DNA from: Clostridia bacterium
GTDB taxonomy: Bacteria; Bacillota; Clostridia; Oscillospirales; CAG-272
DNA length: 60,196 nt
Direction of reading: 5' to 3'
NCBI GenBank assembly: GCA_017461475.1
Contig: JAFTXX010000037.1
Location: forward strand, 1-60,196
Part shown: positions 1 to 60,196 of the stretch, piece by piece
Position numbering within the stretch: position 1 is the stretch's first letter
Layout of the letters: each line of letters opens with the position of its first letter
Notes under the pieces: model-generated
The model's input: only the letters and a program-made list of their open reading frames with translations
Told to the model about the DNA's origin: nothing
Databases searched by the model: none
Translations under genes and position numbers: made by a program

Positions 1-274
1 GTATCTCACGATTTGAAGACACCACTGACCTCTATTATCAACTATGCGGATTTGATCTGTGAGGAGAAGTCGGATAATCCTAAGATTGCGGAATATTCGG
101 AGGTGCTGTTGCGTCAGTCTAAACGGATGAAAAAGCTGCTCGAGGATTTAATGGATGCTGCAAAGGCCACAACAGGCAATCTGGAGGTTAATATGGAGCC
201 CTGCGAGGTCGGGGTTTTATTGAGCCAGGCAGTAGGTGAATATGAGCAGAAAATGCAGGAGAAGGATTTGCAGA

Positions 275-416
<142 letters not shown>

Positions 417-647
417 GTTGTATTTAAAGCACAACCGATGTTGTACATTCAAATCTTCATCTAGAAGTTTGTATCTCTACTCAAGCAATCGCTTGCTTTT
501 TCGCATAAGTTTTTTTACTTGGTTTCTCTAAAGAATTGTTCGAGATCTCTACACTACTTTGTTCGTGTTTTCTTTCTCTTTGTTGTTCAATTTTCAATGA
601 CCGAATCTTTCGTCAGCCTCTCGGGTGCTCCCCGCGGCGACTTTGTT
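417..647 (-). other. 16S rRNA operon leader
   Basis: This stretch lies between the rRNA promoter and the mature 16S 5' end and has no plausible gene. It contains TGAAAATTGAACAAC (minus strand, near 585-600), a sequence common in Clostridia rRNA leaders and spacers as part of the boxA/antitermination and RNase III processing region. Short open frames here are chance. Confidence 0.6.
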
Positions 648-676
648 AGTATACACCACAACGCGAGTTTTGTCAA
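648..676 (-). promoter_or_regulatory. Strong sigma-A promoter of the rRNA operon
   Basis: On the minus strand there is a -35 TTGACA (671-676), a 17 bp spacer and a -10 TATACT (648-653). Predicted initiation is near 641, about 225 nt before mature 16S. The near-consensus boxes and position fit an rRNA promoter. The GC-rich sequence just after the start resembles a stringent discriminator. Confidence 0.8.
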
Positions 677-780
677 CACTTTTTTCAAAAAAATTCGCAT
701 TTTTTTTGCTTTTTGCGCTTTTGTACAAAAAGACGCCCAAAAAATCGGACGCCCTTGTCAAAATGCTCAGTATATATCGG

Positions 781-1950
781 TTATTTCAGCAGTCCAATAC
801 TTTCAAGCATGGATTCTACTGTTTTTGACTCTCCATCTGCCACAGCTTCGCTGGTGTTAAGTTCATTAACCACTTTGTTGCGCTTTTCTTTTTTAAGCAA
901 GCCCAAGCAACGTTTAATAGTATAAATAGGATACTGAAGCACGGTAATATTCGGATTCCCGCATACACGTCTTAGTTCGCTGAGCGGCAGGAAGATTCTT
1001 GATAAAATAAATCCAACTTTTCCGCCGGCTTTTGTCTGCTTCACTGCTATACGGTTAGCATAGTTACCGTATACGCCTCCCGTCAAAATAAACTTCTGCA
1101 AATTCAGCGTCATCTCGTTATGAGCTGCTCCGTCGAACCACACCTCCTGAAGCTCCAACATTTTTTCATAGAACTTATCAAGGCCACATGATTTACATAG
1201 CTTATAGACTGCGTTTTTATCATAACCCAGAATCTTTTCAAACAAATACAAATCGATTAATGGCTTTATGCCGCAGCCACCGATAGCAAAATGTTTTGCC
1301 ATATGTACAATATGATAATATATGAAATAATCTTCGTTCAATTCATATTCATATCGCTTTGATTCTTTAACGTGCGTGTTATCCCAAGGGGTTGAAAGCT
1401 GTTCGAATACTTTAAAATCCGATTCATTCAAATCAAAATGCAACTCCAGACAAACTTTGTTTGAGGAAAAGAAAGTTACATCGTGAGTAGAAACTTTACC
1501 GCCGCTGTAATGCAATTTGCTCGTCAACAAACTGCTCGCCTTTTCAATATTCTCCTTCTTTACAAGAATATCAATGTCGCATCTCGTTCTCATCCAAGGT
1601 TCCGGGTAGTAATCCATTATTACAGAACCTTTAAGCGGAACAAACTCAATTTCGTTCTCTTCAAAAAGCTCGCGGATTCTATCAAACTCATACTTTTGCA
1701 TTTCATGTCTGTAAAATGCGCTAAGCTGCTGAGATTGAAACTGTTGATAATACTGATCATACTCAAAACAGTTACCGCTCTTGGCAAGTGCATCCGAAAT
1801 CAAATGTGCAATATCATGTTTTTTTGACAGTTTATAAAGATCCGGCAAACCTGCGGGGGTGATTTCGCTTTTGATCTCATCCGGAATTTCTTTCCCAAAC
1901 ACCTCAAATGACAGAAGCGAAAACATTATATCTATTATTGCGCTGCTCAA
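781..1950 (-). CDS. Nucleotidyltransferase-fold protein (NTP_transf_5-like)
   Basis: A 389-residue protein and the last gene of the polysaccharide operon. The central part reads FVPLKGSVIMDYYPEPWMRTRCDIDILV: the LKG...DxDxLV pattern of the NTP_transf_5 group of minimal nucleotidyltransferases, with the metal-binding Asp pair in CDIDIL. Such proteins are frequent at the ends of capsule and exopolysaccharide clusters, but their substrates are mostly unknown. I chose a TTG start at 1950, because AGAGAGG lies 8 nt before it and it avoids overlapping the upstream dehydrogenase gene. The longer frame to 2046 would overlap that gene by 77 nt. An activity on sugar or lipid intermediates is inference. 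Confidence 0.7.
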   Translation of the reverse strand: MSSAIIDIMFSLLSFEVFGKEIPDEIKSEITPAGLPDLYKLSKKHDIAHLISDALAKSGNCFEYDQYYQQFQSQQLSAFYRHEMQKYEFDRIRELFEENEIEFVPLKGSVIMDYYPEPWMRTRCDIDILVKKENIEKASSLLTSKLHYSGGKVSTHDVTFFSSNKVCLELHFDLNESDFKVFEQLSTPWDNTHVKESKRYEYELNEDYFIYYHIVHMAKHFAIGGCGIKPLIDLYLFEKILGYDKNAVYKLCKSCGLDKFYEKMLELQEVWFDGAAHNEMTLNLQKFILTGGVYGNYANRIAVKQTKAGGKVGFILSRIFLPLSELRRVCGNPNITVLQYPIYTIKRCLGLLKKEKRNKVVNELNTSEAVADGESKTVESMLESIGLLK

Positions 1951-1969
1951 AATATCAACCTCTCTGTCA

Positions 1970-3202
1970 TCAATCTCTTCTAAACAAATCTCTTGTGTAC
2001 ACCTTGTCTCGGGCATCGTCAAGGCAGGTATCGTATCTGTTGGCAATTATCGAATCGGACATCTTTTTAAACTTTTCCAAGTCATTTACCACTTCACTGC
2101 CGAAAAAGGTTGTGCCATTCTCGAGAGTAGGCTCATAGATGATAACCGTAGCACCTTTTGCTTTTATTCTCTTCATTATACCTTGGATGCTGCTCTGGCG
2201 GAAATTATCGCTGTTGGCTTTCATCGTAAGTCTGTAAACACCGATAACTACCTTTTGTTCTTTTTCAGCATCCCAAGCGCTGTTTGCAGTATAGTAGCCT
2301 GCTTTTTCGAGAACTCTGTCCGCTATAAAATCTTTTCTTGTGCGATTTGATTCAACTATAGCTTCAATAAGGTTCTCCGGCACATCCGCATAGTTGGCAA
2401 GCAACTGCTTTGTATCCTTTGGCAAGCAATACCCGCCGTATCCAAAAGAAGGATTGTTGTAATGCGCCCCTATTCTCGGATCAAGACAAACACCGTCGAT
2501 GATCTGCTTTGTGTTAAGCCCTTTCATCTCAGCGTATGTATCAAGCTCGTTAAAATACGACACACGCAGTGCAAGATATGTATTGGCAAAAAGCTTGACC
2601 GCCTCTGCCTCGTTAAAGCCCATAAACAAGGTGTCTATATCTTCTTTTAAGGCACCTTTCTGCAAGAGCTCGGCAAAAACATGTGCAGCTTTGACAAGTC
2701 TTTCGTCATCCATGTCAGTTCCGACGATTATTCTTGACGGATAAAGATTATCATAAAGAGCCTTGCTCTCCCGCAAAAACTCGGGACTAAACAGTATGTT
2801 TTTGCTACCTGTCTTTTTGCGGATTTCTGCGGTAAAGCCTACAGGAATCGTAGACTTTATCACCATAATAGCATTGGGATTACATTTTATAACAAGGTCT
2901 ATGACCGACTCAACGGCAGATGTGTCAAAAAAGTTCTTCTTGCTGTCGTAGTTAGTCGGTGCGGCGATTACAATAAACTCCGCGTCCTTATAAGCACTCA
3001 CAGCGTCAAGAGTTGCGGTGAGATTCAATTTCTTTTCTGCAAAATATTTTTCTATATAGTCGTCCTGAATTGGAGAAATGCGATTGTTGATTTTCTCAAC
3101 CTTTTCGGGAATGATGTCGACTGCCGCAACTTCATTATGCTGTGCCAAAAGGGTTGCTATTGACAGGCCAACATAGCCTGTTCCTGCTACAGCTATTTTC
3201 AT
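1970..3202 (-). CDS. ugd: UDP-glucose 6-dehydrogenase
   Basis: Oxidises UDP-glucose twice with NAD+ to UDP-glucuronate, the donor for acidic surface sugars. The 410-residue protein starts [14 protein letters not shown], a Rossmann motif with GxGYVG at 7-12. It contains the family stretch STIPVG (117-122) and the catalytic Cys259 in [11 protein letters not shown]. Start 3202 has AAGGGAG 7 nt upstream; the longer frame adds 41 non-family residues. The gene sits directly after a UDP-glucuronate epimerase gene, so the two probably supply UDP-GlcA and UDP-GalA to the same polymer. Confidence 0.92.
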
Positions 3203-3215
3203 TTTTTCGCTCCCT

Positions 3216-4262
3216 TTATACTTTATAAAATTCTTTGTACCATTTTGCAAAGCGGCGAAGACCTTCTCTGAGACTTGTCGAAGGCTTAAATCCGAAATCT
3301 TCTTCAAGCGAAGCGGTGTCCGCATAAGTCACCGGAACATCTCCCGCCTGCATCGGCACAAGTCTCTTGTGTGCATCAAAGTCATAATCGGCAGGTAAAA
3401 CCTCTGCGCGCACCAACTCTTGTTGCAGAATATCAACAAAGTCCAAAAGATTTTCCGGACTGTTGTTGCCGATGTTGTAAACCTTATACGGCGGTATAGG
3501 AAGACCATCTTCTCCCATCTGCTTTTCGGGGGCATGCATCATAACTCGCTTCACGCCCTCAACGATATCATCTACATATGTAAAATCCCGCTTGCAATTT
3601 CCGTAGTTAAATATTTCTATAGTCTCGCCCTTTATAAGCTTATTTGTAAAGCCGAAGTACGCCATATCGGGTCTGCCGGCGGGACCGTAAACGGTAAAGA
3701 AACGAAGCCCTGTAGAAGGAATATTGTAAAGTTTGGAATACGCATGCGCCATAAGCTCGTTGCTCTTTTTAGTCGCCGCATACAGCGATACAGGGTTGTC
3801 CACCTTGTCTTCGGTAGAATACGGTATCTTTTTATTTGAGCCGTAAACACTTGATGAAGACGCATATACTAAATGCTCAACAGGATTATTGCGGCACGCT
3901 TCTAAAATGTTATAAAATCCGATTATATTGCTCTCAATGTACACATCGGGATTTGTAATAGAATAGCGTACACCCGCCTGAGCTGCAAGATTTACTACAA
4001 CATCAAACTTGTATTCGCTAAAGAGAGATTGAATCAGCGTCTTGTCGGCGATATTGCCATTTATGAATATCCATTTCGAATTTTTCTTTTCACTCGCGAG
4101 TTTTTCTATCTCGGAAAGCCTATACTCCTTGATAGAAACATCGTAGTAGTCGTTCATGTTGTCAAGGCCTACGATATCAACATTGGGTTCAGTTTTCAAT
4201 AGTTCAATTACAAGATTCGCACCAATAAATCCGGCAGCGCCGGTGATAAGTATTCTTTTCAT
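3216..4262 (-). CDS. UDP-glucuronate 4-epimerase-like SDR enzyme
   Basis: An extended short-chain dehydrogenase of 348 residues. GAAGFIG at 8-14 binds NAD, and [14 protein letters not shown] holds the catalytic Tyr-xxx-Lys. The segment [17 protein letters not shown] is typical of UDP-glucuronate epimerases rather than GalE. It probably interconverts UDP-glucuronate and UDP-galacturonate. Start 4262 is chosen because GGAG lies 8 nt upstream; in-frame starts further out (to 4289) lack a site and would overlap the FeS gene. It pairs metabolically with ugd, 13 nt downstream. Confidence 0.87.
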
Positions 4263-4285
4263 TTTGAACTCCATGTAAAAATCAG

Positions 4286-5449
4286 TCAACGTATTCTAAG
4301 ACGTTTCAGCATTTTTAATACAAAAATTTTGAACTTTAATACCAGTTTATCAAGCAAGGAAACTTTAGTATATTTTTCTATCAATGTATCTATGCTTGAA
4401 TCGCCACTAATTCTACTGAAAAATTCATGGCGGTTCTTACTGGGTTTTGCAGAACGATACACAGAAGGATTATGCCTCAGCGCAATTTGCGAATCTACCG
4501 GTTGGTATCGAATCTGTTCCTTAATAAGTTCAAGCAGCTCTCTGCCCTTTCGGCTGTTGACTAAGACCAAAGAAACTCCACGCTCATCAAACATTTCAGG
4601 TAAAGTCTTTTCTACGCCCCAAAAATCTGCAAGCGTTATGTCGCTATTACGATTTATTGATTTAAAAAAACAATTATGGCAACTTGGTCTTAAAAACAAA
4701 TTGGCCAAGAAGCCTTGAAAAAATATGTCTTTTGTGTGATTTTGCTCATAGCAGGTACCATTAGCAAAATCAAATAAAACAGAATAGTCTTTCCACCCAA
4801 GTTTTTTGTGTCTGAAAGATACTCTCGACACTTTGGAAGATGCCTTTTTTTCACGATATGATACATACTTGTCCCATACCAACGGCGAAGGAGTGCCGTG
4901 GCAAATAACGTCTTGTGTATACAATCTCTCATAAGGCTTTTTTAAATAATGCAGTAAACCATCTATCTGACAAGGGGTTCCGGTAAAAAGAACATATCTG
5001 TCCTCCTTCAAAAACTTTTCAGCGTCTCTATATGCCGTTCCAATGTCGCTTTGTACATATTTAGAACCACGCAACTTTTGCAAATCGTCAACATTTTCTA
5101 CACAAATATGCCTTACCACAAAACTGTCATCAAAAGCAGCTCCAAAAACAACTCCGCGTAATTTCAAGATCTGCACGGCAAGCAACGTAAAAACTCCACC
5201 TGAACTTGACTGCGAAAGTACATTTTCATCATTGTTAACACAAGCGTACGCTTCGAACTCATTTGTAGAAATCAACGGATTGGTAGATTGACAAGCCTTT
5301 TCACACACTCCGCAATCAACGCACTTCTCTTTGTAGATTTGCGGATATAAAAAACCCTCGGTGTCCGATGTCATTGTTATACAATTTACCGGACATGAGT
5401 TTGCACAAGCACTGCAACCGCTGCAATTAGCCTTCGTTATATGTAACAT
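4286..5449 (-). CDS. FeS protein of the FrhB/FdhB (F420 hydrogenase beta subunit) family
   Basis: 387 residues. The N-terminus carries two [4Fe-4S] ferredoxin motifs, CSGCSACANSCP (9-20) and CVDCGVCEKACQ (about 43-54). A coenzyme F420 hydrogenase/dehydrogenase beta-subunit domain follows (SSSGGVFT, FTGTPCQIDGL, DVICHGTPSPLVW). In bacterial polysaccharide clusters such proteins are regularly neighbours of pyruvyl transferases, as here, where the start overlaps the end of that gene by 23 nt. The reaction is not established; a redox role in modifying a sugar is plausible but is inference. Genuine F420 use is not implied. Confidence 0.85.
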   Translation of the reverse strand: MLHITKANCSGCSACANSCPVNCITMTSDTEGFLYPQIYKEKCVDCGVCEKACQSTNPLISTNEFEAYACVNNDENVLSQSSSGGVFTLLAVQILKLRGVVFGAAFDDSFVVRHICVENVDDLQKLRGSKYVQSDIGTAYRDAEKFLKEDRYVLFTGTPCQIDGLLHYLKKPYERLYTQDVICHGTPSPLVWDKYVSYREKKASSKVSRVSFRHKKLGWKDYSVLFDFANGTCYEQNHTKDIFFQGFLANLFLRPSCHNCFFKSINRNSDITLADFWGVEKTLPEMFDERGVSLVLVNSRKGRELLELIKEQIRYQPVDSQIALRHNPSVYRSAKPSKNRHEFFSRISGDSSIDTLIEKYTKVSLLDKLVLKFKIFVLKMLKRLRIR

Positions 5450-6494
5450 TTTTCAAGCACCTATCTAAATAGAGTCCTATTCTTTCTCTTTCCTTTTTCA
5501 AAATATCGTTACATACGGTGTAATCAATATCGAACCAATCTATATCGCCTTCTCTGTACAAACGATCACCTGTTTTTAAAACATCAAAAAGATTGTGTAA
5601 TCTTGTCATCTGCGACGGATCCCAATTCAATCTATTGAAAACTACAAACGGCTTATTGTAAATGATTGCAAAGGCGGCGCAATGAAACGAATCTGTAAAA
5701 ACAATTTTTGCATTTTTAATATATGAAATAAATTCCTCAGGTCCGCTCGTGAACGACGAATCACCGACATCATTCATATTTTTAATTACACATTCCTTGG
5801 CTATATCACATATGTTTTTGTTTCTCTCGGCATCGCTACCGCCAAGAAAAAACGTGAGTGCGTAATCATGTCCTATATAGATGTTAGAGATTGCAAGTTT
5901 GTCCCAGTCAGAAACATCCAGACCGAATACGGGATCAAGCAATAACTCAGCGTCTTTACCGGTAATCTCTTTTATTATCTCGACACCCGATTGTTCTCTT
6001 ATTTGCAGATATTCAAGTTCATTAAGGTAACCGGATATTTTTCCCTTATACTCTTCTGAAACTTTGCCTCCAAAGCTTACTCCAAAAGGAATTCTTTTGC
6101 TTTTGTCGATCAAGTTTCCGAAACGATATCCGGGAATACCATAGTCGCTGTTTCCTGACGCCCACAGTTGGTCGCCGCCCAATATCAAATAATCGTAATT
6201 ACCTTCAACATACTTTTTTACATTCGACTTATGCAGAACTTTGATATTCATATACTTCTTATTGAAAGCGATTATTTTTCTTGTCCTTTTAGATGTAATA
6301 GCAGACTTTTTACCAAGGAATCTTCCTAAGAAAAATGCTTTAAAATAAATTTTAAACCATAACTTTTCATCAGACAAACGTATGGACTCACATTCAAATC
6401 CGCGTTCTTGCACCAAAGTTTGAACAGCATAATTCTGCAATCTGTTGCCGTAATTAACTATGCTCTGAATGGTAATGATACCAACTTTTTTCAT
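5427..6494 (-). CDS. Polysaccharide pyruvyl transferase family protein
   Basis: 355 residues with the family pattern: N-terminal MKKVGIITIQSIVNYGNRLQNYAVQ, a glycosyltransferase-like core with YLILGGDQLWASGN, and a C-terminal VFTDSFHCAAFAIIYNKPFVVFNR. This is a CsaB/WcaK-type fold that moves enolpyruvate from PEP onto a sugar to give a ketal-linked pyruvate. It overlaps the downstream FeS/FrhB-like gene, an arrangement that suggests translational coupling. Pyruvylation would add negative charge to the repeat unit, alongside the uronic acids made by Ugd. Confidence 0.87.
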   Translation of the reverse strand: MKKVGIITIQSIVNYGNRLQNYAVQTLVQERGFECESIRLSDEKLWFKIYFKAFFLGRFLGKKSAITSKRTRKIIAFNKKYMNIKVLHKSNVKKYVEGNYDYLILGGDQLWASGNSDYGIPGYRFGNLIDKSKRIPFGVSFGGKVSEEYKGKISGYLNELEYLQIREQSGVEIIKEITGKDAELLLDPVFGLDVSDWDKLAISNIYIGHDYALTFFLGGSDAERNKNICDIAKECVIKNMNDVGDSSFTSGPEEFISYIKNAKIVFTDSFHCAAFAIIYNKPFVVFNRLNWDPSQMTRLHNLFDVLKTGDRLYREGDIDWFDIDYTVCNDILKKERERIGLYLDRCLKNVTYNEG

Positions 6495-6587
6495 GTTATA
6501 TCTCCAATATAATCAGGACTCTAAGTACTTTTATTTCGTTAGAAAAACGCATTACAGCATATGCAATATATAACACAACTTGGTTAT

Positions 6588-8111
6588 TTATTGCTTTTTC
6601 AACGTATTAAAAAATGTGAAAATCATCGATTTCAATTTACTTGGTTTTGTCATCAGCAAAACCGTTGCGGCAGTTGTGAATATCGCAATCGGAATAGCCG
6701 CAATAACTAAATCAAACCAGCTGTCAGGTGCCAACCGACTGCACAGCAAATAGCCGAAACCAACGCTTACAGCGAGTGCAAAAATACTTTTAAACACCGG
6801 GATATAAAATGTGCGCTTTTTCATATCTATGCACTTAGCAGCATGCGGTATTGAGAAAAACAATGTTCTCAAGATTGATGTAGTAACGCTGACACCAGCC
6901 ACCGCCAAAACTCCTAAATCAGTAGTTCTAATCAAAATATAAACAATCAATATGTTTATAAAGCCGGTAGCTACAGTAACAATACTATTCAACTTAAGTT
7001 TGTTAGTAATTGTAAAAACATTCCAAACACACTGAACAACACCTTCTACCGCCAAGTAAATTACAGTAATCGTAGAAAGGATTTGTAAAGCAAAAGAATC
7101 CATATCCGGAACCCACAACGAAAAGAAAGGCTTGCCAAGAACTATCAAGACAGCAATACACAAATTTGACACCCAACTCAATATCAGCATGGATTTCCGC
7201 ATTTCTCGCTCAAGCTGTTTTTTATCATCATTTGCATACGCTATTGTATACGAAGGCGCAAACACTCCGCCTATCGTTCCTATAAAAGGGCTGATGACAT
7301 TAGGAAGCATTTTAGCTACCGATAAAACTCCCATGGCATCGGCACCTATAAACAGATTAGCTACAAGTAAATCAAGTCCGTCTGACAAAACACTTCCAAG
7401 ACGAGTAAACGAACTCCATATGCCTGATTTTATGAGTTCCGTTACTTTGGAAAAGTTAAAATTCTTTCTGCCGATTACAATCTCGGGTATTAACTTTTTT
7501 GTATAATACAAATTTGCCGCAAATGTATATAACGTCATCAGTAACGATGCAATGCCGACATAATAAACATGGGGAGAAAAAATTGCAAACAGGCATACAA
7601 TGATTACTACTTTAATAACATGAGCCTCTATGTTTCGTTTCGCTTCCAAATCCTTGCGATTAGCAGCAAATGTAGCAACACTAAAAGCAGAGCCGATCAA
7701 TGTGACTAAGAAAGCTGCAAATACCAACGAAAACAAGCTCTTGATATCTACAAGTATCGCATCAGAAACATTTACAAAGTTCTCAAGTTTAAATACAAAA
7801 ACTGTACTAATGACAAAAAGAACTATGGCCATTATCAAGTTGGCATAAAATGTAGAGGTAAAATATCGGTTTGCCTCATCATACTTTTTTTGAACAAGAG
7901 AGATAGTAATAAACCGTCCCGCCATTGAGTTAAGAGCTATGGTCAAAATCTGTGCGTAGTTTGTAAAATTATTTGCCAGTGACACGAATCCATACGCATC
8001 GTAACCAACATTATTTACTATGTAAGGAGTGAGTAAAAAACCTATTCCCGCATTAACTACAAATGCTACGATACTGGCAACCATTGATATAGTAAGCCTT
8101 TTATTATTCAT
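6588..8111 (-). CDS. Polysaccharide flippase of the MOP superfamily (Wzx-like)
   Basis: 507 residues, almost entirely hydrophobic, with a dozen or more membrane segments. The N-terminus (RLTISMVASIVAFVVNAGIGFLLTPYIVNNVG) is typical of lipid-linked oligosaccharide flippases. It should move the undecaprenyl-diphosphate-linked repeat unit across the membrane for polymerisation by the EpsG-like enzyme at 11954-13024. It lies in the middle of the glycosyltransferase genes. About 93 bp upstream of the pyruvyl transferase gene are AT-rich and hold no clear site. Confidence 0.88.
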   Translation of the reverse strand: MNNKRLTISMVASIVAFVVNAGIGFLLTPYIVNNVGYDAYGFVSLANNFTNYAQILTIALNSMAGRFITISLVQKKYDEANRYFTSTFYANLIMAIVLFVISTVFVFKLENFVNVSDAILVDIKSLFSLVFAAFLVTLIGSAFSVATFAANRKDLEAKRNIEAHVIKVVIIVCLFAIFSPHVYYVGIASLLMTLYTFAANLYYTKKLIPEIVIGRKNFNFSKVTELIKSGIWSSFTRLGSVLSDGLDLLVANLFIGADAMGVLSVAKMLPNVISPFIGTIGGVFAPSYTIAYANDDKKQLEREMRKSMLILSWVSNLCIAVLIVLGKPFFSLWVPDMDSFALQILSTITVIYLAVEGVVQCVWNVFTITNKLKLNSIVTVATGFINILIVYILIRTTDLGVLAVAGVSVTTSILRTLFFSIPHAAKCIDMKKRTFYIPVFKSIFALAVSVGFGYLLCSRLAPDSWFDLVIAAIPIAIFTTAATVLLMTKPSKLKSMIFTFFNTLKKQ

Positions 8112-8133
8112 GCATTACATTCTCCACAAAAAG

Positions 8134-8775
8134 TCAAATTGAATCTTTATTTAACCATTTTACATAATCAATATAATCCTGATAATAACGCTTACCTAAC
8201 GGATCAGCAAAATTCAAGAGCCTCGCGTCTGTTTTATCGGAAAATCTTTTTGTATAAACACCGCTCTTTATTTCAGGCATTTCTTTGCTTAAAAAAATTA
8301 TTTTATGTTCAAAAGGAAGGCTATCAAAATCAAGTATCTCATCATAAGATAATCCTTCATCACAACAGATAACAAAAATATTATCCCAGTTGATACGCGC
8401 TTTTCTATCTTCCCACTTTTCGTTTGCTTCTTCTGCGGTTTTATAATGTAAAAACCTAATCTCTATATTGTTTAAAAAAGCGACCGGATAATTTGTATTT
8501 CTATCTTCAAATCGCAAAGGCGCTCCCAGATATGTTTTTATATCTTTCATAAACTTTATAAAGTCGCTGGGGGTAAAAAGCAAATTCACAGTAGGAGATC
8601 TAAACTGTAGCCCCAAATCGTGATACATAATACCACCGATACAGTTCTGAGAGAAAATCGTAAAATCGCAATTTTGCAGTTGACTTCGCTCTAACTTGTT
8701 ACGCCACAGTTTTCTTGATATTCTGCCGATCTTATCGCTAAGTTGCATATATGTAGCAGCAAAATAGTTTTTCAT
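8134..8775 (-). CDS. DUF1919 family exopolysaccharide protein
   Basis: 213 residues. FTIFSQNCIGGIMYHDLGLQFRSPTVNLLF, FIKFMKDIKTYL and the late KIIFLSKE match the DUF1919 family, found in capsule and exopolysaccharide loci. It is probably transferase-like but its biochemistry is not known. I chose 8775 because GAGG lies 7 nt upstream and the gene then begins 7 bp after the preceding glycosyltransferase stop. The longer frame to 8844 would overlap that gene. Confidence 0.75.
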   Translation of the reverse strand: MKNYFAATYMQLSDKIGRISRKLWRNKLERSQLQNCDFTIFSQNCIGGIMYHDLGLQFRSPTVNLLFTPSDFIKFMKDIKTYLGAPLRFEDRNTNYPVAFLNNIEIRFLHYKTAEEANEKWEDRKARINWDNIFVICCDEGLSYDEILDFDSLPFEHKIIFLSKEMPEIKSGVYTKRFSDKTDARLLNFADPLGKRYYQDYIDYVKWLNKDSI

Positions 8776-8782
8776 ATAAACC

Positions 8783-9829
8783 TCATACGCTTTTAAGAAC
8801 TGATTCCCACTTTTGTGTAACAGAATTCTCATCAAAGTGCTCAATATCCAATACCGAATTATCTGAGAATTCTTTTTTAAGGCTATCGTTTTCTATAAGC
8901 TCATTGATTTTTTCTGCCATAACTTCTATATCGTATGGTGGTACAAGAAATCCGTTTACGCTGTCTCGAATAATTTCATCGGGGCCTGTTTCTATATCAA
9001 AGCTGACAAGCGGCAATTTCCTTGCCTTAGCCTCAAGCAATACCATAGGCAACCCCTCTTGCAATGATGTCATAACATACATTGCGGCACTCTTATACAC
9101 GCTGTCCATATCGTTACTTCTGCCGCAAAATATTATTTTTTCTTCAAGTCCATAATCGGATATCTTTGCTTTTAGCTTCTCGTACTCTTCCCCCTCGGTT
9201 GCACCGTAAATCTTCCAGTTCCAATCGGGGTGCTTGGCAAATACGATTTTAGCAATATCCGGAATTGTTGTGAAATTCTTTATCTTTCTGATATGCCCTA
9301 CGCTTACTATTGTTTTTGAAGACATATCATACTCAACATCTGCTACCGATTCGATAGGATTATAAATATAGTCGATACGGCTTTTAATTTTAAAATTCTG
9401 TTTAAAATTGTTTAAATCTCTTTTGGTCAAAACTATATATGCGTCTGCAGTTTTGAGTTCTAACTGACGGATTTTTTGGATATAACGACTGCCCTGGGTC
9501 TGAAAATAGTTTGCGTGCTCCCAAACAATATGTTTGCAGCCTGTAAGTCTTGCAGGAATTAAAGAAAATATACCAGCCATTGCTTCGACGGTAATTACAA
9601 CATCAATTTTTTGTTCTTTGAGGAACTTAAAAAAACCGATATTTTTATTAATAATGTTTCCGGATGTCAAGAACTCAAACGATACTTTTTCGCTAAGATA
9701 AAAATAAGGTTGTCTGTCACATGTATTTACAAGAAAAATGTCATTATTGTCGCACAACCCATTAGCAACAAGTGCGGTTGCTCTCTCGGTACCACCGGCG
9801 GTAAAATGACCAATAAAACAAATGCGCAT
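8783..9829 (-). CDS. Glycosyltransferase family 4 (GT-B)
   Basis: 348 residues. The N-terminal acceptor side has FTAGGTERATALVANGL. The C-terminal donor-binding side has IVSVGHIRKIKNF, IYGATEGEEYEKL and the family signature EGLPMVLLEAKARKLPLVSFDIETGPDEII, including the E(x7)E pair. It is a retaining GT-B enzyme of the GlcNAc/GalNAc or hexosyl type; the sugar cannot be told from sequence. GGAG lies 9 nt upstream of the start. Confidence 0.87.
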   Translation of the reverse strand: MRICFIGHFTAGGTERATALVANGLCDNNDIFLVNTCDRQPYFYLSEKVSFEFLTSGNIINKNIGFFKFLKEQKIDVVITVEAMAGIFSLIPARLTGCKHIVWEHANYFQTQGSRYIQKIRQLELKTADAYIVLTKRDLNNFKQNFKIKSRIDYIYNPIESVADVEYDMSSKTIVSVGHIRKIKNFTTIPDIAKIVFAKHPDWNWKIYGATEGEEYEKLKAKISDYGLEEKIIFCGRSNDMDSVYKSAAMYVMTSLQEGLPMVLLEAKARKLPLVSFDIETGPDEIIRDSVNGFLVPPYDIEVMAEKINELIENDSLKKEFSDNSVLDIEHFDENSVTQKWESVLKSV

Positions 9830-9845
9830 AACCGCTTCTCCAATT

Positions 9846-10802
9846 TTATTTACGCTTTAGCTTTAACAAAAACATAAACACAGATTTAGGTAAATTACGA
9901 TACATCCATCCAAGCAGTCTCATTTTCAAACTGCGACTATCATTCTGCAACTGTTTTTTTTTATGCGAAGTATTGGCTCTATATTTCCAATATTCTTCAC
10001 GCAAGGGATGCGTACAGTGTTTAACCCAAGGTCTTGTACTCATATTGGGCGTAAAGTGCACAAACACAGGAGAGTTAGTTGCTTCGCGCAGCAAGTCGTC
10101 AGAATAGTATTCCAGCAAACGGTAAAACTTCAGTATTTCTTTGTTTTTTAACTGAAACATGCTGGTAAGAACATTGAATTTAGGGTGAAGTTTTTTAATT
10201 AACCCCATTTTTGACAAAACACCATTAATAGTTCCCTGGTCCATAGCATCAACTTTGCCGTCGCGGGACATAACAAACTCCTTGCATCTGTCAACGAATC
10301 CAATCTCGCGACATTTTTCAAGATTCCAAAGTATCATGCCTGAATTTATATAAATTTCGTTATCGTCAAGTCCGACATTTCTATGTCTTGTTATCGGGTT
10401 GGTATCTGCAACACCTGCAATAGCAAAGCCGCTCAAGTCAGTGTTATACAATTCCGACAAATCCTGCATCACTATTGCATCAACATCCAAATACAGTGCT
10501 CTTTCAGCTCCTATAATCTCCGGAATGAAAATTCTTGCGTATGCCGCAAGGCTCCTGTCCTTTGAAGGGTTACCGCCAAGCTGCGCCGCAATAGTGTCAC
10601 TGCTCATCTCCAAAAAACTGATTTTCATATTAGTATAAATAACCGACAACTCGGAGATAGTACGTTTGGACTCTTCGGATATTCCGCTGTCAAAAATATA
10701 AATTGTTAAAGAGTCAACATTTTCATTATTGATTCCGATAGAAACAAGAAGTGTTTCAAGATGCGGAACATAATTTTCATCGCTTGCAACAACAATGTTC
10801 AT
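9846..10802 (-). CDS. Glycosyltransferase family 8
   Basis: 318 residues. MNIVVASDENYVPHLETLLVS is the GT8 N-terminus. ALYLDVDAIVMQDL carries the DxD metal site. INSGMILWNLEKCR and DQGTINGVL are conserved GT8 segments, with a late HFTPNMSTRPW. GT8 enzymes are retaining galactosyl- or glucosyltransferases of the LgtC type. Start 10802 has AAAGGG 6 nt upstream; a GTG at 10817 would overlap the previous stop. The C-terminus is basic and aromatic, as in membrane-associated GT8 enzymes. Confidence 0.86.
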   Translation of the reverse strand: MNIVVASDENYVPHLETLLVSIGINNENVDSLTIYIFDSGISEESKRTISELSVIYTNMKISFLEMSSDTIAAQLGGNPSKDRSLAAYARIFIPEIIGAERALYLDVDAIVMQDLSELYNTDLSGFAIAGVADTNPITRHRNVGLDDNEIYINSGMILWNLEKCREIGFVDRCKEFVMSRDGKVDAMDQGTINGVLSKMGLIKKLHPKFNVLTSMFQLKNKEILKFYRLLEYYSDDLLREATNSPVFVHFTPNMSTRPWVKHCTHPLREEYWKYRANTSHKKKQLQNDSRSLKMRLLGWMYRNLPKSVFMFLLKLKRK

Positions 10803-10813
10803 ATTTTTCCCTT

Positions 10814-11938
10814 TCACAGCGTGTTCAAAAATTCTTCTACAGAAGCAGTAGTGGACTTTGCGTTAAAATATTTACCTCTTTTCTCTGCCATACTCGTATA
10901 GGTATTAAGCTTTTCAGTGTTTGTCAAAAGTTCGACGAGACTGGTATATAATGCTTCTTCCGCGTTTTCGACTATCACGCCGTACTCATTATCACCAAGC
11001 AGTTCTTCCATACCTGAGCACAATGTTGTTATTACGGGAGTGCCAACAATAAGAGACTCTGTTACAGCCGTGCTAAAGCCTTCGTGTAAAGACGAGCAGA
11101 CGAACAAATCGGCGTTTTTTACATATTTGTACGGATTTGTACGATATCCTAAAAACTCTACCCTATCATTTACATCTAATTCTTCTGCTTGCTTTTTTAG
11201 TTTTTCAAGCAATTCTCCGCTTCCGAGCAGAAGAAGTTTTGCATCAATGTCGATCTCTTTCTTCAAGCGCGCCATTACCGAGACAAGTCGGTCAAATGAC
11301 TTTTGCGGAACCATTCTTCCGACGCTGACCAATGTTATCTGATTATCGTATAGCTCTGCATCTTCAACTTTTTCGTTTGCAAGTGCCGTGATTTTATCGG
11401 ATTCTACAACGTTGTAAAGCACGACATTCTTGATATTACAGTTTGTAAGTTCCGGAAAAGTCCTAAGATAAATGTCTTTAACGGTATTAGCCACGTATAC
11501 TATCGCATCGTATTTCTTTTGCAGCTTGACCGACTCGGAAATACTTCGGTAACTTGCAGCGATTTTTTTCTTTTCGTGGAATTCGTTATGTACCCATTGA
11601 ACGATTTTAACATTCTCATACGGACAGCCAGCAACAATGCGAGTAGTAGGCCCCTGAACAAACGAAACGACAATGTCATACTCATTAGGTATCATTTTAC
11701 GATACAGAAATTTTGGAGAAAAAAGTTTAAGTAAATGGATGTTACCTCTGAAAGACTTTTTAAATACATACTTATAGGTAACGTCCTTGGAAATATACTG
11801 TTTATTTACCCCCACATCAAACAGAGAAAGCAGAGTTACATCATACTTAGTTTTATCAATGTTGTTTACTAAATTGACCAACACCTTTTCTGCGCCGCCT
11901 CCGGCAAGAGAGGTTATGAAAAATAAAACTCTTTTCAT
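10814..11938 (-). CDS. Glycosyltransferase family 4 (GT-B)
   Basis: 374 residues. It begins MKRVLFFITSLAGGGAEKVLVNLVN, the usual GT4 nucleotide-independent half with the GGAE loop. It continues with VSVGRMVPQKSFDRL and LLLGSGELLEKL, then the donor-site signature SLHEGFSTAVTESLIVGTPVITT. It probably adds one sugar of the repeat unit. It is more like EpsF/PglH-type enzymes than the other GT4 genes here, but donor and acceptor are unknown. Confidence 0.88.
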   Translation of the reverse strand: MKRVLFFITSLAGGGAEKVLVNLVNNIDKTKYDVTLLSLFDVGVNKQYISKDVTYKYVFKKSFRGNIHLLKLFSPKFLYRKMIPNEYDIVVSFVQGPTTRIVAGCPYENVKIVQWVHNEFHEKKKIAASYRSISESVKLQKKYDAIVYVANTVKDIYLRTFPELTNCNIKNVVLYNVVESDKITALANEKVEDAELYDNQITLVSVGRMVPQKSFDRLVSVMARLKKEIDIDAKLLLLGSGELLEKLKKQAEELDVNDRVEFLGYRTNPYKYVKNADLFVCSSLHEGFSTAVTESLIVGTPVITTLCSGMEELLGDNEYGVIVENAEEALYTSLVELLTNTEKLNTYTSMAEKRGKYFNAKSTTASVEEFLNTL

Positions 11939-11953
11939 CTTTTATCTCACTTA

Positions 11954-13024
11954 TTAACCAAATAAATCAAATCTGTAAGGAATCAAATGACCTTGTTCAA
12001 GAATATATGCCGTCAAAGTAAAACGCGCTATGGCATATAAATATATTGATACAGTCGTAAACGCTTTGTTATGTTTCTCTACGCAGAACGGTAAATAACC
12101 GAAAATAATGACCTGCGAAGGAACAGAGAAATAGTACGCAAGGCGCTTAACCTGCGGGTGTGAAAAACCGGTGATACCTATAAGATTTGCAACTATTAAA
12201 AGAGAAAACAAAAACTCAAGTCGCGGATCTTTATCTTTGAATTTTTTATATAATTTCGAAATTACAAAAAGAACTAAGAGATTCAAATAAAACTCTCGGT
12301 TACTTCCCCCATCTTTGTCATTTGCATACGAAGCGTAGCTTTCAAAGAGCGATACATTTGATGAAAAAAACGATATGATCGACTGATATCCAAGCACCGC
12401 AATTGTAGCAGCAATAATCAAAAGCACTCGGCGGTTACCTACTACTGCAGAATCTGTCTTGTGTGACCAAAATAACCAAAATGTTATTGCTACAAACGCC
12501 GAGGCATGGAACATTGTGGCTATTATTACACATAAAGCAAATTTGAAAAACTTGTTTTCAAAGACGTATTTCATTCCCCAAAACACTATCGCTACAGCAA
12601 TAAACTCACGTGATACATTAAAGGAAGTGGTATACATGAGCAACAAAAACACTACCATTGCACAACTTATATCCATGTCAGAATAGTGTTTTTTTACCGT
12701 ACTGTATATCGGAATGACAATTAATGCCGCAATAACTCCCCATGTAAACACTCTTCCGCCGATACTGTAGGTTATCTTATTAATAAAGTTAAACAAAATA
12801 TCATCGTTTACTTTAGAAAAAAAGTCTCCCCATTCCATCGCCGCATATCTTTTAAAAATGTTCATATACGTAACAAAGTCGGTACCGACTCTATTACGTC
12901 CTGCAGCAAATATAATTACAACAGCAAGTCCTATAATACCGTATACATCGTATTTTTTGGGGGAATAACCAAGCATCATTGCTCCGAACGTCAAAACAAT
13001 GATATATATTAAAAGACTATTCAT
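11954..13024 (-). CDS. EpsG-family polysaccharide polymerase (Wzy-like)
   Basis: 356 residues with about ten hydrophobic segments. The family region GRNRVGTDFVTYMNIFKRY follows the second membrane helix, and YTTSFNVSREFIAVAIVFWGMKYVF is the usual EpsG core. These proteins polymerise lipid-linked repeat units outside the membrane. With the flippase at 6588-8111 this gives a complete Wzx/Wzy-type export route. The start overlaps the end of the GT2 gene by 8 nt. Confidence 0.86.
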   Translation of the reverse strand: MNSLLIYIIVLTFGAMMLGYSPKKYDVYGIIGLAVVIIFAAGRNRVGTDFVTYMNIFKRYAAMEWGDFFSKVNDDILFNFINKITYSIGGRVFTWGVIAALIVIPIYSTVKKHYSDMDISCAMVVFLLLMYTTSFNVSREFIAVAIVFWGMKYVFENKFFKFALCVIIATMFHASAFVAITFWLFWSHKTDSAVVGNRRVLLIIAATIAVLGYQSIISFFSSNVSLFESYASYANDKDGGSNREFYLNLLVLFVISKLYKKFKDKDPRLEFLFSLLIVANLIGITGFSHPQVKRLAYYFSVPSQVIIFGYLPFCVEKHNKAFTTVSIYLYAIARFTLTAYILEQGHLIPYRFDLFG

Positions 13025-13841
13025 TAATACAGCTTTTCTCCTTGCCTTCTGCCTTTTTTTTGTGATAAAAAACCATCAGCTTTGTAGGAATAATTGCAGA
13101 AATAATCGGTTTAAATGCCAAATAATATTTAAAAATAGGGGCTTTTACAAGTCGATAACCATAAATCGCTGTTCTGGTATACATTGTTGCGGTTTTCAGA
13201 GTACGCTTTTTATAATCAGATGAACTCTCATGATAAATTATAAGAGGTTCCTGCATGTTGTAACCTTTAAAGCCTGCGGCAAAAAATCGAAACCACAGAT
13301 CCCAATCCTGACCACGAACAGTTCTTTTTGCAACGGTATAACCGCCAAGTTGATCATAACAGGACTTTCTCATCATAATGGTAGGATGCATAAACATTGG
13401 ACCGCGAAGAAGATTGTTTAAATCCGGATTTTCTTTGGGAATTCTAACGCCTACTATCTTTTCTCCGTCAAAAACCTTAGCCGCGCTACCGACTACTGCA
13501 TATTCGGGATTATTTTCCAAAAAGTCTACCTGCTTTTCAATTCTTTCGGGCAAACAAACATCATCAGTATCCATCCGCGCCACATATTCGCCTTTAGCAA
13601 CCCCAAGACAATTATTAAGTGTTGCAGCAAGCCTCATGTTTTGGGGATTACTGATAACAACAATTCTTTCGTCTTGCTGACTGTATTTCTTCAAAACCTC
13701 AAGCGTATTATCCCGTGAACAATCATCACATATTATAAGTTCCCAATTTGTATAAGTCTGTGCGATTATAGACTCTATGCACTTACCCACGGCATCGGCA
13801 CAATTATATGCACCAACAATTATACTAACTAAAGGTTTCAT
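13017..13841 (-). CDS. Glycosyltransferase family 2 (GT-A)
   Basis: 274 residues. The GT2 domain starts at the N-terminus (PLVSIIVGAYNCADAVGKCIESI), with the first Asp pair in IICDDCSRDNT and the metal-binding DTDD in YVARMDTDDVCLPERIE. A later GQDWDLWFRF resembles the catalytic ED/QxxRW-like region. An inverting transferase. The start has GAGG 7 nt upstream. It overlaps the downstream polymerase gene, so the two are probably translated together. Confidence 0.88.
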   Translation of the reverse strand: MKPLVSIIVGAYNCADAVGKCIESIIAQTYTNWELIICDDCSRDNTLEVLKKYSQQDERIVVISNPQNMRLAATLNNCLGVAKGEYVARMDTDDVCLPERIEKQVDFLENNPEYAVVGSAAKVFDGEKIVGVRIPKENPDLNNLLRGPMFMHPTIMMRKSCYDQLGGYTVAKRTVRGQDWDLWFRFFAAGFKGYNMQEPLIIYHESSSDYKKRTLKTATMYTRTAIYGYRLVKAPIFKYYLAFKPIISAIIPTKLMVFYHKKKAEGKEKSCINE

Positions 13842-13854
13842 AATATTTCCTCAT

Positions 13855-14940
13855 TTACTGTAATTGTTTTATTGTATCTGCAACTACAACTCTTTTATCA
13901 AAAACTTTTTCCATATGTGCTCTGCCAATGCGTCCCATTTCTGCTTTTTCTTCGCTCGAAAATTGTGAAAATTCAAGCATTTTTTCATAAAGGCTATCGG
14001 GATTTTGGGCTTCACACAGAAGTCCGCTTTTGCCGTCAATCACCGCTTCTTTACATCCGGGGATATTACTGGTTATAAGAGGGCGTCCCATTGCGGCAGA
14101 CTCAAGATTAGTATTTGCCATGCCTTCATGCCACGACGGCAAAACAAAACAGTGACACTTTTCAATAAACGGTCTGACATCACTTTGAAAGCCATGATTT
14201 TTCAGCCAACCGACTTTTTCATATTTGTGTATTTTTTCAGAATAATCCTCTTCAAATGGACCGACCAGATTAAGTGTGAAGTTAATACCTTTAGAGTTTA
14301 ACCTTTCTGCGGCAGCGAAAAGTTCTTCCACGCCTTTCTCTTTCATAACTCTGCCTATAAAGAGAAATTCGATTTTCTCATCACATTCAGGATACTGCGT
14401 ATAAGCAAAGTGCTCAAGGTTTACACCTGCTCCGCTCAGAAGATGCGCCTGTTCCTCTTTTATTATTTTCTCGTCCAAGAAAATCTGCATATTGGTACTG
14501 TTCTCAAAAAATACCACCTTAGCCTTCTTGAGCGCGATCTTATACATAAACACTACAAGCTTTTTCAAAAAGCCGTTTCCCTGAAATGAGGTTCCGAGTC
14601 CGGTTATATTGGCAAAATAATCAACCTTCTTAAGCCTGCAAGCAAAGCCGCCATAAACATTGGGCTTAACCGTATATGTAATAACCTTATCGGGTTTCAG
14701 TTTTCCGAGAGTCTTGAATAACTTAAAAAAAAGTTTGATATCCTTCAAAGGATTCATTCCTCGTCGGTCAATGTCTGTAAAAACGCACTTGCAACCGATA
14801 TTTTCAAGTAAATCTACTTTCTCGCCTTCAGGCATAACACAAAAAACTTCGTTTCCGTTGCCTATAAGTTCGGATATAAGTTCCCTGCGAAATGAGTAAA
14901 GTCCTCCGCTGTAATTGGTAATTATAACAGTTTTTTGCAT
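13855..14940 (-). CDS. Glycosyltransferase family 4, PglA-like
   Basis: 361 residues. NYSGGLYSFRRELI, TYTVKPNVYGGFACR, FANITGLGTSF and the donor-site PSWHEGMANTNLESAAMGRPLITSNIPGCKEAV match the PglA/CapM-like subgroup that adds the second sugar onto a diacetylbacillosamine-type or similar lipid-linked amino sugar. It lies directly downstream of the PglD-, PglC- and PglE-like genes, which supports that role. The sugar is probably GalNAc or GlcNAc (inference). Confidence 0.85.
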   Translation of the reverse strand: MQKTVIITNYSGGLYSFRRELISELIGNGNEVFCVMPEGEKVDLLENIGCKCVFTDIDRRGMNPLKDIKLFFKLFKTLGKLKPDKVITYTVKPNVYGGFACRLKKVDYFANITGLGTSFQGNGFLKKLVVFMYKIALKKAKVVFFENSTNMQIFLDEKIIKEEQAHLLSGAGVNLEHFAYTQYPECDEKIEFLFIGRVMKEKGVEELFAAAERLNSKGINFTLNLVGPFEEDYSEKIHKYEKVGWLKNHGFQSDVRPFIEKCHCFVLPSWHEGMANTNLESAAMGRPLITSNIPGCKEAVIDGKSGLLCEAQNPDSLYEKMLEFSQFSSEEKAEMGRIGRAHMEKVFDKRVVVADTIKQLQ

Positions 14941-14977
14941 CTCTTCCTCGAATTACATTTTAATCGTTTCAATAAAA

Positions 14978-15601
14978 CTAATCGTGTATAACTGCCGGTA
15001 CGCCAAGATATGTTCCGGACCTTTCGATATCTTTCACAACAACAGCACCCGCGCCTATCATACAATCATCACATATACTTATGTTATTAATAACAGTGGC
15101 GCCTGCGCCTATCCATGTATTCCTTCCAACAAAAGCCGTACCGCACAGATGTGCTCCCACAGAGACATGGACATAATCATTAACAATACAATCATGGTCA
15201 ACAGATGCGGCTGTATTTATGATTGCGCCGTCACCGATAGTTACTCCGGTATTTATAATTACACCCGGCATAACCACCGTCCCGCGCCCGACTACAACCG
15301 AGCTTCCTATTATCGCAGACGGATGTATTAAAGTGGCAAGATTGGCGTTTATATACGCAAGCTTTTCGGAAATTCTTTTACGAATCGCACAGTCGCCCAC
15401 CGCAACAAAAAAATCATACTCGTTAACAAAGTTCTCCGCATCAGCTATCGTTCCTAAGACAGGGTAATCTGTGACACTTTTTTTTGCATTATCATCCAAA
15501 AAAGCAATTTGGGAATACATCCCCATTGTTTTTGCAACATCGGCAACTACACGACCGTGTCCACCGGCACCGATTATAATCAATTTATCTTTGTTCTTCA
15601 T
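14978..15601 (-). CDS. Sugar O/N-acetyltransferase of the PglD/NeuD type
   Basis: 207 residues. The N-terminal Rossmann-like domain has IIIGAGGHGRVVADVA, and the C-terminal part is a left-handed parallel beta helix with hexapeptide repeats (IHPSAIIGSSVVVGRGTVV onward). His in SVDHDCIVNDYVHV is the expected catalytic base. PglD-type enzymes acetylate the 4-amino group of the UDP-sugar made by a PglE-type aminotransferase, which is encoded two genes upstream. The gene overlaps the sugar-phosphate transferase by 17 nt. Confidence 0.86.
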   Translation of the reverse strand: MKNKDKLIIIGAGGHGRVVADVAKTMGMYSQIAFLDDNAKKSVTDYPVLGTIADAENFVNEYDFFVAVGDCAIRKRISEKLAYINANLATLIHPSAIIGSSVVVGRGTVVMPGVIINTGVTIGDGAIINTAASVDHDCIVNDYVHVSVGAHLCGTAFVGRNTWIGAGATVINNISICDDCMIGAGAVVVKDIERSGTYLGVPAVIHD

Positions 15602-16229
15602 ACAGTCTTTTTTCTTCTATGTGTTTACACGTTCCCGTAAACTCTTCCATAGTTGCAGATGACTCAGCCGAAACACCGTCTCTCATCAAAACACATTTTA
15701 TCGTTGCAAAAAAGATTTTAATATCCATCCACAAACTTATATTGCGAACATACTCGACATCCATTGCAAATTTCTCTTCCCAAGAAAGAAGATTTCTACC
15801 GTTTGCTTGAGCATATCCGGTAAGCCCCGGCCGTACATCGTGGCGATGACGTTGTTCATCGTCATATAACGGCAAATATTTCACCAAAAGCGGTCTCGGG
15901 CCGATGATGGACATATCGCCTTTGAGGATATTGATAAGTTCGGGGAGTTCGTCGATTGAAGTTTTGCGGATGAATTTACCGTATCCTGTAAGACGTTTAT
16001 CGTCGGGGAGAAGGTTGCCGTCTTTATCCTTTTCGCAGGTCATGGAGCGGAATTTTATCAGTTTGAATATCTTTTCATCTTTACCGGGGCGAAGTTGAGT
16101 AAAGAAAGGATTGCCTTTCATCACTATGGCGCCGATTATTGTGAATATCAGCAAAAACGGTGAAAGCACTATCAGCGCAAGGAGTGACAAAACAAAGTCA
16201 AAAAAGCGTTTAAAAAATTTTGCATACAT
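15585..16229 (-). CDS. Initiating sugar-phosphate transferase, PglC-like (bacterial sugar transferase)
   Basis: 214 residues. One N-terminal reentrant hydrophobic helix (DFVLSLLALIVLSPFLLIF) is followed by the family core: KGNPFFTQLRPGKDEKIFKLIKFRSM, RLTGYGKFIRKTSIDELPELINILKGDMSIIGPRPLL and RPGLTGYAQANGR. It is a small monotopic phosphoglycosyl transferase that moves a sugar phosphate to undecaprenyl phosphate and so starts repeat-unit synthesis. The DE pair in SIDELP is the known catalytic dyad. Start 16229 follows GAGG and lies after the aminotransferase stop. Confidence 0.9.
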   Translation of the reverse strand: MYAKFFKRFFDFVLSLLALIVLSPFLLIFTIIGAIVMKGNPFFTQLRPGKDEKIFKLIKFRSMTCEKDKDGNLLPDDKRLTGYGKFIRKTSIDELPELINILKGDMSIIGPRPLLVKYLPLYDDEQRHRHDVRPGLTGYAQANGRNLLSWEEKFAMDVEYVRNISLWMDIKIFFATIKCVLMRDGVSAESSATMEEFTGTCKHIEEKRLYEEQR

Positions 16230-16240
16230 GTCTATGTACC

Positions 16241-17377
16241 TCAAAAGCAAGACTTAACAACGTCAATAACAATCTGCTGTTCTTCCTCTGTCATTTTTAT
16301 ATCGCTGGGGAGACAAATTCCGCGGGCGAAGATGTCCTCGCCCACGTTATCGCCTGCGGTTATCATATCACAATCAGCGTAAACCGGCTGCATATGCATG
16401 GGTTTCCAAATCGGGCGGGACTCAATATTGAGTGAATCGAGAATTTCGCGGAGTTTATTCGGGTCGCATTTATCCATTGCGTCTTCGTTTATTGTAAGGC
16501 AGGAAAGCCAGAAGTTAGGCTTTGAACATTCGAGGTATGGGTTCATCTTTACGGGAAGGCCTTTGAACGCTTCCTCATAACGGCGGTAAATCTTTTCTTT
16601 GAGGTCGCGGTGACCGTCAAGATGAGGAAGCTGGCCGCGGCCGATTCCTGCAACTATATTGCTCATGCGGTAATTATAACCGATTTCGCTGTGCTGATAC
16701 CACGGCGCGGCATCGCGTGCCTGGGTTGCCCAAAAGAATGCTTTTTTCTTGGCTTCCTCGGTGTCGGTAATGAGCATACCGCCGCCCGAGGTGGTGATAA
16801 TTTTATTTCCGTTGAAGGAAAGGATCGCGTATTTGCCGAAAGTACCCATTTTTCTGCCCTTATACTCTGCGGAAAATGCTTCAGCCGCGTCCTCGATAAG
16901 AATAGCGTTGCGCTTTTCGCAAACGGCAATTATCTCATCCATTTTTGCGGGAGTGCCGTAAAGGTGAGCAAGCATAACAACTTTTGTGTCCGGATACTTT
17001 TGAAATGCTTTTTCAAGCGCCGCGGGATCCATGTTCCATGTATCGCGTTCTGCGTCTATAAACACAGGGGTTGCACCCTCATACGTAACAGGATTAACGG
17101 TTGCAGCGAAAGTCATGTCCGTGCAGAACACACGGTCACCCGCCTTTACACCTGCGAGTTTGACTGCAAGATGAAGTGCGGCAGTTCCGGCATTGAGAGC
17201 AAGGGTATGAACATCCTGCGCAAGATAATCCGCCGTTTCTTTTTCAAAAGCATCTACATTGAATCCGAGAGGCGCTACCCAGTTTCTTTCAAATGCCTCC
17301 TCAATGTATTTCATTTCATCGCCGTGCATGGTGGGAGTTGAAAGCCATATTCTTTGGCTGTCTTTATTGCGCTGCAT
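16241..17377 (-). CDS. DegT/DnrJ/EryC1 aminotransferase, PglE-like
   Basis: 378 residues, PLP-dependent, fold type I. ALNAGTAALHLAVKLAG is the phosphate-binding loop. LIEDAAEAFSA has the Asp that binds the pyridine N. Lys192 in FNGNKIITTSGGGML is the Schiff-base lysine. It probably aminates a UDP-4-keto-6-deoxy-hexosamine to the 4-amino sugar for the PglD-like acetyltransferase and PglC-like transferase that follow. The required 4,6-dehydratase (PglF type) is not in the window. It is the first gene of the operon; GGAAAGG lies 11 nt before the start. Confidence 0.88.
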   Translation of the reverse strand: MQRNKDSQRIWLSTPTMHGDEMKYIEEAFERNWVAPLGFNVDAFEKETADYLAQDVHTLALNAGTAALHLAVKLAGVKAGDRVFCTDMTFAATVNPVTYEGATPVFIDAERDTWNMDPAALEKAFQKYPDTKVVMLAHLYGTPAKMDEIIAVCEKRNAILIEDAAEAFSAEYKGRKMGTFGKYAILSFNGNKIITTSGGGMLITDTEEAKKKAFFWATQARDAAPWYQHSEIGYNYRMSNIVAGIGRGQLPHLDGHRDLKEKIYRRYEEAFKGLPVKMNPYLECSKPNFWLSCLTINEDAMDKCDPNKLREILDSLNIESRPIWKPMHMQPVYADCDMITAGDNVGEDIFARGICLPSDIKMTEEEQQIVIDVVKSCF

Positions 17378-17432
17378 TTTCTTAGTTCCTTTCCGAAATG
17401 CCCACATGGCATACTTTGACACATACAGTAAT

Positions 17433-17461
17433 ATTGTATTACTTTTTCGACAGAAAGTCAA
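17433..17461 (-). promoter_or_regulatory. Sigma-A promoter of the polysaccharide operon
   Basis: Minus strand: -35 TTGACT (17456-17461), 17 bp spacer, -10 TACAAT (17433-17438), predicted start near 17426, about 50 nt before the aminotransferase gene. Upstream sequence (17462-17498) is almost pure A/T and could act as an UP element. No internal terminator was seen down to 781, so the unit is about 16.6 kb. Confidence 0.72.
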
Positions 17462-17498
17462 GGAATATATAAATTATATATAAAATTATATATAAAAA

Positions 17499-17522
17499 GC
17501 ACTCGGGAATTCACCCGAGTGC
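17499..17522 (-). terminator. Intrinsic terminator after the SASP gene
   Basis: GCACTCGGG and CCCGAGTGC form a perfect 9 bp stem around a 6 nt loop. On the minus strand it is followed by TTTTTATATA. It lies 20 bp after the SASP stop and separates the spore gene from the polysaccharide promoter. Confidence 0.88.
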
Positions 17523-17541
17523 CCAAAACTATAACGGCGTG

Positions 17542-17739
17542 TTATTTGGTTTTGATTTCGTTTTCGTACTTCTCTACCATCTTCTTGACCATCTGGCCAC
17601 CGATAGAACCGGCCTGCTTGGAGGTGAGGTTACCGTTATAACCCTGATTGAGAGTTACGCCTACCTCACTTGCAGCTTCCATCTTGAACTGTTCAAGAGC
17701 AGCCTTAGCTTCAGGAACAAGTGTCTTGTTGCTTGCCAT
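17542..17739 (-). CDS. Small acid-soluble spore protein, alpha/beta type
   Basis: 65 residues. KAALEQFKMEAASEVGV has the GPR protease site region (E-x-A-S-E), and NGNLTSKQAGSIGGQMVKKMVEKYE is the second conserved half of alpha/beta SASPs. It coats spore DNA in a B/A-like form and protects it from UV and heat. GAGG lies 8 nt before the start. Members of this family are normally forespore (sigma-G) controlled; I could not identify a convincing sigma-G promoter. Single gene with its own terminator. Confidence 0.95.
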   Translation of the reverse strand: MASNKTLVPEAKAALEQFKMEAASEVGVTLNQGYNGNLTSKQAGSIGGQMVKKMVEKYENEIKTK

Positions 17740-17845
17740 TTCTGTTCTCCTCTTTTTGTTTTGTGGAATAATCTATATCATCGAACACACTCTCGTGTGC
17801 TCTGTTATTATTATTATCAAAAGCCGAGGTATTATGACTGGCAAT

Positions 17846-18406
17846 TTAATCAAAAATTTTCTGAATTTGTTTGCCGACGAGCGCCTGTTCAAGAGTTTCT
17901 TCAAGGCGTGAAAAATCAGCGACCAAGGAGTGCGGTTTTTCTACGCAGTCATCCTGCTTCATCGGCACAAAGTAAACATTTTTGCGCATAAGCAACGTCG
18001 CAATGTTTTTCAAATTTGCAGACAAAGCATCGTTTGAAGCGAGTGCGATAACAAGCGTGCGATTAGAGCGAAGATGTGCTTTGGCCGCCATTGTTACCGC
18101 CGTATCGGTAATACCGTTTGCAAGTTTAGCAAGAGTGTTGCCCGTACACGGGCAAATTATAAGCGCATCGAGTGAAATTTTAGGACCGAGAGGTTCGGCT
18201 TCTGCAACGGTATGTATTACCTTTTTGCCGCTGACTCTTTCAAGCGACTCGCAAAAGTCGGCGGCTTTTTGAAATCTTGTGTCAATTGAGAAAACGTTTT
18301 CGCTGACGATAGGCAAAACATCTTTGCCTTCCGAAATCATTTTCTCAAAGTGGGAAAAGGATTTTGAGAGAGTACAAAACGAACCGCAAAAAGCGTATCC
18401 TATCAT
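17846..18406 (-). CDS. dpaB: Dipicolinate synthase subunit B
   Basis: 186 residues, flavoprotein-like fold. MIGYAFCGSFCTLSKSFSHFEKM is the SpoVFB N-terminus; the central IICPCTGNTLAKLANGITDTAVTMAAKAHLR and NVYFVPMKQDDCVEKP are the conserved parts. With DpaA it makes dipicolinic acid in the mother cell from the lysine-pathway dihydrodipicolinate product. The start 18406 overlaps the dpaA stop in ATGA, which means translational coupling. The longer frame to 18592 is out of family. Confidence 0.92.
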   Translation of the reverse strand: MIGYAFCGSFCTLSKSFSHFEKMISEGKDVLPIVSENVFSIDTRFQKAADFCESLERVSGKKVIHTVAEAEPLGPKISLDALIICPCTGNTLAKLANGITDTAVTMAAKAHLRSNRTLVIALASNDALSANLKNIATLLMRKNVYFVPMKQDDCVEKPHSLVADFSRLEETLEQALVGKQIQKIFD

Positions 18407-19296
18407 TGGTTTGGCAAAACTCCCTTTTTTAAAAGCATTGTGTATATACTGTCGGCAAGTATCTCGCCGGCTGTAACAGGCGCAACTTTGCCGGGCAGTG
18501 CAAGTGCGTGTATGCACTTTATTCCCGATTTTTCGGCAGCAGAAAAATCGATGCCTCCGTCCCCCGACGCAAGGTCTACCATAAGTTTGCATCGTGACAT
18601 GTTTTCTATAACGGTTTTGTCGATTATACGAGCGGGGACGGTGTTAAAAACCGCATCCACCATTTTTGCCGTACACATAAAGGTATTATCGGTATAGCTC
18701 ACAGGGATATTCCCTGCCGCCTCGATATACGCGAGGTCACTCTCGCTTCGCGCACAAACATACACTTTGGCGCCTAGTTTTTCGAGAAGTGTCGAAAGTA
18801 TTTTACCTATCCTGCCGTAACCGCATACGAGCAATCTTGAGCCGTTTATCGTTATCGGCAGTTCGCGCATTGCGATCTCTATCGCGCCCTCGGCGGTAGG
18901 AATCGCATTTTTTATCTGCAGTTCCTCGCTGTTAAAATAATCAAGCACTGCGATGTTATGATTTGCAGTCGAGCGTTTAACCACTCCATCGGGACTTGGG
19001 CAAAGCAAAATCGCATCTTTGGGCATGATATACAGCAATTCAGCAAGCGGTACTCCTTCGCCGCCTAGACTGGAATTTATGACATATTTTCCATCCTTGA
19101 AAGCGCCGAGCGGAAGTATAACAGCACTGCTTTTTTCAACGGATGAACGCCAATCCGTACACCGAACCGCGCCGCCTATATCTCCGCGTGCGAGCCCCCA
19201 TACCGCAACTTCAAAACCGTTTTCCGAGAGACGGCGGCTGAGTGAAAGTTGCCGCATATCGCCGCCTATAATTCCGATTTTCGCATTATTTTGCAT
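18403..19296 (-). CDS. dpaA: Dipicolinate synthase subunit A
   Basis: 297 residues. The N-terminal part begins KIGIIGGDMRQLSLSRRL. The C-terminal Rossmann domain has LLVCGYGRIGKILSTLLEKLGAKVYVCAR, then VFNTVPARII and VDLASGDGGIDF. This is SpoVFA, the NAD(P)H-binding dehydrogenase subunit of dipicolinate synthase. The gene pair dpaA-dpaB shows that this organism makes heat-resistant spores. GGAGATGAT lies upstream of the start. Confidence 0.93.
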   Translation of the reverse strand: MQNNAKIGIIGGDMRQLSLSRRLSENGFEVAVWGLARGDIGGAVRCTDWRSSVEKSSAVILPLGAFKDGKYVINSSLGGEGVPLAELLYIMPKDAILLCPSPDGVVKRSTANHNIAVLDYFNSEELQIKNAIPTAEGAIEIAMRELPITINGSRLLVCGYGRIGKILSTLLEKLGAKVYVCARSESDLAYIEAAGNIPVSYTDNTFMCTAKMVDAVFNTVPARIIDKTVIENMSRCKLMVDLASGDGGIDFSAAEKSGIKCIHALALPGKVAPVTAGEILADSIYTMLLKKGVLPNQ

Positions 19297-19350
19297 TATA
19301 AATCATCATCTCCCTCGGTTATATTTTATGTCGCAAGGAGAGAAAAAGTG

Positions 19351-19380
19351 AAAAAGGCAGACCGTTTTAGTCTGCCTTTT
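19351..19380 (-). terminator. Intrinsic terminator after ftsZ
   Basis: AAAAGGCAGAC and GTCTGCCTTTT form a stem of about 11 bp with loop CGTTTTA. On the minus strand it is followed by a T-rich run. It lies 14 bp beyond the ftsZ stop, so dpaA is a separate unit. Confidence 0.88.
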
Positions 19381-19393
19381 ATGTAATCAAATC

Positions 19394-20500
19394 TTATTTG
19401 CCGCCCTTGAGCATAGAGATAAGGTCGGAGATATCGTCATCGTCATTCTTAACCTTTACGGGTTCGTCAGCAACGGGAACATCCTGCACCTTGGAAACGG
19501 GAGCATCTGCGGGCTTAGGATTGCCGTGTACCTTCTCGGACTTGTCCTTTTTGAAGCCGGTAGCAACGATAGTTACGCGCATTTCATCTTCAAGGCTCGG
19601 GTCGAGTGCTGCACCCCAAATGATGTTTGCGTCTGGATGAGCCTCGTTTGCAACCATCTGAGAAGCAATATCAACATCTTCAAGTCCGATATCGGGAGAT
19701 GCGGTGATGCACATGAGAATACCGGTTGCGCCCTCAATAGAAGTCTCGAGAAGAGGGCTGGAAATAGCAGCTTTTGCAGCAAGAACAGCCTTGTCCTTAC
19801 CGGTTGCGCTGCCTACGCCCATGTGTGCGTTGCCTGCGTCCTTCATAACTGCGGTAACGTCAGCAAAGTCAAGGTTGATGAACTGAGGAACGCTGATAAG
19901 CTCGGAAATGCTCTGTACACCGCGGCGAAGAACATCGTCAGCGATGGTGAAAGCGTTAGCGAGAGTGATACGCTCATCGGTAACCTGCTTAAGTCTCTCG
20001 TTGGGGATAACGATAAGAGAGTCAACAAACTCGCGGAGACCTTCTATACCAACCTCTGCCTGATCCATTCTTCTCTTGCCTTCAAATGCGAAAGGCTTGG
20101 TAACGATACCTACGGTGAGGATGTTCATCTCACGTGCAATTCTTGCAACGATAGGAGCTGCACCGGTGCCGGTACCGCCGCCCATACCTGCAGTGATAAA
20201 TACCATGTCAGCGCCTGCAAGAGCGTTCTTGATATCGTCAATGCTTTCTTCAGCAGCGCGCTTACCTACTTCGGGATTTGCGCCTGCGCCGTGACCGTGT
20301 GTAATCTTTTCTCCGATAGTGACCTTCTGTGTAGCGCCCGAATTAACAAGCACCTGCTTGTCCGTATTAACACAGATAAACTCTACCCCGCGGATATCGG
20401 TAGCCACCATTCTGTTTACGGCGTTGTTTCCGCCGCCGCCGACGCCGACAACTTTTATACAAACACCGCTGTCAAGCGCTTCGTCAAGTTCAAAACTCAT
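19394..20500 (-). CDS. ftsZ: Cell division GTPase FtsZ
   Basis: 368 residues. [15 protein letters not shown] is the N-terminal GTP loop, [12 protein letters not shown] the tubulin signature, and the T7 loop region contains NLDFADV. It polymerises into the Z ring at mid-cell and recruits the divisome. The start at 20500 has TTTGGAGGAC upstream; the longer frame adds 19 unrelated residues. The C-terminal peptide, [15 protein letters not shown], does not look like the usual IPAFLRR-type conserved tail that binds FtsA/SepF. It is separated from ftsQ by its own promoter. Confidence 0.97.
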
Positions 20501-20566
20501 TTTTTTCGTCCTCCAAAATCTATGATAAATATAAAATTTGCAACATTTTTGCGACAATGCATATAT

Positions 20567-20595
20567 ATCATAAACTATTATTTGTTAATTTGCAA
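20567..20595 (-). promoter_or_regulatory. Sigma-A promoter for ftsZ
   Basis: Minus strand: -35 TTGCAA (20590-20595), 17 bp spacer, -10 TATGAT (20567-20572). Predicted start near 20560 gives a 60 nt leader. It allows ftsZ to be expressed separately from the upstream mra/dcw genes. Confidence 0.62.
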
Positions 20596-20645
20596 GTATT
20601 TTCAGCAAAATAATTAAATAAAATTAAAAAATATTATATATCCCG

Positions 20646-21509
20646 TTAAAATTCGCCTTCGTAATCAAGCACCATGCTCGGTCCCGCGCCCGAAAGTGAG
20701 GAGACGTTTATGAGAGTTCGCTTTGAATGTTCCGCTTCCGATTTCTGCAAAAGCTGACTTGCGGCATTAAGTTTAAGCGGCATATCGTTGTAGTCGCCGA
20801 AGTTTATTTTTACATTGCCGCCTACAATTCCCGAAATCGAAAAGCGGTCGGAAACATTAATCGAGGTAAAAGGCAATGTGTGCTCATCGTTAAGCAGTGA
20901 ATCAAGCACCGCAGGGACAAGCTCATTATATCTGTCCTCACTGAATTTGATTTTACTGCCCTCGATAACGGTAACAACATCAGGCAACGTTAAAAAGATC
21001 AGCCCGTTTGTGGAGTCGGTAAATTCTATAACACGAAGGTTGGCATCAAGCGAATAGTGTTTCCCGTGTATGTCAGCACAGTAAACCGCCTCAGCCTCGG
21101 TAACGACTATCTCAACACTTGACGGATAACTCTTTTTCAGTTCAATGCTGTTGACATACGGGCATACCAAAACGATTTTTTTATAAACTGCATCATCCGA
21201 CGCAAGCGGAAGTATGTCACCGTCAAGCTCCGCCGCAGAGATAATCACGTCCGCAGAATATCTGGTGTTGCCGCTGACTGTTACGTTTTTCACTCGCATC
21301 AGCGCAAGCAATATTGCCGCGAGCGTTATAACAAACAATGCAGATACAAGCAAAGTTGCAAATAATTTTCTTCTTGCTTCCCTTGCCTGCCTTATCCTGC
21401 GGTTACGCTCAATGCGTCGGTTTCGCTTGATTTCGTCATGTACGCTGAAAGCGGGAGCTTGATGTTTCCGTGTTGTGCGGTGCTCTTCGTTTGAATTTTT
21501 GCCTCGCAT
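20646..21509 (-). CDS. ftsQ: Division protein FtsQ/DivIB
   Basis: 287 residues. A basic cytoplasmic head (RRIERNRRIRQAREARRKL), one membrane helix (FATLLVSALFVITLAAILLAL), then a POTRA domain (MRVKNVTVSGNTRYSADVIISAAEL) and the beta domain. FtsQ/DivIB is the bitopic divisome regulator working with FtsL. GGAGG lies 7 nt before the start. It is the last gene before the ftsZ promoter, the usual position in the cluster. Confidence 0.88.
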   Translation of the reverse strand: MRGKNSNEEHRTTRKHQAPAFSVHDEIKRNRRIERNRRIRQAREARRKLFATLLVSALFVITLAAILLALMRVKNVTVSGNTRYSADVIISAAELDGDILPLASDDAVYKKIVLVCPYVNSIELKKSYPSSVEIVVTEAEAVYCADIHGKHYSLDANLRVIEFTDSTNGLIFLTLPDVVTVIEGSKIKFSEDRYNELVPAVLDSLLNDEHTLPFTSINVSDRFSISGIVGGNVKINFGDYNDMPLKLNAASQLLQKSEAEHSKRTLINVSSLSGAGPSMVLDYEGEF

Positions 21510-21540
21510 TGCTCCGCCTCCTTTTGACCATCTTTGACTT

Positions 21541-22650
21541 TTATCGACTTATCAATCGACAAATATCTTCATAAATCTTTTTGTTCGCATCCGGAACCGC
21601 AAACTTATAAATGTTTTCTCCAAGTGAAATCTGTTTTTCTTTATTGTTAAGAACTGAGGTGATAAGCTCCGCGATTTTTTCACGTGTGATATCCTTTTCC
21701 TCTATCAAAAGCGCACCGCCTTTTTCAGCGATTGCATTTGCGTTTTTAAACTGCTGATTATCCGTAACGTTAGGCGACGGGATAAAAAGTGCAGCTTTTT
21801 TGAGAAGTGCGAGCTCAGAAACTGCGTTTGCACCCGAGCGACTTACAACAACATCTGCCGCCGCCATTTGTAACGGCATGTCATTTATGTACTCTACAAA
21901 TCTTATATTAGGGCATTTGTCAAGTCCGCGCTTCTTGAATATATCGGTAGCAATTTCCCACTCTATTGAGCCGGTTGCGTGGATGTGGACCACTTGCGGA
22001 TGATCTTTCACATAGTCTTCCATGAAGTCCAGCATTGCAAAATTGACCTGCTCCGCTCCGAGAGAACCGCCAAACGAAAGTAACACTTTGGCATCTTCCG
22101 GTATGGAAAGCTTCTTACGCGCGGTCTTTTTGTCTACAGCTTCAAAATCAAGGCGTAAAGGACAGCCGACGCGCATCGCCTTTTCTTTATGTGAGAGAAG
22201 GTCAATGCTTTCCTCGTAGTTGACATAAACTCTGTCTACATACGAAGCGAGTTTGCGCACTGTCATACCCGGCACTGCATTTGACTCATGCACCGCACCG
22301 GCAACGCCAAGCTTTGACGCGGCAACGAGAATAGGCCACGACACATATCCGCCTGTTCCGATAACGATATCGGGTTTGAAATCGCGTATGATCTTCTTTG
22401 CTTTATACGGCGAAACAAACGCAAGATATGCGGCTTTTATATTTTTCAAAGACAAGCTGCGGCGAAATCCTTTTACGTCAACATGATACATCTTGTACCC
22501 TGCCGCGCCGACAAGCTTGTTTTCAATCCCTGCGGGAGTTCCGACAAATGCTATTTCAGCAGTGGGGTCATTTTGTTTAATTACAGAAGCGATAGCTAAA
22601 GCGGGATACACATGTCCGCCCGTCCCGCCACCTGTCATTAGTACGCGCAT
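21541..22650 (-). CDS. murG: UDP-GlcNAc:lipid I GlcNAc transferase MurG
   Basis: 369 residues. RVLMTGGGTGGHVYPALAIA is the GGTGGH loop of MurG. TGGYVSWPILVAA, HESNAVPGMTVRKLA, FGGSLGA and VSRSGANAVSELALL complete the family signature. It converts lipid I to lipid II on the inner membrane face. It follows ftsW by 68 bp; that gap is AT-rich and holds no gene. Confidence 0.96.
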   Translation of the reverse strand: MRVLMTGGGTGGHVYPALAIASVIKQNDPTAEIAFVGTPAGIENKLVGAAGYKMYHVDVKGFRRSLSLKNIKAAYLAFVSPYKAKKIIRDFKPDIVIGTGGYVSWPILVAASKLGVAGAVHESNAVPGMTVRKLASYVDRVYVNYEESIDLLSHKEKAMRVGCPLRLDFEAVDKKTARKKLSIPEDAKVLLSFGGSLGAEQVNFAMLDFMEDYVKDHPQVVHIHATGSIEWEIATDIFKKRGLDKCPNIRFVEYINDMPLQMAAADVVVSRSGANAVSELALLKKAALFIPSPNVTDNQQFKNANAIAEKGGALLIEEKDITREKIAELITSVLNNKEKQISLGENIYKFAVPDANKKIYEDICRLISR

Positions 22651-22718
22651 AATCTTTGACCTTTCTTGACTTTAAAATGCTCTTATACAACTACTATATA
22701 TAATATAAATGAAGAAAA

Positions 22719-23948
22719 CTATCGTTTTTGGAGTGAATACCTTGATATTGCAAGCAAAGTTCCCATCTCTACAAGCTGAACTACCATTGCTGTGCCGCCG
22801 TAACTGAAAAATGGAAGAGATATACCAGTGTTGGGGATAGAATTGGTCACGACCGCGATATTGAGCACAACTTGCAGTGCAACTTTAAAGCTTATGCCGA
22901 TAGCAACGAGTTGAGAAAATCTATCGGGTGTACGAAGCGCTATTACAACGCCGCGCCACACTAAAATGCTGAATAGAATAATAACAGCCGCAGCGCCGAT
23001 GAAGCCTAACTCTTCGCAAGTGATAGTGAAGATAAAGTCATTTTGCGGCTGTGAAACATAACTGTATTTCTGACGGCTGTTTCCAAGTCCGAGACCGAAA
23101 AATCCGCCAGAACCTATTGCGCGGAGCCCTTGCAAAGTCTGCCAACCGCCGTCTTGAGGATAGAGTTCCGGGTTCTGCCAAATGTCAATACGGCGCTTTG
23201 TATAGTCGGTAAGAAAGGCGATTGCCGCCACACCTGCAACGGCAATGCCGCCAAACAAACCGAGAAGTTTCAACTTTATTCCGGAAACGAACATTACCAT
23301 AAGACCTATGCAGCCGATGATAATAATTCCGGAGAGATGCTTTTCAAGCATAACCAGCACGCATATACCGCCTATCAGAAACAGCGGTATCATCGTGCCG
23401 TACCAATTTGAAATACGAGGATTTTTTACATCGAATGCTTTATCGTGGAATTTTGAATAGTACCACGCAAGCGTTAATATGAGCGAATATTTTGCAATTT
23501 CCGAGGGCTGAAAGCGAAGCGGTCCAAGTTCTATCCATCGCTGAGCGCCGCCGCCCGTATCGCCCATAAAAAGAACGAGAATAAGCAATACCGCGGAAAC
23601 AATATATGCAAGAGGCGCAAGTCCTCTGTATATCTCTACTTTTACTCTTGAAGCGACTACCATAAACACAAGTCCGATAACGACCATCGCGGTTTGTCGC
23701 TTAATAAAATAAAAGCTGTCTCCGTAACGCGTTTCAGCGTCGGCATAGCTTGCGCTAAAGACCATGATAAGTCCGAAAGCGAGCAAAATAAGTATGGTAA
23801 ACAAGAGAAAACTGTCAACGCCGCCGCGTACCGCCACATACTCGTCAGGATTGAACTCTTTTGATTTTTCACCCCTTGGCGTAACAGCCGTTCCGTTTCT
23901 TACCGCAGGTGTGGGTGCGGCATTTCTCATATTCTTTTTTTCGGTCAT
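22719..23948 (-). CDS. ftsW: Peptidoglycan polymerase FtsW (SEDS family)
   Basis: 409 residues with ten or so membrane segments. After a ~45-residue polar N-terminus come FGLIMVFSASYADAE, GGGAQRWIELGPLRFQPSEIAKYSLIL and the C-terminal NSIPNTGISLPFFSYGGTAM, all SEDS signatures including the catalytic Asp region. With the SpoVD-like PBP at 27936-30263 it would form the septal glycan polymerase/transpeptidase pair. GGAGG lies 8 nt upstream. It follows mraY directly; murD, usually between them, is absent. Confidence 0.93.
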   Translation of the reverse strand: MTEKKNMRNAAPTPAVRNGTAVTPRGEKSKEFNPDEYVAVRGGVDSFLLFTILILLAFGLIMVFSASYADAETRYGDSFYFIKRQTAMVVIGLVFMVVASRVKVEIYRGLAPLAYIVSAVLLILVLFMGDTGGGAQRWIELGPLRFQPSEIAKYSLILTLAWYYSKFHDKAFDVKNPRISNWYGTMIPLFLIGGICVLVMLEKHLSGIIIIGCIGLMVMFVSGIKLKLLGLFGGIAVAGVAAIAFLTDYTKRRIDIWQNPELYPQDGGWQTLQGLRAIGSGGFFGLGLGNSRQKYSYVSQPQNDFIFTITCEELGFIGAAAVIILFSILVWRGVVIALRTPDRFSQLVAIGISFKVALQVVLNIAVVTNSIPNTGISLPFFSYGGTAMVVQLVEMGTLLAISRYSLQKR

Positions 23949-23966
23949 AATGCCGCCTCCTTGAGA

Positions 23967-24962
23967 TTATCTCGCAAAAAATGCTATAGTGCAGAAAACC
24001 GCAGTCACAAGTGAAAATACTATGACAACTTTGATTTCGCTCCAGCCGCATTTTTCAAAATGATGATGTATGGGTGCCATTTTAAACACACGTTTATGCG
24101 TAAGTTTATATACGCCGACCTGAATTATATCCGACATTGCTTCGCAAATGTAAATGATACCGGCAAGTGCTATTACAAGCGGGTCGTCAATCATAAACGC
24201 CGCTCCTGCTACAAGACCGCCGAGAAAGAGCGAACCGGTGTCGCCCATAAATACTCTTGCGGGATAGAAGTTATAAACAAGAAATCCGAGCGTTGCACCT
24301 ACCATTACTGCGCCGAGCACGCCTAGCTCTATCCCTTCGGAAATAAAAGCAAGCACTGAAAGAAAAACAGCAACTACAAAAGTAACAGAGCTTGCAAGAC
24401 CGTCAATACCGTCCGTAAGATTGACACTATTGATAATACCTGTGATAAATACAAGCGCAAAAACGTAATAGAACCAGCCGAGTTCGATTTCTGTTTTAAA
24501 AAACGGGATACTGAGCGATGTGTCGATTTCTCCGTAGAGTTTGAGCAATGCTATGAAAGCGCCTGCCATTGCAAGCTGCAACGCAAACTTCTGCGGTGCG
24601 GTAAGCCCCTCGTTTTGCTGTTTTTTAAACTTTGTGAGGTCATCGACTACGCCGATAATACAGTTACCTACGGCAAGAAGCAATGTAAGCATAAGCGGAA
24701 GCACCGAACTGCTCAAACCGCTTGTGCGTATGTAAATCATCGCAACCACCGAAACAATGACAACGGGGATGGCAAAGCCCAAGCCTCCCATTGTGGGAGT
24801 TCCCTCTTTGGACTTATGCCAACGAGGGCCGATATCGAGGATCTTCTGTCCCATCTTCATACTGCGAAGTTTAGGAATTAAAATGCGAAGCGCCAGTACC
24901 GTGAGCAAAAATACAAGTACCGCTGATGCAGCATATACCAAAAGTGCCATATACAATTCCAA
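23967..24962 (-). CDS. mraY: Phospho-MurNAc-pentapeptide transferase MraY
   Basis: 331 residues, about ten membrane helices. Family segments: KSKEGTPTMGGLGF, GVVDDLTKFKKQQNEGL (Asp pair), NSVNLTDGIDGLAS, VFMGDTGSLFLGG and the cytoplasmic MAPIHHHFEKCGW. It transfers phospho-MurNAc-pentapeptide to undecaprenyl phosphate to make lipid I. An alternative start four codons in (24950) is possible. Part of a tight operon with murF (9 bp) and ftsW (18 bp). Confidence 0.96.
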   Translation of the reverse strand: MELYMALLVYAASAVLVFLLTVLALRILIPKLRSMKMGQKILDIGPRWHKSKEGTPTMGGLGFAIPVVIVSVVAMIYIRTSGLSSSVLPLMLTLLLAVGNCIIGVVDDLTKFKKQQNEGLTAPQKFALQLAMAGAFIALLKLYGEIDTSLSIPFFKTEIELGWFYYVFALVFITGIINSVNLTDGIDGLASSVTFVVAVFLSVLAFISEGIELGVLGAVMVGATLGFLVYNFYPARVFMGDTGSLFLGGLVAGAAFMIDDPLVIALAGIIYICEAMSDIIQVGVYKLTHKRVFKMAPIHHHFEKCGWSEIKVVIVFSLVTAVFCTIAFFAR

Positions 24963-24971
24963 CCTTTAGAG

Positions 24972-26375
24972 TTATTTTTCAAATCTTGTGCGCAAATACT
25001 TTTCTATCTCCTCTGCCGCATTTTTACGGCTGAGTCTTATCAGGAGCACATCGCCTTCGCGGAGCTCCGCCGCAAGCGCCTCTGCGCTTTTGACGGGTGA
25101 AAACAGTTCAAGATTTCCGCTTACGTCTTTATCGCACATTCCCGCACGACGAGCGCCAACACCTATCTGTTCCGCCGCAACGCCGAAAGTAAAGAGCTTG
25201 TCGATCTTCTTTTCAACGATATATGCGCCCATTTTTTCATGCAAAATCCGCGTATCCTGCCCAAAATCACGTATGTCACCTACAAGAGCAATTTTTCTGG
25301 ATCTCTTATGCAGTTTTGCAATGTCACAAAGAGTATCGATACCTTTTTTAACGCTATCAGGCGTTGCAGACGAAGTATCGACGATGAAAGTTATACCGCC
25401 GACTGTAAAAATCTCAACACCGAGTTCTGAAGAGTGATAGTTCTTTAAGCCGGTTTTGATTTTTTCCGCAGGAACATTGTATCGCAGTCCCACAAGTGCC
25501 GCAAAAAGCGCACTTGTGATGTTTTCTTCTCCCGTGAAGTGAATCTCGACATCGTTAATACAAACCCCATCGCCTACGATATCAAACACCATACTCTCTT
25601 TGTAGGTGCGGATATTTTCAGCGTGAAGTTCGGCGCTTGCGTCATTCACGGACACTGTGCCGGTTTTCAAATCGGTGCGACAAATCATGGAGAGCACATC
25701 GTCCTCGGCACAAAATGCCACTTCTCCGCCTTCTTTAAGTCCCGCAAGCACATCAACATTTGCTCTTTCGTCAATGGAGCTGTTTACGGTTGTTACAATT
25801 CCGACATCGCAGTCAACAAGTCTGCCAAGGCGTGCGATGTCTCTTTTATCATGGATTTTCAGTTCCATAAGGAAAAAGTCAGCGTCAGAAGGAATGTCAA
25901 GGAGCGCGAGCGCGTCGTTTTTCTCTGTGGTTTTTTTATCCGTGCACTTGTGTACTTTATACATTTCCTCAAGCACGGAATAGACAAACTCGCCAGTACG
26001 TGTTTTGCCTTTTGCACCCGTAAGTGCTATCGTTTTGTGGTTTCCGCGCCTTGCGTAAACTTTAGCAAAACGTTCAAACGCAGCTCTGATATTATCGCAC
26101 TCAATTACCGCGGTATCAGGGATTTTTTCCAACGACTCGGGGGCTTTTGTACAGATTACGCAATACGCGCCGTTCTTTGCTGCCGCCATCATTTCGGCAA
26201 GCGAATTGTCCTCGCTTGCGACAAAAAGTGTCTTATGCGAAATTTCACCTATCTCATCCGTGATGAGCTCAATCTCTCTATCGGGCGCGCTTTTTGAAAG
26301 TGTATAAAGTTTCGCCTGCATACTGTCTGCAAATTCTTTCGCGGTTATTGCGCCTAGTTTAAGTTCAATCTTCAT
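24972..26375 (-). CDS. murF: Divergent MurF-like Mur ligase
   Basis: 467 residues at the murF position between murE and mraY. The Mur-ligase architecture is visible. The ATP loop is LTGAKGKTRTGE (119-129), where MurF has GSxGKTTTKE. LMELKIHDKRDIARL stands for EMGxxxxGEIxxL, and GDIRDFGQDTRILHEKMGAYI matches the C-terminal domain. Other signatures are degraded: the GNxNN segment, the Mg-binding His (SSIDE for xHLE) and the AYNANP box (DTSSATPDS). AGLKEG may keep the carbamylated Lys. MurF adds D-Ala-D-Ala to the UDP-MurNAc-tripeptide; whether this protein is fully active is uncertain. Confidence 0.75.
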   Translation of the reverse strand: MKIELKLGAITAKEFADSMQAKLYTLSKSAPDREIELITDEIGEISHKTLFVASEDNSLAEMMAAAKNGAYCVICTKAPESLEKIPDTAVIECDNIRAAFERFAKVYARRGNHKTIALTGAKGKTRTGEFVYSVLEEMYKVHKCTDKKTTEKNDALALLDIPSDADFFLMELKIHDKRDIARLGRLVDCDVGIVTTVNSSIDERANVDVLAGLKEGGEVAFCAEDDVLSMICRTDLKTGTVSVNDASAELHAENIRTYKESMVFDIVGDGVCINDVEIHFTGEENITSALFAALVGLRYNVPAEKIKTGLKNYHSSELGVEIFTVGGITFIVDTSSATPDSVKKGIDTLCDIAKLHKRSRKIALVGDIRDFGQDTRILHEKMGAYIVEKKIDKLFTFGVAAEQIGVGARRAGMCDKDVSGNLELFSPVKSAEALAAELREGDVLLIRLSRKNAAEEIEKYLRTRFEK

Positions 26376-26393
26376 AACGCGCCTCCTCTCGTT

Positions 26394-27890
26394 TTAAATC
26401 TTTCTTTTTTCAGCCGCTTTTTCAGCAATTTCAATCTCCGAAAAAGGGTGTAATCCTTCTTTATCAATTTCGTACTGTTCGTGTCCTTTACCTACAAGCA
26501 GGATTATATCTCCCACCTTGGCGTTTGTTATTGCGTATTCTATAGCTTTGCGACGATCTTCAATAACGGTATAATTTTCGGCATTTCCTACGCCTTTTAA
26601 AATATCATTGATTATGGTCTTCGGCTCCTCGGTTCGGCTGTTGTCACCTGTAATTATGACAAAATCGCTCATTTCGACTGCCGTCTTCCCCATTACGCTT
26701 CGTTTTTCACGGTCTCTGTCCCCACCGCAGCCAAACAGCGTCACCACTCTCTGACAGTCGGTTTTAAAACCGTTTACGCATTTTAAGAGGTTTTCAAGTG
26801 CGAAAGGTGTGTGCGCGTAGTCTATAAATACGGAAATATCGGCGCCGCCGAAACCGAGCTTTACGCGCTCAAGCCTGCCGCAAACACCGTTCATGGAATA
26901 AAGAGCGTTTTGCACGGTTACAAGATTAACGCCGAGTTCTCTCGCTGTAACTGCTGCTGCAAGAGTGTTATATAAAGTGAAATGTCCGGGTATTGTGGTC
27001 TTGATTTTAAAGCGCGAATTTTCGGAGTGAATTACATATTCACTGCCGTGCGCACCTTTCAAAACAATATCATATGCATAATATCCTTTGCGGTTTTGTA
27101 CACCGAAATATACCTTTTTGCACGGTATCATTTCAGCAAGCGTTTCCGCATATGCGTCATCGGCGTTGATAACCGCGAGCTTACTTTGCATAAACAGTTT
27201 TGCCTTGGCGCGTAGGTATTCATCCATGCTGCCGTGAAAATCAAGATGTTCTTCGGTAAGATTTGTGAAAATGCCTATTTCAAAATCAATAGGTGCAAGT
27301 TTTTCAAGTGCAAGTGCGTGTGACGAAACTTCCATGACCAGTACCTCAACGCCCGAGTTTACCATATCTCGCATAAGCATATAAAGTATATCGGGGTCGG
27401 GGGTAGTCATTGTGCGAAGCTTATCTTGTTCAGTTTCTCCGAGCTTTGGAACATATTCCGTGTCACCTATCATGCACTTAACCGTGCCTATGAGAGCGGT
27501 TTTAAAACCGTCATGCGCAAGCACATTTTTGAGCATAAAAGCAGTCGAGGTCTTACCGTTGGTACCGGTTACACCAATTATACGCAGTTTGTTTTGCGGG
27601 TTGCCGTAAAAATTTGCGTATGCCAATGCAAGAGTTTTTCTTGCATTGGCAGTAGTAACCTTTGGAATTTGCAATCCGCAAGCGTCTTTTTCACCGATAT
27701 ACAACACGGCGCCTTTGCGCTCTGCCTCAAGCGCGTATTCGCTGCCATCGGCTTTTGTTCCGCCGAGCGCTATAAAGACATTACCGCTTTCCATGCGGCG
27801 AGTATCATATGATATACCGCTTACGTCAAGCGAAGAAAGTGTTTCGTCTAGTGTAACGTCAGTGCCGCTCAGCAATTCTGAAAGTAGCAT
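26394..27890 (-). CDS. murE: UDP-MurNAc-tripeptide ligase MurE
   Basis: 498 residues. GVTGTNGKTSTA (107-118) is the ATP loop; EVSSHAL, HLDFHG and YLRAKAKLF (carbamylated Lys) follow. IDYAHTPFALENLL and FGCGGDRDREKRSVMG belong to the C-terminal domain. The amino-acid selectivity motif is DNSR at 416-419, against DNPR in meso-diaminopimelate enzymes; the Arg that contacts mDAP is kept, so mDAP is the likely third residue. GGAGG lies 5 nt before the start. Confidence 0.95.
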   Translation of the reverse strand: MLLSELLSGTDVTLDETLSSLDVSGISYDTRRMESGNVFIALGGTKADGSEYALEAERKGAVLYIGEKDACGLQIPKVTTANARKTLALAYANFYGNPQNKLRIIGVTGTNGKTSTAFMLKNVLAHDGFKTALIGTVKCMIGDTEYVPKLGETEQDKLRTMTTPDPDILYMLMRDMVNSGVEVLVMEVSSHALALEKLAPIDFEIGIFTNLTEEHLDFHGSMDEYLRAKAKLFMQSKLAVINADDAYAETLAEMIPCKKVYFGVQNRKGYYAYDIVLKGAHGSEYVIHSENSRFKIKTTIPGHFTLYNTLAAAVTARELGVNLVTVQNALYSMNGVCGRLERVKLGFGGADISVFIDYAHTPFALENLLKCVNGFKTDCQRVVTLFGCGGDRDREKRSVMGKTAVEMSDFVIITGDNSRTEEPKTIINDILKGVGNAENYTVIEDRRKAIEYAITNAKVGDIILLVGKGHEQYEIDKEGLHPFSEIEIAEKAAEKRKI

Positions 27891-27935
27891 AAATCCTCCG
27901 AAAGTTTAAAATATTTAAACTTCCGTTAATTTACA

Positions 27936-30263
27936 TCAGTCCGAGCCGTCGAGGTGAATTACTTCAACAGTAACAACCGTTCCGTATGGGACTGTTTCTC
28001 CTGCGGAATAGCTTTGCGATGTAACTATCGCACCGCTTCCCTTGTTATAATTCTGCGCGCCCTCAATTTCGATATTGAGACCTGCGTTGATTATCTTTGT
28101 ATTGGCTTCGGCCGCGGTAAGCCCGAGCACGGAAGGAACCGTGACGGTTTTGGCGGCGGAGTCTGCATTGTTGGTATAAAGAATTATCTTACCGTTTTCT
28201 TTTGAGATAACGCTTCCGCGCACAGGAACTTGCGAAGTCACAGTTCCGCTTCCTCCAACTACCTCCACTGAAATACCAAGCTTAGCTATCTCAGCCTTTG
28301 CGGTTTCGGAATCCTGACCGATGTAGCGCGAAACTGTGAACTGTGCATTTTCAAGCTCTTCTACTGTATACTCGGGTTCAACGCCGAGATAAGGAAGAAC
28401 ATTTTCAAGAAATTTTGAGACATAAGGTGCAGCAACTATACTGCCGTATACACTGTCACCCGTAGGCTCATCTACCATGATTATAACTGCTATCTGCGGG
28501 TCATCCGCGGGAGCATATGCTATGGTCGAAGAAATGCGCGCTTTGAAAGTTTCATCGTCGCTTGTTGTGCCGTCAAATTTTTCGGATGTACCTGTTTTTG
28601 CGGCAACTTTATAACCTGCTACGTATGCGTTTTTGGCACCACCGTCACCGGAAACGCCTGCTTCAAGGATTTCGGTAATGGTGGTTGCGGTAGATGTGCT
28701 TATCACCTGTCTCTTTGGGGTGGTGTCGTACTCATAAACCACTGTGCCGTCGTCGTCCACAAACTTATCAAGAAGATGCGGAGTAACGAGGTAACCGCCG
28801 TTTGCAATCGTGCAAATTGCGGTAAGTTGAGACACCGGATTTACTTTGAAGCGCTGACCAAATGACGCAACCGCAAGGTCAGACGCGCCCATAGTTTCTC
28901 TGCTAAAGAAAATCGTGGTAGCTTCGCCGGGAAGGTCAATACCGCTTTTTTCAAGGTATCCGAACGCTTCAAAATAGTTGCAGAACTTTTCGGTTCCGAC
29001 ACGCTCGGCTATAGTCATAAGCACGGGATTGCAGGACTGCTGAAGTCCGCGCGCGAAAGTTACCGTTCCGTGACCTGAGGTTTTATGACAGTGAATAGAC
29101 CAGCCGCCGACGCGGTGAACGCCGGTACATGTGAAAGTTTCCGTGGGGGTCACAACGCCTTCCTCAAGCGCCATAGCAGTAGTGATAGGTTTAAATGTGG
29201 AACCGGGTTCGTAAAGCTCGGTCGTTGCCTTATTGCTCCACATAACTTGGCGAAGCTCGGCACGCATATTGACATACTCTTCGCTTCCCTCTTCAAAACC
29301 GCTTGCTTCAAGTGCAGTTTGCGAAATCGAGTCGAGCGTATATGGGTCATTAAGGTCAAAATCAGGTTGAACGGATATAGCATATATGGCGCCGGTTTTG
29401 GGATTCATTGCAATTCCCACAGCGCGATTATTAGGTGCGTGGTCTTCAACGGCCGATTTAACCTGAATATCGAGTTCATGCTGAATGCGCTCATCGATAG
29501 TGGTTATCATATCGTAACCGTCGATAGGTTCAACGTAGCTCTCGTAATCATACGCCATTTCGTTACCGCGTGCATCCTGCGCGATTATGTACTTGCCGTC
29601 AACTCCCGTAAGCTCTTCGTCGTACATATATTCAAGACCGTAAAGCCCCTGACCATCTGCACCGGTAAAGCCTATAGTCTGTGCCGCCATAGTGCCGTAT
29701 GTGTAGTACCTCTTATTTGTAGCTTCGAGGTGAATTTGATTTATAAGTTTGTTTTCGGAGATGAAAGCAAGCACTTGGTCTGCCGCATCTTTGTCTACAT
29801 TTTTCTTTATCGTCTCGTCGCGTCTGCCCTTTTTGGCCGCTTTTTCAAGTATCATCTCACGGTCAACGCCTAAAATTTCAGAAAGTCCATCGGCAATCAG
29901 TTCAGCTTGTGAGCCGGAGTTCACATATGCATCGACGCCGTCACTGTATCTTAGCGCAGAAACAGCGCGCTCCACCGCCGAGGAATATTCAGCATCCTGA
30001 ATATCCGCAGGCGAAATAAAAACGCGCCATGTGGTCTGATTGGCGGCAATCACGTTCATATTGCTGTCGTAAATCGTGCCGCGTTCAGCCCCGACTGTGT
30101 TTTCAACCGTTATCTGGTCTATTACTTCTTTTTGATAGGTCTCATAATCTATGACCTGCATTTCAAAAATAGTGCCAAGGAGCAAAAAAGCAAAAAGCGC
30201 AAAAAGCGTGAGCAATATAAAGCTTCTCCCTGCCATTACACTGTTCACATTTTTATGCGCCAT
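27936..30263 (-). CDS. spoVD: Class B PBP (SpoVD/PbpB-like) with two PASTA domains
   Basis: 775 residues. One N-terminal membrane anchor (about 12-32), PBP dimerisation domain (about 55-230), then transpeptidase: Ser355-Thr-Phe-Lys358 active site, Ser410-Cys-Asn412, and Lys556-Thr-Gly558. Two PASTA repeats are at the C-terminus (about 640-770). It cross-links septal or spore cortex peptidoglycan as partner of FtsW. In Clostridia one gene at this position can serve as PbpB or SpoVD; the sequence does not separate these. AAGGAG is present before the start. Confidence 0.92.
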   Translation of the reverse strand: MAHKNVNSVMAGRSFILLTLFALFAFLLLGTIFEMQVIDYETYQKEVIDQITVENTVGAERGTIYDSNMNVIAANQTTWRVFISPADIQDAEYSSAVERAVSALRYSDGVDAYVNSGSQAELIADGLSEILGVDREMILEKAAKKGRRDETIKKNVDKDAADQVLAFISENKLINQIHLEATNKRYYTYGTMAAQTIGFTGADGQGLYGLEYMYDEELTGVDGKYIIAQDARGNEMAYDYESYVEPIDGYDMITTIDERIQHELDIQVKSAVEDHAPNNRAVGIAMNPKTGAIYAISVQPDFDLNDPYTLDSISQTALEASGFEEGSEEYVNMRAELRQVMWSNKATTELYEPGSTFKPITTAMALEEGVVTPTETFTCTGVHRVGGWSIHCHKTSGHGTVTFARGLQQSCNPVLMTIAERVGTEKFCNYFEAFGYLEKSGIDLPGEATTIFFSRETMGASDLAVASFGQRFKVNPVSQLTAICTIANGGYLVTPHLLDKFVDDDGTVVYEYDTTPKRQVISTSTATTITEILEAGVSGDGGAKNAYVAGYKVAAKTGTSEKFDGTTSDDETFKARISSTIAYAPADDPQIAVIIMVDEPTGDSVYGSIVAAPYVSKFLENVLPYLGVEPEYTVEELENAQFTVSRYIGQDSETAKAEIAKLGISVEVVGGSGTVTSQVPVRGSVISKENGKIILYTNNADSAAKTVTVPSVLGLTAAEANTKIINAGLNIEIEGAQNYNKGSGAIVTSQSYSAGETVPYGTVVTVEVIHLDGSD

Positions 30264-30309
30264 TACAAATTTCTCCTTTTAGTGGGAACTGTTTTAAATA
30301 TATTCGATA

Positions 30310-30984
30310 TTAGTCAAGATATTCTAAAAAACCGCTGAGTTTATCACCGAAAGTATTAAGCAGTTCGACGGTAACGGGGGTATTGCCGTTATCTGCATCA
30401 TACACTTCGACCGAATCACCCGAAGAAAGCGAAAGATATTCAACGGCTGCACTGTTTGCAGTCACCATACCGTAACCGTCGGCAACATCGGCAATGTCAA
30501 TGCTGTTATGTTTTTCTTCAAGCGCAAGTGTGAGGGTCTTATCTTCTTCCTTGAGCTCAGCAAGAGTATCGGAAAGTTCAGAATAGCGACGTGCTTCCTC
30601 ATTGATAAGCGAGCCGCTGAACACTACCATAGCAAGCACCATAGCGGTTATCATAACGGACACGAGCATGCTGAGAGAAAGGCGTGTGCCTTTTGACTTT
30701 ACAAGTTCAAAATTTTCGATATGTACAATCTCGCGGCGCGCACGCTGAGGTTTTACCGCAGGTGCGGCTTCTCTGACGACCGCTTTTTGTTTTTTTGCAA
30801 CAACGATTCCGGTTTCGGGAACAACTACGCGGCTTGCTTTAGCGCGCATCTCATCGGTAACGCGTCTTGCATTTGCATCTGTGCTCTTGCAATAAGGGTT
30901 ATAGCCGTTTTGAATAGCTTTTGCGATAATAACATCTTTTACAGAAGTTGTGTATCTTGCGCGTGTCATACCTGTTGCGTTCAT
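30310..30984 (-). CDS. ftsL: FtsL-like division protein
   Basis: 224 residues, long for FtsL. A ~95-residue basic cytoplasmic part with Lys/Arg/Ala-rich sequence precedes one membrane helix (LSMLVSVMITAMVLAMVVFS). A short coiled coil follows (RRYSELSDTLAELKEEDKTLTLALEE), then an extracytoplasmic tail. The single helix, coiled coil and position between rsmH and the PBP gene identify FtsL by context rather than by strong sequence. It would bind FtsQ/DivIB and activate the FtsW-PBP pair. Confidence 0.75.
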   Translation of the reverse strand: MNATGMTRARYTTSVKDVIIAKAIQNGYNPYCKSTDANARRVTDEMRAKASRVVVPETGIVVAKKQKAVVREAAPAVKPQRARREIVHIENFELVKSKGTRLSLSMLVSVMITAMVLAMVVFSGSLINEEARRYSELSDTLAELKEEDKTLTLALEEKHNSIDIADVADGYGMVTANSAAVEYLSLSSGDSVEVYDADNGNTPVTVELLNTFGDKLSGFLEYLD

Positions 30985-31000
30985 TTTTATCCCCCGAATT

Positions 31001-31945
31001 TTAGATTTTCTCAGCGACGCGGAGTTTTGCGCTCCTTGAGCGAGGATTTACCTCGAGTTCATCATCGCCTGCCGTTATCGGCTTTTTATTTACCGTTTTA
31101 ATCTTAGGTTTGTTATTGCACACGCACACGGGAAATTCTCTCGGGCATGTGCATCCGGTCGCGAGTGCCGCGTATTTTTGTTTTACAAGTCTGTCTTCAA
31201 GCGAATGGAAAGTTATTATCGCTATCCTTCCGCCCGCGCTCAGGCGCTCCACCGCCGATTCTATAGCGCGCGGTATTGCAGAGAGTTCCTCATTGACCTC
31301 AATGCGTATAGCCTGAAATGTTCTTTTAGCAGGATGATGTCCGCCCTCGCGCGCCGCTTTAGGCATCGAAGACTTTATCAGCTCCGCAAGTTCAAGTGTG
31401 GTTTCTATAGGCGCTTCAGCGCGTTTTTTTACGATGTTTGACGCAATGTTCTTTGCAAACTTTTCTTCGCCGTATTCAAAGATTATCCTTTTGAGTTCTT
31501 CTTCCGAATACTCATTTACCACTTCATAAGCGCTCTTCGCATCCTCGCGGTTCATGCGCATGTCAAGTTTTGCATCCTGCATGTAGGAAAATCCGCGTTC
31601 GGCAGTATCAAGCTGGTATGACGAAACTCCGAGGTCCATCAGTATTCCGTCTATTTTTTCAATTCCGAGGTCGTTTAGTACCGTTTCAAGTTCGCTGTAA
31701 TTGCTGTGCACAAACGTCACTCTGTCAGAATACTCTTCAAGACGTTTTGCCGCCGCTGTAAGAGCATCGGTATCGCGGTCTATTGCTATGAGCCTGCCGC
31801 CTTTGTCAAGGCGCTTTACGATTTCGAGCGAGTGTCCGCCGCCGCCTGTCGTGCCGTCGACGTATATTCCGTCAGGCTTGATATCAAGTCCCTCTATGCA
31901 CTCTCTGAGGAGCACGGAGACATGTGAAAATTTAATTTCTTCCAT
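31001..31945 (-). CDS. rsmH: 16S rRNA m4C1402 methyltransferase RsmH
   Basis: 314 residues. HVSVLLRECIEGL, VDGTTGGGGHS (SAM loop), AIDRDTDAL, GILMDLGVSSYQLD and RGFSYMQDAKLDMRMN are in order. The C-terminus has TFQAIRIEVNEEL, IITFHSLEDRLVK and NPRSRSAKLRVAEK. It N4-methylates C1402 in the 16S decoding centre with SAM. It lies 12 bp after mraZ, the canonical start of the cluster. Confidence 0.97.
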   Translation of the reverse strand: MEEIKFSHVSVLLRECIEGLDIKPDGIYVDGTTGGGGHSLEIVKRLDKGGRLIAIDRDTDALTAAAKRLEEYSDRVTFVHSNYSELETVLNDLGIEKIDGILMDLGVSSYQLDTAERGFSYMQDAKLDMRMNREDAKSAYEVVNEYSEEELKRIIFEYGEEKFAKNIASNIVKKRAEAPIETTLELAELIKSSMPKAAREGGHHPAKRTFQAIRIEVNEELSAIPRAIESAVERLSAGGRIAIITFHSLEDRLVKQKYAALATGCTCPREFPVCVCNNKPKIKTVNKKPITAGDDELEVNPRSRSAKLRVAEKI

Positions 31946-31957
31946 ACATCCTCACTT

Positions 31958-32401
31958 TTAGAAGCCGAGAGCATTGAAAGTCTCAGCGAGTGCTTCATCA
32001 CTGAGTTCTTCTTCAAGAGCATCCCAGTTGGTATCCGACCAAATCTCGGCGTGATTTCCGGCGCCGATGATGACTACATTCTTTTGCAATTCGGCGAGAC
32101 CGCAGAGGGTTGTCGGGATGATTACTCTTCCCTGCGCATCGGGAGTTGCATATGTAGTTTTCGAGAACACCTTGCGTACAATACGTTTGGTATCGGCAGG
32201 TATGCCGTTCAAAAGTTTTTCGGTGTAGCGTATCCATTCTTCCTCGGAAAAAAGAAGAAGGCATTTTTCATTAATGCGGGCAATGGCAAAATTCTCACCG
32301 AGAAGTTCGCGAAACTTTGCGGGAATGAACAAACGGTTCTTTGCATCAAGCGAGTGGCGATACTCGCCAACGAAAGTCTGTCTGCTTTCCAACCGTCTCA
32401 T
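31958..32401 (-). CDS. mraZ: MraZ transcriptional regulator
   Basis: 147 residues with two AbrB-like MraZ domains: FVGEYRHSLDAKNRLFIPAKFRELLG at the N-terminus and TTYATPDAQGRVIIPTTLCGLAEL in the second half, each with the DxxGR/DxxxR loop. MraZ forms ring oligomers and controls its own operon. The upstream frame to a GTG at 32449 is rejected, because the promoter start is near 32453. ATG 32401 directly abuts a GGGGG run; a TTG at 32392, 9 nt after that run, is an equally good start and would trim three residues. Confidence 0.9.
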   Translation of the reverse strand: MRRLESRQTFVGEYRHSLDAKNRLFIPAKFRELLGENFAIARINEKCLLLFSEEEWIRYTEKLLNGIPADTKRIVRKVFSKTTYATPDAQGRVIIPTTLCGLAELQKNVVIIGAGNHAEIWSDTNWDALEEELSDEALAETFNALGF

Positions 32402-32459
32402 CCCCCTTTTCGCTACACTTTTGTGGTTTTTTGCCCCTTTTTTCCCCACTCATGTTTTT

Positions 32460-32488
32460 ATTATATAGTATTAAAAAGCAAATTGCAA
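32460..32488 (-). promoter_or_regulatory. Sigma-A promoter of the mra/dcw operon
   Basis: Minus strand: -35 TTGCAA (32483-32488), 17 bp spacer, -10 TATAAT (32460-32465), start near 32453. The leader on the minus strand holds G-rich runs (GTGGGG, AGGGGC, AGGGGG) spaced roughly 20-25 nt, which could be MraZ-binding repeats; MraZ sites are usually TGGGN repeats, of which one (GTGGGG) is clear. That operator idea is inference. Confidence 0.78.
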
Positions 32489-32530
32489 TACTTTTTGCAA
32501 AAAAATTCTATTAATGACAAAATTAAAAAA

Positions 32531-32550
32531 GAAGCGGCAAAAGTCGCTTC
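32531..32550. terminator. Short hairpin between the surface protein gene and mraZ
   Basis: GAAGCGGC and GTCGCTTC pair (one G-T) around AAAA. On the minus strand it is followed by a T run, but it lies upstream of the mraZ promoter, so it would end minus-strand transcription arriving from further right. No gene is seen between it and smpB-side transcription on that strand, so its job is uncertain. Confidence 0.45.
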
Positions 32551-32583
32551 AAATCTGGGTTTTCAGGCGTTTAAAATACAAAA

Positions 32584-32612
32584 AAATCCGCATGAGAAAT
32601 CATGCGGATTTT
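32584..32612 (-). terminator. Intrinsic terminator after the LamG-like surface protein gene
   Basis: AAATCCGCATGA and TCATGCGGATTT form a 12-13 bp stem with a GAAA tetraloop, followed on the minus strand by a T run. It lies 13 bp after the stop at 32625. Confidence 0.9.
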
Positions 32613-32624
32613 GAATATTGTTAA

Positions 32625-34301
32625 TTATTTTTTCTTGCCTTTTACGATTACAACTACCACAGCAAGAATGACCACTACAGCAACCGCTGCAATTATGATC
32701 ACGGTCGTGGAAGAACCGCCTTCGGAAGGTGCTTGGACCTCAGTGGTATCTGCAACTTCAGCGGTGGTTTCTTCAGCAGGAGCAGTAGTTTCAACCGCTT
32801 CGGTGGTAACAACTTCTTCTACTGTATCGTCAATGATTTCAGAGTTGGGAGCGAAACCGGAATTGATAAGCGCCGCTTCTTCGCCCTTAACGGTAACCTT
32901 GAGATTATCAAAATATGCGTGCATAGCATTGACGCTGTCGCCGTTATTCGCTCTCATACGGAGACCGAAAGAACCCGTGCTCCACTTATCAGCGGTAGTG
33001 GAATATTCATATACAAGTTCGCCGCTTTCGATATCAGTGAATGTGAATGTAATCATACCGTCAAAGTGCTCAGCTACAATGTGATAATCATTGCCAGGAG
33101 TGAGAACTCCGCCGCTAACCTTGATATTGGCATATGCACCGGTCGCATCGGTTGCACCGAGAGCTGCTTTTGTAGCATCGTTGCTTGCAAAAGACATGTA
33201 GCCGTAGAACTCATTGCCGCAAAGCGTGGGGTCGACATAAGTAAGAAGTCCCGCACCCGCCATTACGTCGCAAAGATCAACTTCGGCGGTGTAATCGGAT
33301 GCAAGTCCGACATAACCGGTCTCGTCGCCGATGTATGCGATATAGGAGAATACAAATCCTTCATCAACCGAAGAAAGATAAAGTTTACCATCCTGAACAA
33401 CCCATTCGCCGCCGACTGTCATAAAGTCTTCAAGAGTAGTTTCGTCGGAGAAATCATTCTCATAAAGAACGTATTCGGTGTTGGAAAAATCTATCTCGCT
33501 TGCGTTTACCTTTTCGATAACAATAGGATTAGACTGAACCGAGGGAACATATTCAGAAAGTGCACCGCCGTTTGCAAGGTGATCGCCGACAGCCCCAATA
33601 GCGGTAACCTTGAGGTTATCGAAGGAAAGGACGCCAATGTTTACCATGCTGACACTCATGTCGGCAGGAACTGCGGAGAAACCGAAAGTACCCATAGCCC
33701 ATTCGCCGTTCTCAGCGGTGTAGTTCCAGAGTTCAACACCTTCGGGATCGGTAACAACGACGGTGACATTTGCGCCTTCAACAGTCATGGTTATGTGGTG
33801 TGTGTAATTGCGCTTGGATGCAAAAGAAGAGGAGCCGAGAGGTCCGGCAGAAACGCCTGCGGTATTGGTGCGTCCGAGAGTAAGACTTTCGGTGGTGGCA
33901 GAGTTACCGCTGTTAGTGGCAAAATTGAGCGCGAGCTGATAGCCGCAATAGCCATCCTCAGCCTCAGCATACGCATATCCGAGGTCGCAACGTGCAAGCA
34001 CACCTGCAAGTGCGTTGGGAGTAACATCGACCTCAAGGATATAATCGGTAAGGTTCATAACCGCATCATCTGCGGTATAAAGCAGGAATACCTGTTCATC
34101 AAGACCGAGACCGCCCGCACTCTTGAGCTTGAGCACGCCGTCTTCAACAACCCACTCACCGCGATACTGAGTGAAATCGCTAATCGTTGCAGAATCGGAG
34201 AAATCATTCTCATAATAAACATATTCAGCCGCACTTGCGGAAACCGCCATGCAAAGCACGAGCAACGCGGCTGTGCAAATAAGAGCAAAAAGTTTTTTCA
34301 T
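32625..34301 (-). CDS. Secreted membrane-anchored protein with two LamG/jellyroll-like repeats
   Basis: 558 residues. Signal peptide MKKLFALICTAALLVLCMAVSASA. Two related modules of ~220 residues each begin with EYVYYENDFSD and EYVLYENDFSD, then FTQYRGEWVVEDGVLKL and FMTVGGEWVVQDGKLYL, and end in FDNLKVT. These are features of concanavalin-like (LamG/DUF1080) folds that bind carbohydrate. A Thr/Glu-rich linker (ETTAPAEETTAEVADTTE) leads to one C-terminal membrane helix and KGKKK. No LPxTG sorting signal. It probably sits on the outer membrane face; the ligand is unknown. Own terminator, no operon partner. Confidence 0.8.
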   Translation of the reverse strand: MKKLFALICTAALLVLCMAVSASAAEYVYYENDFSDSATISDFTQYRGEWVVEDGVLKLKSAGGLGLDEQVFLLYTADDAVMNLTDYILEVDVTPNALAGVLARCDLGYAYAEAEDGYCGYQLALNFATNSGNSATTESLTLGRTNTAGVSAGPLGSSSFASKRNYTHHITMTVEGANVTVVVTDPEGVELWNYTAENGEWAMGTFGFSAVPADMSVSMVNIGVLSFDNLKVTAIGAVGDHLANGGALSEYVPSVQSNPIVIEKVNASEIDFSNTEYVLYENDFSDETTLEDFMTVGGEWVVQDGKLYLSSVDEGFVFSYIAYIGDETGYVGLASDYTAEVDLCDVMAGAGLLTYVDPTLCGNEFYGYMSFASNDATKAALGATDATGAYANIKVSGGVLTPGNDYHIVAEHFDGMITFTFTDIESGELVYEYSTTADKWSTGSFGLRMRANNGDSVNAMHAYFDNLKVTVKGEEAALINSGFAPNSEIIDDTVEEVVTTEAVETTAPAEETTAEVADTTEVQAPSEGGSSTTVIIIAAVAVVVILAVVVVIVKGKKK

Positions 34302-34398
34302 GTCTATACCTCCGTAAGAAACATCTATACACTCTTACTTTACTGCATTTTGATATCAAAGTAAATACATAATGTAAACATTTTTGTTCAAAAAATAC

Positions 34399-34426
34399 AA
34401 AAGCGGTCACTTTGATGACCGCTTTT
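34399..34426 (-). terminator. Intrinsic terminator after the second surface protein gene
   Basis: AAAAGCGGTCA and TGACCGCTTTT form a perfect 11 bp stem around a 6 nt loop; minus-strand continuation is T-rich. It lies 15 bp beyond the stop at 34441. Confidence 0.9.
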
Positions 34427-34440
34427 GATGTAAATTTCAA

Positions 34441-35454
34441 TTATTTCTTTTTCTTTGTAACAACTACAACAACTGCTACAACTGCTACAACCGCTACGAT
34501 AACTACAACGATAACTACAGGGCTGATTCCGCCTTCGCTTGTAGCTGCAGGAGCCTCAGTGGTCTCTGCAACAGCCTCGGTGGTTTCGGGAGCCTCGGTC
34601 TCGAGAACGGGACGAGTAATAACGACATCGGGATCAGGAATAATCATGCCGTTTTCATCAGTCTTAACCTCGCGAACCTTTTCCTCAACGGTTACAGTAT
34701 CAGCAATGTAAACATTACCGCCGCCGGTGATGGTATCAAATGTACCGCCTCTAACGATAAGAGTAGAGCCATCTTCTACATAGAGGGAAACATGGCAAGG
34801 AATAGCATAGTCGGCGTTAGCCTCGTTGTTCATAGAAACAATATTCTCACCAATAACGAGAGTTGAGTTGTTGGTGATAGCGATAGTAGTGGAAGAATTG
34901 TCAAACTCGTTGAAGAGAATGATGTCATCAATGATAGTATCGCTTACGAAAGTACAAGTTGCATTCTGCTTAATCTTCATAGCGCATGAAGGGTTGGTTG
35001 CAGGTTCTGCATTCTTGTAATCGGTGGTTCCGTCGTTGGAAGTAATCATAAGTGTATTTTCATACTCGGGGAACGAATATGTAGCGCCTACATAGAGCTT
35101 ACCGGTAGCAACGAGAGTACCGCCGTTAGTCTGAGCGAGGACGCCTGCGGAGCCGTCGCCGTCAGCTGCGCCGAGGTTGGGCTTAGGAGTATCGGGGGTA
35201 AGACCGTCATTAGCCTTATCTGCACCGAACTTGATGTAAACATACGCATCGTTCATGTTGTCGTAAACAGCTTTTTCTGCTGCATCTGCTGCGTCTGCGT
35301 CAATGTAATCAAGAACTTCGTCCTTAACTTCTTCTACAGGCTCAGTTTCTGCCGCAGTGGTTTCTGCTACTGCATCGGTTGCAAATACGCTCATAGACAT
35401 TGCGGAGAGCATAAGCAGCGCTGCCATAGCAACAGCCAAAATCTTCTTAGTCAT
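34441..35454 (-). CDS. Secreted membrane-anchored acidic protein with a parallel-beta-like middle
   Basis: 337 residues. Signal peptide MTKKILAVAMAALLMLSAMS...VFA, then an acidic region (TTAAETEPVEEVKDEVLDY). The middle is rich in beta strands and Asn/Thr with the look of a right-handed beta-helix (FNEFDNSSTTIAITNNSTLVIGENI, GSTLIVRGGTFDTITGGG). A Thr/Glu-rich linker, one long Val-rich membrane helix and a KKKK tail end the protein, as in the neighbour at 32625-34301. No family name can be given. The start has GGAGG 8 nt upstream; the frame beyond it is not coding. Confidence 0.75.
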   Translation of the reverse strand: MTKKILAVAMAALLMLSAMSMSVFATDAVAETTAAETEPVEEVKDEVLDYIDADAADAAEKAVYDNMNDAYVYIKFGADKANDGLTPDTPKPNLGAADGDGSAGVLAQTNGGTLVATGKLYVGATYSFPEYENTLMITSNDGTTDYKNAEPATNPSCAMKIKQNATCTFVSDTIIDDIILFNEFDNSSTTIAITNNSTLVIGENIVSMNNEANADYAIPCHVSLYVEDGSTLIVRGGTFDTITGGGNVYIADTVTVEEKVREVKTDENGMIIPDPDVVITRPVLETEAPETTEAVAETTEAPAATSEGGISPVVIVVVIVAVVAVVAVVVVVTKKKK

Positions 35455-35499
35455 ATGTATCCTCCAAATTTTGCACATTTTTGTGCTTTTTATAAAATG

Positions 35500-35528
35500 A
35501 TTATACTATTTTTGGCTTGTCAAGTCAA
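35500..35528 (-). promoter_or_regulatory. Sigma-A promoter for the surface protein gene at 34441
   Basis: Minus strand: -35 TTGACT (35523-35528), 17 bp spacer, -10 TATAAT (35500-35505). Start near 35493 leaves a 40 nt leader with a GGAGG site. Confidence 0.72.
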
Positions 35529-35564
35529 TATATTTTACAATTTTATATTAACTTTTTACACCTC

Positions 35565-36053
35565 TTATGACTTTCGGTCAAGCAATTCTCTTGCCATCGT
35601 CGCGGCGGCAACAGGCATAAATGCGTCGATTCCCTGCTGATTTTTAAGTGCCGCACGCACTTTTGTGGAACTTACCGTATGGTATTGAGGCTTTGCGAAC
35701 AACATCACAGTGTCTACGCCGCAGGAAGCAAAATTTACATCTGCCATGTGCTGTTCGTACGCTACGTCTTCCCCGCCGCGTATTCCCCGCACGAATGCGT
35801 CGGCGCCGTGAGCTACCGCAAAATCGGCAACAAGTCCGTCGCAGCGCATTACCGTAACGCCGTTAATGCCCTCCACCGCCTTTTCAGCAATTGCTACGCG
35901 CTCTTCTATGGAAAACATATATTGTTTTTCATCGTTGTTTGCCACAACTACAATTACACGGTCAAAAATTTTTGCCGCACGAGTGACGATATCGAGATGC
36001 CCGACGGTAATTGGGTCAAAGCTGCCTGTGACGAGTCCGAGCTTTTCATTCAT
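35565..36053 (-). CDS. coaD: Phosphopantetheine adenylyltransferase
   Basis: 162 residues. TGSFDPITVGHLDIV is the nucleotidyltransferase HxGH-type motif (TVGH), RGIRGGEDVAYEQHMADVN the substrate region, and YHTVSSTKVRA the ISSTxVR motif. It makes dephospho-CoA from 4'-phosphopantetheine and ATP. The start overlaps the rsmD stop by 8 nt; the rsmD-coaD pair is a common gene order. Confidence 0.96.
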   Translation of the reverse strand: MNEKLGLVTGSFDPITVGHLDIVTRAAKIFDRVIVVVANNDEKQYMFSIEERVAIAEKAVEGINGVTVMRCDGLVADFAVAHGADAFVRGIRGGEDVAYEQHMADVNFASCGVDTVMLFAKPQYHTVSSTKVRAALKNQQGIDAFMPVAAATMARELLDRKS

Positions 36054-36645
36054 TGTCGGTCTCCTTTCGGACGAAATAGTTTTCGCTTGGGGTAAGTATT
36101 TCTATATGCACTCTGCCGTAATGCTTTTGGCGTACCGAACTGTACATGTCCGCAAGTGAAGGTTCTTTTTCAAAGATGCGAAGGTCTTCGTTTTCGCTTT
36201 CACACACGACAAGGCATCCTCTCTTCATCAGTTTTGTACGGTACAGACGGAGCAAAGCGTCGGTGAGAGCGCCCGACGCATACGGTGGGTCGAGGAATAT
36301 TATGTCAAAGCCTTCGCGTGCATCGGATTTTCGAAGAAAATTACGGTAATCGGCTATTGCGGTTTTAGACTTGTCTCCAAAACGTGTTTTTTCAATATTT
36401 TTACGCACAACAGCGATGGCATCTGCCGAAGCGTCGGTAAACATGCAAAACTCCGCGCCGCGACTGAGCGCTTCAAGTCCGAGCTGTCCCGAGCCGGCAA
36501 AGAGATCAAGCACTCGGCGCCCCTCAATATCAAACTGTATCATTGAAAACAGTGCTTCTTTTGCACGCTCGGATGTGGGACGCGTCGTATCGCCCTCAAG
36601 GGTAACAAGCTTTATCCCTTTTGCACTGCCTGTGATTATTCTCAT
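36046..36645 (-). CDS. rsmD: 16S rRNA m2G966 methyltransferase RsmD
   Basis: 199 residues. RIITGSAKGIKL, RPTSERAKEALFSM, VLDLFAGSGQLGLEALSRGA (SAM site) and FDIIFLDPPYASG (DPPY catalytic motif) identify RsmD, which N2-methylates G966 of 16S rRNA. It begins 4 bp after the uvrC stop and overlaps coaD. Confidence 0.94.
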   Translation of the reverse strand: MRIITGSAKGIKLVTLEGDTTRPTSERAKEALFSMIQFDIEGRRVLDLFAGSGQLGLEALSRGAEFCMFTDASADAIAVVRKNIEKTRFGDKSKTAIADYRNFLRKSDAREGFDIIFLDPPYASGALTDALLRLYRTKLMKRGCLVVCESENEDLRIFEKEPSLADMYSSVRQKHYGRVHIEILTPSENYFVRKETDNE

Positions 36646-36649
36646 TTGT

Positions 36650-38491
36650 CTACTCCTGTTTTGATTTAAAATACTCGCTTATAGCAAGCGCATCTTTCTC
36701 CGTAATGCCCATTTGTGCCATCTCGGAAACGCTTGCGCTTTTAAGTTTGGCAAGGCTGCCTGCGGCTTTGAGAATCTTTTTTGCCTTTGCCGGTCCTATG
36801 CCTTTTATATCTTCAAGCACCGAATGTTTAAGCGTTTTTCTTTTGGCATCGGTCATTCTTCCTACCGAATAGCGGTGAACTTCCTCTTGCAAGCCGTAAA
36901 TAAATACAAACACACTTTGCTCGCGGGCTATGCTGATATCGTTTTGCCCGTCGGTGAGCGCACGGGTTTTATGGTGCTCATCCTTTACCATGCCGTAAAC
37001 CGGGATATTAACACCGAATTCGGCAAACAGCGCTCTTACGGTTCCGACATGCCCGGCACCGCCGTCAATCAATATCAAATCAGGACGCTCGGAAAAGCTG
37101 CCCTCTTCATCGGAAAGGTGAGCTATTCTGCGCGAAAGTGCTTCTCGCATTGCGCCATAGTCGTCGATGCCATCCGTGGTGCGAATCGAAAATGAGCGAT
37201 AATCCTTCTTTTTGAGCTTGCCGTCCTTTGCCACTATCATTCCAGCGGTTATATGCTCTTTTCCGAAGTTTGATATATCATATGCTTCTATTCGGCTCGG
37301 CGCTTTTTCAAGCGAAAGTAAGGACGCAAGTTTAATAAGCATTTTGTTGTCACGTTCGCTGGACTCCTTGAACTTTGCCGCTTTTTCCGCTGCGTTATCA
37401 TACACCATTTTGCAAAGTTTTTTCATCTCGCCGCGCATTGGGCAGTGTACGGTTATTTTTCTGCCCGCCTTTTCGCTCAGAAGCTCAGAAAGAGCAAGAA
37501 GACTTTCTTCATCGGTATCGTCGTAAAGCAGAACTTCACGCGGAATATATTCCCTTGTGGAATAAAGTCCGCACAAGAACGTGGGGATATCCTCGGGAGA
37601 AATGATTTCATCGGCGGAAAACACAAACTCATCTTTGTCTATAAGCATACCACCGCGGATGTAAAACACCGATATTACACTGCACTTATCGTCGCTGTAA
37701 AGTGCAACAACATCCTGCTCTGCTTTAGGCGAAGAAACGACCTTTTGGCGCTCGGATATTTTTTCAAGCGATGCAATGCTGTCACGGCATTTTGCCGCGG
37801 CTTCAAAATTCTCGGCTTCAGCAAAGCGGTACATACGCTTTTCCAGTTCCTCCTTGGCGAGTGCAAAATCGCCGCCGAGAACCTTGAGAGAAGTTGTTAT
37901 TGCCGCGTCATAATCGCTCTTGCTACTTCCCTTTTTGCACGTGCCCATACACTGTCCTATCTGGTAATAGATACACGGACGTTCTTTGCCAATATCGCGC
38001 GGAAACTGACGTTTGCAGTTTGGAAGTCCCAGCGTTTTGCTGAGTGTATCAATTATATTATAAGCAACTCCGGCACCCGAGTAAGGTCCGAAATACTTTG
38101 CCCTGTCTGCTCCGCGGGTTCTTGTTACCACAAGGCGCGGATATTCCTCGGCGGTGGTAACTTTAATATAAGGATAACTTTTAGAATCCTTCAGATTTAT
38201 ATTATATTTAGGATAGTGCTCTTTTATCAGCACATTTTCAAGTGTTAGCGCTTCCATCTCGGTGTCGCAAAGGAAAAAGTCAAAATCGTGAACAGAAGCA
38301 ACCATTTTTGTAGTCTTATAATCTTTCTGACTGTTTTGAAAATACTGCGACACGCGATTTTTGAGCTTGCGCGACTTGCCGACATAAACAACTTTGCCGT
38401 CGGAATTCTTCATTATATATACTCCCGGACGAAGCGGAAGCGTGTTGGCTTTATCAAGGAGCCGCGCGAGTCTTTCGTTGTTTGTTTCCAT
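36650..38491 (-). CDS. uvrC: Excinuclease ABC subunit C
   Basis: 613 residues. GIY-YIG nuclease near 20-90 (RPGVYIMKNSDGKVVYVGKSRKLKNRV), Cys-rich GQCMGTCK, UVR helix pair binding UvrB (RFAEAENFEAAAKCRDSI), RNase H-like second nuclease (IEAYDISNFGKEH; LILIDGGAGH) and two C-terminal HhH motifs (IKGIGPAKAKKILKAAGS). It makes both incisions in nucleotide excision repair. I start at 38491 from family length; in-frame ATGs to 38635 would overlap the HPr gene and lack a site. The ribosome site before 38491 is weak. Confidence 0.94.
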   Translation of the reverse strand: METNNERLARLLDKANTLPLRPGVYIMKNSDGKVVYVGKSRKLKNRVSQYFQNSQKDYKTTKMVASVHDFDFFLCDTEMEALTLENVLIKEHYPKYNINLKDSKSYPYIKVTTAEEYPRLVVTRTRGADRAKYFGPYSGAGVAYNIIDTLSKTLGLPNCKRQFPRDIGKERPCIYYQIGQCMGTCKKGSSKSDYDAAITTSLKVLGGDFALAKEELEKRMYRFAEAENFEAAAKCRDSIASLEKISERQKVVSSPKAEQDVVALYSDDKCSVISVFYIRGGMLIDKDEFVFSADEIISPEDIPTFLCGLYSTREYIPREVLLYDDTDEESLLALSELLSEKAGRKITVHCPMRGEMKKLCKMVYDNAAEKAAKFKESSERDNKMLIKLASLLSLEKAPSRIEAYDISNFGKEHITAGMIVAKDGKLKKKDYRSFSIRTTDGIDDYGAMREALSRRIAHLSDEEGSFSERPDLILIDGGAGHVGTVRALFAEFGVNIPVYGMVKDEHHKTRALTDGQNDISIAREQSVFVFIYGLQEEVHRYSVGRMTDAKRKTLKHSVLEDIKGIGPAKAKKILKAAGSLAKLKSASVSEMAQMGITEKDALAISEYFKSKQE

Positions 38492-38561
38492 ATCAATATT
38501 AAAATAAGAAAGGCGACCACAACGAATAACGTCATGCTCGCCCATACAAATCACTATTCTC

Positions 38562-38825
38562 TTATTCGTTAAAACCTTTTTCGATAAGTTCTTTAAGTCC
38601 GGCAAGCGCCTCTTCTTCATCAGAGCCATCAGCAACTAAAGTAATAGTCATGCCGTTTACGATACCAAGTGAAAGAACACCGAGAAGGCTCTTTGCATTT
38701 ACACTGCGGTCATCTTTTTCAACCCAAATAGAACTCTTATATGAGTTAGCCTTCTGAATGAAGAAAGTTGCGGGTCTGGCATGCAAACCTACGCTGTTTG
38801 TTATTGTAACTTCTTGAGTCATCAT
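38562..38825 (-). CDS. ptsH: HPr phosphocarrier
   Basis: 87 residues. His15 in GLHARPA is the PEP-dependent phosphorylation site. Ser46 in NAKSLLGVLSLG is the HPr-kinase site, as in Gram-positive HPr that works with CcpA. The start has GGAG 12 nt upstream; the second ATG, one codon in, is also possible. First gene of a transcript probably continuing into uvrC-rsmD-coaD. No other PTS gene is in the window, so the role may be regulatory (Crh-like); this is inference. Confidence 0.93.
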   Translation of the reverse strand: MMTQEVTITNSVGLHARPATFFIQKANSYKSSIWVEKDDRSVNAKSLLGVLSLGIVNGMTITLVADGSDEEEALAGLKELIEKGFNE

Positions 38826-38894
38826 ATTGGAAATACGCTCCTTTATTCCTATGGAAAGGCAAATAGTACAAAAACTATGTGTCTAGATACAACA

Positions 38895-38923
38895 AGTATA
38901 TCAAATATAAAACCTAATTGCAA
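38895..38923 (-). promoter_or_regulatory. Sigma-A promoter for ptsH
   Basis: Minus strand: -35 TTGCAA (38918-38923), 17 bp spacer, -10 TATACT (38895-38900). Start near 38888, about 63 nt before the gene. Confidence 0.72.
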
Positions 38924-38954
38924 GTATTTTTCAATATTTTTTAACGGTTATCGT

Positions 38955-39437
38955 TTATTTAGGCTGAATATCGGTTATAACAACGTTTGCGTGTATGCTT
39001 GTGAAATAAAGATACGCATACGTACCGGGGGCAATATATTTGTTGCCGTTAAGACTGAAACTGCCGTCTTTGTTAAAGTTTCCCTTGCACTCAATAGTTC
39101 CGCGGACATCTATTCTGCTGTGGTCATCAAGCGTAAGCTCAAAAATCTGTCCGTCGTCCTCTACATAATAAACAGCGTCTGTGTATTCTATATCGCCCAC
39201 CAAAGTACCGAAGTCACATTCATACGCAGGCCAATACACGGTGTCGCCGTCTTTGAAGCAATCAGCGGATTCTGCCTGTATATTTTCAATTTTGAAAGAA
39301 ATCACGGCAACATCACCGTCAAGCTTATCGTCGCCCTTCATTATATATCCTCGAAGCGCCGCGCCGACAATGCACAGTACTACAAGCGCGATAATCAAAA
39401 AATCAAGTATGTTGATTCTGAATTTTTTCTTTTGCAT
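38955..39437 (-). CDS. DUF4330 family membrane protein (second copy)
   Basis: 160 residues. A short basic N-terminus (MQKKKFRINILD) and one membrane helix (FLIIALVVLCIVGAAL) precede an extracytoplasmic beta-rich domain. FKIENIQAESADCFKDGDTVYW and a late domain of ~60 residues match DUF4330 proteins, of unknown function, usually next to glycan polymerase genes. The start has AAGGAG; the longer frame overlaps the previous gene. Only 11 bp from its paralogue, so probably one complex. Last gene of the rimM operon. Confidence 0.78.
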   Translation of the reverse strand: MQKKKFRINILDFLIIALVVLCIVGAALRGYIMKGDDKLDGDVAVISFKIENIQAESADCFKDGDTVYWPAYECDFGTLVGDIEYTDAVYYVEDDGQIFELTLDDHSRIDVRGTIECKGNFNKDGSFSLNGNKYIAPGTYAYLYFTSIHANVVITDIQPK

Positions 39438-39448
39438 CGTCTTTCTCC

Positions 39449-39955
39449 TTACTTGGCATCTGTGCAACTCATTGAGCCGACATATCCTATACCGCAATAA
39501 TGAGGTGTGTTAATGTTAAATCCCGTTCCAACGCCTATAGGCTTTCCGCTTTCTTTAAGATAGTAAATGCCATCTTTACGGTATCCGGTTGCGGTAACTT
39601 TCATCTCAATAGTTATCGAATGCGGGTGTGTTACTATCTCCATCTTGTGCGTTTCATCGTTGTACAGCTCATATGAATATTCATAATATTCAACGCCGAC
39701 TACAGTGCCAAGACTTTGTCTCTCCTGCGAATCGATAACCGCATCGCCTACCTGCACGGTATCTCTGAAATCTTCGAGAACACCCTTGATAAGAACGGTG
39801 TATTCGATATCAACATCCTCGCTGTCAATCGCCTCAGTTGCACCGAAAGCGCTTGCAATCATAAGCGCCGCCACGGAAAGCACAAGTATTATCATTAACG
39901 TAATGATAACATCTACAAAATTTATCTTGAAAGCTCTTTTTTTCATATCTTCCAT
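39449..39955 (-). CDS. DUF4330 family membrane protein (first copy)
   Basis: 168 residues with the same plan as its neighbour: MKKRAFKINFVDVIITLMIILVLSVAAL (basic start, one helix), then a soluble part with YTVLIKGVLEDFRDTVQVGDAVIDSQERQSLGTVVGVEYY, the DUF4330 signature. Two tandem DUF4330 genes downstream of an O-antigen-ligase-like gene suggest a role in polymer assembly or ligation. GGAGG lies before the start at 39955. Confidence 0.8.
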   Translation of the reverse strand: MEDMKKRAFKINFVDVIITLMIILVLSVAALMIASAFGATEAIDSEDVDIEYTVLIKGVLEDFRDTVQVGDAVIDSQERQSLGTVVGVEYYEYSYELYNDETHKMEIVTHPHSITIEMKVTATGYRKDGIYYLKESGKPIGVGTGFNINTPHYCGIGYVGSMSCTDAK

Positions 39956-39967
39956 TTTCTTTTCCTC

Positions 39968-41884
39968 CTAGACGGTTACATCCATATTGCACGGACTGTT
40001 TAAAACCGTATTACTGCCTCGCCACGCTTTATCCAATCGGTATGCAACCGCAACAAAGCCCATCATTATCCAAAATACGAAGAATACACGGTAATTGTAC
40101 CACACATAATCTGTCATACCTTGCACCAGGGCCGCAAGGACACCGCAGAACGCGCCGCATCCTATAAGGCGAATCTCACGGTCTGCTCCGCATTTTGCAA
40201 GCGAAAAACCGCACTGGAAGAAGCAAAGCAGCAACGCAGCAAATACGATAAATCCGAAAATTCCGTGTTGAATGAAAAGCTGTAAGAACAAATTATGCGC
40301 ATGCGGTGCGCTTTCAATGCCCGAAAACGCATAGTAGGGATATACTACGCCAAAAGCCTCTTCTCCGACACCGACACCCGAGAGCGCATAGTCGGCCGCC
40401 ATTTCGGCGCTGCCGCGCCATATAAACACACGGTAGTTTGTCGACGTATCGGTGAGGTCACCAATGCTCGTGAAGCGTGAAACTATACTTTCCGGTAAGA
40501 ACGGCACAGCGAAAGGAATCGCGCATATACCTGCTATTATAAGTCCCATAGCATTACGGCTCCACATAAGCATGAACAGAACAGCCGCAAACATAAGTCC
40601 AAGCCATGCACCGCGCGACCATGTGTAAACAAGGCATACACAACCGAGTGCAAAACATACAAAATACGACGGGCGCTTGCGCCAATTTGATTCACCGAGA
40701 ACAGCCGCCGCGAGCATGGGAAGTATCAATATAAGATATTCACCGAGCATATTGGGATTTTCAAAAGTAGAAACTACTCTGCCCTCGATCTCATCAAACA
40801 TTTCGGTATCGATCCACTCCGCCGACGCATTGCCGCTGAAGTTCTGGAATATACCGTAAACAGAAACAATGAGAAGCGAAAAAGCTATTATTTTCACAGA
40901 GCGCTTCAGCGCTTCCTTGGAGTTGACAAGACCCGTGGTGAGAAAGTAGCCGAGCATAAGCACGGTATAGATCAGCGCCGCACGAAGCGACTGCGAACCG
41001 CCGTAAGTAACAATACCACCGAGCATCATTACCGCCATAAAGCATACGACTATAACATCCAAAAGTTGAGTTTTATAATATCTTTTTCCCCTCACGAGTT
41101 TCACCCAATAGCTGAAAAATGTGAAAAGAACAAGTGCCGCTAGCAAAATTGTCGGGTGAGGAAGCACTACCAAAAACGGAAGCAAAAACAGCGCTATGTT
41201 ATACCCAAACTCCGGGTTTGACATAACAAGGTACGCAAAAACTATCGCGAGCGCAAGAACAACTATGAGAGCAGGGTCAATAAAGCAGGAAAGGATACCG
41301 AAAGGCAACCCTAATATAAAGGCGATTCCCTTTCTGCCCGTCGGCTCACCGTCATACCTCAAACTGCGTTCTTTTACACTGCAAAAATTTCTAACAAAGT
41401 TACCAAGGAAAGCACTTTCGGAAAGTGCAGTGCAAAGTGCTTTACCCGAAAACACAAGAGGTAATCCTAGCACCGCCATGATAAGCGCCACAATTATGCT
41501 GAGCGGCGTCAAAGAATCGGTAACAAGATATATTATAGTTTGAGCAAGCAGTGTGTAAAAGCCTGCCGAAATCAAAAATATACCGAGAACACGCAATGAC
41601 AAGTGACCGAGATAGCGCATCATCGCGTTTATTCCGTTTATATAAACGCTTTCTTCAATGTTGCGCGAAATAAAGCTGCTTATCTTTCCGCGTTTTTGAT
41701 TTTGCTCTTTTCCCACCGCGCTTGAGTCATAGGTTTCACACATTGTATCATATGAGCCGAAAGCAAAACCGTAAATGCCGCTTCCTATGCGTTTATAAAT
41801 GCCGTTTGCCAAAGATGAAAGTCCGCGAATTATCCCGCTTCCGCCGACAAAATCGCTTAACCATTGTTTAAATCCGCCTTTCAC
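39968..41884 (-). CDS. O-antigen ligase/polymerase family membrane protein
   Basis: 638 residues, at least ten membrane segments. The N-terminal third is hydrophilic and then membrane-bound. RVVSTFENPNMLGEYLILILPML, VCLVYTWSRGAWLGLMFA and SGVGVGEEAFGVVYPYY with SAPHAHNLFLQLFIQHG are the Wzy_C/WaaL signature (NxNxLG, SRGAW and the HNxxLQ loop). Such enzymes join or ligate polysaccharide chains to a carrier or to protein or peptidoglycan. It is over 20 kb from the EPS operon and is co-transcribed with trmD (start overlaps by 4 nt), so it may act in a different polymer. Confidence 0.84.
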   Translation of the reverse strand: MKGGFKQWLSDFVGGSGIIRGLSSLANGIYKRIGSGIYGFAFGSYDTMCETYDSSAVGKEQNQKRGKISSFISRNIEESVYINGINAMMRYLGHLSLRVLGIFLISAGFYTLLAQTIIYLVTDSLTPLSIIVALIMAVLGLPLVFSGKALCTALSESAFLGNFVRNFCSVKERSLRYDGEPTGRKGIAFILGLPFGILSCFIDPALIVVLALAIVFAYLVMSNPEFGYNIALFLLPFLVVLPHPTILLAALVLFTFFSYWVKLVRGKRYYKTQLLDVIVVCFMAVMMLGGIVTYGGSQSLRAALIYTVLMLGYFLTTGLVNSKEALKRSVKIIAFSLLIVSVYGIFQNFSGNASAEWIDTEMFDEIEGRVVSTFENPNMLGEYLILILPMLAAAVLGESNWRKRPSYFVCFALGCVCLVYTWSRGAWLGLMFAAVLFMLMWSRNAMGLIIAGICAIPFAVPFLPESIVSRFTSIGDLTDTSTNYRVFIWRGSAEMAADYALSGVGVGEEAFGVVYPYYAFSGIESAPHAHNLFLQLFIQHGIFGFIVFAALLLCFFQCGFSLAKCGADREIRLIGCGAFCGVLAALVQGMTDYVWYNYRVFFVFWIMMGFVAVAYRLDKAWRGSNTVLNSPCNMDVTV

Positions 41885-42630
41885 TCATCTGCTCCTTTCC
41901 GCCGTGCGGCTTTTTTCTTTTCAACCTTGGGATGCGCCCTCTCCCATGCCTCATAGAGGTCGGGACGGTTGGTCTTTGTTATTTCAAGCGACTGCTCAAG
42001 CCGCCATTTATCAATGTTTTCGTGGTGTCCCGATATAAGAACATCAGGCACGGTCATACCGTGAAACTCATACGGACGAGTGTACTGCGGATACTCGAGG
42101 AGTCCGCTTGCTATGCTCTCTTTTTCGTAGCACTCGCTGTCTGACAGTACGCCCGGAAGAAGTCTTGCCACGGCATCTGTAACAATGCATGCAGGGATTT
42201 CGCCGCCCGTGAGGACGTAGTCACCGATAGAAATTTCCTCGTCGACGATTTCTTCAATTATGCGGGCGTCCACGCCCTCGTAGTGACCGCAAAGTATGAC
42301 AAGGTTATCGTAATTTGCAAGTTCACGTGCCTTTTCGTGATTGAAAACACTTCCGCGCGGCGACATATATATAACCCTGCGTTTTCCCTCGGGGAGTGCA
42401 TCGGTTACAGCCTTAAAGCAGTTATATATCGGAGGTGCCGCCATAAGCATACCCATACCGCCGCCGTAAGGCGTATCGTCGACACGGCGGTGTTTATCCT
42501 CGGAATAGTCGCGTATGTTGTGCGCGTGCACCTCTATTGCTCCGCTTTTCTGTGCCCTGCCAATAATACTCTCGCCGAGCACCGTTGTTATAAGGTCGGG
42601 AAAAAGCGTCATTATATCAAAACGCATCAT
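41881..42630 (-). CDS. trmD: tRNA (m1G37) methyltransferase
   Basis: 249 residues. FDIMTLFPDLITTVLGESIIGRA, VDDTPYGGGMGMLM, LVILCGHYEGVDARI, EISIGDYVLTGGEIPA and PDVLISGHHENIDKWR are the SPOUT TrmD signature with the SAM knot. It methylates G37 to prevent frameshifting. The C-terminal tail (EKKKAARRKGADE) is basic. Overlaps rimM (ATGA-type) and the downstream ligase-like gene. Confidence 0.97.
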   Translation of the reverse strand: MMRFDIMTLFPDLITTVLGESIIGRAQKSGAIEVHAHNIRDYSEDKHRRVDDTPYGGGMGMLMAAPPIYNCFKAVTDALPEGKRRVIYMSPRGSVFNHEKARELANYDNLVILCGHYEGVDARIIEEIVDEEISIGDYVLTGGEIPACIVTDAVARLLPGVLSDSECYEKESIASGLLEYPQYTRPYEFHGMTVPDVLISGHHENIDKWRLEQSLEITKTNRPDLYEAWERAHPKVEKKKAARRKGADE

Positions 42631-43130
42631 TCAAACATACCTTCTATCGCTTTGATGAAAATTCCCTTCTCAAGGTCTATTTCCTTTACAAATTCTTTTA
42701 CCGCAGGAATGAGGAATTTTCCGCGTTCGTTTGATATCTCGTAAATATCGGATGCCGCACCGCTGATAACATCGCTGAGAGTGCCGTACTTCTCTCCAGT
42801 GCCAAGCTCATAAACCGGCAATCCTATAAGGTCCTGCACAAAAAAAGAACCTTCATCCACCGGAAGGTCGCTGCGTCGTGCAAAAAGCACGGTATTTTTC
42901 AGTGCCGCCGCAGCTTCCAGAGTATCGACACTTTCAAGCTCACACAGAACCCTGCCCTTGTAAACAGACGCTTTATTCATCTTTACGGATGAATAACTAC
43001 CGTTTTTCTCGATGAATACTTCTTTAAGAGAAGCAAGTATATCGGGCGTGTCGCACCACGACTCAATGATAAGTCCGCCGCGAACGCCGTGTGTATTTGC
43101 AATTTTTCCACATTCAAGATATTCTTTCAT
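42627..43130 (-). CDS. rimM: Ribosome maturation factor RimM
   Basis: 167 residues. GKIANTHGVRGGLIIESWCD is the RimM N-terminal signature, and a PRC-barrel C-terminal domain follows (VQDLIGLPVYE, SDIYEISNERGKFLIPAVKEFVKEID). It helps assemble the 30S head. rpsP, often upstream of it, is absent. Divergently oriented to smpB; the 125 bp between hold the smpB promoter and probably this gene's promoter. Confidence 0.94.
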   Translation of the reverse strand: MKEYLECGKIANTHGVRGGLIIESWCDTPDILASLKEVFIEKNGSYSSVKMNKASVYKGRVLCELESVDTLEAAAALKNTVLFARRSDLPVDEGSFFVQDLIGLPVYELGTGEKYGTLSDVISGAASDIYEISNERGKFLIPAVKEFVKEIDLEKGIFIKAIEGMFE

Positions 43131-43203
43131 GTTTCACCATTCTTTGTTTGTATTAGAATATATTATAGCACAATAAATATTGAAAGTAAACAACAAATTA
43201 TGC

Positions 43204-43232
43204 TTGATTTTGCAGTCTGTCTATTATATAAT
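43204..43232 (+). promoter_or_regulatory. Sigma-A promoter for smpB
   Basis: -35 TTGATT (43204-43209), 17 bp spacer, -10 TATAAT (43227-43232). Start near 43239, only 17 nt before the ATG, enough for GGGAGG. Confidence 0.65.
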
Positions 43233-43255
43233 AATTCGGAAGGGAGGTTTGCGCC

Positions 43256-43717
43256 ATGGCTAAAACCGAAACAAGGGTCATTGCCCCTAATAAAAAGGCT
43301 TACCACGATTATTTTGTGCTTGACAAGTACGAGGCGGGTATTGCACTCTACGGCACCGAGGTCAAGTCCTTGCGTCAGGGTGCGGTAAACCTCAAAGACT
43401 CATATTGTGAAATAAAAAACGGAGAGATTTTCGCGGTAGGCATGCATATCAGCCCCTACGAAAAGGGCAACATCTACAACCGCGAGCCACTTCGCCCGAA
43501 GAAATTGCTCATGCACAAGCGCGAGATAATCAGGTTGTTTTCAAAAGTAAAGGAAGACGGCCTCACGCTTATTCCGCTTTCGCTTTATTTTGTCGGCTCA
43601 AAAGTCAAATGCGAAGTGGGACTTTGCAAAGGTAAAAAACTCTACGACAAACGCGATACAGACGCAAAAAGACAGGCATCGCGCGACATTGACCGCGCTA
43701 TGAAGGAAAGAAGATAA
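43256..43717 (+). CDS. smpB: SsrA-binding protein SmpB
   Basis: 153 residues. ALYGTEVKSLRQGAVNLKDSYCEIKNGEIF and AVGMHISPYEKGN carry the tmRNA-binding OB fold; the C-terminal KGKKLYDKRDTDAKRQASRDIDRAMKE is the tail that enters the empty A site. It delivers tmRNA to stalled ribosomes. Its RNA partner ssrA is encoded 930 bp downstream on the same strand. GGAGG lies before the start. Confidence 0.97.
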   Translation: MAKTETRVIAPNKKAYHDYFVLDKYEAGIALYGTEVKSLRQGAVNLKDSYCEIKNGEIFAVGMHISPYEKGNIYNREPLRPKKLLMHKREIIRLFSKVKEDGLTLIPLSLYFVGSKVKCEVGLCKGKKLYDKRDTDAKRQASRDIDRAMKERR

Positions 43718-44571
43718 TGATTTACGAAGTAAAAAATATCGAGCTTGATTTTTCAAAGATAAATGTGTCCGAACCAGTAGACGCTCCGTATAAACCTTAT
43801 TTAAAGGTATTTGTACCCAATCTTGAGGGCGACGAAAAGAAATATAATGTCGGCAAGCGTCCGACCGTGCTCGTTCTCCCCGGCGGCGGATACTCGTTCA
43901 CATCCGACCGCGAGGCGGAGCCTATCGCAATGCGTTTTCTTGCACGCGGGTTCAATGTGTGCATTCTGTATTACAGCGTAAAAACCGCGCTCTTCCCCGT
44001 CGCTTTGCTTGAGGCGCTCAGTGCCGTAAAGTATATACGCGAAAATCTTGAAGCATGGCAGGGTTCACCGGACAAAGTTTATGTTTGCGGTTTCTCAGCC
44101 GGCGGTCATCTCGCCGCAAGCGTCGGTGTGTTTTGGGACAAGGAAGTTTCAAAGGCATATTTTGGCGACACAGACGCTGTTAAGCCTAACGGTCTTATAC
44201 TTTCGTACCCCGTTATCACAAGTAACAGAGAATTTACGCACGGCGGTTCTATCAATAATCTGCTCGGCAAAAACAAAGATAATGAAGAAATGCGTGAAAT
44301 GCTGTCTCTTGAAAAGCAGGTCACTAAAACCACTCCTCCTGCGTTTCTCTGGACTACATTTGAAGACACATGTGTCCCTTGCGAAAACACTATGATGTTT
44401 GCGTCTGCACTTCGTAAATGCGGGATTCCGTTTGAAATGCACATTTTTGAAAAAGGGCCACACGGCGGTGCAACGGGAGATCTTGTTTCCTGCGTAAATA
44501 AGTACCGTTTCGGCGCGTGGCTTGACCTTGCCTGCGATTGGTGCGAAGATACTCGCAGCAAAGGTATATAA
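43717..44571 (+). CDS. Alpha/beta hydrolase (BD-FAE/acetyl esterase-like)
   Basis: 284 residues. PGGGYSF is the oxyanion loop, VCGFSAGGHLA holds the nucleophile Ser in GxSxG, TTFEDTCVP the acidic residue and GPHGG the His. It resembles BD-FAE and xylan or polysaccharide acetyl esterases, acting on O-acylated sugars. No signal peptide, so cytoplasmic. Its start overlaps the smpB stop as TAATG, meaning translational coupling to smpB, while ssrA has its own promoter downstream. A role in trans-translation is not suggested by the sequence. Confidence 0.83.
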   Translation: MIYEVKNIELDFSKINVSEPVDAPYKPYLKVFVPNLEGDEKKYNVGKRPTVLVLPGGGYSFTSDREAEPIAMRFLARGFNVCILYYSVKTALFPVALLEALSAVKYIRENLEAWQGSPDKVYVCGFSAGGHLAASVGVFWDKEVSKAYFGDTDAVKPNGLILSYPVITSNREFTHGGSINNLLGKNKDNEEMREMLSLEKQVTKTTPPAFLWTTFEDTCVPCENTMMFASALRKCGIPFEMHIFEKGPHGGATGDLVSCVNKYRFGAWLDLACDWCEDTRSKGI

Positions 44572-44577
44572 ATCCAC

Positions 44578-44606
44578 TTGACATCGCGCACGCCGCGTGT
44601 TAAAAT
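44578..44606 (+). promoter_or_regulatory. Sigma-A promoter for ssrA
   Basis: -35 TTGACA (44578-44583), 17 bp spacer, -10 TAAAAT (44601-44606). Start near 44613. Between it and the mature 5' end lies a short hairpin (44627-44643, GCGGTG/CACCGC, loop CTCTG). Confidence 0.8.
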
Positions 44607-44649
44607 ATTTTTCCAACCTAAAAATCGCGGTGCTCTGCACCGCCGTCAT

Positions 44650-45017
44650 GGGGGCGTAAAGGTTTCGACGGGGATTTTGAGGTACGATAAGCGGGTAGAG
44701 GTTGGAACACCTCTTTAATAAGTTCTACTTTTAAATTTAGACGCTAACGAAAACGTAGCTCTGGCAGCGTAAGCTGTGCTGCCGCCAATAGCGCGGCCCG
44801 TCGAACCGAGGAGTACCACGGCCTGGGATTCGGCGTCACTCAGTGGTAAATGTGCACCGCCCGTTAGCTTTTGAAGCGGTCATAAATAAAAAAGCTACCA
44901 AACCGTTACCCCCGTTCACCGGAGTACGGCGCGGGAAATAATAAAGGTGTCCTGCACCCGGAGAAAGTTGTATCAAGAGGTTTTCGGACGGGGGTTCGAT
45001 TCCCCCCGCCTCCACCA
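44650..45017 (+). ncRNA. ssrA: Transfer-messenger RNA (tmRNA)
   Basis: 368 nt. The 5' end GGGGGCGTAAAGGTTTCGAC and 3' end GGTTCGATTCC...GCCTCCACCA form the tRNA-Ala-like half, with the CCA encoded. The tag frame is at 44743-44772: GCT AAC GAA AAC GTA GCT CTG GCA GCG TAA, giving ANENVALAA, close to tags in other Firmicutes. It rescues stalled ribosomes with SmpB and marks products for ClpXP. The 3' half is a known integration target for phages and islands, and accessory DNA begins right after it. Confidence 0.97.
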
Positions 45018-45020
45018 GAT

Positions 45021-45053
45021 AAGCACGCTAATTTTGATAGAATTAGCGTGCTT
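45021..45053 (+). terminator. Intrinsic terminator after ssrA
   Basis: A perfect 13 bp stem (AAGCACGCTAATT / AATTAGCGTGCTT) with a 7 nt loop, followed by TTTA. It begins 3 nt after the CCA end. Confidence 0.92.
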
Positions 45054-45110
45054 TTACTTTTTCTCCGCAACCCCTTGTGACATAAGGCTTTGCGAGTTCT
45101 TTCAAAATAT

Positions 45111-45167
45111 AAAAGCAGCATGACACTCTGTGAGTCCGTCCTTTTTCACGAGTGAAATGCTGCTTTT
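45111..45167 (+). terminator. Long bulged hairpin with T-tail
   Basis: AAAAGCAGCAT (45111-45121) pairs with ATGCTGCTTTT (45157-45167). Inside, CACTC pairs with GAGTG and GTGA with TCAC. A T run follows. It is a strong second terminator of rightward transcription or a small RNA end. No gene lies between it and the tmRNA terminator. Confidence 0.65.
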
Positions 45168-45202
45168 TTTATTGTTTTTACGGTTTTGCCCTGAAATTAT
45201 AA

Positions 45203-45300
45203 GTAATCGTTTTTTTATCGTAGTAATCGTTTTTTTATGGGTGTAATCGTTTTTTTATCAATTACTAATCGTTTTTTTATCACAGTAACCGTTTTTTTAT
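45203..45300 (+). repeat. Five phased direct repeats with seven-T tracts
   Basis: Units GTAATCGTTTTTTTAT at 45203-45218, 45223-45238 and 45243-45258 are identical. 45265-45280 differs by one base (C for G) and 45285-45300 by one (C for T). A degenerate sixth unit is at about 45303-45314. The period is 20, 20, 22, 20 bp, close to two helical turns. The array lies between the tmRNA/terminators and the stop of the small leftward gene. Possible roles are integrase arm sites, regulator sites or a DNA bend. Confidence 0.9.
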
Positions 45301-45311
45301 GGGTTCATTTT

Positions 45312-45491
45312 TTAATTACTACCGAACTTTCTGTCGAGCAATTCTTTGATTTCCCTTCTCTGCTCGTCGGTCGGTTCAAGCACCTCAATGTCCATAGCTT
45401 CAATTTCGGCAATTTCACGATTGGCAGCTTCGGTGAAGGCGGCCTTTAAAAACTCCTCTTCCGTCATTTTGCTAAAGTCACGCTCTTTCAT
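45312..45491 (-). CDS. Small acidic protein of unknown function
   Basis: 59 residues: MKERDFSKMTEEEFLKAAFT then a Glu/Ala-rich helical stretch (EAANREIAEIEAMDIEVLEP) and EIKELLDRKFGSN. It is predicted entirely helical, with no membrane segment or known motif. The start overlaps the end of the upstream gene by 14 nt, so translation is probably coupled. It is the last gene before the T-tract repeats. A DNA-mimic or antitoxin-like role would be guesswork. Confidence 0.65.
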   Translation of the reverse strand: MKERDFSKMTEEEFLKAAFTEAANREIAEIEAMDIEVLEPTDEQRREIKELLDRKFGSN

Positions 45492-45729
45492 CGCCGAGCA
45501 CTTCCTTTACCACTTTTGCAAATAATTGAGAATCAATAATCTCTTGCTTAAGTTCCTGCCATTCTTCTTCATCGCTCCTCAAAACGCATTCAATAAAATA
45601 ATCACAATTATCACAACAGCATTCAATACCTTCGTGTTCGCCATTACCGAGACATTTTTCAAAAGAACCTGGTGTAAGCGGTGTTCCGGTAACATCAATT
45701 ATTTCATTCTCTTCATTTAATATATCCAT
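45478..45729 (-). CDS. Small Cys-rich acidic protein of unknown function
   Basis: 83 residues. MDILNEENEIIDVTGTPLTPGSFEKCLGNG is followed by IECCCDNCDYFIECVL: Cys-rich, with a CCxxC-type pattern suited to a zinc or other metal site, then an acidic helix. Start 45729 has GGAGG 11 nt upstream. The gene is expressed from the promoter at 45905-45933 behind a structured leader and an intrinsic terminator, so its expression needs antitermination or read-through. No family recognised. Confidence 0.7.
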   Translation of the reverse strand: MDILNEENEIIDVTGTPLTPGSFEKCLGNGEHEGIECCCDNCDYFIECVLRSDEEEWQELKQEIIDSQLFAKVVKEVLGDERA

Positions 45730-45741
45730 GCTACTCCCTCC

Positions 45742-45898
45742 AAAATAAAAAAGGTGCACCCACAAGGAGTGCACCGAAAAAGGAAGCCCTCCTTGATTGC
45801 TGCCACGCAATTGAACTACTCATAGGAATAGCGAAAAGAGGGACCACCTTTTTACCAAAGGATGGTTCCTATGAGCATTAAATATTCAATTACGTGGC
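45742..45898 (-). ncRNA. Unassigned structured RNA leader with an intrinsic terminator
   Basis: Minus strand; the predicted transcription start is about 45898. P1: 45885-45898 with 45802-45815, 13 of 14 pairs. P2: 45867-45875 with 45819-45827. P3 directly stacked on it: 45843-45851 with 45857-45866, one bulge. Unpaired GAGGG/CCCTC (45838-45842 with 45787-45791) could make a pseudoknot. The terminator stem GGTGCAC/GTGCACC spans 45753-45775 with a T-rich run after it. CTCCTTG in the terminator loop region is complementary to CAAGGAG at 45789-45795. It does not match tmRNA, 6S, T-box or other RNA that I know. Confidence 0.7.
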
Positions 45899-45904
45899 AA
45901 GGTT

Positions 45905-45933
45905 ATTATATCAAACTTTGCCATCGTTTGCAA
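45905..45933 (-). promoter_or_regulatory. Sigma-A promoter of the structured leader
   Basis: Minus strand: -35 TTGCAA (45928-45933), 17 bp spacer, -10 TATAAT (45905-45910). The predicted start coincides with the first base pair of stem P1. Confidence 0.82.
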
Positions 45934-45955
45934 GGAAAATAAACAAGACTAAAAG

Positions 45956-45994
45956 AAAAAACTCTAACAGCTTTATACAACCGTTAGAGTTTTT
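45956..45994. terminator. Bidirectional intrinsic terminator
   Basis: AAAAACTCTAAC (45957-45968) and GTTAGAGTTTTT (45983-45994) form a 12 bp stem with a 14 nt loop. T tracts are present on both strands. It overlaps the stop codon of the small gene at 45984. Confidence 0.88.
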
Positions 45995-46202
45995 CACCAA
46001 TATTATTATTTTCCAAATATCTGCCCAGTCTTATACAACCTTCAATACGCTCTATTGCCTCCGCCTCAGTTAACCGTTTCTTTTCCGGCACATGCATAAC
46101 CATCTCACCGGTGGAACTGTCATAGATCATATAATGCCAATTATAACTCGTTTGACGCAGGCAGTACCCTTTGTGATTATACTCATAGATTTTATCTTTC
46201 AT
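45984..46202 (-). CDS. Small conserved-looking element protein
   Basis: 72 residues: KIYEYNHKGYCLRQTSYNWHYMIYDSSTGEMVMHVPEKKRLTEAEAIERIEGCIRLGRYL. The beta-rich first half and helical second half suggest a small folded cytoplasmic domain. Start 46202 has AAGGAAAG upstream; the longer frame to 46292 crosses the promoter. Expressed alone from the promoter at 46237-46265. No family recognised. Confidence 0.65.
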   Translation of the reverse strand: MKDKIYEYNHKGYCLRQTSYNWHYMIYDSSTGEMVMHVPEKKRLTEAEAIERIEGCIRLGRYLENNNIGEKL

Positions 46203-46236
46203 TTGCTTTCCTTGCCACCTTTCATTTATCAACAAA

Positions 46237-46265
46237 ATTATAGCATATTTCTTCTGATATTGCAA
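46237..46265 (-). promoter_or_regulatory. Sigma-A promoter for the small leftward gene
   Basis: Minus strand: -35 TTGCAA (46260-46265), 17 bp spacer, -10 TATAAT (46237-46242). About 35 nt before the start codon. Confidence 0.75.
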
Positions 46266-46368
46266 TGGAAATAAAAAGGCATAGAAAGGCATAAAAAGTC
46301 ACACAAATTCATTGAAAGTCATTTCAAGTTTAAGTTAACATTATCCTGGATAGATTGCAAAAACTAAC

Positions 46369-46386
46369 CACGCAAAACTTTTCGTG
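46369..46386. promoter_or_regulatory. Candidate operator upstream of the lexA-like gene
   Basis: CACG(C)AAAA C TTTTCGTG forms an imperfect dyad 9 bp before the -35 box of the lexA-like gene. It is a plausible site for the LexA-like or XRE regulator of the element. Sequence further upstream has degenerate AAGGCATA and AAAGTCA repeats (46277-46322). Confidence 0.45.
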
Positions 46387-46395
46387 TTTTACCTA

Positions 46396-46424
46396 TTGAC
46401 AAACCCGAATGCGTAGTTTATAAT
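46396..46424 (+). promoter_or_regulatory. Sigma-A promoter of the SOS cassette
   Basis: -35 TTGACA (46396-46401), 17 bp spacer, -10 TATAAT (46419-46424). Start near 46431, 44 nt before the gene, with GAGGTG before the ATG. Both boxes are perfect, so repression is expected to be the control. Confidence 0.85.
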
Positions 46425-46474
46425 AATTCTTGCAAATGGGATATATCTCCCGTTTAAGAAATGAGGTGCTTTCG

Positions 46475-47083
46475 ATGCGAACCAAGAACACGGAACTTAT
46501 ACATAAGATAGAGCAGTTCATTGATGCTTTTCAGCGCGACAACGGCGTTTCTCCGACCATCGCCGAAATCGCTGAAGGCACTGGAACGTCTCACTCCAAT
46601 GCAGGGCGCTATCTCGAATATATGCGAGACACCGGCATCATTGACTATGACCGCAACAAACGTCGTAGCATTGTGAGCAAAGGCACAAAAGCATTGTCAC
46701 AGATGATTCGAGTGCCTGTTTTGGGGTCGGTTTCTTGTGGTGTTCCGAAGTTTGCAGAGGAAAACATCGAAGAATACGTGCAGTTGCCGGTTTCTCTTTT
46801 TGGTAGCGGTGATTTCTACCTTCTCCGTGCAGACGGCATATCTATGGTCAATGTTGGCATTGAAGAGGGCGACCTTGTCCTTGTCCGCCAACAGGCTCAC
46901 GCAAATCCCGGACAGATTGTCGTTGCTCTTATGGAAGATGAAGCTACCCTTAAACGCTACTACCCCGAACCCGAAAAGCACCGTATTCGCTTGCACCCCG
47001 AAAACGACAACCTTGAAGACATCTATGTCGATAACTGCATCATTCAGGGAGTCGCTGTAAAAGTACTAAAAGATGTGAGGTGA
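46475..47083 (+). CDS. LexA-like self-cleaving repressor
   Basis: 202 residues. The N-terminal winged helix-turn-helix (PTIAEIAEGTGTSHSNAGRYLEYM, about 27-50) recalls LexA. The peptidase S24 domain follows: scissile Cys88-Gly89 in SVSCGVP, nucleophile Ser123 in GISMVNVG and Lys160 in ATLKRYY. RecA filaments should trigger cleavage and derepress this operon and possibly phage induction. The cleavage site is Cys-Gly where host LexA has Ala-Gly; such variants occur in phage repressors. ATG 46475 is preceded by GAGGTG. Followed 4 bp later by the polymerase gene. Confidence 0.9.
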   Translation: MRTKNTELIHKIEQFIDAFQRDNGVSPTIAEIAEGTGTSHSNAGRYLEYMRDTGIIDYDRNKRRSIVSKGTKALSQMIRVPVLGSVSCGVPKFAEENIEEYVQLPVSLFGSGDFYLLRADGISMVNVGIEEGDLVLVRQQAHANPGQIVVALMEDEATLKRYYPEPEKHRIRLHPENDNLEDIYVDNCIIQGVAVKVLKDVR

Positions 47084-47087
47084 GTTG

Positions 47088-48377
47088 ATGCCCGAAAAGC
47101 ACCGCACGTACTTTTGCATTGATATGAAATCTTTCTATGCTTCTGTGGAATGTGCGGAACGTGGGCTAAACCCATTCGAGTCAAATCTGGTAGTGGCGGA
47201 CTTGAGCCGAGGGCAGAATGCACTTTGTCTTGCAATCAGTCCTCATATGAAATCTCTCGGTATAAGCAACCGTTGCAGGTTGTCCGAAATACCGAGAAAA
47301 GTTCAGTACGAAGTCGCCCCACCTCGTATGAGCCTCTATATTGAATATGCTGCTGATATTTACGGTATGTACCTTGAGTACTTCTCTCCCGAAGATATCC
47401 ATGTGTATTCGATTGACGAGGCTTTTATAGACGCGACCACATATCTCCCCTTTTACAAACTCGATGCAAAAGAACTGGCAAAAAAACTGATGAACGAAAT
47501 CGCCAACAGATTTCACATTCCTTCTACGGCGGGAATAGGTACAAACCTATACCTTGCAAAGGTCGCCTTGGATATAACCGCAAAACACAACAAAGATCAC
47601 CTTGGGTATCTTGATGAACGGCTATACCAGGAGACACTGTGGCACCACCGTCCTATCACCGACTTTTGGCAAATTGCAAGAGGCACGGCAAACCGCCTCG
47701 CTCGGTACGGAATTTACGATATGTTCGGTATCACCCGAATGCCACCGCAAACTCTATATGATTGTTTTGGTGTTAATGCCGAGCTATTGATTGACCATGC
47801 GTGGGGACGGGAGTCCTGCCTTATAGAGGATATCAAAAACTACACGCCACAAAGTCACTCTGTTTCTTTCTCGCAAATACTCCCCCGTGATTACTCCTTT
47901 GATGAAGCGAAGACCGTGCTATGCGAAATGGTGCAACATGGTTCCCTTGAGCTTATGCGAAGAAAGGTAATCACACAGAATGTCAGCATATATGTTGGAT
48001 ATACAAAAGAGCTTGCTCCCGCTTCCGGCGGCAGCGTAAAACTCACCGCTACGACCAACCTATGCTCACATATTGCTCCCGATGTTATGGATCTATATGA
48101 AAAGATTGTAAACCGCAAAATCCCTATACGCAGGCTTGCGTTATCATTTAATGCCGTCTGCAACGAGGATTGCGAAGGCTATGATTTATTTACAGATTGG
48201 GAGTCCGTTGAAAAAGAAAAAAGCCTGGAGCGAACAGTTCTGGAACTTAAAGACAGGCTTGGAAAAAATGCTGTTCTGCGTGGCATCAGTTATGTTGATG
48301 AAGCCACGCAGCGAGAAAGAAATACATTTATTGGAGGTCACAGAGCAGGATACGATGACCCGAGAACAAAGAGCTAA
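47088..48377 (+). CDS. Y-family translesion DNA polymerase (UmuC/UvrX-like)
   Basis: 429 residues. IDMKSFYASVECAERG holds the first catalytic Asp. VYSIDEAFIDAT is the SIDE-type palm motif with the Asp-Glu pair. TAGIGTNLYLAKVALDITAK and the HhH region (RLARYGIYDMFGI) complete the palm and thumb. The little-finger region is IMS_C-like. It bypasses lesions and so raises mutation during SOS. Genes of this type in Firmicutes elements are followed by yolD, as here. Expressed with the upstream repressor gene. Confidence 0.92.
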   Translation: MPEKHRTYFCIDMKSFYASVECAERGLNPFESNLVVADLSRGQNALCLAISPHMKSLGISNRCRLSEIPRKVQYEVAPPRMSLYIEYAADIYGMYLEYFSPEDIHVYSIDEAFIDATTYLPFYKLDAKELAKKLMNEIANRFHIPSTAGIGTNLYLAKVALDITAKHNKDHLGYLDERLYQETLWHHRPITDFWQIARGTANRLARYGIYDMFGITRMPPQTLYDCFGVNAELLIDHAWGRESCLIEDIKNYTPQSHSVSFSQILPRDYSFDEAKTVLCEMVQHGSLELMRRKVITQNVSIYVGYTKELAPASGGSVKLTATTNLCSHIAPDVMDLYEKIVNRKIPIRRLALSFNAVCNEDCEGYDLFTDWESVEKEKSLERTVLELKDRLGKNAVLRGISYVDEATQRERNTFIGGHRAGYDDPRTKS

Positions 48378-48678
48378 ACAATTTCAACCCTTCGATGCTA
48401 TGCAGGGTCTGCAAGAAGCCTTGCGAGACCGTGAGGAACGACACACAAGAGTTGCCAGAACCGAAATCTCCGAAGAAAAATCGGATGCCAACTCCGCTAC
48501 TTTATTTAAGGTAGAGAAAGGCATGAAAATTCGGCTTCTCTGCTACTTCTCTTTTCATAACGTGAAAATGGAAGGGCGAGTTACCGAAATCGACCTTGTG
48601 TACAAATACCTCAAGCTCGGCAACGACAAGATTTATTTTGATGATATTTATGACATCAAAATATGCGACAACAGATAG
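48355..48678 (+). CDS. YolD-like protein
   Basis: 107 residues. RAKQFQPFDAMQGLQEALRDRE is the YolD signature, then an OB/SH3-like beta domain (IRLLCYFSFHNVKMEGRVTEIDLVYKYLKLGNDKIYFDDIYDI). YolD proteins pair with UvrX/DinB-type polymerases and are thought to play a UmuD-like accessory role. ATG 48355 lies inside the polymerase gene, overlapping its end by 23 nt; the reading frame further upstream is noise. Confidence 0.9.
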   Translation: MTREQRAKQFQPFDAMQGLQEALRDREERHTRVARTEISEEKSDANSATLFKVEKGMKIRLLCYFSFHNVKMEGRVTEIDLVYKYLKLGNDKIYFDDIYDIKICDNR

Positions 48679-48687
48679 GAGCGCGAT

Positions 48688-48855
48688 ATGAAACTATACT
48701 TTGCGGAATGCCCATATTGTTTCAAAATCAATGTAGGTCTCTACCTTGACGAAACCGATGGCAACTTCGAATGCGATAGATGCGGACGCGAGTCCAAAGT
48801 CCTTCAGAGAGAAAAATTTATATTACCGAAGATGATAGCAGGAAAGCACGCCTAA
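48688..48855 (+). CDS. Small zinc-ribbon protein
   Basis: 55 residues, KLYFAECPYCFKINVGLYLDETDGNFECDRCGRESKVLQ...: two CxxC knuckles 18-20 residues apart, a zinc ribbon of the rubredoxin/transcription-factor type. AGGAG lies 8 nt before ATG 48688. Probably binds nucleic acid or protein; a partner cannot be named. Downstream of yolD in the same transcript. Confidence 0.72.
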   Translation: MKLYFAECPYCFKINVGLYLDETDGNFECDRCGRESKVLQREKFILPKMIAGKHA

Positions 48856-48894
48856 TTCCCTTAATGCGGTATATAGGCGGTAGGGAGAGTTATA

Positions 48895-49092
48895 ATGACA
48901 ACAACGAAAAAATGGACACCTATTACCTGGCATTGCATGAACTGCGGTAGCAAAGTTACAGGAAGCAAAAGTACCGATGGCGACATCAGGGGCGAATGTA
49001 GCAAATGCAAAACCGTAATGATACGAAAGCACAAAAGCAGAAGGCACTCTACCGTAGAAATCTACAAATCGGAGATTTCACTACCATGTTAA
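48895..49092 (+). CDS. Small zinc-ribbon protein, basic
   Basis: 65 residues. WHCMNCGSKVTGSKSTDGDIRGECSKCKTVMIRKHKSRRH has two CxxC knuckles and a basic Lys/Arg/His-rich segment, suggesting DNA or RNA contact. Similar small Cys-rich proteins are common in Firmicutes conjugative and phage elements. ATG 48895 follows GGGAG. Last gene of the SOS-type transcript before the terminator. Confidence 0.72.
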   Translation: MTTTKKWTPITWHCMNCGSKVTGSKSTDGDIRGECSKCKTVMIRKHKSRRHSTVEIYKSEISLPC

Positions 49093-49200
49093 AATAGAAT
49101 ACGGCATAACGACGGTCAGGCTACGATGAAACAGACGAAGCAAGTCCTGCCCAGGTCATATGCTCAGATAACCGATTGTTTATCCAGACACATTTGAGAG

Positions 49201-49242
49201 GCATCGGCAAGAAAAACCCGAAAATGGGTTCTCTTGTCGATG
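49201..49242 (+). terminator. Terminator between the SOS cassette and the XRE gene
   Basis: GCATCGGCAAGA and TCTTGTCGATGC pair (one G-T); inside, AACCC pairs with GGGTT around a GAAAAT loop. A T tract follows at 49243. The opposing XRE gene ends 4 bp further on. From 49093 to 49200 nothing convincing was seen. Confidence 0.85.
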
Positions 49243-49246
49243 CTTT

Positions 49247-49876
49247 TTATTTATCCGAAAGTTGCTCCAAATAACCGTTTAATACCATATCGAAGGCATC
49301 TTTATTAAATTTACCTTTTAGGTACATATCAACTATCGGTATAAAATCTTCAAGCACGGTGTTTAACGGTTTCATCATAGATTCATTTCCGTCGCTACAA
49401 AATTCATAATGCAAAGTGTCTTCATCTTCATCTTTAAAAACAAAGTCTGACGTCTGCATATAGTTTGGAAAATAAAAAGCAATGTACTTTTGCTCTTCCT
49501 GCTTAAAACTACAATCAGGATATCCATTATCGTTGTAATATGGCTTATAGACATATTCGATCTCGGTAATTTCAGTAGACTTTACCTTTGATTCAATAAA
49601 CAATTTGCTGATAAGCGCAAGTAAAGCTTGAGGACTTGTATAAGCCGCACTTGAGGCCATATTACCGACAAGTTCATCTATTGAAATGCCAAAATGCTGA
49701 GAAATTCTATATAACTGTTCAAGATTAAACTGCTTTTTATCATTGGGACTCAAAGCCTTGCTAACATTTGATTGACTCATTCCTGCTATCTCTGCAAGTC
49801 CATTTTGCGTTATTCCGTGTTTCTTGATTAAAGCACGTATATTCGATTGTAACAAACTATAATTCATTTCCGCCAT
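49247..49876 (-). CDS. XRE/Cro-type regulator with a C-terminal sensing domain
   Basis: 209 residues. A helix-turn-helix of the XRE family spans about 8-70 (ALIKKHGITQNGLAEIAGMSQSNVSKAL). A C-terminal domain of ~130 residues, acidic and aromatic (EIEYVYKPYYNDNGYPD, EFCSDGNES), follows, with no peptidase motif. It is placed as the divergent regulator of the replication operon. Overlapping dyads at the 49950 promoter are likely operators. A start at 49867 is an equal option. Confidence 0.82.
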   Translation of the reverse strand: MAEMNYSLLQSNIRALIKKHGITQNGLAEIAGMSQSNVSKALSPNDKKQFNLEQLYRISQHFGISIDELVGNMASSAAYTSPQALLALISKLFIESKVKSTEITEIEYVYKPYYNDNGYPDCSFKQEEQKYIAFYFPNYMQTSDFVFKDEDEDTLHYEFCSDGNESMMKPLNTVLEDFIPIVDMYLKGKFNKDAFDMVLNGYLEQLSDK

Positions 49877-49949
49877 AATAAATTCCTTTTCGACATAATG
49901 TTTTTACAAATTAGAATATAATTTATTTATTGATATGAAAACTCTATAT

Positions 49950-49987
49950 TTGAATATATTCTACCACAGAGCATATAATTTTGGTAG
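49950..49987 (+). promoter_or_regulatory. Promoter and candidate operator of the replication operon
   Basis: -35 TTGAAT (49950-49955), 18 bp spacer, -10 TATAAT (49974-49979). CTACCA (49961-49966) and TGGTAG (49982-49987) form an inverted repeat flanking the -10 box, well placed for repression by the divergent XRE regulator. Confidence 0.65.
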
Positions 49988-50047
49988 AGGATACTCGAAA
50001 AAAACATACTAAAGATGATTAAGATAAAAGGAAGGAGGAAAAAGCCT

Positions 50048-50206
50048 ATGACAGAATTTCGCAATCTCAACGGTAAAAGAGTCTGCGATAAGAGTGATGA
50101 CAACCGCATAGTTGAAATCGTACAAAAAGATTGCCTCACTCGCATAACCGCAAACCCTGACGGTACGCTCAAGATTGAGAATGTACATCTTCCCCCAGCA
50201 GCATAA
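50048..50206 (+). CDS. Short element protein of unknown function
   Basis: 52 residues: MTEFRNLNGKRVCDKSDDNRIVEIVQKDCLTRITANPDGTLKIENV. A strong GGAGG site precedes the ATG. The protein is a compact alpha/beta-like small domain; its likely family cannot be named. Lies between the XRE regulator promoter and a terminator-like structure. Confidence 0.65.
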   Translation: MTEFRNLNGKRVCDKSDDNRIVEIVQKDCLTRITANPDGTLKIENVHLPPAA

Positions 50207-50217
50207 TTAAATACTTA

Positions 50218-50325
50218 TACCGCCAGAACGCAAGACGGCAGTGCGGGAATCTACATTGACCATTTTAATGTAGGTTCTCCCTGTCGTCTTTTTCGTTTTG
50301 TGCGGAAAGATGCGCTCCGGCGGTA
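50218..50325 (+). ncRNA. Structured intergenic region with terminator-like stem
   Basis: Outer pairing TACCGCC (50218-50224) with GGCGGTA (50319-50325). Middle stem GACGGCAG (50234-50241) with CTGTCGTC (50281-50288, one wobble). Inner stem CTACATT (50251-50257) with AATGTAG (50267-50273). The middle stem is followed by TTTTT. It works as terminator for the gene at 50048; the outer pairing suggests a leader or ncRNA fold ahead of the sigma-like gene. Confidence 0.6.
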
Positions 50326-50354
50326 AATCCAAAACACCAAAGGAGAACGCATCA

Positions 50355-50747
50355 ATGAAAATTACTTACATCTTTTCCAACGAAACCATCGAAATCGAAG
50401 TACCCGACACTTGGGGACATATCATTGTGGAGTTTGACCGCAATGAATACAACCTGCATCACAAAGAGACTCGACGCCACATTTCATTGGACGCTTTTGA
50501 GTCTGAACCTATGGAGTTTAAAGACCCCGACAACCCGATTGATGCAATGTTTGAAGAAGAGTCGCTATTGGACAGGCTCCCAGCCGCTATAGCAAAACTC
50601 GATCCTGAACAGCAGTGGCTCATACATGAGATTTTCTTTAAAGGTAGAAAAAAGAGCGATGTCGCTGCGGAAATGGGTATCAATCCGGCGGCAGTTTCGG
50701 GCCGTTTATCAACAATTTATAAAAAAATTAAACTTTTTTTGAAATGA
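50355..50747 (+). CDS. Sigma-70 region-4-like protein
   Basis: 130 residues. The C-terminal half, LLDRLPAAIAKLDPEQQWLIHEIFFKGRKKSDVAAEMGINPAAVSGRLSTIYKKIKLFLK, is a region-4 helix-turn-helix as in ECF sigma factors, but no region 2 is present. The first 40 residues form beta strands (KITYIFSNETIEIEVP). Proteins like this are found in Firmicutes phages and ICEs and may be antirepressors or replication transcription regulators. ATG 50355 follows AGGAGAACG; the longer frame crosses the terminator-like stem. Confidence 0.78.
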   Translation: MKITYIFSNETIEIEVPDTWGHIIVEFDRNEYNLHHKETRRHISLDAFESEPMEFKDPDNPIDAMFEEESLLDRLPAAIAKLDPEQQWLIHEIFFKGRKKSDVAAEMGINPAAVSGRLSTIYKKIKLFLK

Positions 50748-50825
50748 GCCTTAAATTATGCCTTTCCCGTGGCTTAACTGTGAGGGGGTTAAAAATTCGC
50801 CCCTCGGAAAGGACTGAAAAAATCA

Positions 50826-52250
50826 GTGAACACCGAAACAAAAATCTCGATGCCAATCAAGGGAACACCGTTTGCACATCAGCAAAGAGCCTTTGAATTC
50901 GCACTTGAGAAATTCAACGCATCGCACGGAGTTGCACTGCTGATGGAGATGGGTACCGGTAAGACCGTAACCTCCATTGCTATCACAGGAGCACTTCACC
51001 TCGCAGGCAGAGTCAACCGTGTCATTGTAGTAGCACCGCTCTCTGTACTTGGGATGTGGGAAGAAGAATTCTCCCGTTTCGCAGCCTTCCCTTTTACCGC
51101 AGTAGTGCTTAACAAAGGCTCATGCAAAGACAAGGCGGACGAGCTTGCAAAGCTTACCACCATAGGCCTGCAGATTGCCATCGTCAACTATGAGACCGCC
51201 TGGCGAATCGAAAAGGACCTGCTTGCATTCGATGCCGACCTCATCATTGCAGATGAAGGTCACAAGATGAAAGAGGCAAGAACCGCACAGTCCAAGGCTA
51301 TGCATCACCTCGGCGACAATGCAAGGTACAAGCTGCTCCTCACCGGTACCGTCATCACAAACCGTGAAATCGATGTCTTTTCGCAGTATCGGTACTTGAA
51401 CAGCAATATCTTCGGTACCAGTTTTTATGTCTTCCGCAACCGCTACTTCGATATGGTCGGTTACGGAAATCACACGCCGCAGTTCAAAAAGCATATGCTT
51501 GAGGACTTTCTGAAACGAATGCACAGCATTGCTTTTCGTGTAACCAAAGGCGAATGTCTCGACCTGCCGGAAATTACCGAAGAAGTGCGAATCGTAGAAC
51601 TCGAACCGCAAGTGCAGAGAATCTACGCACAGATCGAAAAGGAAAGCTTCACCGAACTTATCGGCACGGAGGTTTCTGCCGTGAATGTACTTACCAAGCT
51701 TCTCAGGCTCTCGCAGGTTACGGGTGGTCATCTCACCGATGACGAAGGCGACACCAAAGCAATCAGTAAAGCAAAGCTAAATGCTCTCTCCGACATCATC
51801 GACACCATAGTGACAGAAGACAAAAAGCTTGTCGTCATGGCGAGGTTCGTACCGGAGCTGAATGACATTCAGGCACTTCTCCTCTCCAAAGGCATCGAAT
51901 ACGCAGTTGTGCGTGGCGGTATCAAAGACCGAGAAGAAGAGGTTCGCAGATTCAGAGAAGACCCGAACTGCCGTGTATTTATCGGGCAGATCGCTGCCGC
52001 CGGTCTCGGTATTACTTTGACCGCTGCATCAACTATGGTCTTCTACTCTCTCGACTACAGCATGTCCAATTTCGAACAGGCAAAAGCACGTATTCACAGA
52101 GTTTCACAAAAAGAACCGTGTCAGTACATTTACCTTGTCGCCAAGAACACCGTGGATATGAAAGTCATCCGCGCTCTTCGTCACAAGGTCGACCTTGCAA
52201 AAGCTCTTGTCGATGATTACAGACAAGGCATCAACCCATTCAAAGAATAA
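50826..52250 (+). CDS. SNF2-family DEAD/DEAH-like ATPase (phage helicase-like)
   Basis: 474 residues. MGTGKT (42-47) is motif I, IADEGHKMKE holds motif II as DEGH (143-146), LLTGTVITNREID motif III, and QAKARIHRVSQKEP motif VI. The enzyme is a single-chain SF2 translocase, like those that start the replication module in Clostridia phages. GTG 50826 is chosen with GGAAAGG upstream; an ATG at 50850 is possible. Before it, GAGGGG/CCCCTC can form a small stem. Confidence 0.9.
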   Translation: MNTETKISMPIKGTPFAHQQRAFEFALEKFNASHGVALLMEMGTGKTVTSIAITGALHLAGRVNRVIVVAPLSVLGMWEEEFSRFAAFPFTAVVLNKGSCKDKADELAKLTTIGLQIAIVNYETAWRIEKDLLAFDADLIIADEGHKMKEARTAQSKAMHHLGDNARYKLLLTGTVITNREIDVFSQYRYLNSNIFGTSFYVFRNRYFDMVGYGNHTPQFKKHMLEDFLKRMHSIAFRVTKGECLDLPEITEEVRIVELEPQVQRIYAQIEKESFTELIGTEVSAVNVLTKLLRLSQVTGGHLTDDEGDTKAISKAKLNALSDIIDTIVTEDKKLVVMARFVPELNDIQALLLSKGIEYAVVRGGIKDREEEVRRFREDPNCRVFIGQIAAAGLGITLTAASTMVFYSLDYSMSNFEQAKARIHRVSQKEPCQYIYLVAKNTVDMKVIRALRHKVDLAKALVDDYRQGINPFKE

Positions 52251-52261
52251 GGAGAACTGAT

Positions 52262-52669
52262 ATGAATAACAACATTTTCACCCTCGCAGATCAGCTTAAG
52301 GAACTGAAAGACCGCAAAAAGGAACTTGATACCGAAGCAAAGGCCGTAAGTTCCGAAATCGACCGCATTGAGCTTGAGCTCTCCGATGCTATGGCTGAAG
52401 CCGAATGCGAACGCTTCTCTCGCAACGGCAGCACCTTCTATCTCAACTCTCGTCTCTTTGCATCCCCCGCATCCGGTCGCAAGGACGATATGATCCTTGC
52501 ACTCAAGGAACACGGCTTCGGAGATATCGTTACCGAGACCGTCAATGCGAACACCCTCGCTTCCTTTATCAAGGAGCAGATGGCTGTAAATGCCGATGAG
52601 GTTCCTGCGTGGCTTGCCGATGTCGTAAGTACTTACGAAAAGGTGTCGGTAGGCATCCGCAAAGCCTGA
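52262..52669 (+). CDS. Coiled-coil phage protein
   Basis: 135 residues. LADQLKELKDRKKELDTEAKAVSSEIDRIELELSDAMAEAECE is a clear coiled coil of ~45 residues. A C-terminal region (GRKDDMILALKEHGFGDIVTETVNANTLASFIKEQM) follows. GGAG lies before the ATG, which is 12 bp after the SNF2 stop. This pattern is common between the helicase and SSB-like genes in such modules; function is not known. Confidence 0.75.
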   Translation: MNNNIFTLADQLKELKDRKKELDTEAKAVSSEIDRIELELSDAMAEAECERFSRNGSTFYLNSRLFASPASGRKDDMILALKEHGFGDIVTETVNANTLASFIKEQMAVNADEVPAWLADVVSTYEKVSVGIRKA

Positions 52670-52682
52670 CATAGAACATTGC

Positions 52683-52724
52683 ACACCGATACATTGCAAC
52701 ATAATACACCGAAACATCGCTACA
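52683..52724 (+). repeat. Imperfect tandem repeat in the intergenic region
   Basis: ACACCGATACATTGCAACA (52683-52701) and ACACCGAAACATCGCTACA (52706-52724) agree at 15 of 19 bases with a period of 23 bp. They lie in the 99 bp between the coiled-coil and four-Cys genes. Could be iterons or a regulator site; the ribosome site of the next gene is separate. Confidence 0.4.
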
Positions 52725-52768
52725 CAGACGTTTATCTATATATTTTTAATCTTTAAGGAGAAATCAAA

Positions 52769-53533
52769 ATGAAAAATGAAATTATGACAAACGAAACCAA
52801 CACCCTCGCAACCGCAGGCTTTGCTACCGAAAGCGATATGGCATGGCTCAGTAACGCTATGGCAGAAGACTGTGCGGGCATCGACCTTCAGCTCGACCGC
52901 ATCAAGATTCCCGCAGGCGGTTCCACCGCATTCGAGTTCCCTTCCGCAGACGGCAACGACACTCAGCCGGTAAAGGAAATCACCGGTGTCATCCTCTACA
53001 ATCACCCCGCAAACGCATACTACCGTGATAAGTACAACGGCGGCTCCAATCCTCCCGATTGCAGTTCCTTCACCGGCATCAACGGCACGGGCAATCCCGG
53101 CGGCAGTTGTGCTACCTGTCCGTATAACAAGTTCGGCAGTGGTGAGGGCAAGTCCAAGGCTTGTAAGAATCGCCGTATGCTCTACATCCTCATTGAGGGT
53201 CAGCTCTTCCCCGTTATCCTCAATCTTCCCGTAGGTTCTTCCGCAGCTTACAAGAGCTACGTAAAGCACATCCTCACCCAGAGACAGTCGCTCAGCAGTG
53301 TCGTTACCACCATCAGCCTCAAGAAGGCTATGTCCGACAGCAACATTGCTTTCTCCCAGGCTGTGTTCAAGATGGAACGCCCCCTCTCTGCTGAGGAACG
53401 TGCATCCCTTGCACCCATGATCGAGCAGATGAAGACCTATGCCGCAAATCTCTCCTCCGCCGACCTTGTAAACGAAGAGGAAGTTCCCTTTGTTGACACC
53501 GCAACCGGCGAAGTAATCGAACCCCTTAAGTAA
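52769..53533 (+). CDS. Four-cysteine phage replication-module protein
   Basis: 254 residues. Cys98, Cys114, Cys117 and Cys132 are arranged C-x15-C-x2-C-x14-C (CSSFTGINGTG, CATCPYNKF, ACKNRRMLYIL), which suits a zinc or FeS site. A downstream beta-rich part has FPVILNLPVGSSAAYKSYV. It stands where an SSB or recombination-type protein is expected, just before the DNA polymerase, and shows no OB or RecT signature. An ssDNA-binding role is inference. AAGGAG lies before ATG 52769. Confidence 0.7.
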   Translation: MKNEIMTNETNTLATAGFATESDMAWLSNAMAEDCAGIDLQLDRIKIPAGGSTAFEFPSADGNDTQPVKEITGVILYNHPANAYYRDKYNGGSNPPDCSSFTGINGTGNPGGSCATCPYNKFGSGEGKSKACKNRRMLYILIEGQLFPVILNLPVGSSAAYKSYVKHILTQRQSLSSVVTTISLKKAMSDSNIAFSQAVFKMERPLSAEERASLAPMIEQMKTYAANLSSADLVNEEEVPFVDTATGEVIEPLK

Positions 53534-53594
53534 CATTTCACGAGATGTCGGGGAGGACAACCTCCCCGTGCATCCGTCCTACGGAGGCAACGCT

Positions 53595-55523
53595 ATGAAT
53601 GAAAACTATAAATGTATAACTACCGTCAAAGGCATCCGAGATTACATCGGCGATGCCACCGTTGTAGCCTTTGACTACGAAACCGCACCGGATGAGGCAT
53701 ACCGCACCGAAGACAAAGCCGCACTTGATGCTCACAAAGCACATATCGTAGGTTGCTCCTTCTCCGTAGAGGAAGGCACGGGTATTTATGTACCTGTGGC
53801 ACATAAGTGCGGTAAGAATATCAAGTTCTCGGATTTCTTGAATTTTCTCAGAGCATTTCTTACAAGCACTAAGATAATCAAAGTCGCACACAACCTGGCA
53901 TTTGAGTCGCAGGTCTCATACGCTCTCGGCATTGTAATCATGCCCCCTGTTTATGACACTATGGCAGCATCACAGATGACCTTAAAAAGCTCCTTTGAAT
54001 TTCGCAAGCTCGCCGACAGCGGTCTTAAGAAACTCGCAAGCACGCTCCTCGATGAACCCCTCCCTACCTTCTCCGACGTTACAGAAGGAAAGCACTTCGA
54101 TGAGCTCTGCTCCGAAGATACGGAAACCGTGCGTTACGGTGCCGCCGACTCGGACTTTTCTCTTCGTTTCTATCACCTCTTTAACGGATGGTTTGACCGC
54201 TTTATGCCGAAGCACCGCTATATCGTAGAGAACATCGAATCGCCGACAGCCGTGTATCTCGGCATCATGAAGTATCACGGTGCGCCTGTGGATTATCCGC
54301 TTATGCTTGAGCGTAAAGCCGAAGCCGAGAAAGAAATCGCCCGTCTTAAAAATGAGATTGCCTTTCTTATCGGCGACATCGACATCGGCGAAAACTGCAG
54401 CACAAAGGCCTTCAAGGACTATCTCTTCCGTGACCTCGGACTTCCCGTCTTGAAGACTACCGCTTCCGACAAAGAAGCCGCAGACGATATGACCATGACA
54501 CTCCTGAAAGAATGGTGCGAGGTAAACAAGCCCGACCTTGCTCCGCTTTTCTCTCTCGTTCAGGAATACCGCAAATGGGGCAAGATCAAGTCCACATATA
54601 TCGACGGATACATTAAGTACATTAACTCTGCTACCGGAAACATTCACCCCGACTTTTTTGCACTGTCCACCGATACCGGGCGAATGAACTGCCGTAACCC
54701 CAATGCACAGAACATGCCCCGAAAGACCAACGACCCCATCGGTGTGCGTAACTTTATCAAAGCGCCGAAAGACCATCTCATCCTGTCCCTTGATTTTTCG
54801 CAGATTGAACTCCGTGTCGGTGCCTTCTACTGCCGTGATGAAATCATGATGGACACCTACAGACGCGGCGGAGATATTCATGCCGCAACTACATCCGTTA
54901 TCTTCGGTGTCTCCTATGAGGAAGCACAGAACAAGCATTCCGAAAACTACAAGGAACAAAGAACCCTTGCAAAGAACGTAAACTTCGGTACCTTCTACGG
55001 TCTCTTTCCTCGCGGTCTGCAGAGGACCTTGAAGTTCAAGGCAGGCATCGAAAAGACCGAAGCGGAATGCTCCGCTATCATTCAGAACATCAAAGCCGGA
55101 TATAAAGGACTTACATCCTGGCAGGAGGAAACAAAGGCTGAAGCCGCAAGAAAGTGGTATTCCGAAACTATGCTCGGCCGTCGCAGATACCTTGCCGGTA
55201 TCCGCAGCGACAATTGGGGAGTTCGCTCCTTTGCCGAACGCTGTGCTTTGAACACACCCATACAAGGAACCGCAGCGGATATTCTGAAGCTCGCCGTTGT
55301 CCGTATCCTTATGGGTCTGCCCGAAAGACCGTGGCTGAAACCCATTTTACAAATTCACGATGAGCTCACCTTCATCATTCCGAAGGACAAGCTCACCGAA
55401 GCCGTACTGTTCATCAAAAACTGTATGGAAGCAAAACCTTTTCCCGAATTTGACTTACCCCTTGTGGCAGAAGCCTCCGCAGGCGAGACCTTTGGCACTA
55501 TGGAAGAATTGGAGGACTTTTAA
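53595..55523 (+). CDS. Phage-type family A DNA polymerase with 3'-5' exonuclease
   Basis: 642 residues. Exonuclease: Exo I FDYET (Asp27, Glu29), Exo II HNLAFE, Exo III YGAADSDFSLRFY. Polymerase: motif A DFSQIELR (Asp400), motif B RTLAKNVNFGTFYG (Arg456, Lys460, Tyr468), motif C QIHDE (His588-Asp589-Glu590). No 5'-3' exonuclease domain. It resembles T7-like and Firmicutes phage PolA replicases. Start 53595 has GGAGG 7 nt upstream. Confidence 0.96.
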   Translation: MNENYKCITTVKGIRDYIGDATVVAFDYETAPDEAYRTEDKAALDAHKAHIVGCSFSVEEGTGIYVPVAHKCGKNIKFSDFLNFLRAFLTSTKIIKVAHNLAFESQVSYALGIVIMPPVYDTMAASQMTLKSSFEFRKLADSGLKKLASTLLDEPLPTFSDVTEGKHFDELCSEDTETVRYGAADSDFSLRFYHLFNGWFDRFMPKHRYIVENIESPTAVYLGIMKYHGAPVDYPLMLERKAEAEKEIARLKNEIAFLIGDIDIGENCSTKAFKDYLFRDLGLPVLKTTASDKEAADDMTMTLLKEWCEVNKPDLAPLFSLVQEYRKWGKIKSTYIDGYIKYINSATGNIHPDFFALSTDTGRMNCRNPNAQNMPRKTNDPIGVRNFIKAPKDHLILSLDFSQIELRVGAFYCRDEIMMDTYRRGGDIHAATTSVIFGVSYEEAQNKHSENYKEQRTLAKNVNFGTFYGLFPRGLQRTLKFKAGIEKTEAECSAIIQNIKAGYKGLTSWQEETKAEAARKWYSETMLGRRRYLAGIRSDNWGVRSFAERCALNTPIQGTAADILKLAVVRILMGLPERPWLKPILQIHDELTFIIPKDKLTEAVLFIKNCMEAKPFPEFDLPLVAEASAGETFGTMEELEDF

Positions 55524-55963
55524 TGTACAAGAACATCGAAGGGTACGCCGACCCAACCGCAGGTGCGGCTCTCGGCAAAGTAATGAGAATATACAAGCAG
55601 AACCGCCGCAAGATCCGCAAACACCGGGACGAACTCAAGAACCGTAAAAAGATATACATCGTTTCCCCCTATGCGGGCGACATCGAAAACAACGTCAAGG
55701 CAGCTATCGGCTACTGTCGCTTTGCTATAAGCAAAAAGATGCTCCCCATTGCATCTCACCTGCTCTATCCGCAGATCATGGATGACAAGAACCCCGCTGA
55801 AAGAGAAATCGGCACGATGTACGGTCTTGCACTGCTTGCCGTTTGCGATGAGGTCTGGTGCTTTGGTAAAACTTTGTCTCCCGGCATGAAGCAGGAGATA
55901 TCCGAAGCGAAGATTCTCGGCAAGCCTATCAAGTACTTTAACGAGGAGGCACAGCAATTATGA
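55523..55963 (+). CDS. DUF4406-like nucleoside-deoxyribosyltransferase-fold protein
   Basis: 146 residues. KKIYIVSPYAGDIENNVKAAIGYCRFAISKKMLPIASHLLYPQIMDD and MYGLALLAVCDEVWCFG match DUF4406, related to nucleoside 2-deoxyribosyltransferase folds. In phages it may process a nucleotide pool or signal. The start overlaps the polymerase stop (TAATG), and the end overlaps the primase start (ATGA), so the three are translated together. Confidence 0.84.
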   Translation: MYKNIEGYADPTAGAALGKVMRIYKQNRRKIRKHRDELKNRKKIYIVSPYAGDIENNVKAAIGYCRFAISKKMLPIASHLLYPQIMDDKNPAEREIGTMYGLALLAVCDEVWCFGKTLSPGMKQEISEAKILGKPIKYFNEEAQQL

Positions 55964-58440
55964 TCACTGCACATGAGATACTTCTCGCCCTCTTCAACCC
56001 CGATGAAAAAGCCTGCATCCGTGTATTTGATGACCGTAAGACAGGCACTTTTTCCGGGGCAAAGATTGAGATTGAAGTGGGCAAATACCTCACCATAGAA
56101 AAAGCACTCAAAGAACACAATGAGCAGAATCGCGGTATCTTCTATGTTGTCAATTATGGAGGACACGAAGATAAAAGCATTTCCCGTATCAACGCACACT
56201 TTGTAGAGATGGATGACCTTACATTTGAGGAACAGCAGGCGGCTATTGATGCTTTTCCTCTACCGCCGTCTATCGTTATGAAAACTCGCAAATCTCTGCA
56301 TGTATATTGGCTCGTTACAAAAGCCGATGTATCGCTTTTTCGCCCTATACAGAAGAAACTTGTTGCTCAGTTCAAGGGAGACCCCATGTGTATAAACGAG
56401 TCAAGGGTGCTCCGTTTGCCAGGCTTTTATCATTGCAAAAAAGAGCCTGTAATGGTCGAGTGCATTTCATTTCATCCCGAATACAAATACACACAGGAAC
56501 AGTTGATGGATGTTCTTCCCGAAATAGAAGAATGCAAGGTGGAAAAGAAATCCGGCAATGACAAAGGACTTGAAGTGGTTCTTCACGAGTGCGATTTTAT
56601 CAAGCATTGCCGCGACAATGCCGCATCGCTCTCGGAGCATGATTGGTATGCTATGATATCCAACCTGGCGAACTTCGAAGGCGGTGTCAATCTTATACAT
56701 CAACTCTCTGCTCCTTACGCTGATTACTCGGAAAAAGCAACGCAGAAAAAGATAAACCACTACTTCAAGAGCGACACCGGACCTATGACCTGTGCAACCA
56801 TAGCCGAAAAAGGCTTTGTATGCCCTCGTATGACAAGCGGCGAATGCACCTGCAAAGCCCCCGCCGCTCTCTGCTACGAACCTTTAAGCATTCACAGTCT
56901 TACATCCATTATTTCCGACCTCAAGGTTACCGGGGATACGATGACCGATGTACAAGCTGTAAAAGAATTCATATCGGATTACCTGTACAACCAAGACATT
57001 GTTACCGCAGATGCGGTTATAAGCATCGAACTCAAAAAGAAATACAAGTTTAACAACACCCTTATTCGTACTCTTACGCAATTCTACAAAGAAACAAGTA
57101 GGAACTATGCCTCAAAAGTGGATGTCAAGGCAAAGAAGAAAGCCATTGAACTTCCCGCTTGGTACACCGTAGGACAAAGCGGACTGAAATTTCTCCCCGG
57201 TGTACTTGGAGAACACATGGCTCAAACAATACCCGCATTCAACGCTACGCATCAGTTCTTCTTTTACAACAACGGAGTTTATACGGAAATTGATGAAGAA
57301 GTGGCTGAACACATGGTACAGGAAAAAATGCTGACTGTAGAAATGCGTATGGCACAAATTGTCGATGCTACGCAGCAGTGGAAACTTCGTGTGAGAAAGG
57401 ATATCCGCGAACTCAACCCTAACCCGTACATTATCAACGAAAAGAACGGATTATACAACGTATTGACAGATACTTTTTCCGAACATTCTCCCGATTACCT
57501 GTCTACGCTTCAACTTAATACCAACTATGACCCGAACGCCGACTGCCCTCGTTTCAAACAGTTTCTTGCCGAAGCTATGGGCGGTGATATGGATCAGGTT
57601 AAGTTATTGCAGGAGATTCTCGGCTACTTTCTTGTGCCTATAACCAAAGCACAGAAATGCATCCTTTTCGTTGGTGTCGGTGCAGCCGGTAAGAGTGTGC
57701 TTCTTCGAGTTTTAAACGAAGTACTCCTCGGTCGCAAAAACGTGTCAAATGTATCCTGGCAAGCATTGAATGAAAGATTTAAAACCGCCGAACTGTTCAA
57801 CAAACTCGCCAACATTTTCAGCGACCTTCCTACAAAAAAGATTGATGATAACGGCATTTTCAAATGCCTTGTTGGAGAAGACATAATGACCGTAGAACGC
57901 AAGCATCAGCAGCCCTTTGCATTTCAGAACCTGGCACGACTTATCTTCTCTTGTAACAACATACCTAAAAACTACGGCGACCGTTCCGATGGTTTTTATC
58001 GCCGTCTTGTAATCATCCGTTTCAATCATTCCGTTCCTCCCGAAAAAAGAGACCCCAATCTGTTAGAGAAGTTCTACCTTGAAGCAGATGGTATCTTTAT
58101 GTTCGCACTTGAGGGTCTCAAGCGACTTCTCAAGAACAACTTCATTTTCTCCGAAACCGAAGTTAATCGTGCAGAGCTTGAAAAATACCGTGAGGAATCC
58201 GACTCCGTTCTCTCGTTCCTTAAAGAATGTTGTGAGGTTGATAAAACAAAGGTCTGCGGTTCTACAGAACTCTTTAACGCCTATAAGAGCTATTGTGAAG
58301 AGTGTGGACTGCTCCCTTGTTCGCAGAAAACATTCGTACAGCAGGTCATTTCCAATGTTCCCTCGGTTGAACGCGGTGTAGACAAACTTGGTGCAAGACG
58401 CATTCTCATTGGAATCCATCTTGGCGAAATGCTGGGATAA
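55960..58440 (+). CDS. P4-type primase-helicase (AEP primase + SF3 helicase)
   Basis: 826 residues. The N-terminal archaeo-eukaryotic primase-like part has FVEMDD (81-86), SLHVYW (112-117) and LRLPGFYH. A middle linker has a Cys cluster (CATIAEKGFVCPRMTSGECTC). The SF3 helicase has Walker A GVGAAGKS (about 571-578), then LANIFSDLPTK, IFSCNNIPKNY (motif C) and FYRRLVIIRF, with the D5N/P4 C-terminal winged helix. It unwinds and primes at the phage origin. An AT-rich region lies right after it. Confidence 0.93.
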   Translation: MITAHEILLALFNPDEKACIRVFDDRKTGTFSGAKIEIEVGKYLTIEKALKEHNEQNRGIFYVVNYGGHEDKSISRINAHFVEMDDLTFEEQQAAIDAFPLPPSIVMKTRKSLHVYWLVTKADVSLFRPIQKKLVAQFKGDPMCINESRVLRLPGFYHCKKEPVMVECISFHPEYKYTQEQLMDVLPEIEECKVEKKSGNDKGLEVVLHECDFIKHCRDNAASLSEHDWYAMISNLANFEGGVNLIHQLSAPYADYSEKATQKKINHYFKSDTGPMTCATIAEKGFVCPRMTSGECTCKAPAALCYEPLSIHSLTSIISDLKVTGDTMTDVQAVKEFISDYLYNQDIVTADAVISIELKKKYKFNNTLIRTLTQFYKETSRNYASKVDVKAKKKAIELPAWYTVGQSGLKFLPGVLGEHMAQTIPAFNATHQFFFYNNGVYTEIDEEVAEHMVQEKMLTVEMRMAQIVDATQQWKLRVRKDIRELNPNPYIINEKNGLYNVLTDTFSEHSPDYLSTLQLNTNYDPNADCPRFKQFLAEAMGGDMDQVKLLQEILGYFLVPITKAQKCILFVGVGAAGKSVLLRVLNEVLLGRKNVSNVSWQALNERFKTAELFNKLANIFSDLPTKKIDDNGIFKCLVGEDIMTVERKHQQPFAFQNLARLIFSCNNIPKNYGDRSDGFYRRLVIIRFNHSVPPEKRDPNLLEKFYLEADGIFMFALEGLKRLLKNNFIFSETEVNRAELEKYREESDSVLSFLKECCEVDKTKVCGSTELFNAYKSYCEECGLLPCSQKTFVQQVISNVPSVERGVDKLGARRILIGIHLGEMLG

Positions 58441-58465
58441 CCATTCATACACATTGACGGTTTTG

Positions 58466-58562
58466 ACACGAAAATTCCTATTGCAATCTATTTTAAATAT
58501 TAAAAAATTCACGATAGTGAAAAAAATAAAATATAAAAAATAAATAAATAGGGATTTCGTGT
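58466..58562. other. Candidate replication origin: AT-rich segment between inverted repeats
   Basis: ACACGAAAATTCCTA (58466-58480) and TAGGGATTTCGTGT (58549-58562) form an imperfect inverted repeat around 68 bp of nearly pure A/T. A small palindrome (TTCAC/GTGAA, 58508-58521) lies inside. It is immediately downstream of the primase-helicase gene, the usual place for P4-like origins and iterons. Binding proteins are unknown. Confidence 0.4.
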
Positions 58563-58604
58563 AAAATCCGTTCTGAATCGCAAAAACAGGAGATTTTTTG
58601 ACAC

Positions 58605-58886
58605 ATGAAAGAAAACGACATCGTGAAAAGCATCCTGAAATATCTGAAAACAGTACCTTCGTGTTTTGCTTGGAAAGAACACGGCGGTATGTACGGCACT
58701 GCCGGTATTCCGGATATTATCGCCTGTATTGACGGTCTGTTTTACGCATTCGAGGTAAAAACACCCGTTGGTAAAACTACCGCTTTACAGGATGCCACTA
58801 TTCGCAAAATTCAAGCCAGCGGCGGACGAGCCTTTGTAGTCCGCTCCGTGGATGAAGTAAAGACAATATTGGAGGTACATACATGA
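58605..58886 (+). CDS. VRR-NUC domain endonuclease
   Basis: 93 residues: a stand-alone VRR-NUC nuclease. GTAGIPDIIACIDG (Asp37), FYAFEVKTPVGKT (Glu50, Lys52) and Gln62 in TALQDATIRKI give the PD-(D/E)xK core with the Q. Such proteins accompany SNF2 helicases and primases in phages of Firmicutes and may act as Holliday-junction or flap nucleases. AGGAG lies about 13 nt upstream. Confidence 0.92.
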   Translation: MKENDIVKSILKYLKTVPSCFAWKEHGGMYGTAGIPDIIACIDGLFYAFEVKTPVGKTTALQDATIRKIQASGGRAFVVRSVDEVKTILEVHT

Positions 58887-59095
58887 GACCATATGAACTG
58901 CTTGCGGCAGCGATTATAAGACAAGCCGCACTTGATTATCGCAAGATCCTCAAAAAATGCCAAGACAACCCCAGAAATACAGATTACCAAATTGCACGTT
59001 CAAAACTCGAACGATTTTTCCGCTCCTCGCATTTCGCCTTTCTTTCGGATCTTAACGGCGAAGTGCTTATGTGTAACATTCAAAAAACTATATGA
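58883..59095 (+). CDS. Small phage protein of unknown function
   Basis: 70 residues, mostly helical: MRPYELLAAAIIRQAALDYRKILKKCQDNPRNTDYQIARSKLERFFRSSHFAFLSDLNGEVLM. Start overlaps the VRR-NUC stop as ATGA. This position between VRR-NUC and the DUF1492 gene commonly holds a small helical protein of this sort. Not recognised beyond that. Confidence 0.72.
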   Translation: MRPYELLAAAIIRQAALDYRKILKKCQDNPRNTDYQIARSKLERFFRSSHFAFLSDLNGEVLMCNIQKTI

Positions 59096-59109
59096 AAGGT
59101 GATATAACT

Positions 59110-59526
59110 ATGACAGTAAAAGAATATCTCTCCCGTGCATGCCGACTTGATGCACACATCAATGCGAAACTCGATCAGCTTATGTCCTTGCGTGAACTTG
59201 CAAACAAAGCAACCTCCACTCTTTCCGCAGTACCTCCGAGCGGTACGAGGAATGTACATAAGATGGAAAATGTTATAATCGATATTGTGTCGCTCGAAAA
59301 CGAAATCAATGCGGACATTGATGCGCTCGTGGATATCAAGCGTAAAATAGGCGAAATTATTAAGACAGTTGAAAACCCGAAATATCAGTTATTGCTTGAA
59401 CTCCGCTATCTGTGCTTTAAGAAGTGGGAGGAAATCGCCGTTATTATGGACTATAGCGTCGACAACATTTATAAGATGCACAGAAAAGCACTTGAGGAAG
59501 TTAAAATTCCCGAAAGTCTACAGTAG
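59110..59526 (+). CDS. DUF1492/ArpU-like late regulator
   Basis: 138 residues. TMTVKEYLSRACRLDAHINAKLDQLMSLRELANKAT is the DUF1492 N-terminus, and the C-terminal YQLLLELRYLCFKKWEEIAVIMDYSVDNIYKMHRKALEEV is a sigma-70 region-4-like helix-turn-helix. Phage late transcription activators of this kind lie just upstream of packaging genes. Start 59110 has AAGGTG 9 nt upstream; an ATG at 59092 overlaps the previous stop but lacks a site. Confidence 0.86.
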   Translation: MTVKEYLSRACRLDAHINAKLDQLMSLRELANKATSTLSAVPPSGTRNVHKMENVIIDIVSLENEINADIDALVDIKRKIGEIIKTVENPKYQLLLELRYLCFKKWEEIAVIMDYSVDNIYKMHRKALEEVKIPESLQ

Positions 59527-59598
59527 ATTACAGTTAAATCCACTACTTTCCGGTAAGGTTTTCTGTTATACTTATAATGGAATAACAGAATAAAAAAG

Positions 59599-59630
59599 AG
59601 CCACTGTTGGGGTCTTCCCCAATGGTGGCT
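59599..59630 (+). terminator. Intrinsic terminator before the HNH gene
   Basis: AGCCACTGTTGGGG and CCCCAATGGTGGCT form a stem of about 14 pairs (two wobbles) around TCTT, followed by TTTGC. It ends the replication operon; a TTATAATGG-like -10 sequence lies just upstream (59572-59580). Confidence 0.82.
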
Positions 59631-59661
59631 TTTGCTATACCCAAAGAAAGGAGGAAGAACT

Positions 59662-60021
59662 GTGCCGAAGAAACCCAAGCGACCGTGTTCCCACCCCGGT
59701 TGTCCCCGCCTTACAGATGGGCGGTACTGTGAAGAGCATGGCAAAGCCGAAGCCAAACGCTACGAGAAGTACGACAGAGACCCTGCTGTACGCCGTAGAT
59801 ATGGTCGAGCCTGGAAGCGCATCCGTGATAAGCATATTGCGGTTAACCCACTTTGTGAGGAGTGCAAGCGAAAAGGTAGGTTAACTGCAGCGGAAGAAGT
59901 ACACCATATTATCCCTTTATCTCGTGGCGGTACTCACGCAAGCGATAACTTGATGTCGCTGTGCAAATCTTGTCACTCCGAGATTACTGCTCGTGACGGC
60001 GACCGTTGGCACACCCGGTAG
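59662..60021 (+). CDS. Phage HNH endonuclease (packaging-associated)
   Basis: 119 residues. Zinc-binding CxxC pairs (NPLCEECKRKG; SLCKSCH) frame the HNH core EEVHHIIPLSRGGTHASDNLMSLCKSCH. The basic N-terminus has a second Cys pair (RPCSHPGCPRL). HNH proteins next to the small terminase help cut DNA at cos during packaging. GTG 59662 follows GGAGG; an ATG 30 nt upstream has no site and lies in the terminator tail. Confidence 0.9.
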   Translation: MPKKPKRPCSHPGCPRLTDGRYCEEHGKAEAKRYEKYDRDPAVRRRYGRAWKRIRDKHIAVNPLCEECKRKGRLTAAEEVHHIIPLSRGGTHASDNLMSLCKSCHSEITARDGDRWHTR

Positions 60022-60120
60022 GGGTGGTCAAATCTCTACGACCTACAAGCCGGGCAACGGGCGTGGGCTATCACGCACAAATTCGCATAAGTTTTCAGGG
60101 GAATAGCCTGAAAAGTTTAA
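60022..60120. other. Candidate cos region between HNH and terminase genes
   Basis: No gene. It contains a dyad GCGTG-6 nt-CACGC (60061-60076) and GGGTGGTCAAATCTCTAC just after the HNH stop. Similar GC-rich spacers sit between HNH and small terminase genes in cos-type phages, where the packaging site lies. The next ribosome site (AGGAGG) belongs to the terminase gene. Confidence 0.45.
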
Positions 60121-60135
60121 GGAGGTGTGAAAAAC

Positions 60136-60196
60136 ATGGGTCAAAGAGGACCTAAACCCGGTTCCGGTGGCAGACCGAAAAAGCCAATTGCTGACA
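60136..60196 (+). CDS. Small terminase subunit, P27 family, 5' end only
   Basis: 20 codons before the window ends: MGQRGPKPGSGGRPKKPIAD. This Gly/Pro/Lys-rich start is typical of phage P27-type small terminases. AGGAGGTG lies 8 nt upstream. The protein would bind cos DNA and recruit the large subunit, expected next. Confidence 0.85.
   Translation, partial: MGQRGPKPGSGGRPKKPIAD

Follow-up and report, generated by a model that had tools for sequence, protein, structure and literature searches.

A probable portable cis-acting transcription attenuator of gut Clostridia, riboswitch-like and without a match in Rfam

The window analysed here (the whole stretch of DNA, 60,196 nucleotides long) contains a tmRNA at 44650-45017, with the tag ANENVALAA, and just beyond it a 157-nt leader RNA on the minus strand, with its 5' end at 45898 and its 3' end at 45742. 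Behind the RNA lie the gene for an 83-aa Cys-rich protein, without a match in Pfam, PHROGs, PADLOC or NCBIfam, and a 59-aa ORF, without a match in Pfam or NCBIfam. PHROG matches among the genes beside the element include a repressor/UmuD-like protein, two DNA polymerases (one of which we take to be of the Y family), a helicase, a primase and an HNH protein; given these neighbours and its place beyond the tmRNA, the element is probably part of a prophage. The phage-like genes found past the tmRNA 3' end (45018 onward) suggest that integration occurred there. As to a second prophage end, the assembly, about 76% complete, holds a single copy of the tmRNA 3' end. Shortly past this end, at positions 45204-45300, a 15-base repeat, TAA(T/C)CGTTTTTTTAT, occurs in five nearly identical copies spaced by about 20 bases, which are possibly binding sites of the element's integrase or of a regulator. 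The features of the leader RNA and its genes are listed below, with the evidence for each in parentheses.

45928-45933, minus strand: -35 box, TTGCAA (sequence; among 55 dissimilar copies, T at -35 in 100% and at -34 in 95%)
45905-45910, minus strand: -10 box, TATAAT, 6 nt ahead of the first base of P1 (sequence; exact spacing in 46 of 55 copies; at least 5 of 6 matches in 78 of 84 model hits)
45742-45898, minus strand: leader RNA, from the presumed transcription start to the end of the U-tract (fold z -8.0; 107.6 bits with covariance model R1, the window copy being among its 78 training rows)
45885-45898, minus strand: P1, 5' strand (covarying pairs)
45802-45815, minus strand: P1, 3' strand (covarying pairs)
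45866-45875, minus strand: P2, 5' strand (10 perfect pairs; own-partner z -23.4 over 78 short copies)
45819-45828, minus strand: P2, 3' strand (10 perfect pairs; own-partner z -23.4 over 78 short copies)
45857-45866, minus strand: strand A, 5' side of P3 (A:B own-partner z -13.8)
45835-45853, minus strand: strand B, candidate partner of A (P3) or of C (pseudoknot) (A:B z -13.8, B:C z -12.4)
45777-45795, minus strand: strand C, candidate partner of B (pseudoknot) or of D (antiterminator) (B:C and C:D own-partner tests)
45763-45775, minus strand: strand D, terminator 5' arm and loop, candidate partner of C in the antiterminator (S:D z -12.7, C:D z -14.0)
45742-45775, minus strand: intrinsic terminator with U-tract (sequence; conserved pairs in 84 hits)
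45478-45729, minus strand: gene for the 83-aa Cys-rich protein (translation; 19-row family alignment; RNA linkage in 23 of 27 family loci)
45312-45491, minus strand: 59-aa ORF overlapping the end of the Cys-rich gene, probably a second gene of the operon (translation)

Relatives of the RNA were collected in steps. A DNA search at E 0.01 yielded matches in 65 of 395 family genomes, the window's genome included. A pattern derived from these matches retrieved 23 stretches in viral contigs and at least 117 in genome contigs with titles mostly of gut Clostridia and Oscillospiraceae MAGs; a minority of the pattern matches (Odoribacter, Vibrio and others) are chance matches. Among the pattern matches listed, 168 were reduced to 138 by a filter, and 134 of these could be framed; after three with a poor P1 were dropped, the set comprised 122 distinct copies, 78 of them short (141-189 nt) and 44 long (203-241 nt). 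Covariance model R1 was built from the 78 short copies. By this model, the genome of the window contains four copies. At E 0.001, 87 of 146 family genomes have hits, as many as 14 in one genome, and at E 0.0001 at least 67 of 245 class genomes do, the window's genome being counted both times; the class-genome counts are lower bounds because 11 candidates per genome were scored. In a phylum sample, which doubles as a specificity control (among the 21 rows listed, 17 share no more than the phylum with the window), R1 at E 0.00001 matched 1 of 149, the window's own genome only. One copy (L160), behind which the rule used here recognizes no ORF inside 80 nt, is found in a record titled Pseudoflavonifractor sp. 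MSJ-30, which carries no MAG label. In the long copies (L146, L162 and others), an extra hairpin and a U-run stand between P1 and P2, terminator- or pause-like by eye.

When the whole window was compared to Rfam 15 at the gathering score, only the tmRNA was recovered. A lax search of 45400-46450 had a best E value of 0.95 (19.3 bits against a threshold of 46), which is chance level, and on 15 other loci with relatives only Clostridiales-1 was recognized, elsewhere in one contig. Thus, in agreement with the earlier note, a model's reading of the letters, which knew of no family for this RNA, membership of a known RNA family was rejected for want of an Rfam match. The Clostridiales-1 RNA (RF01699) lies at 12294-12461 of L035, in the same viral contig as one copy of the element. 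Kinship between the two was rejected: both are structured RNAs of Clostridia, but Clostridiales-1 is a separate element about 4 kb away, differing in sequence and structure. The literature search, which included the accessible portions of PMC11109978, PMC8632094 and PMC2965389, brought up no description of the element; an unnamed entry may exist in the supplements of PMC8040213, where, according to the part of that paper available, 3161 candidate RNAs from human microbiomes are placed. Altogether, these data describe a large, widespread RNA class of gut Clostridia that is apparently without a name.

The earlier note had recognized a structured RNA at this locus, an observation that holds, although it gave no strand and mixed letters of the two. 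The minus-strand fold has an energy of -66.5 kcal/mol (z -8.0) and the plus-strand fold one of -52.9 (z -6.0); with either strand, none of 200 shuffles was equally stable. Most of the details that had been noticed were recovered on the minus strand. The perfect -10 and near-consensus -35 boxes, with a start at the first pair of P1, correspond to TTGCAA, 17 nt, TATAAT and 6 nt, so that +1 would be the first G of P1. Control placements of TATAAT gave 7 and 3 among the 84 model hits, as opposed to 78 at the right place, and the geometry of the predicted promoter is fixed relative to P1 across copies. P1, described as having 13 of 14 pairs, comprises by hand count 13 Watson-Crick pairs and one G-U, to which the computed fold adds one more; P2, for which nine or ten pairs had been proposed, has 10 perfect pairs, and P3 forms in the predicted fold of this copy a hairpin with the loop GGUAA and bulges. 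The terminator placed just before the Cys-rich gene is a 9-pair hairpin followed by a U-tract (45752-45742), 12 nt containing GGAGGG, and the ATG at 45729. It appears formed in the nested minimum-energy fold of the window copy, and in the 84 hits nine of its 10 modelled pairs are standard in 98.6-100% of lettered cells, the innermost one in 78 of 84. The proposed pseudoknot needed correction in one respect: the pairing of CCCUC with GAGGG is found, but within a longer B:C helix of some 14-17 pairs (-20.2 kcal/mol), not as a 5-pair contact. The second proposed contact, between CAAGGAG (45795-45789) and CUCCUUG (45769-45763), is likewise found and overlaps this helix.

Chance tests were carried out on the window copy alone. 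Shuffled partners were never as good as the real ones for P1, A:B and B:C (0 of 500 each), and were so in 21 of 500 cases for the antiterminator; strands taken from other copies, 120 per helix, did as well in 0 (P1), 0 (A:B), 5 (B:C) and 4 (antiterminator) cases. P2 as cut for this test fared poorly (80 of 500 shuffles and 28 of 120 foreign partners as good), because the cut omits most of its 5' strand in the window; the case for P2 in this copy is its 10 perfect pairs. The comparison of predicted pairings across copies gives stronger evidence than these single-copy tests.

In the comparative assay, here called the own-partner test, the duplex energies of each copy's own strands were set against those of strands swapped between copies, with 121 copies and with S denoting strand C minus its U-tract. 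Permutations of this kind keep shared ancestry in, and pairs of strands that are unpaired in the model served as a safeguard. In the 78 short copies, z values were -21.9 for P1, -23.4 for P2, -13.8 for A:B, -12.4 for B:C and -12.7 for S:D, compared to +2.5, -2.1 and -2.0 for the controls A:S, A:D and B:D. The corresponding values in the 43 long copies were -16.1, -14.6, -7.8, -6.8 and -3.4, with controls at +0.3, 0.0 and 0.0. Covariation in P1, P2 and the pseudoknot had been named as the support to look for. Across the 55 dissimilar copies, P1 is 97% paired (78% with shuffled partners), with double changes in 10 of its 12 pairs, and B:C is 89% paired (74% with shuffled partners), with double changes in 8 of 14; for P2, own-partner energies lie far from the permuted ones. 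Because this first set had been chosen by a sequence pattern, the test was redone on the 84 model hits (some of them training copies), with z values of -11.3 for B:C and -14.0 for C:D. The best partner of C in these hits begins at 0.48 of the internal region (median; interquartile range 0.46-0.49). P3 (A:B), B:C and C:D thus share strands, each pairing better with its own partner than with a swapped one and the controls hardly doing so, as would be expected of the choice first suggested between pseudoknot plus terminator and antiterminator. The own-partner tests on C:D and B:C support the presence of a mutually exclusive antiterminator, as far as can be judged from sequence comparison, with weaker values in long copies.

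A second run of five U residues is present on the 5' side of strand B in 40 of the 55 dissimilar copies (10.9 expected) and on the 3' side in none of the 55. No triple helix involving this tract is claimed, because the tract is absent in the window copy and is partly explained by A:B pairing.

Energies were also computed for the competing folds. When folded before the terminator 3' arm emerges, the antiterminator hairpin has a mean energy of -13.9 kcal/mol (-10.0 with a foreign C), the value for the terminator being -16.9. Five or more C:D pairs are predicted to form with the copy's own C in 120 of 121 cases, but a foreign C still gives them in 96%; with the whole 3' domain present, C:D is preferred in only 35 of 121. 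Summed without a pseudoknot penalty, A:B plus C:D amounts to -27.8 and B:C plus terminator to -32.6 in short copies, compared to -19.8 and -35.7 in long ones, where A:B is weak (-6.7). By this model, little energy separates the two states in short copies, and more does in long ones.

Comparison of copies shows, as predicted features, a conserved promoter, the helices P1 and P2, the competing pairings A:B, B:C and C:D, a terminator and a location ahead of ORFs. We think it probable that the element is a portable, cis-acting and riboswitch-like transcription attenuator, belonging to a class for which Rfam gave no match. Transcription would begin at the first base of P1, and P1 and P2 would fold so as to frame the three switching strands. 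In one state, B would pair with A in hairpin P3 and leave C free for D, the resulting antiterminator blocking the terminator and allowing the gene to be transcribed. In the other, B would pair with C across P1/P2 to form the pseudoknot, D would pair with the terminator 3' arm, and transcription would end before the gene. The RNA may alternate between these states in the cell, with one of them favoured by a signal that could be a small molecule, an ion, a protein or another RNA. Several results weigh against this reading: the terminator is formed in the nested fold of the window copy, where 21 of 500 shuffles equal the antiterminator pairing; A:B and S:D are weak in long copies; a foreign C mostly pairs with D as well, and C:D is seldom preferred once the whole 3' domain is present; 39 of 122 copies have no suitable ORF close behind them, and the upstream members of one tandem array have no complete gene; and conserved unpaired bases are few. 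Since the switching strands carry matched changes, the mechanism is readily testable.

In attenuators of the trp type, which are controlled through a leader peptide, successive strands ahead of the terminator can pair in turn as 1:2, 2:3 or 3:4. The leader RNA likewise chains alternative pairings before a terminator; unlike them, it shows nothing that points to a leader peptide, since ORFs with a ribosome site occur in 14 of 55 copies as against 16.4 in shuffles. A leader peptide was rejected on this ground and because just 10 of 55 copies have an ATG in frame with the loop's UGG-UAA. In the fluoride riboswitch of the transcription type (RF01734), pseudoknot and terminating stem are two alternatives, as stated in the available part of PMC13273304. 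The two systems resemble each other in that shared strands govern pseudoknot and terminator, and covariation for the competing folds is reported in the same part of that paper; however, in the leader RNA the pseudoknot would accompany the terminator, the antiterminator being the alternative, and no Rfam model, that of the fluoride riboswitch included, matches it.

One rival of this reading concerns the nature of the signal. Conserved unpaired bases in the 84 hits are few (mainly AUA after the P1 5' strand, CAA after P1, AAAA in B and UUUUU in C), fewer than expected of a pocket for a small molecule. This scarcity, and a loop containing UGG that is common among copies, would suit a leader that answers to a dedicated regulatory protein or to another RNA instead of a metabolite, a reading that differs from ours in the type of signal only and that we consider rather unlikely. 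In the 84 model hits, UUGGU is found in 53, UUGGUAAAA in 43 and UUUUUCGGUGC in 33; the counts for UUGGU and UUGGUAAAA argue against that reading, as does the finding that the T-box covariance model has no match in the window, in the lax search of 45400-46450 or at the 15 other loci. An invariant UUGGU loop acting as a tRNA sensor was weakened as a candidate by the counts for UUGGUAAAA and UUUUUCGGUGC. The conservation of UUGGU in the first set is discounted because it was produced by the search pattern itself.

The attenuator reading also draws on the position of the RNA. In 83 of 122 copies, the first U of the terminator lies no more than 45 nt from the start of an ORF with a ribosome site; 2600 places drawn at random from these loci have such a start in 9.2% of cases, and the 84 model hits have one in 55. 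An intrinsic terminator lies between promoter and ORF, as judged from sequence and position. ORF starts cluster 20-29 nt past the first U (62 of 122 copies). Such regularity speaks against a stand-alone, trans-acting small RNA whose own promoter and terminator would leave the genes behind it to leaky read-through, and so does the recurrence of one gene family behind the RNA in 23 of 27 loci; in addition, an antiterminator backed by own-partner pairing would presumably be useless to such an RNA. In its favour, the element is a complete promoter-terminator unit, each of eight downstream tandem neighbours has a promoter of its own, and 39 of 122 copies are without a suitable ORF inside 45 nt. On this evidence, we regard the small RNA as improbable.

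The gene family in question is that of the Cys-rich protein. Its profile (19 rows, all from genes behind the RNA) has matches in 19 of 118 genomes. Conserved linkage to this gene, which had been proposed as a further point to check, was found with the RNA directly upstream in 23 of the 27 family loci examined (two of the 23 with weak partial scores), a figure to be read as an upper estimate because the profile derives from RNA-linked genes and the 27 include some of those and the window. One viral contig codes for a Cys-rich relative without the RNA. The suggested tie between RNA and Cys-rich gene is therefore seen, but is not specific: the 100 proteins encoded downstream form 50 clusters, and in 40 of these there is a single protein (some ORFs being cut by contig ends or doubtful), whereas the largest, with 20 proteins, contains the Cys-rich family. 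As the RNA precedes such diverse genes, its signal is unlikely to be read from the Cys-rich protein alone. Among 44 downstream representatives scanned, no Pfam family matches more than two; one downstream family is presumably SLOG, with a sub-threshold Pfam match. Lipoprotein-like starts are enriched downstream (31 of 142, compared to 55 of 840, using a simple regular expression and a rough ORF background).

A position before genes of a coherent pathway, a usual though not required feature of riboswitches, was thus not seen in these 50 clusters; this and the few conserved unpaired bases work against a classical metabolite riboswitch. Riboswitches for second messengers respond to a general signal and occur in many copies before diverse genes. 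By analogy, the diversity of genes and the copy number of the leader RNA would fit a general signal.

The RNA appears to change company readily. Pairs of RNAs at least 90% identical have neither flank in common in 23 of 53 cases and both in 11, and where each has a gene, the gene families differ in 16 of 31. Likewise, 11 of 17 RNA lineages (85% identity) precede at least two gene families, a few on doubtful ORFs, and in 176 of 294 pairs with 80% identity or more, homology stops no more than 80 nt out on both sides, the breaks being frequent around -36 or -15 to -19 and at the terminator. These figures would also suit a remnant or part of a mobile element whose terminator fell before cellular genes by chance (mobile attenuators are described in the accessible part of PMC2965389), yet double changes keep P1 and B:C among dissimilar copies, which is not expected of a dead remnant, and we give this explanation very little credence. 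Queried with the window RNA, named phages and plasmids returned MT837627 (70.6% identity, E 0.05), which carries a copy by the pattern; two 22-base plasmid matches look like chance, and a second copy used as query had no match at E 0.001.

Carried further, the attenuator reading leads to a more ambitious proposal, which we consider possible but less likely than not: promoter, two-state RNA and terminator may be transferred together from one accessory gene to another, unrelated one in much of the class Clostridia. A new class of riboswitch would then subject many lipoprotein genes, along with Cys-rich and hypothetical ones (at least one of them probably on a prophage), to a single cellular signal. 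Found in at least 67 of 245 sampled class genomes, often in several copies, the RNA class would give poorly studied gut bacteria a further regulon of considerable size; the shared signal could hint at what dozens of lipoproteins and small Cys-rich proteins do, and near-identical switches at unrelated genes bear on how new genes gain regulation.

Riboswitches of the c-di-GMP-I class are known in many copies ahead of diverse genes. The leader RNA resembles them in preceding diverse genes and in occurring in tandem, an arrangement documented for riboswitches in the available part of PMC9481103; unlike them, it matches no Rfam riboswitch model, and in its tandem rows all eight of the downstream copies carry a promoter of their own. 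One such row lies at 900-3157 of L015, where four copies follow each other at intervals of about 250 bases. The beginning of the Cys-rich gene recurs between these copies, and those upstream in the array lack a complete gene of their own.
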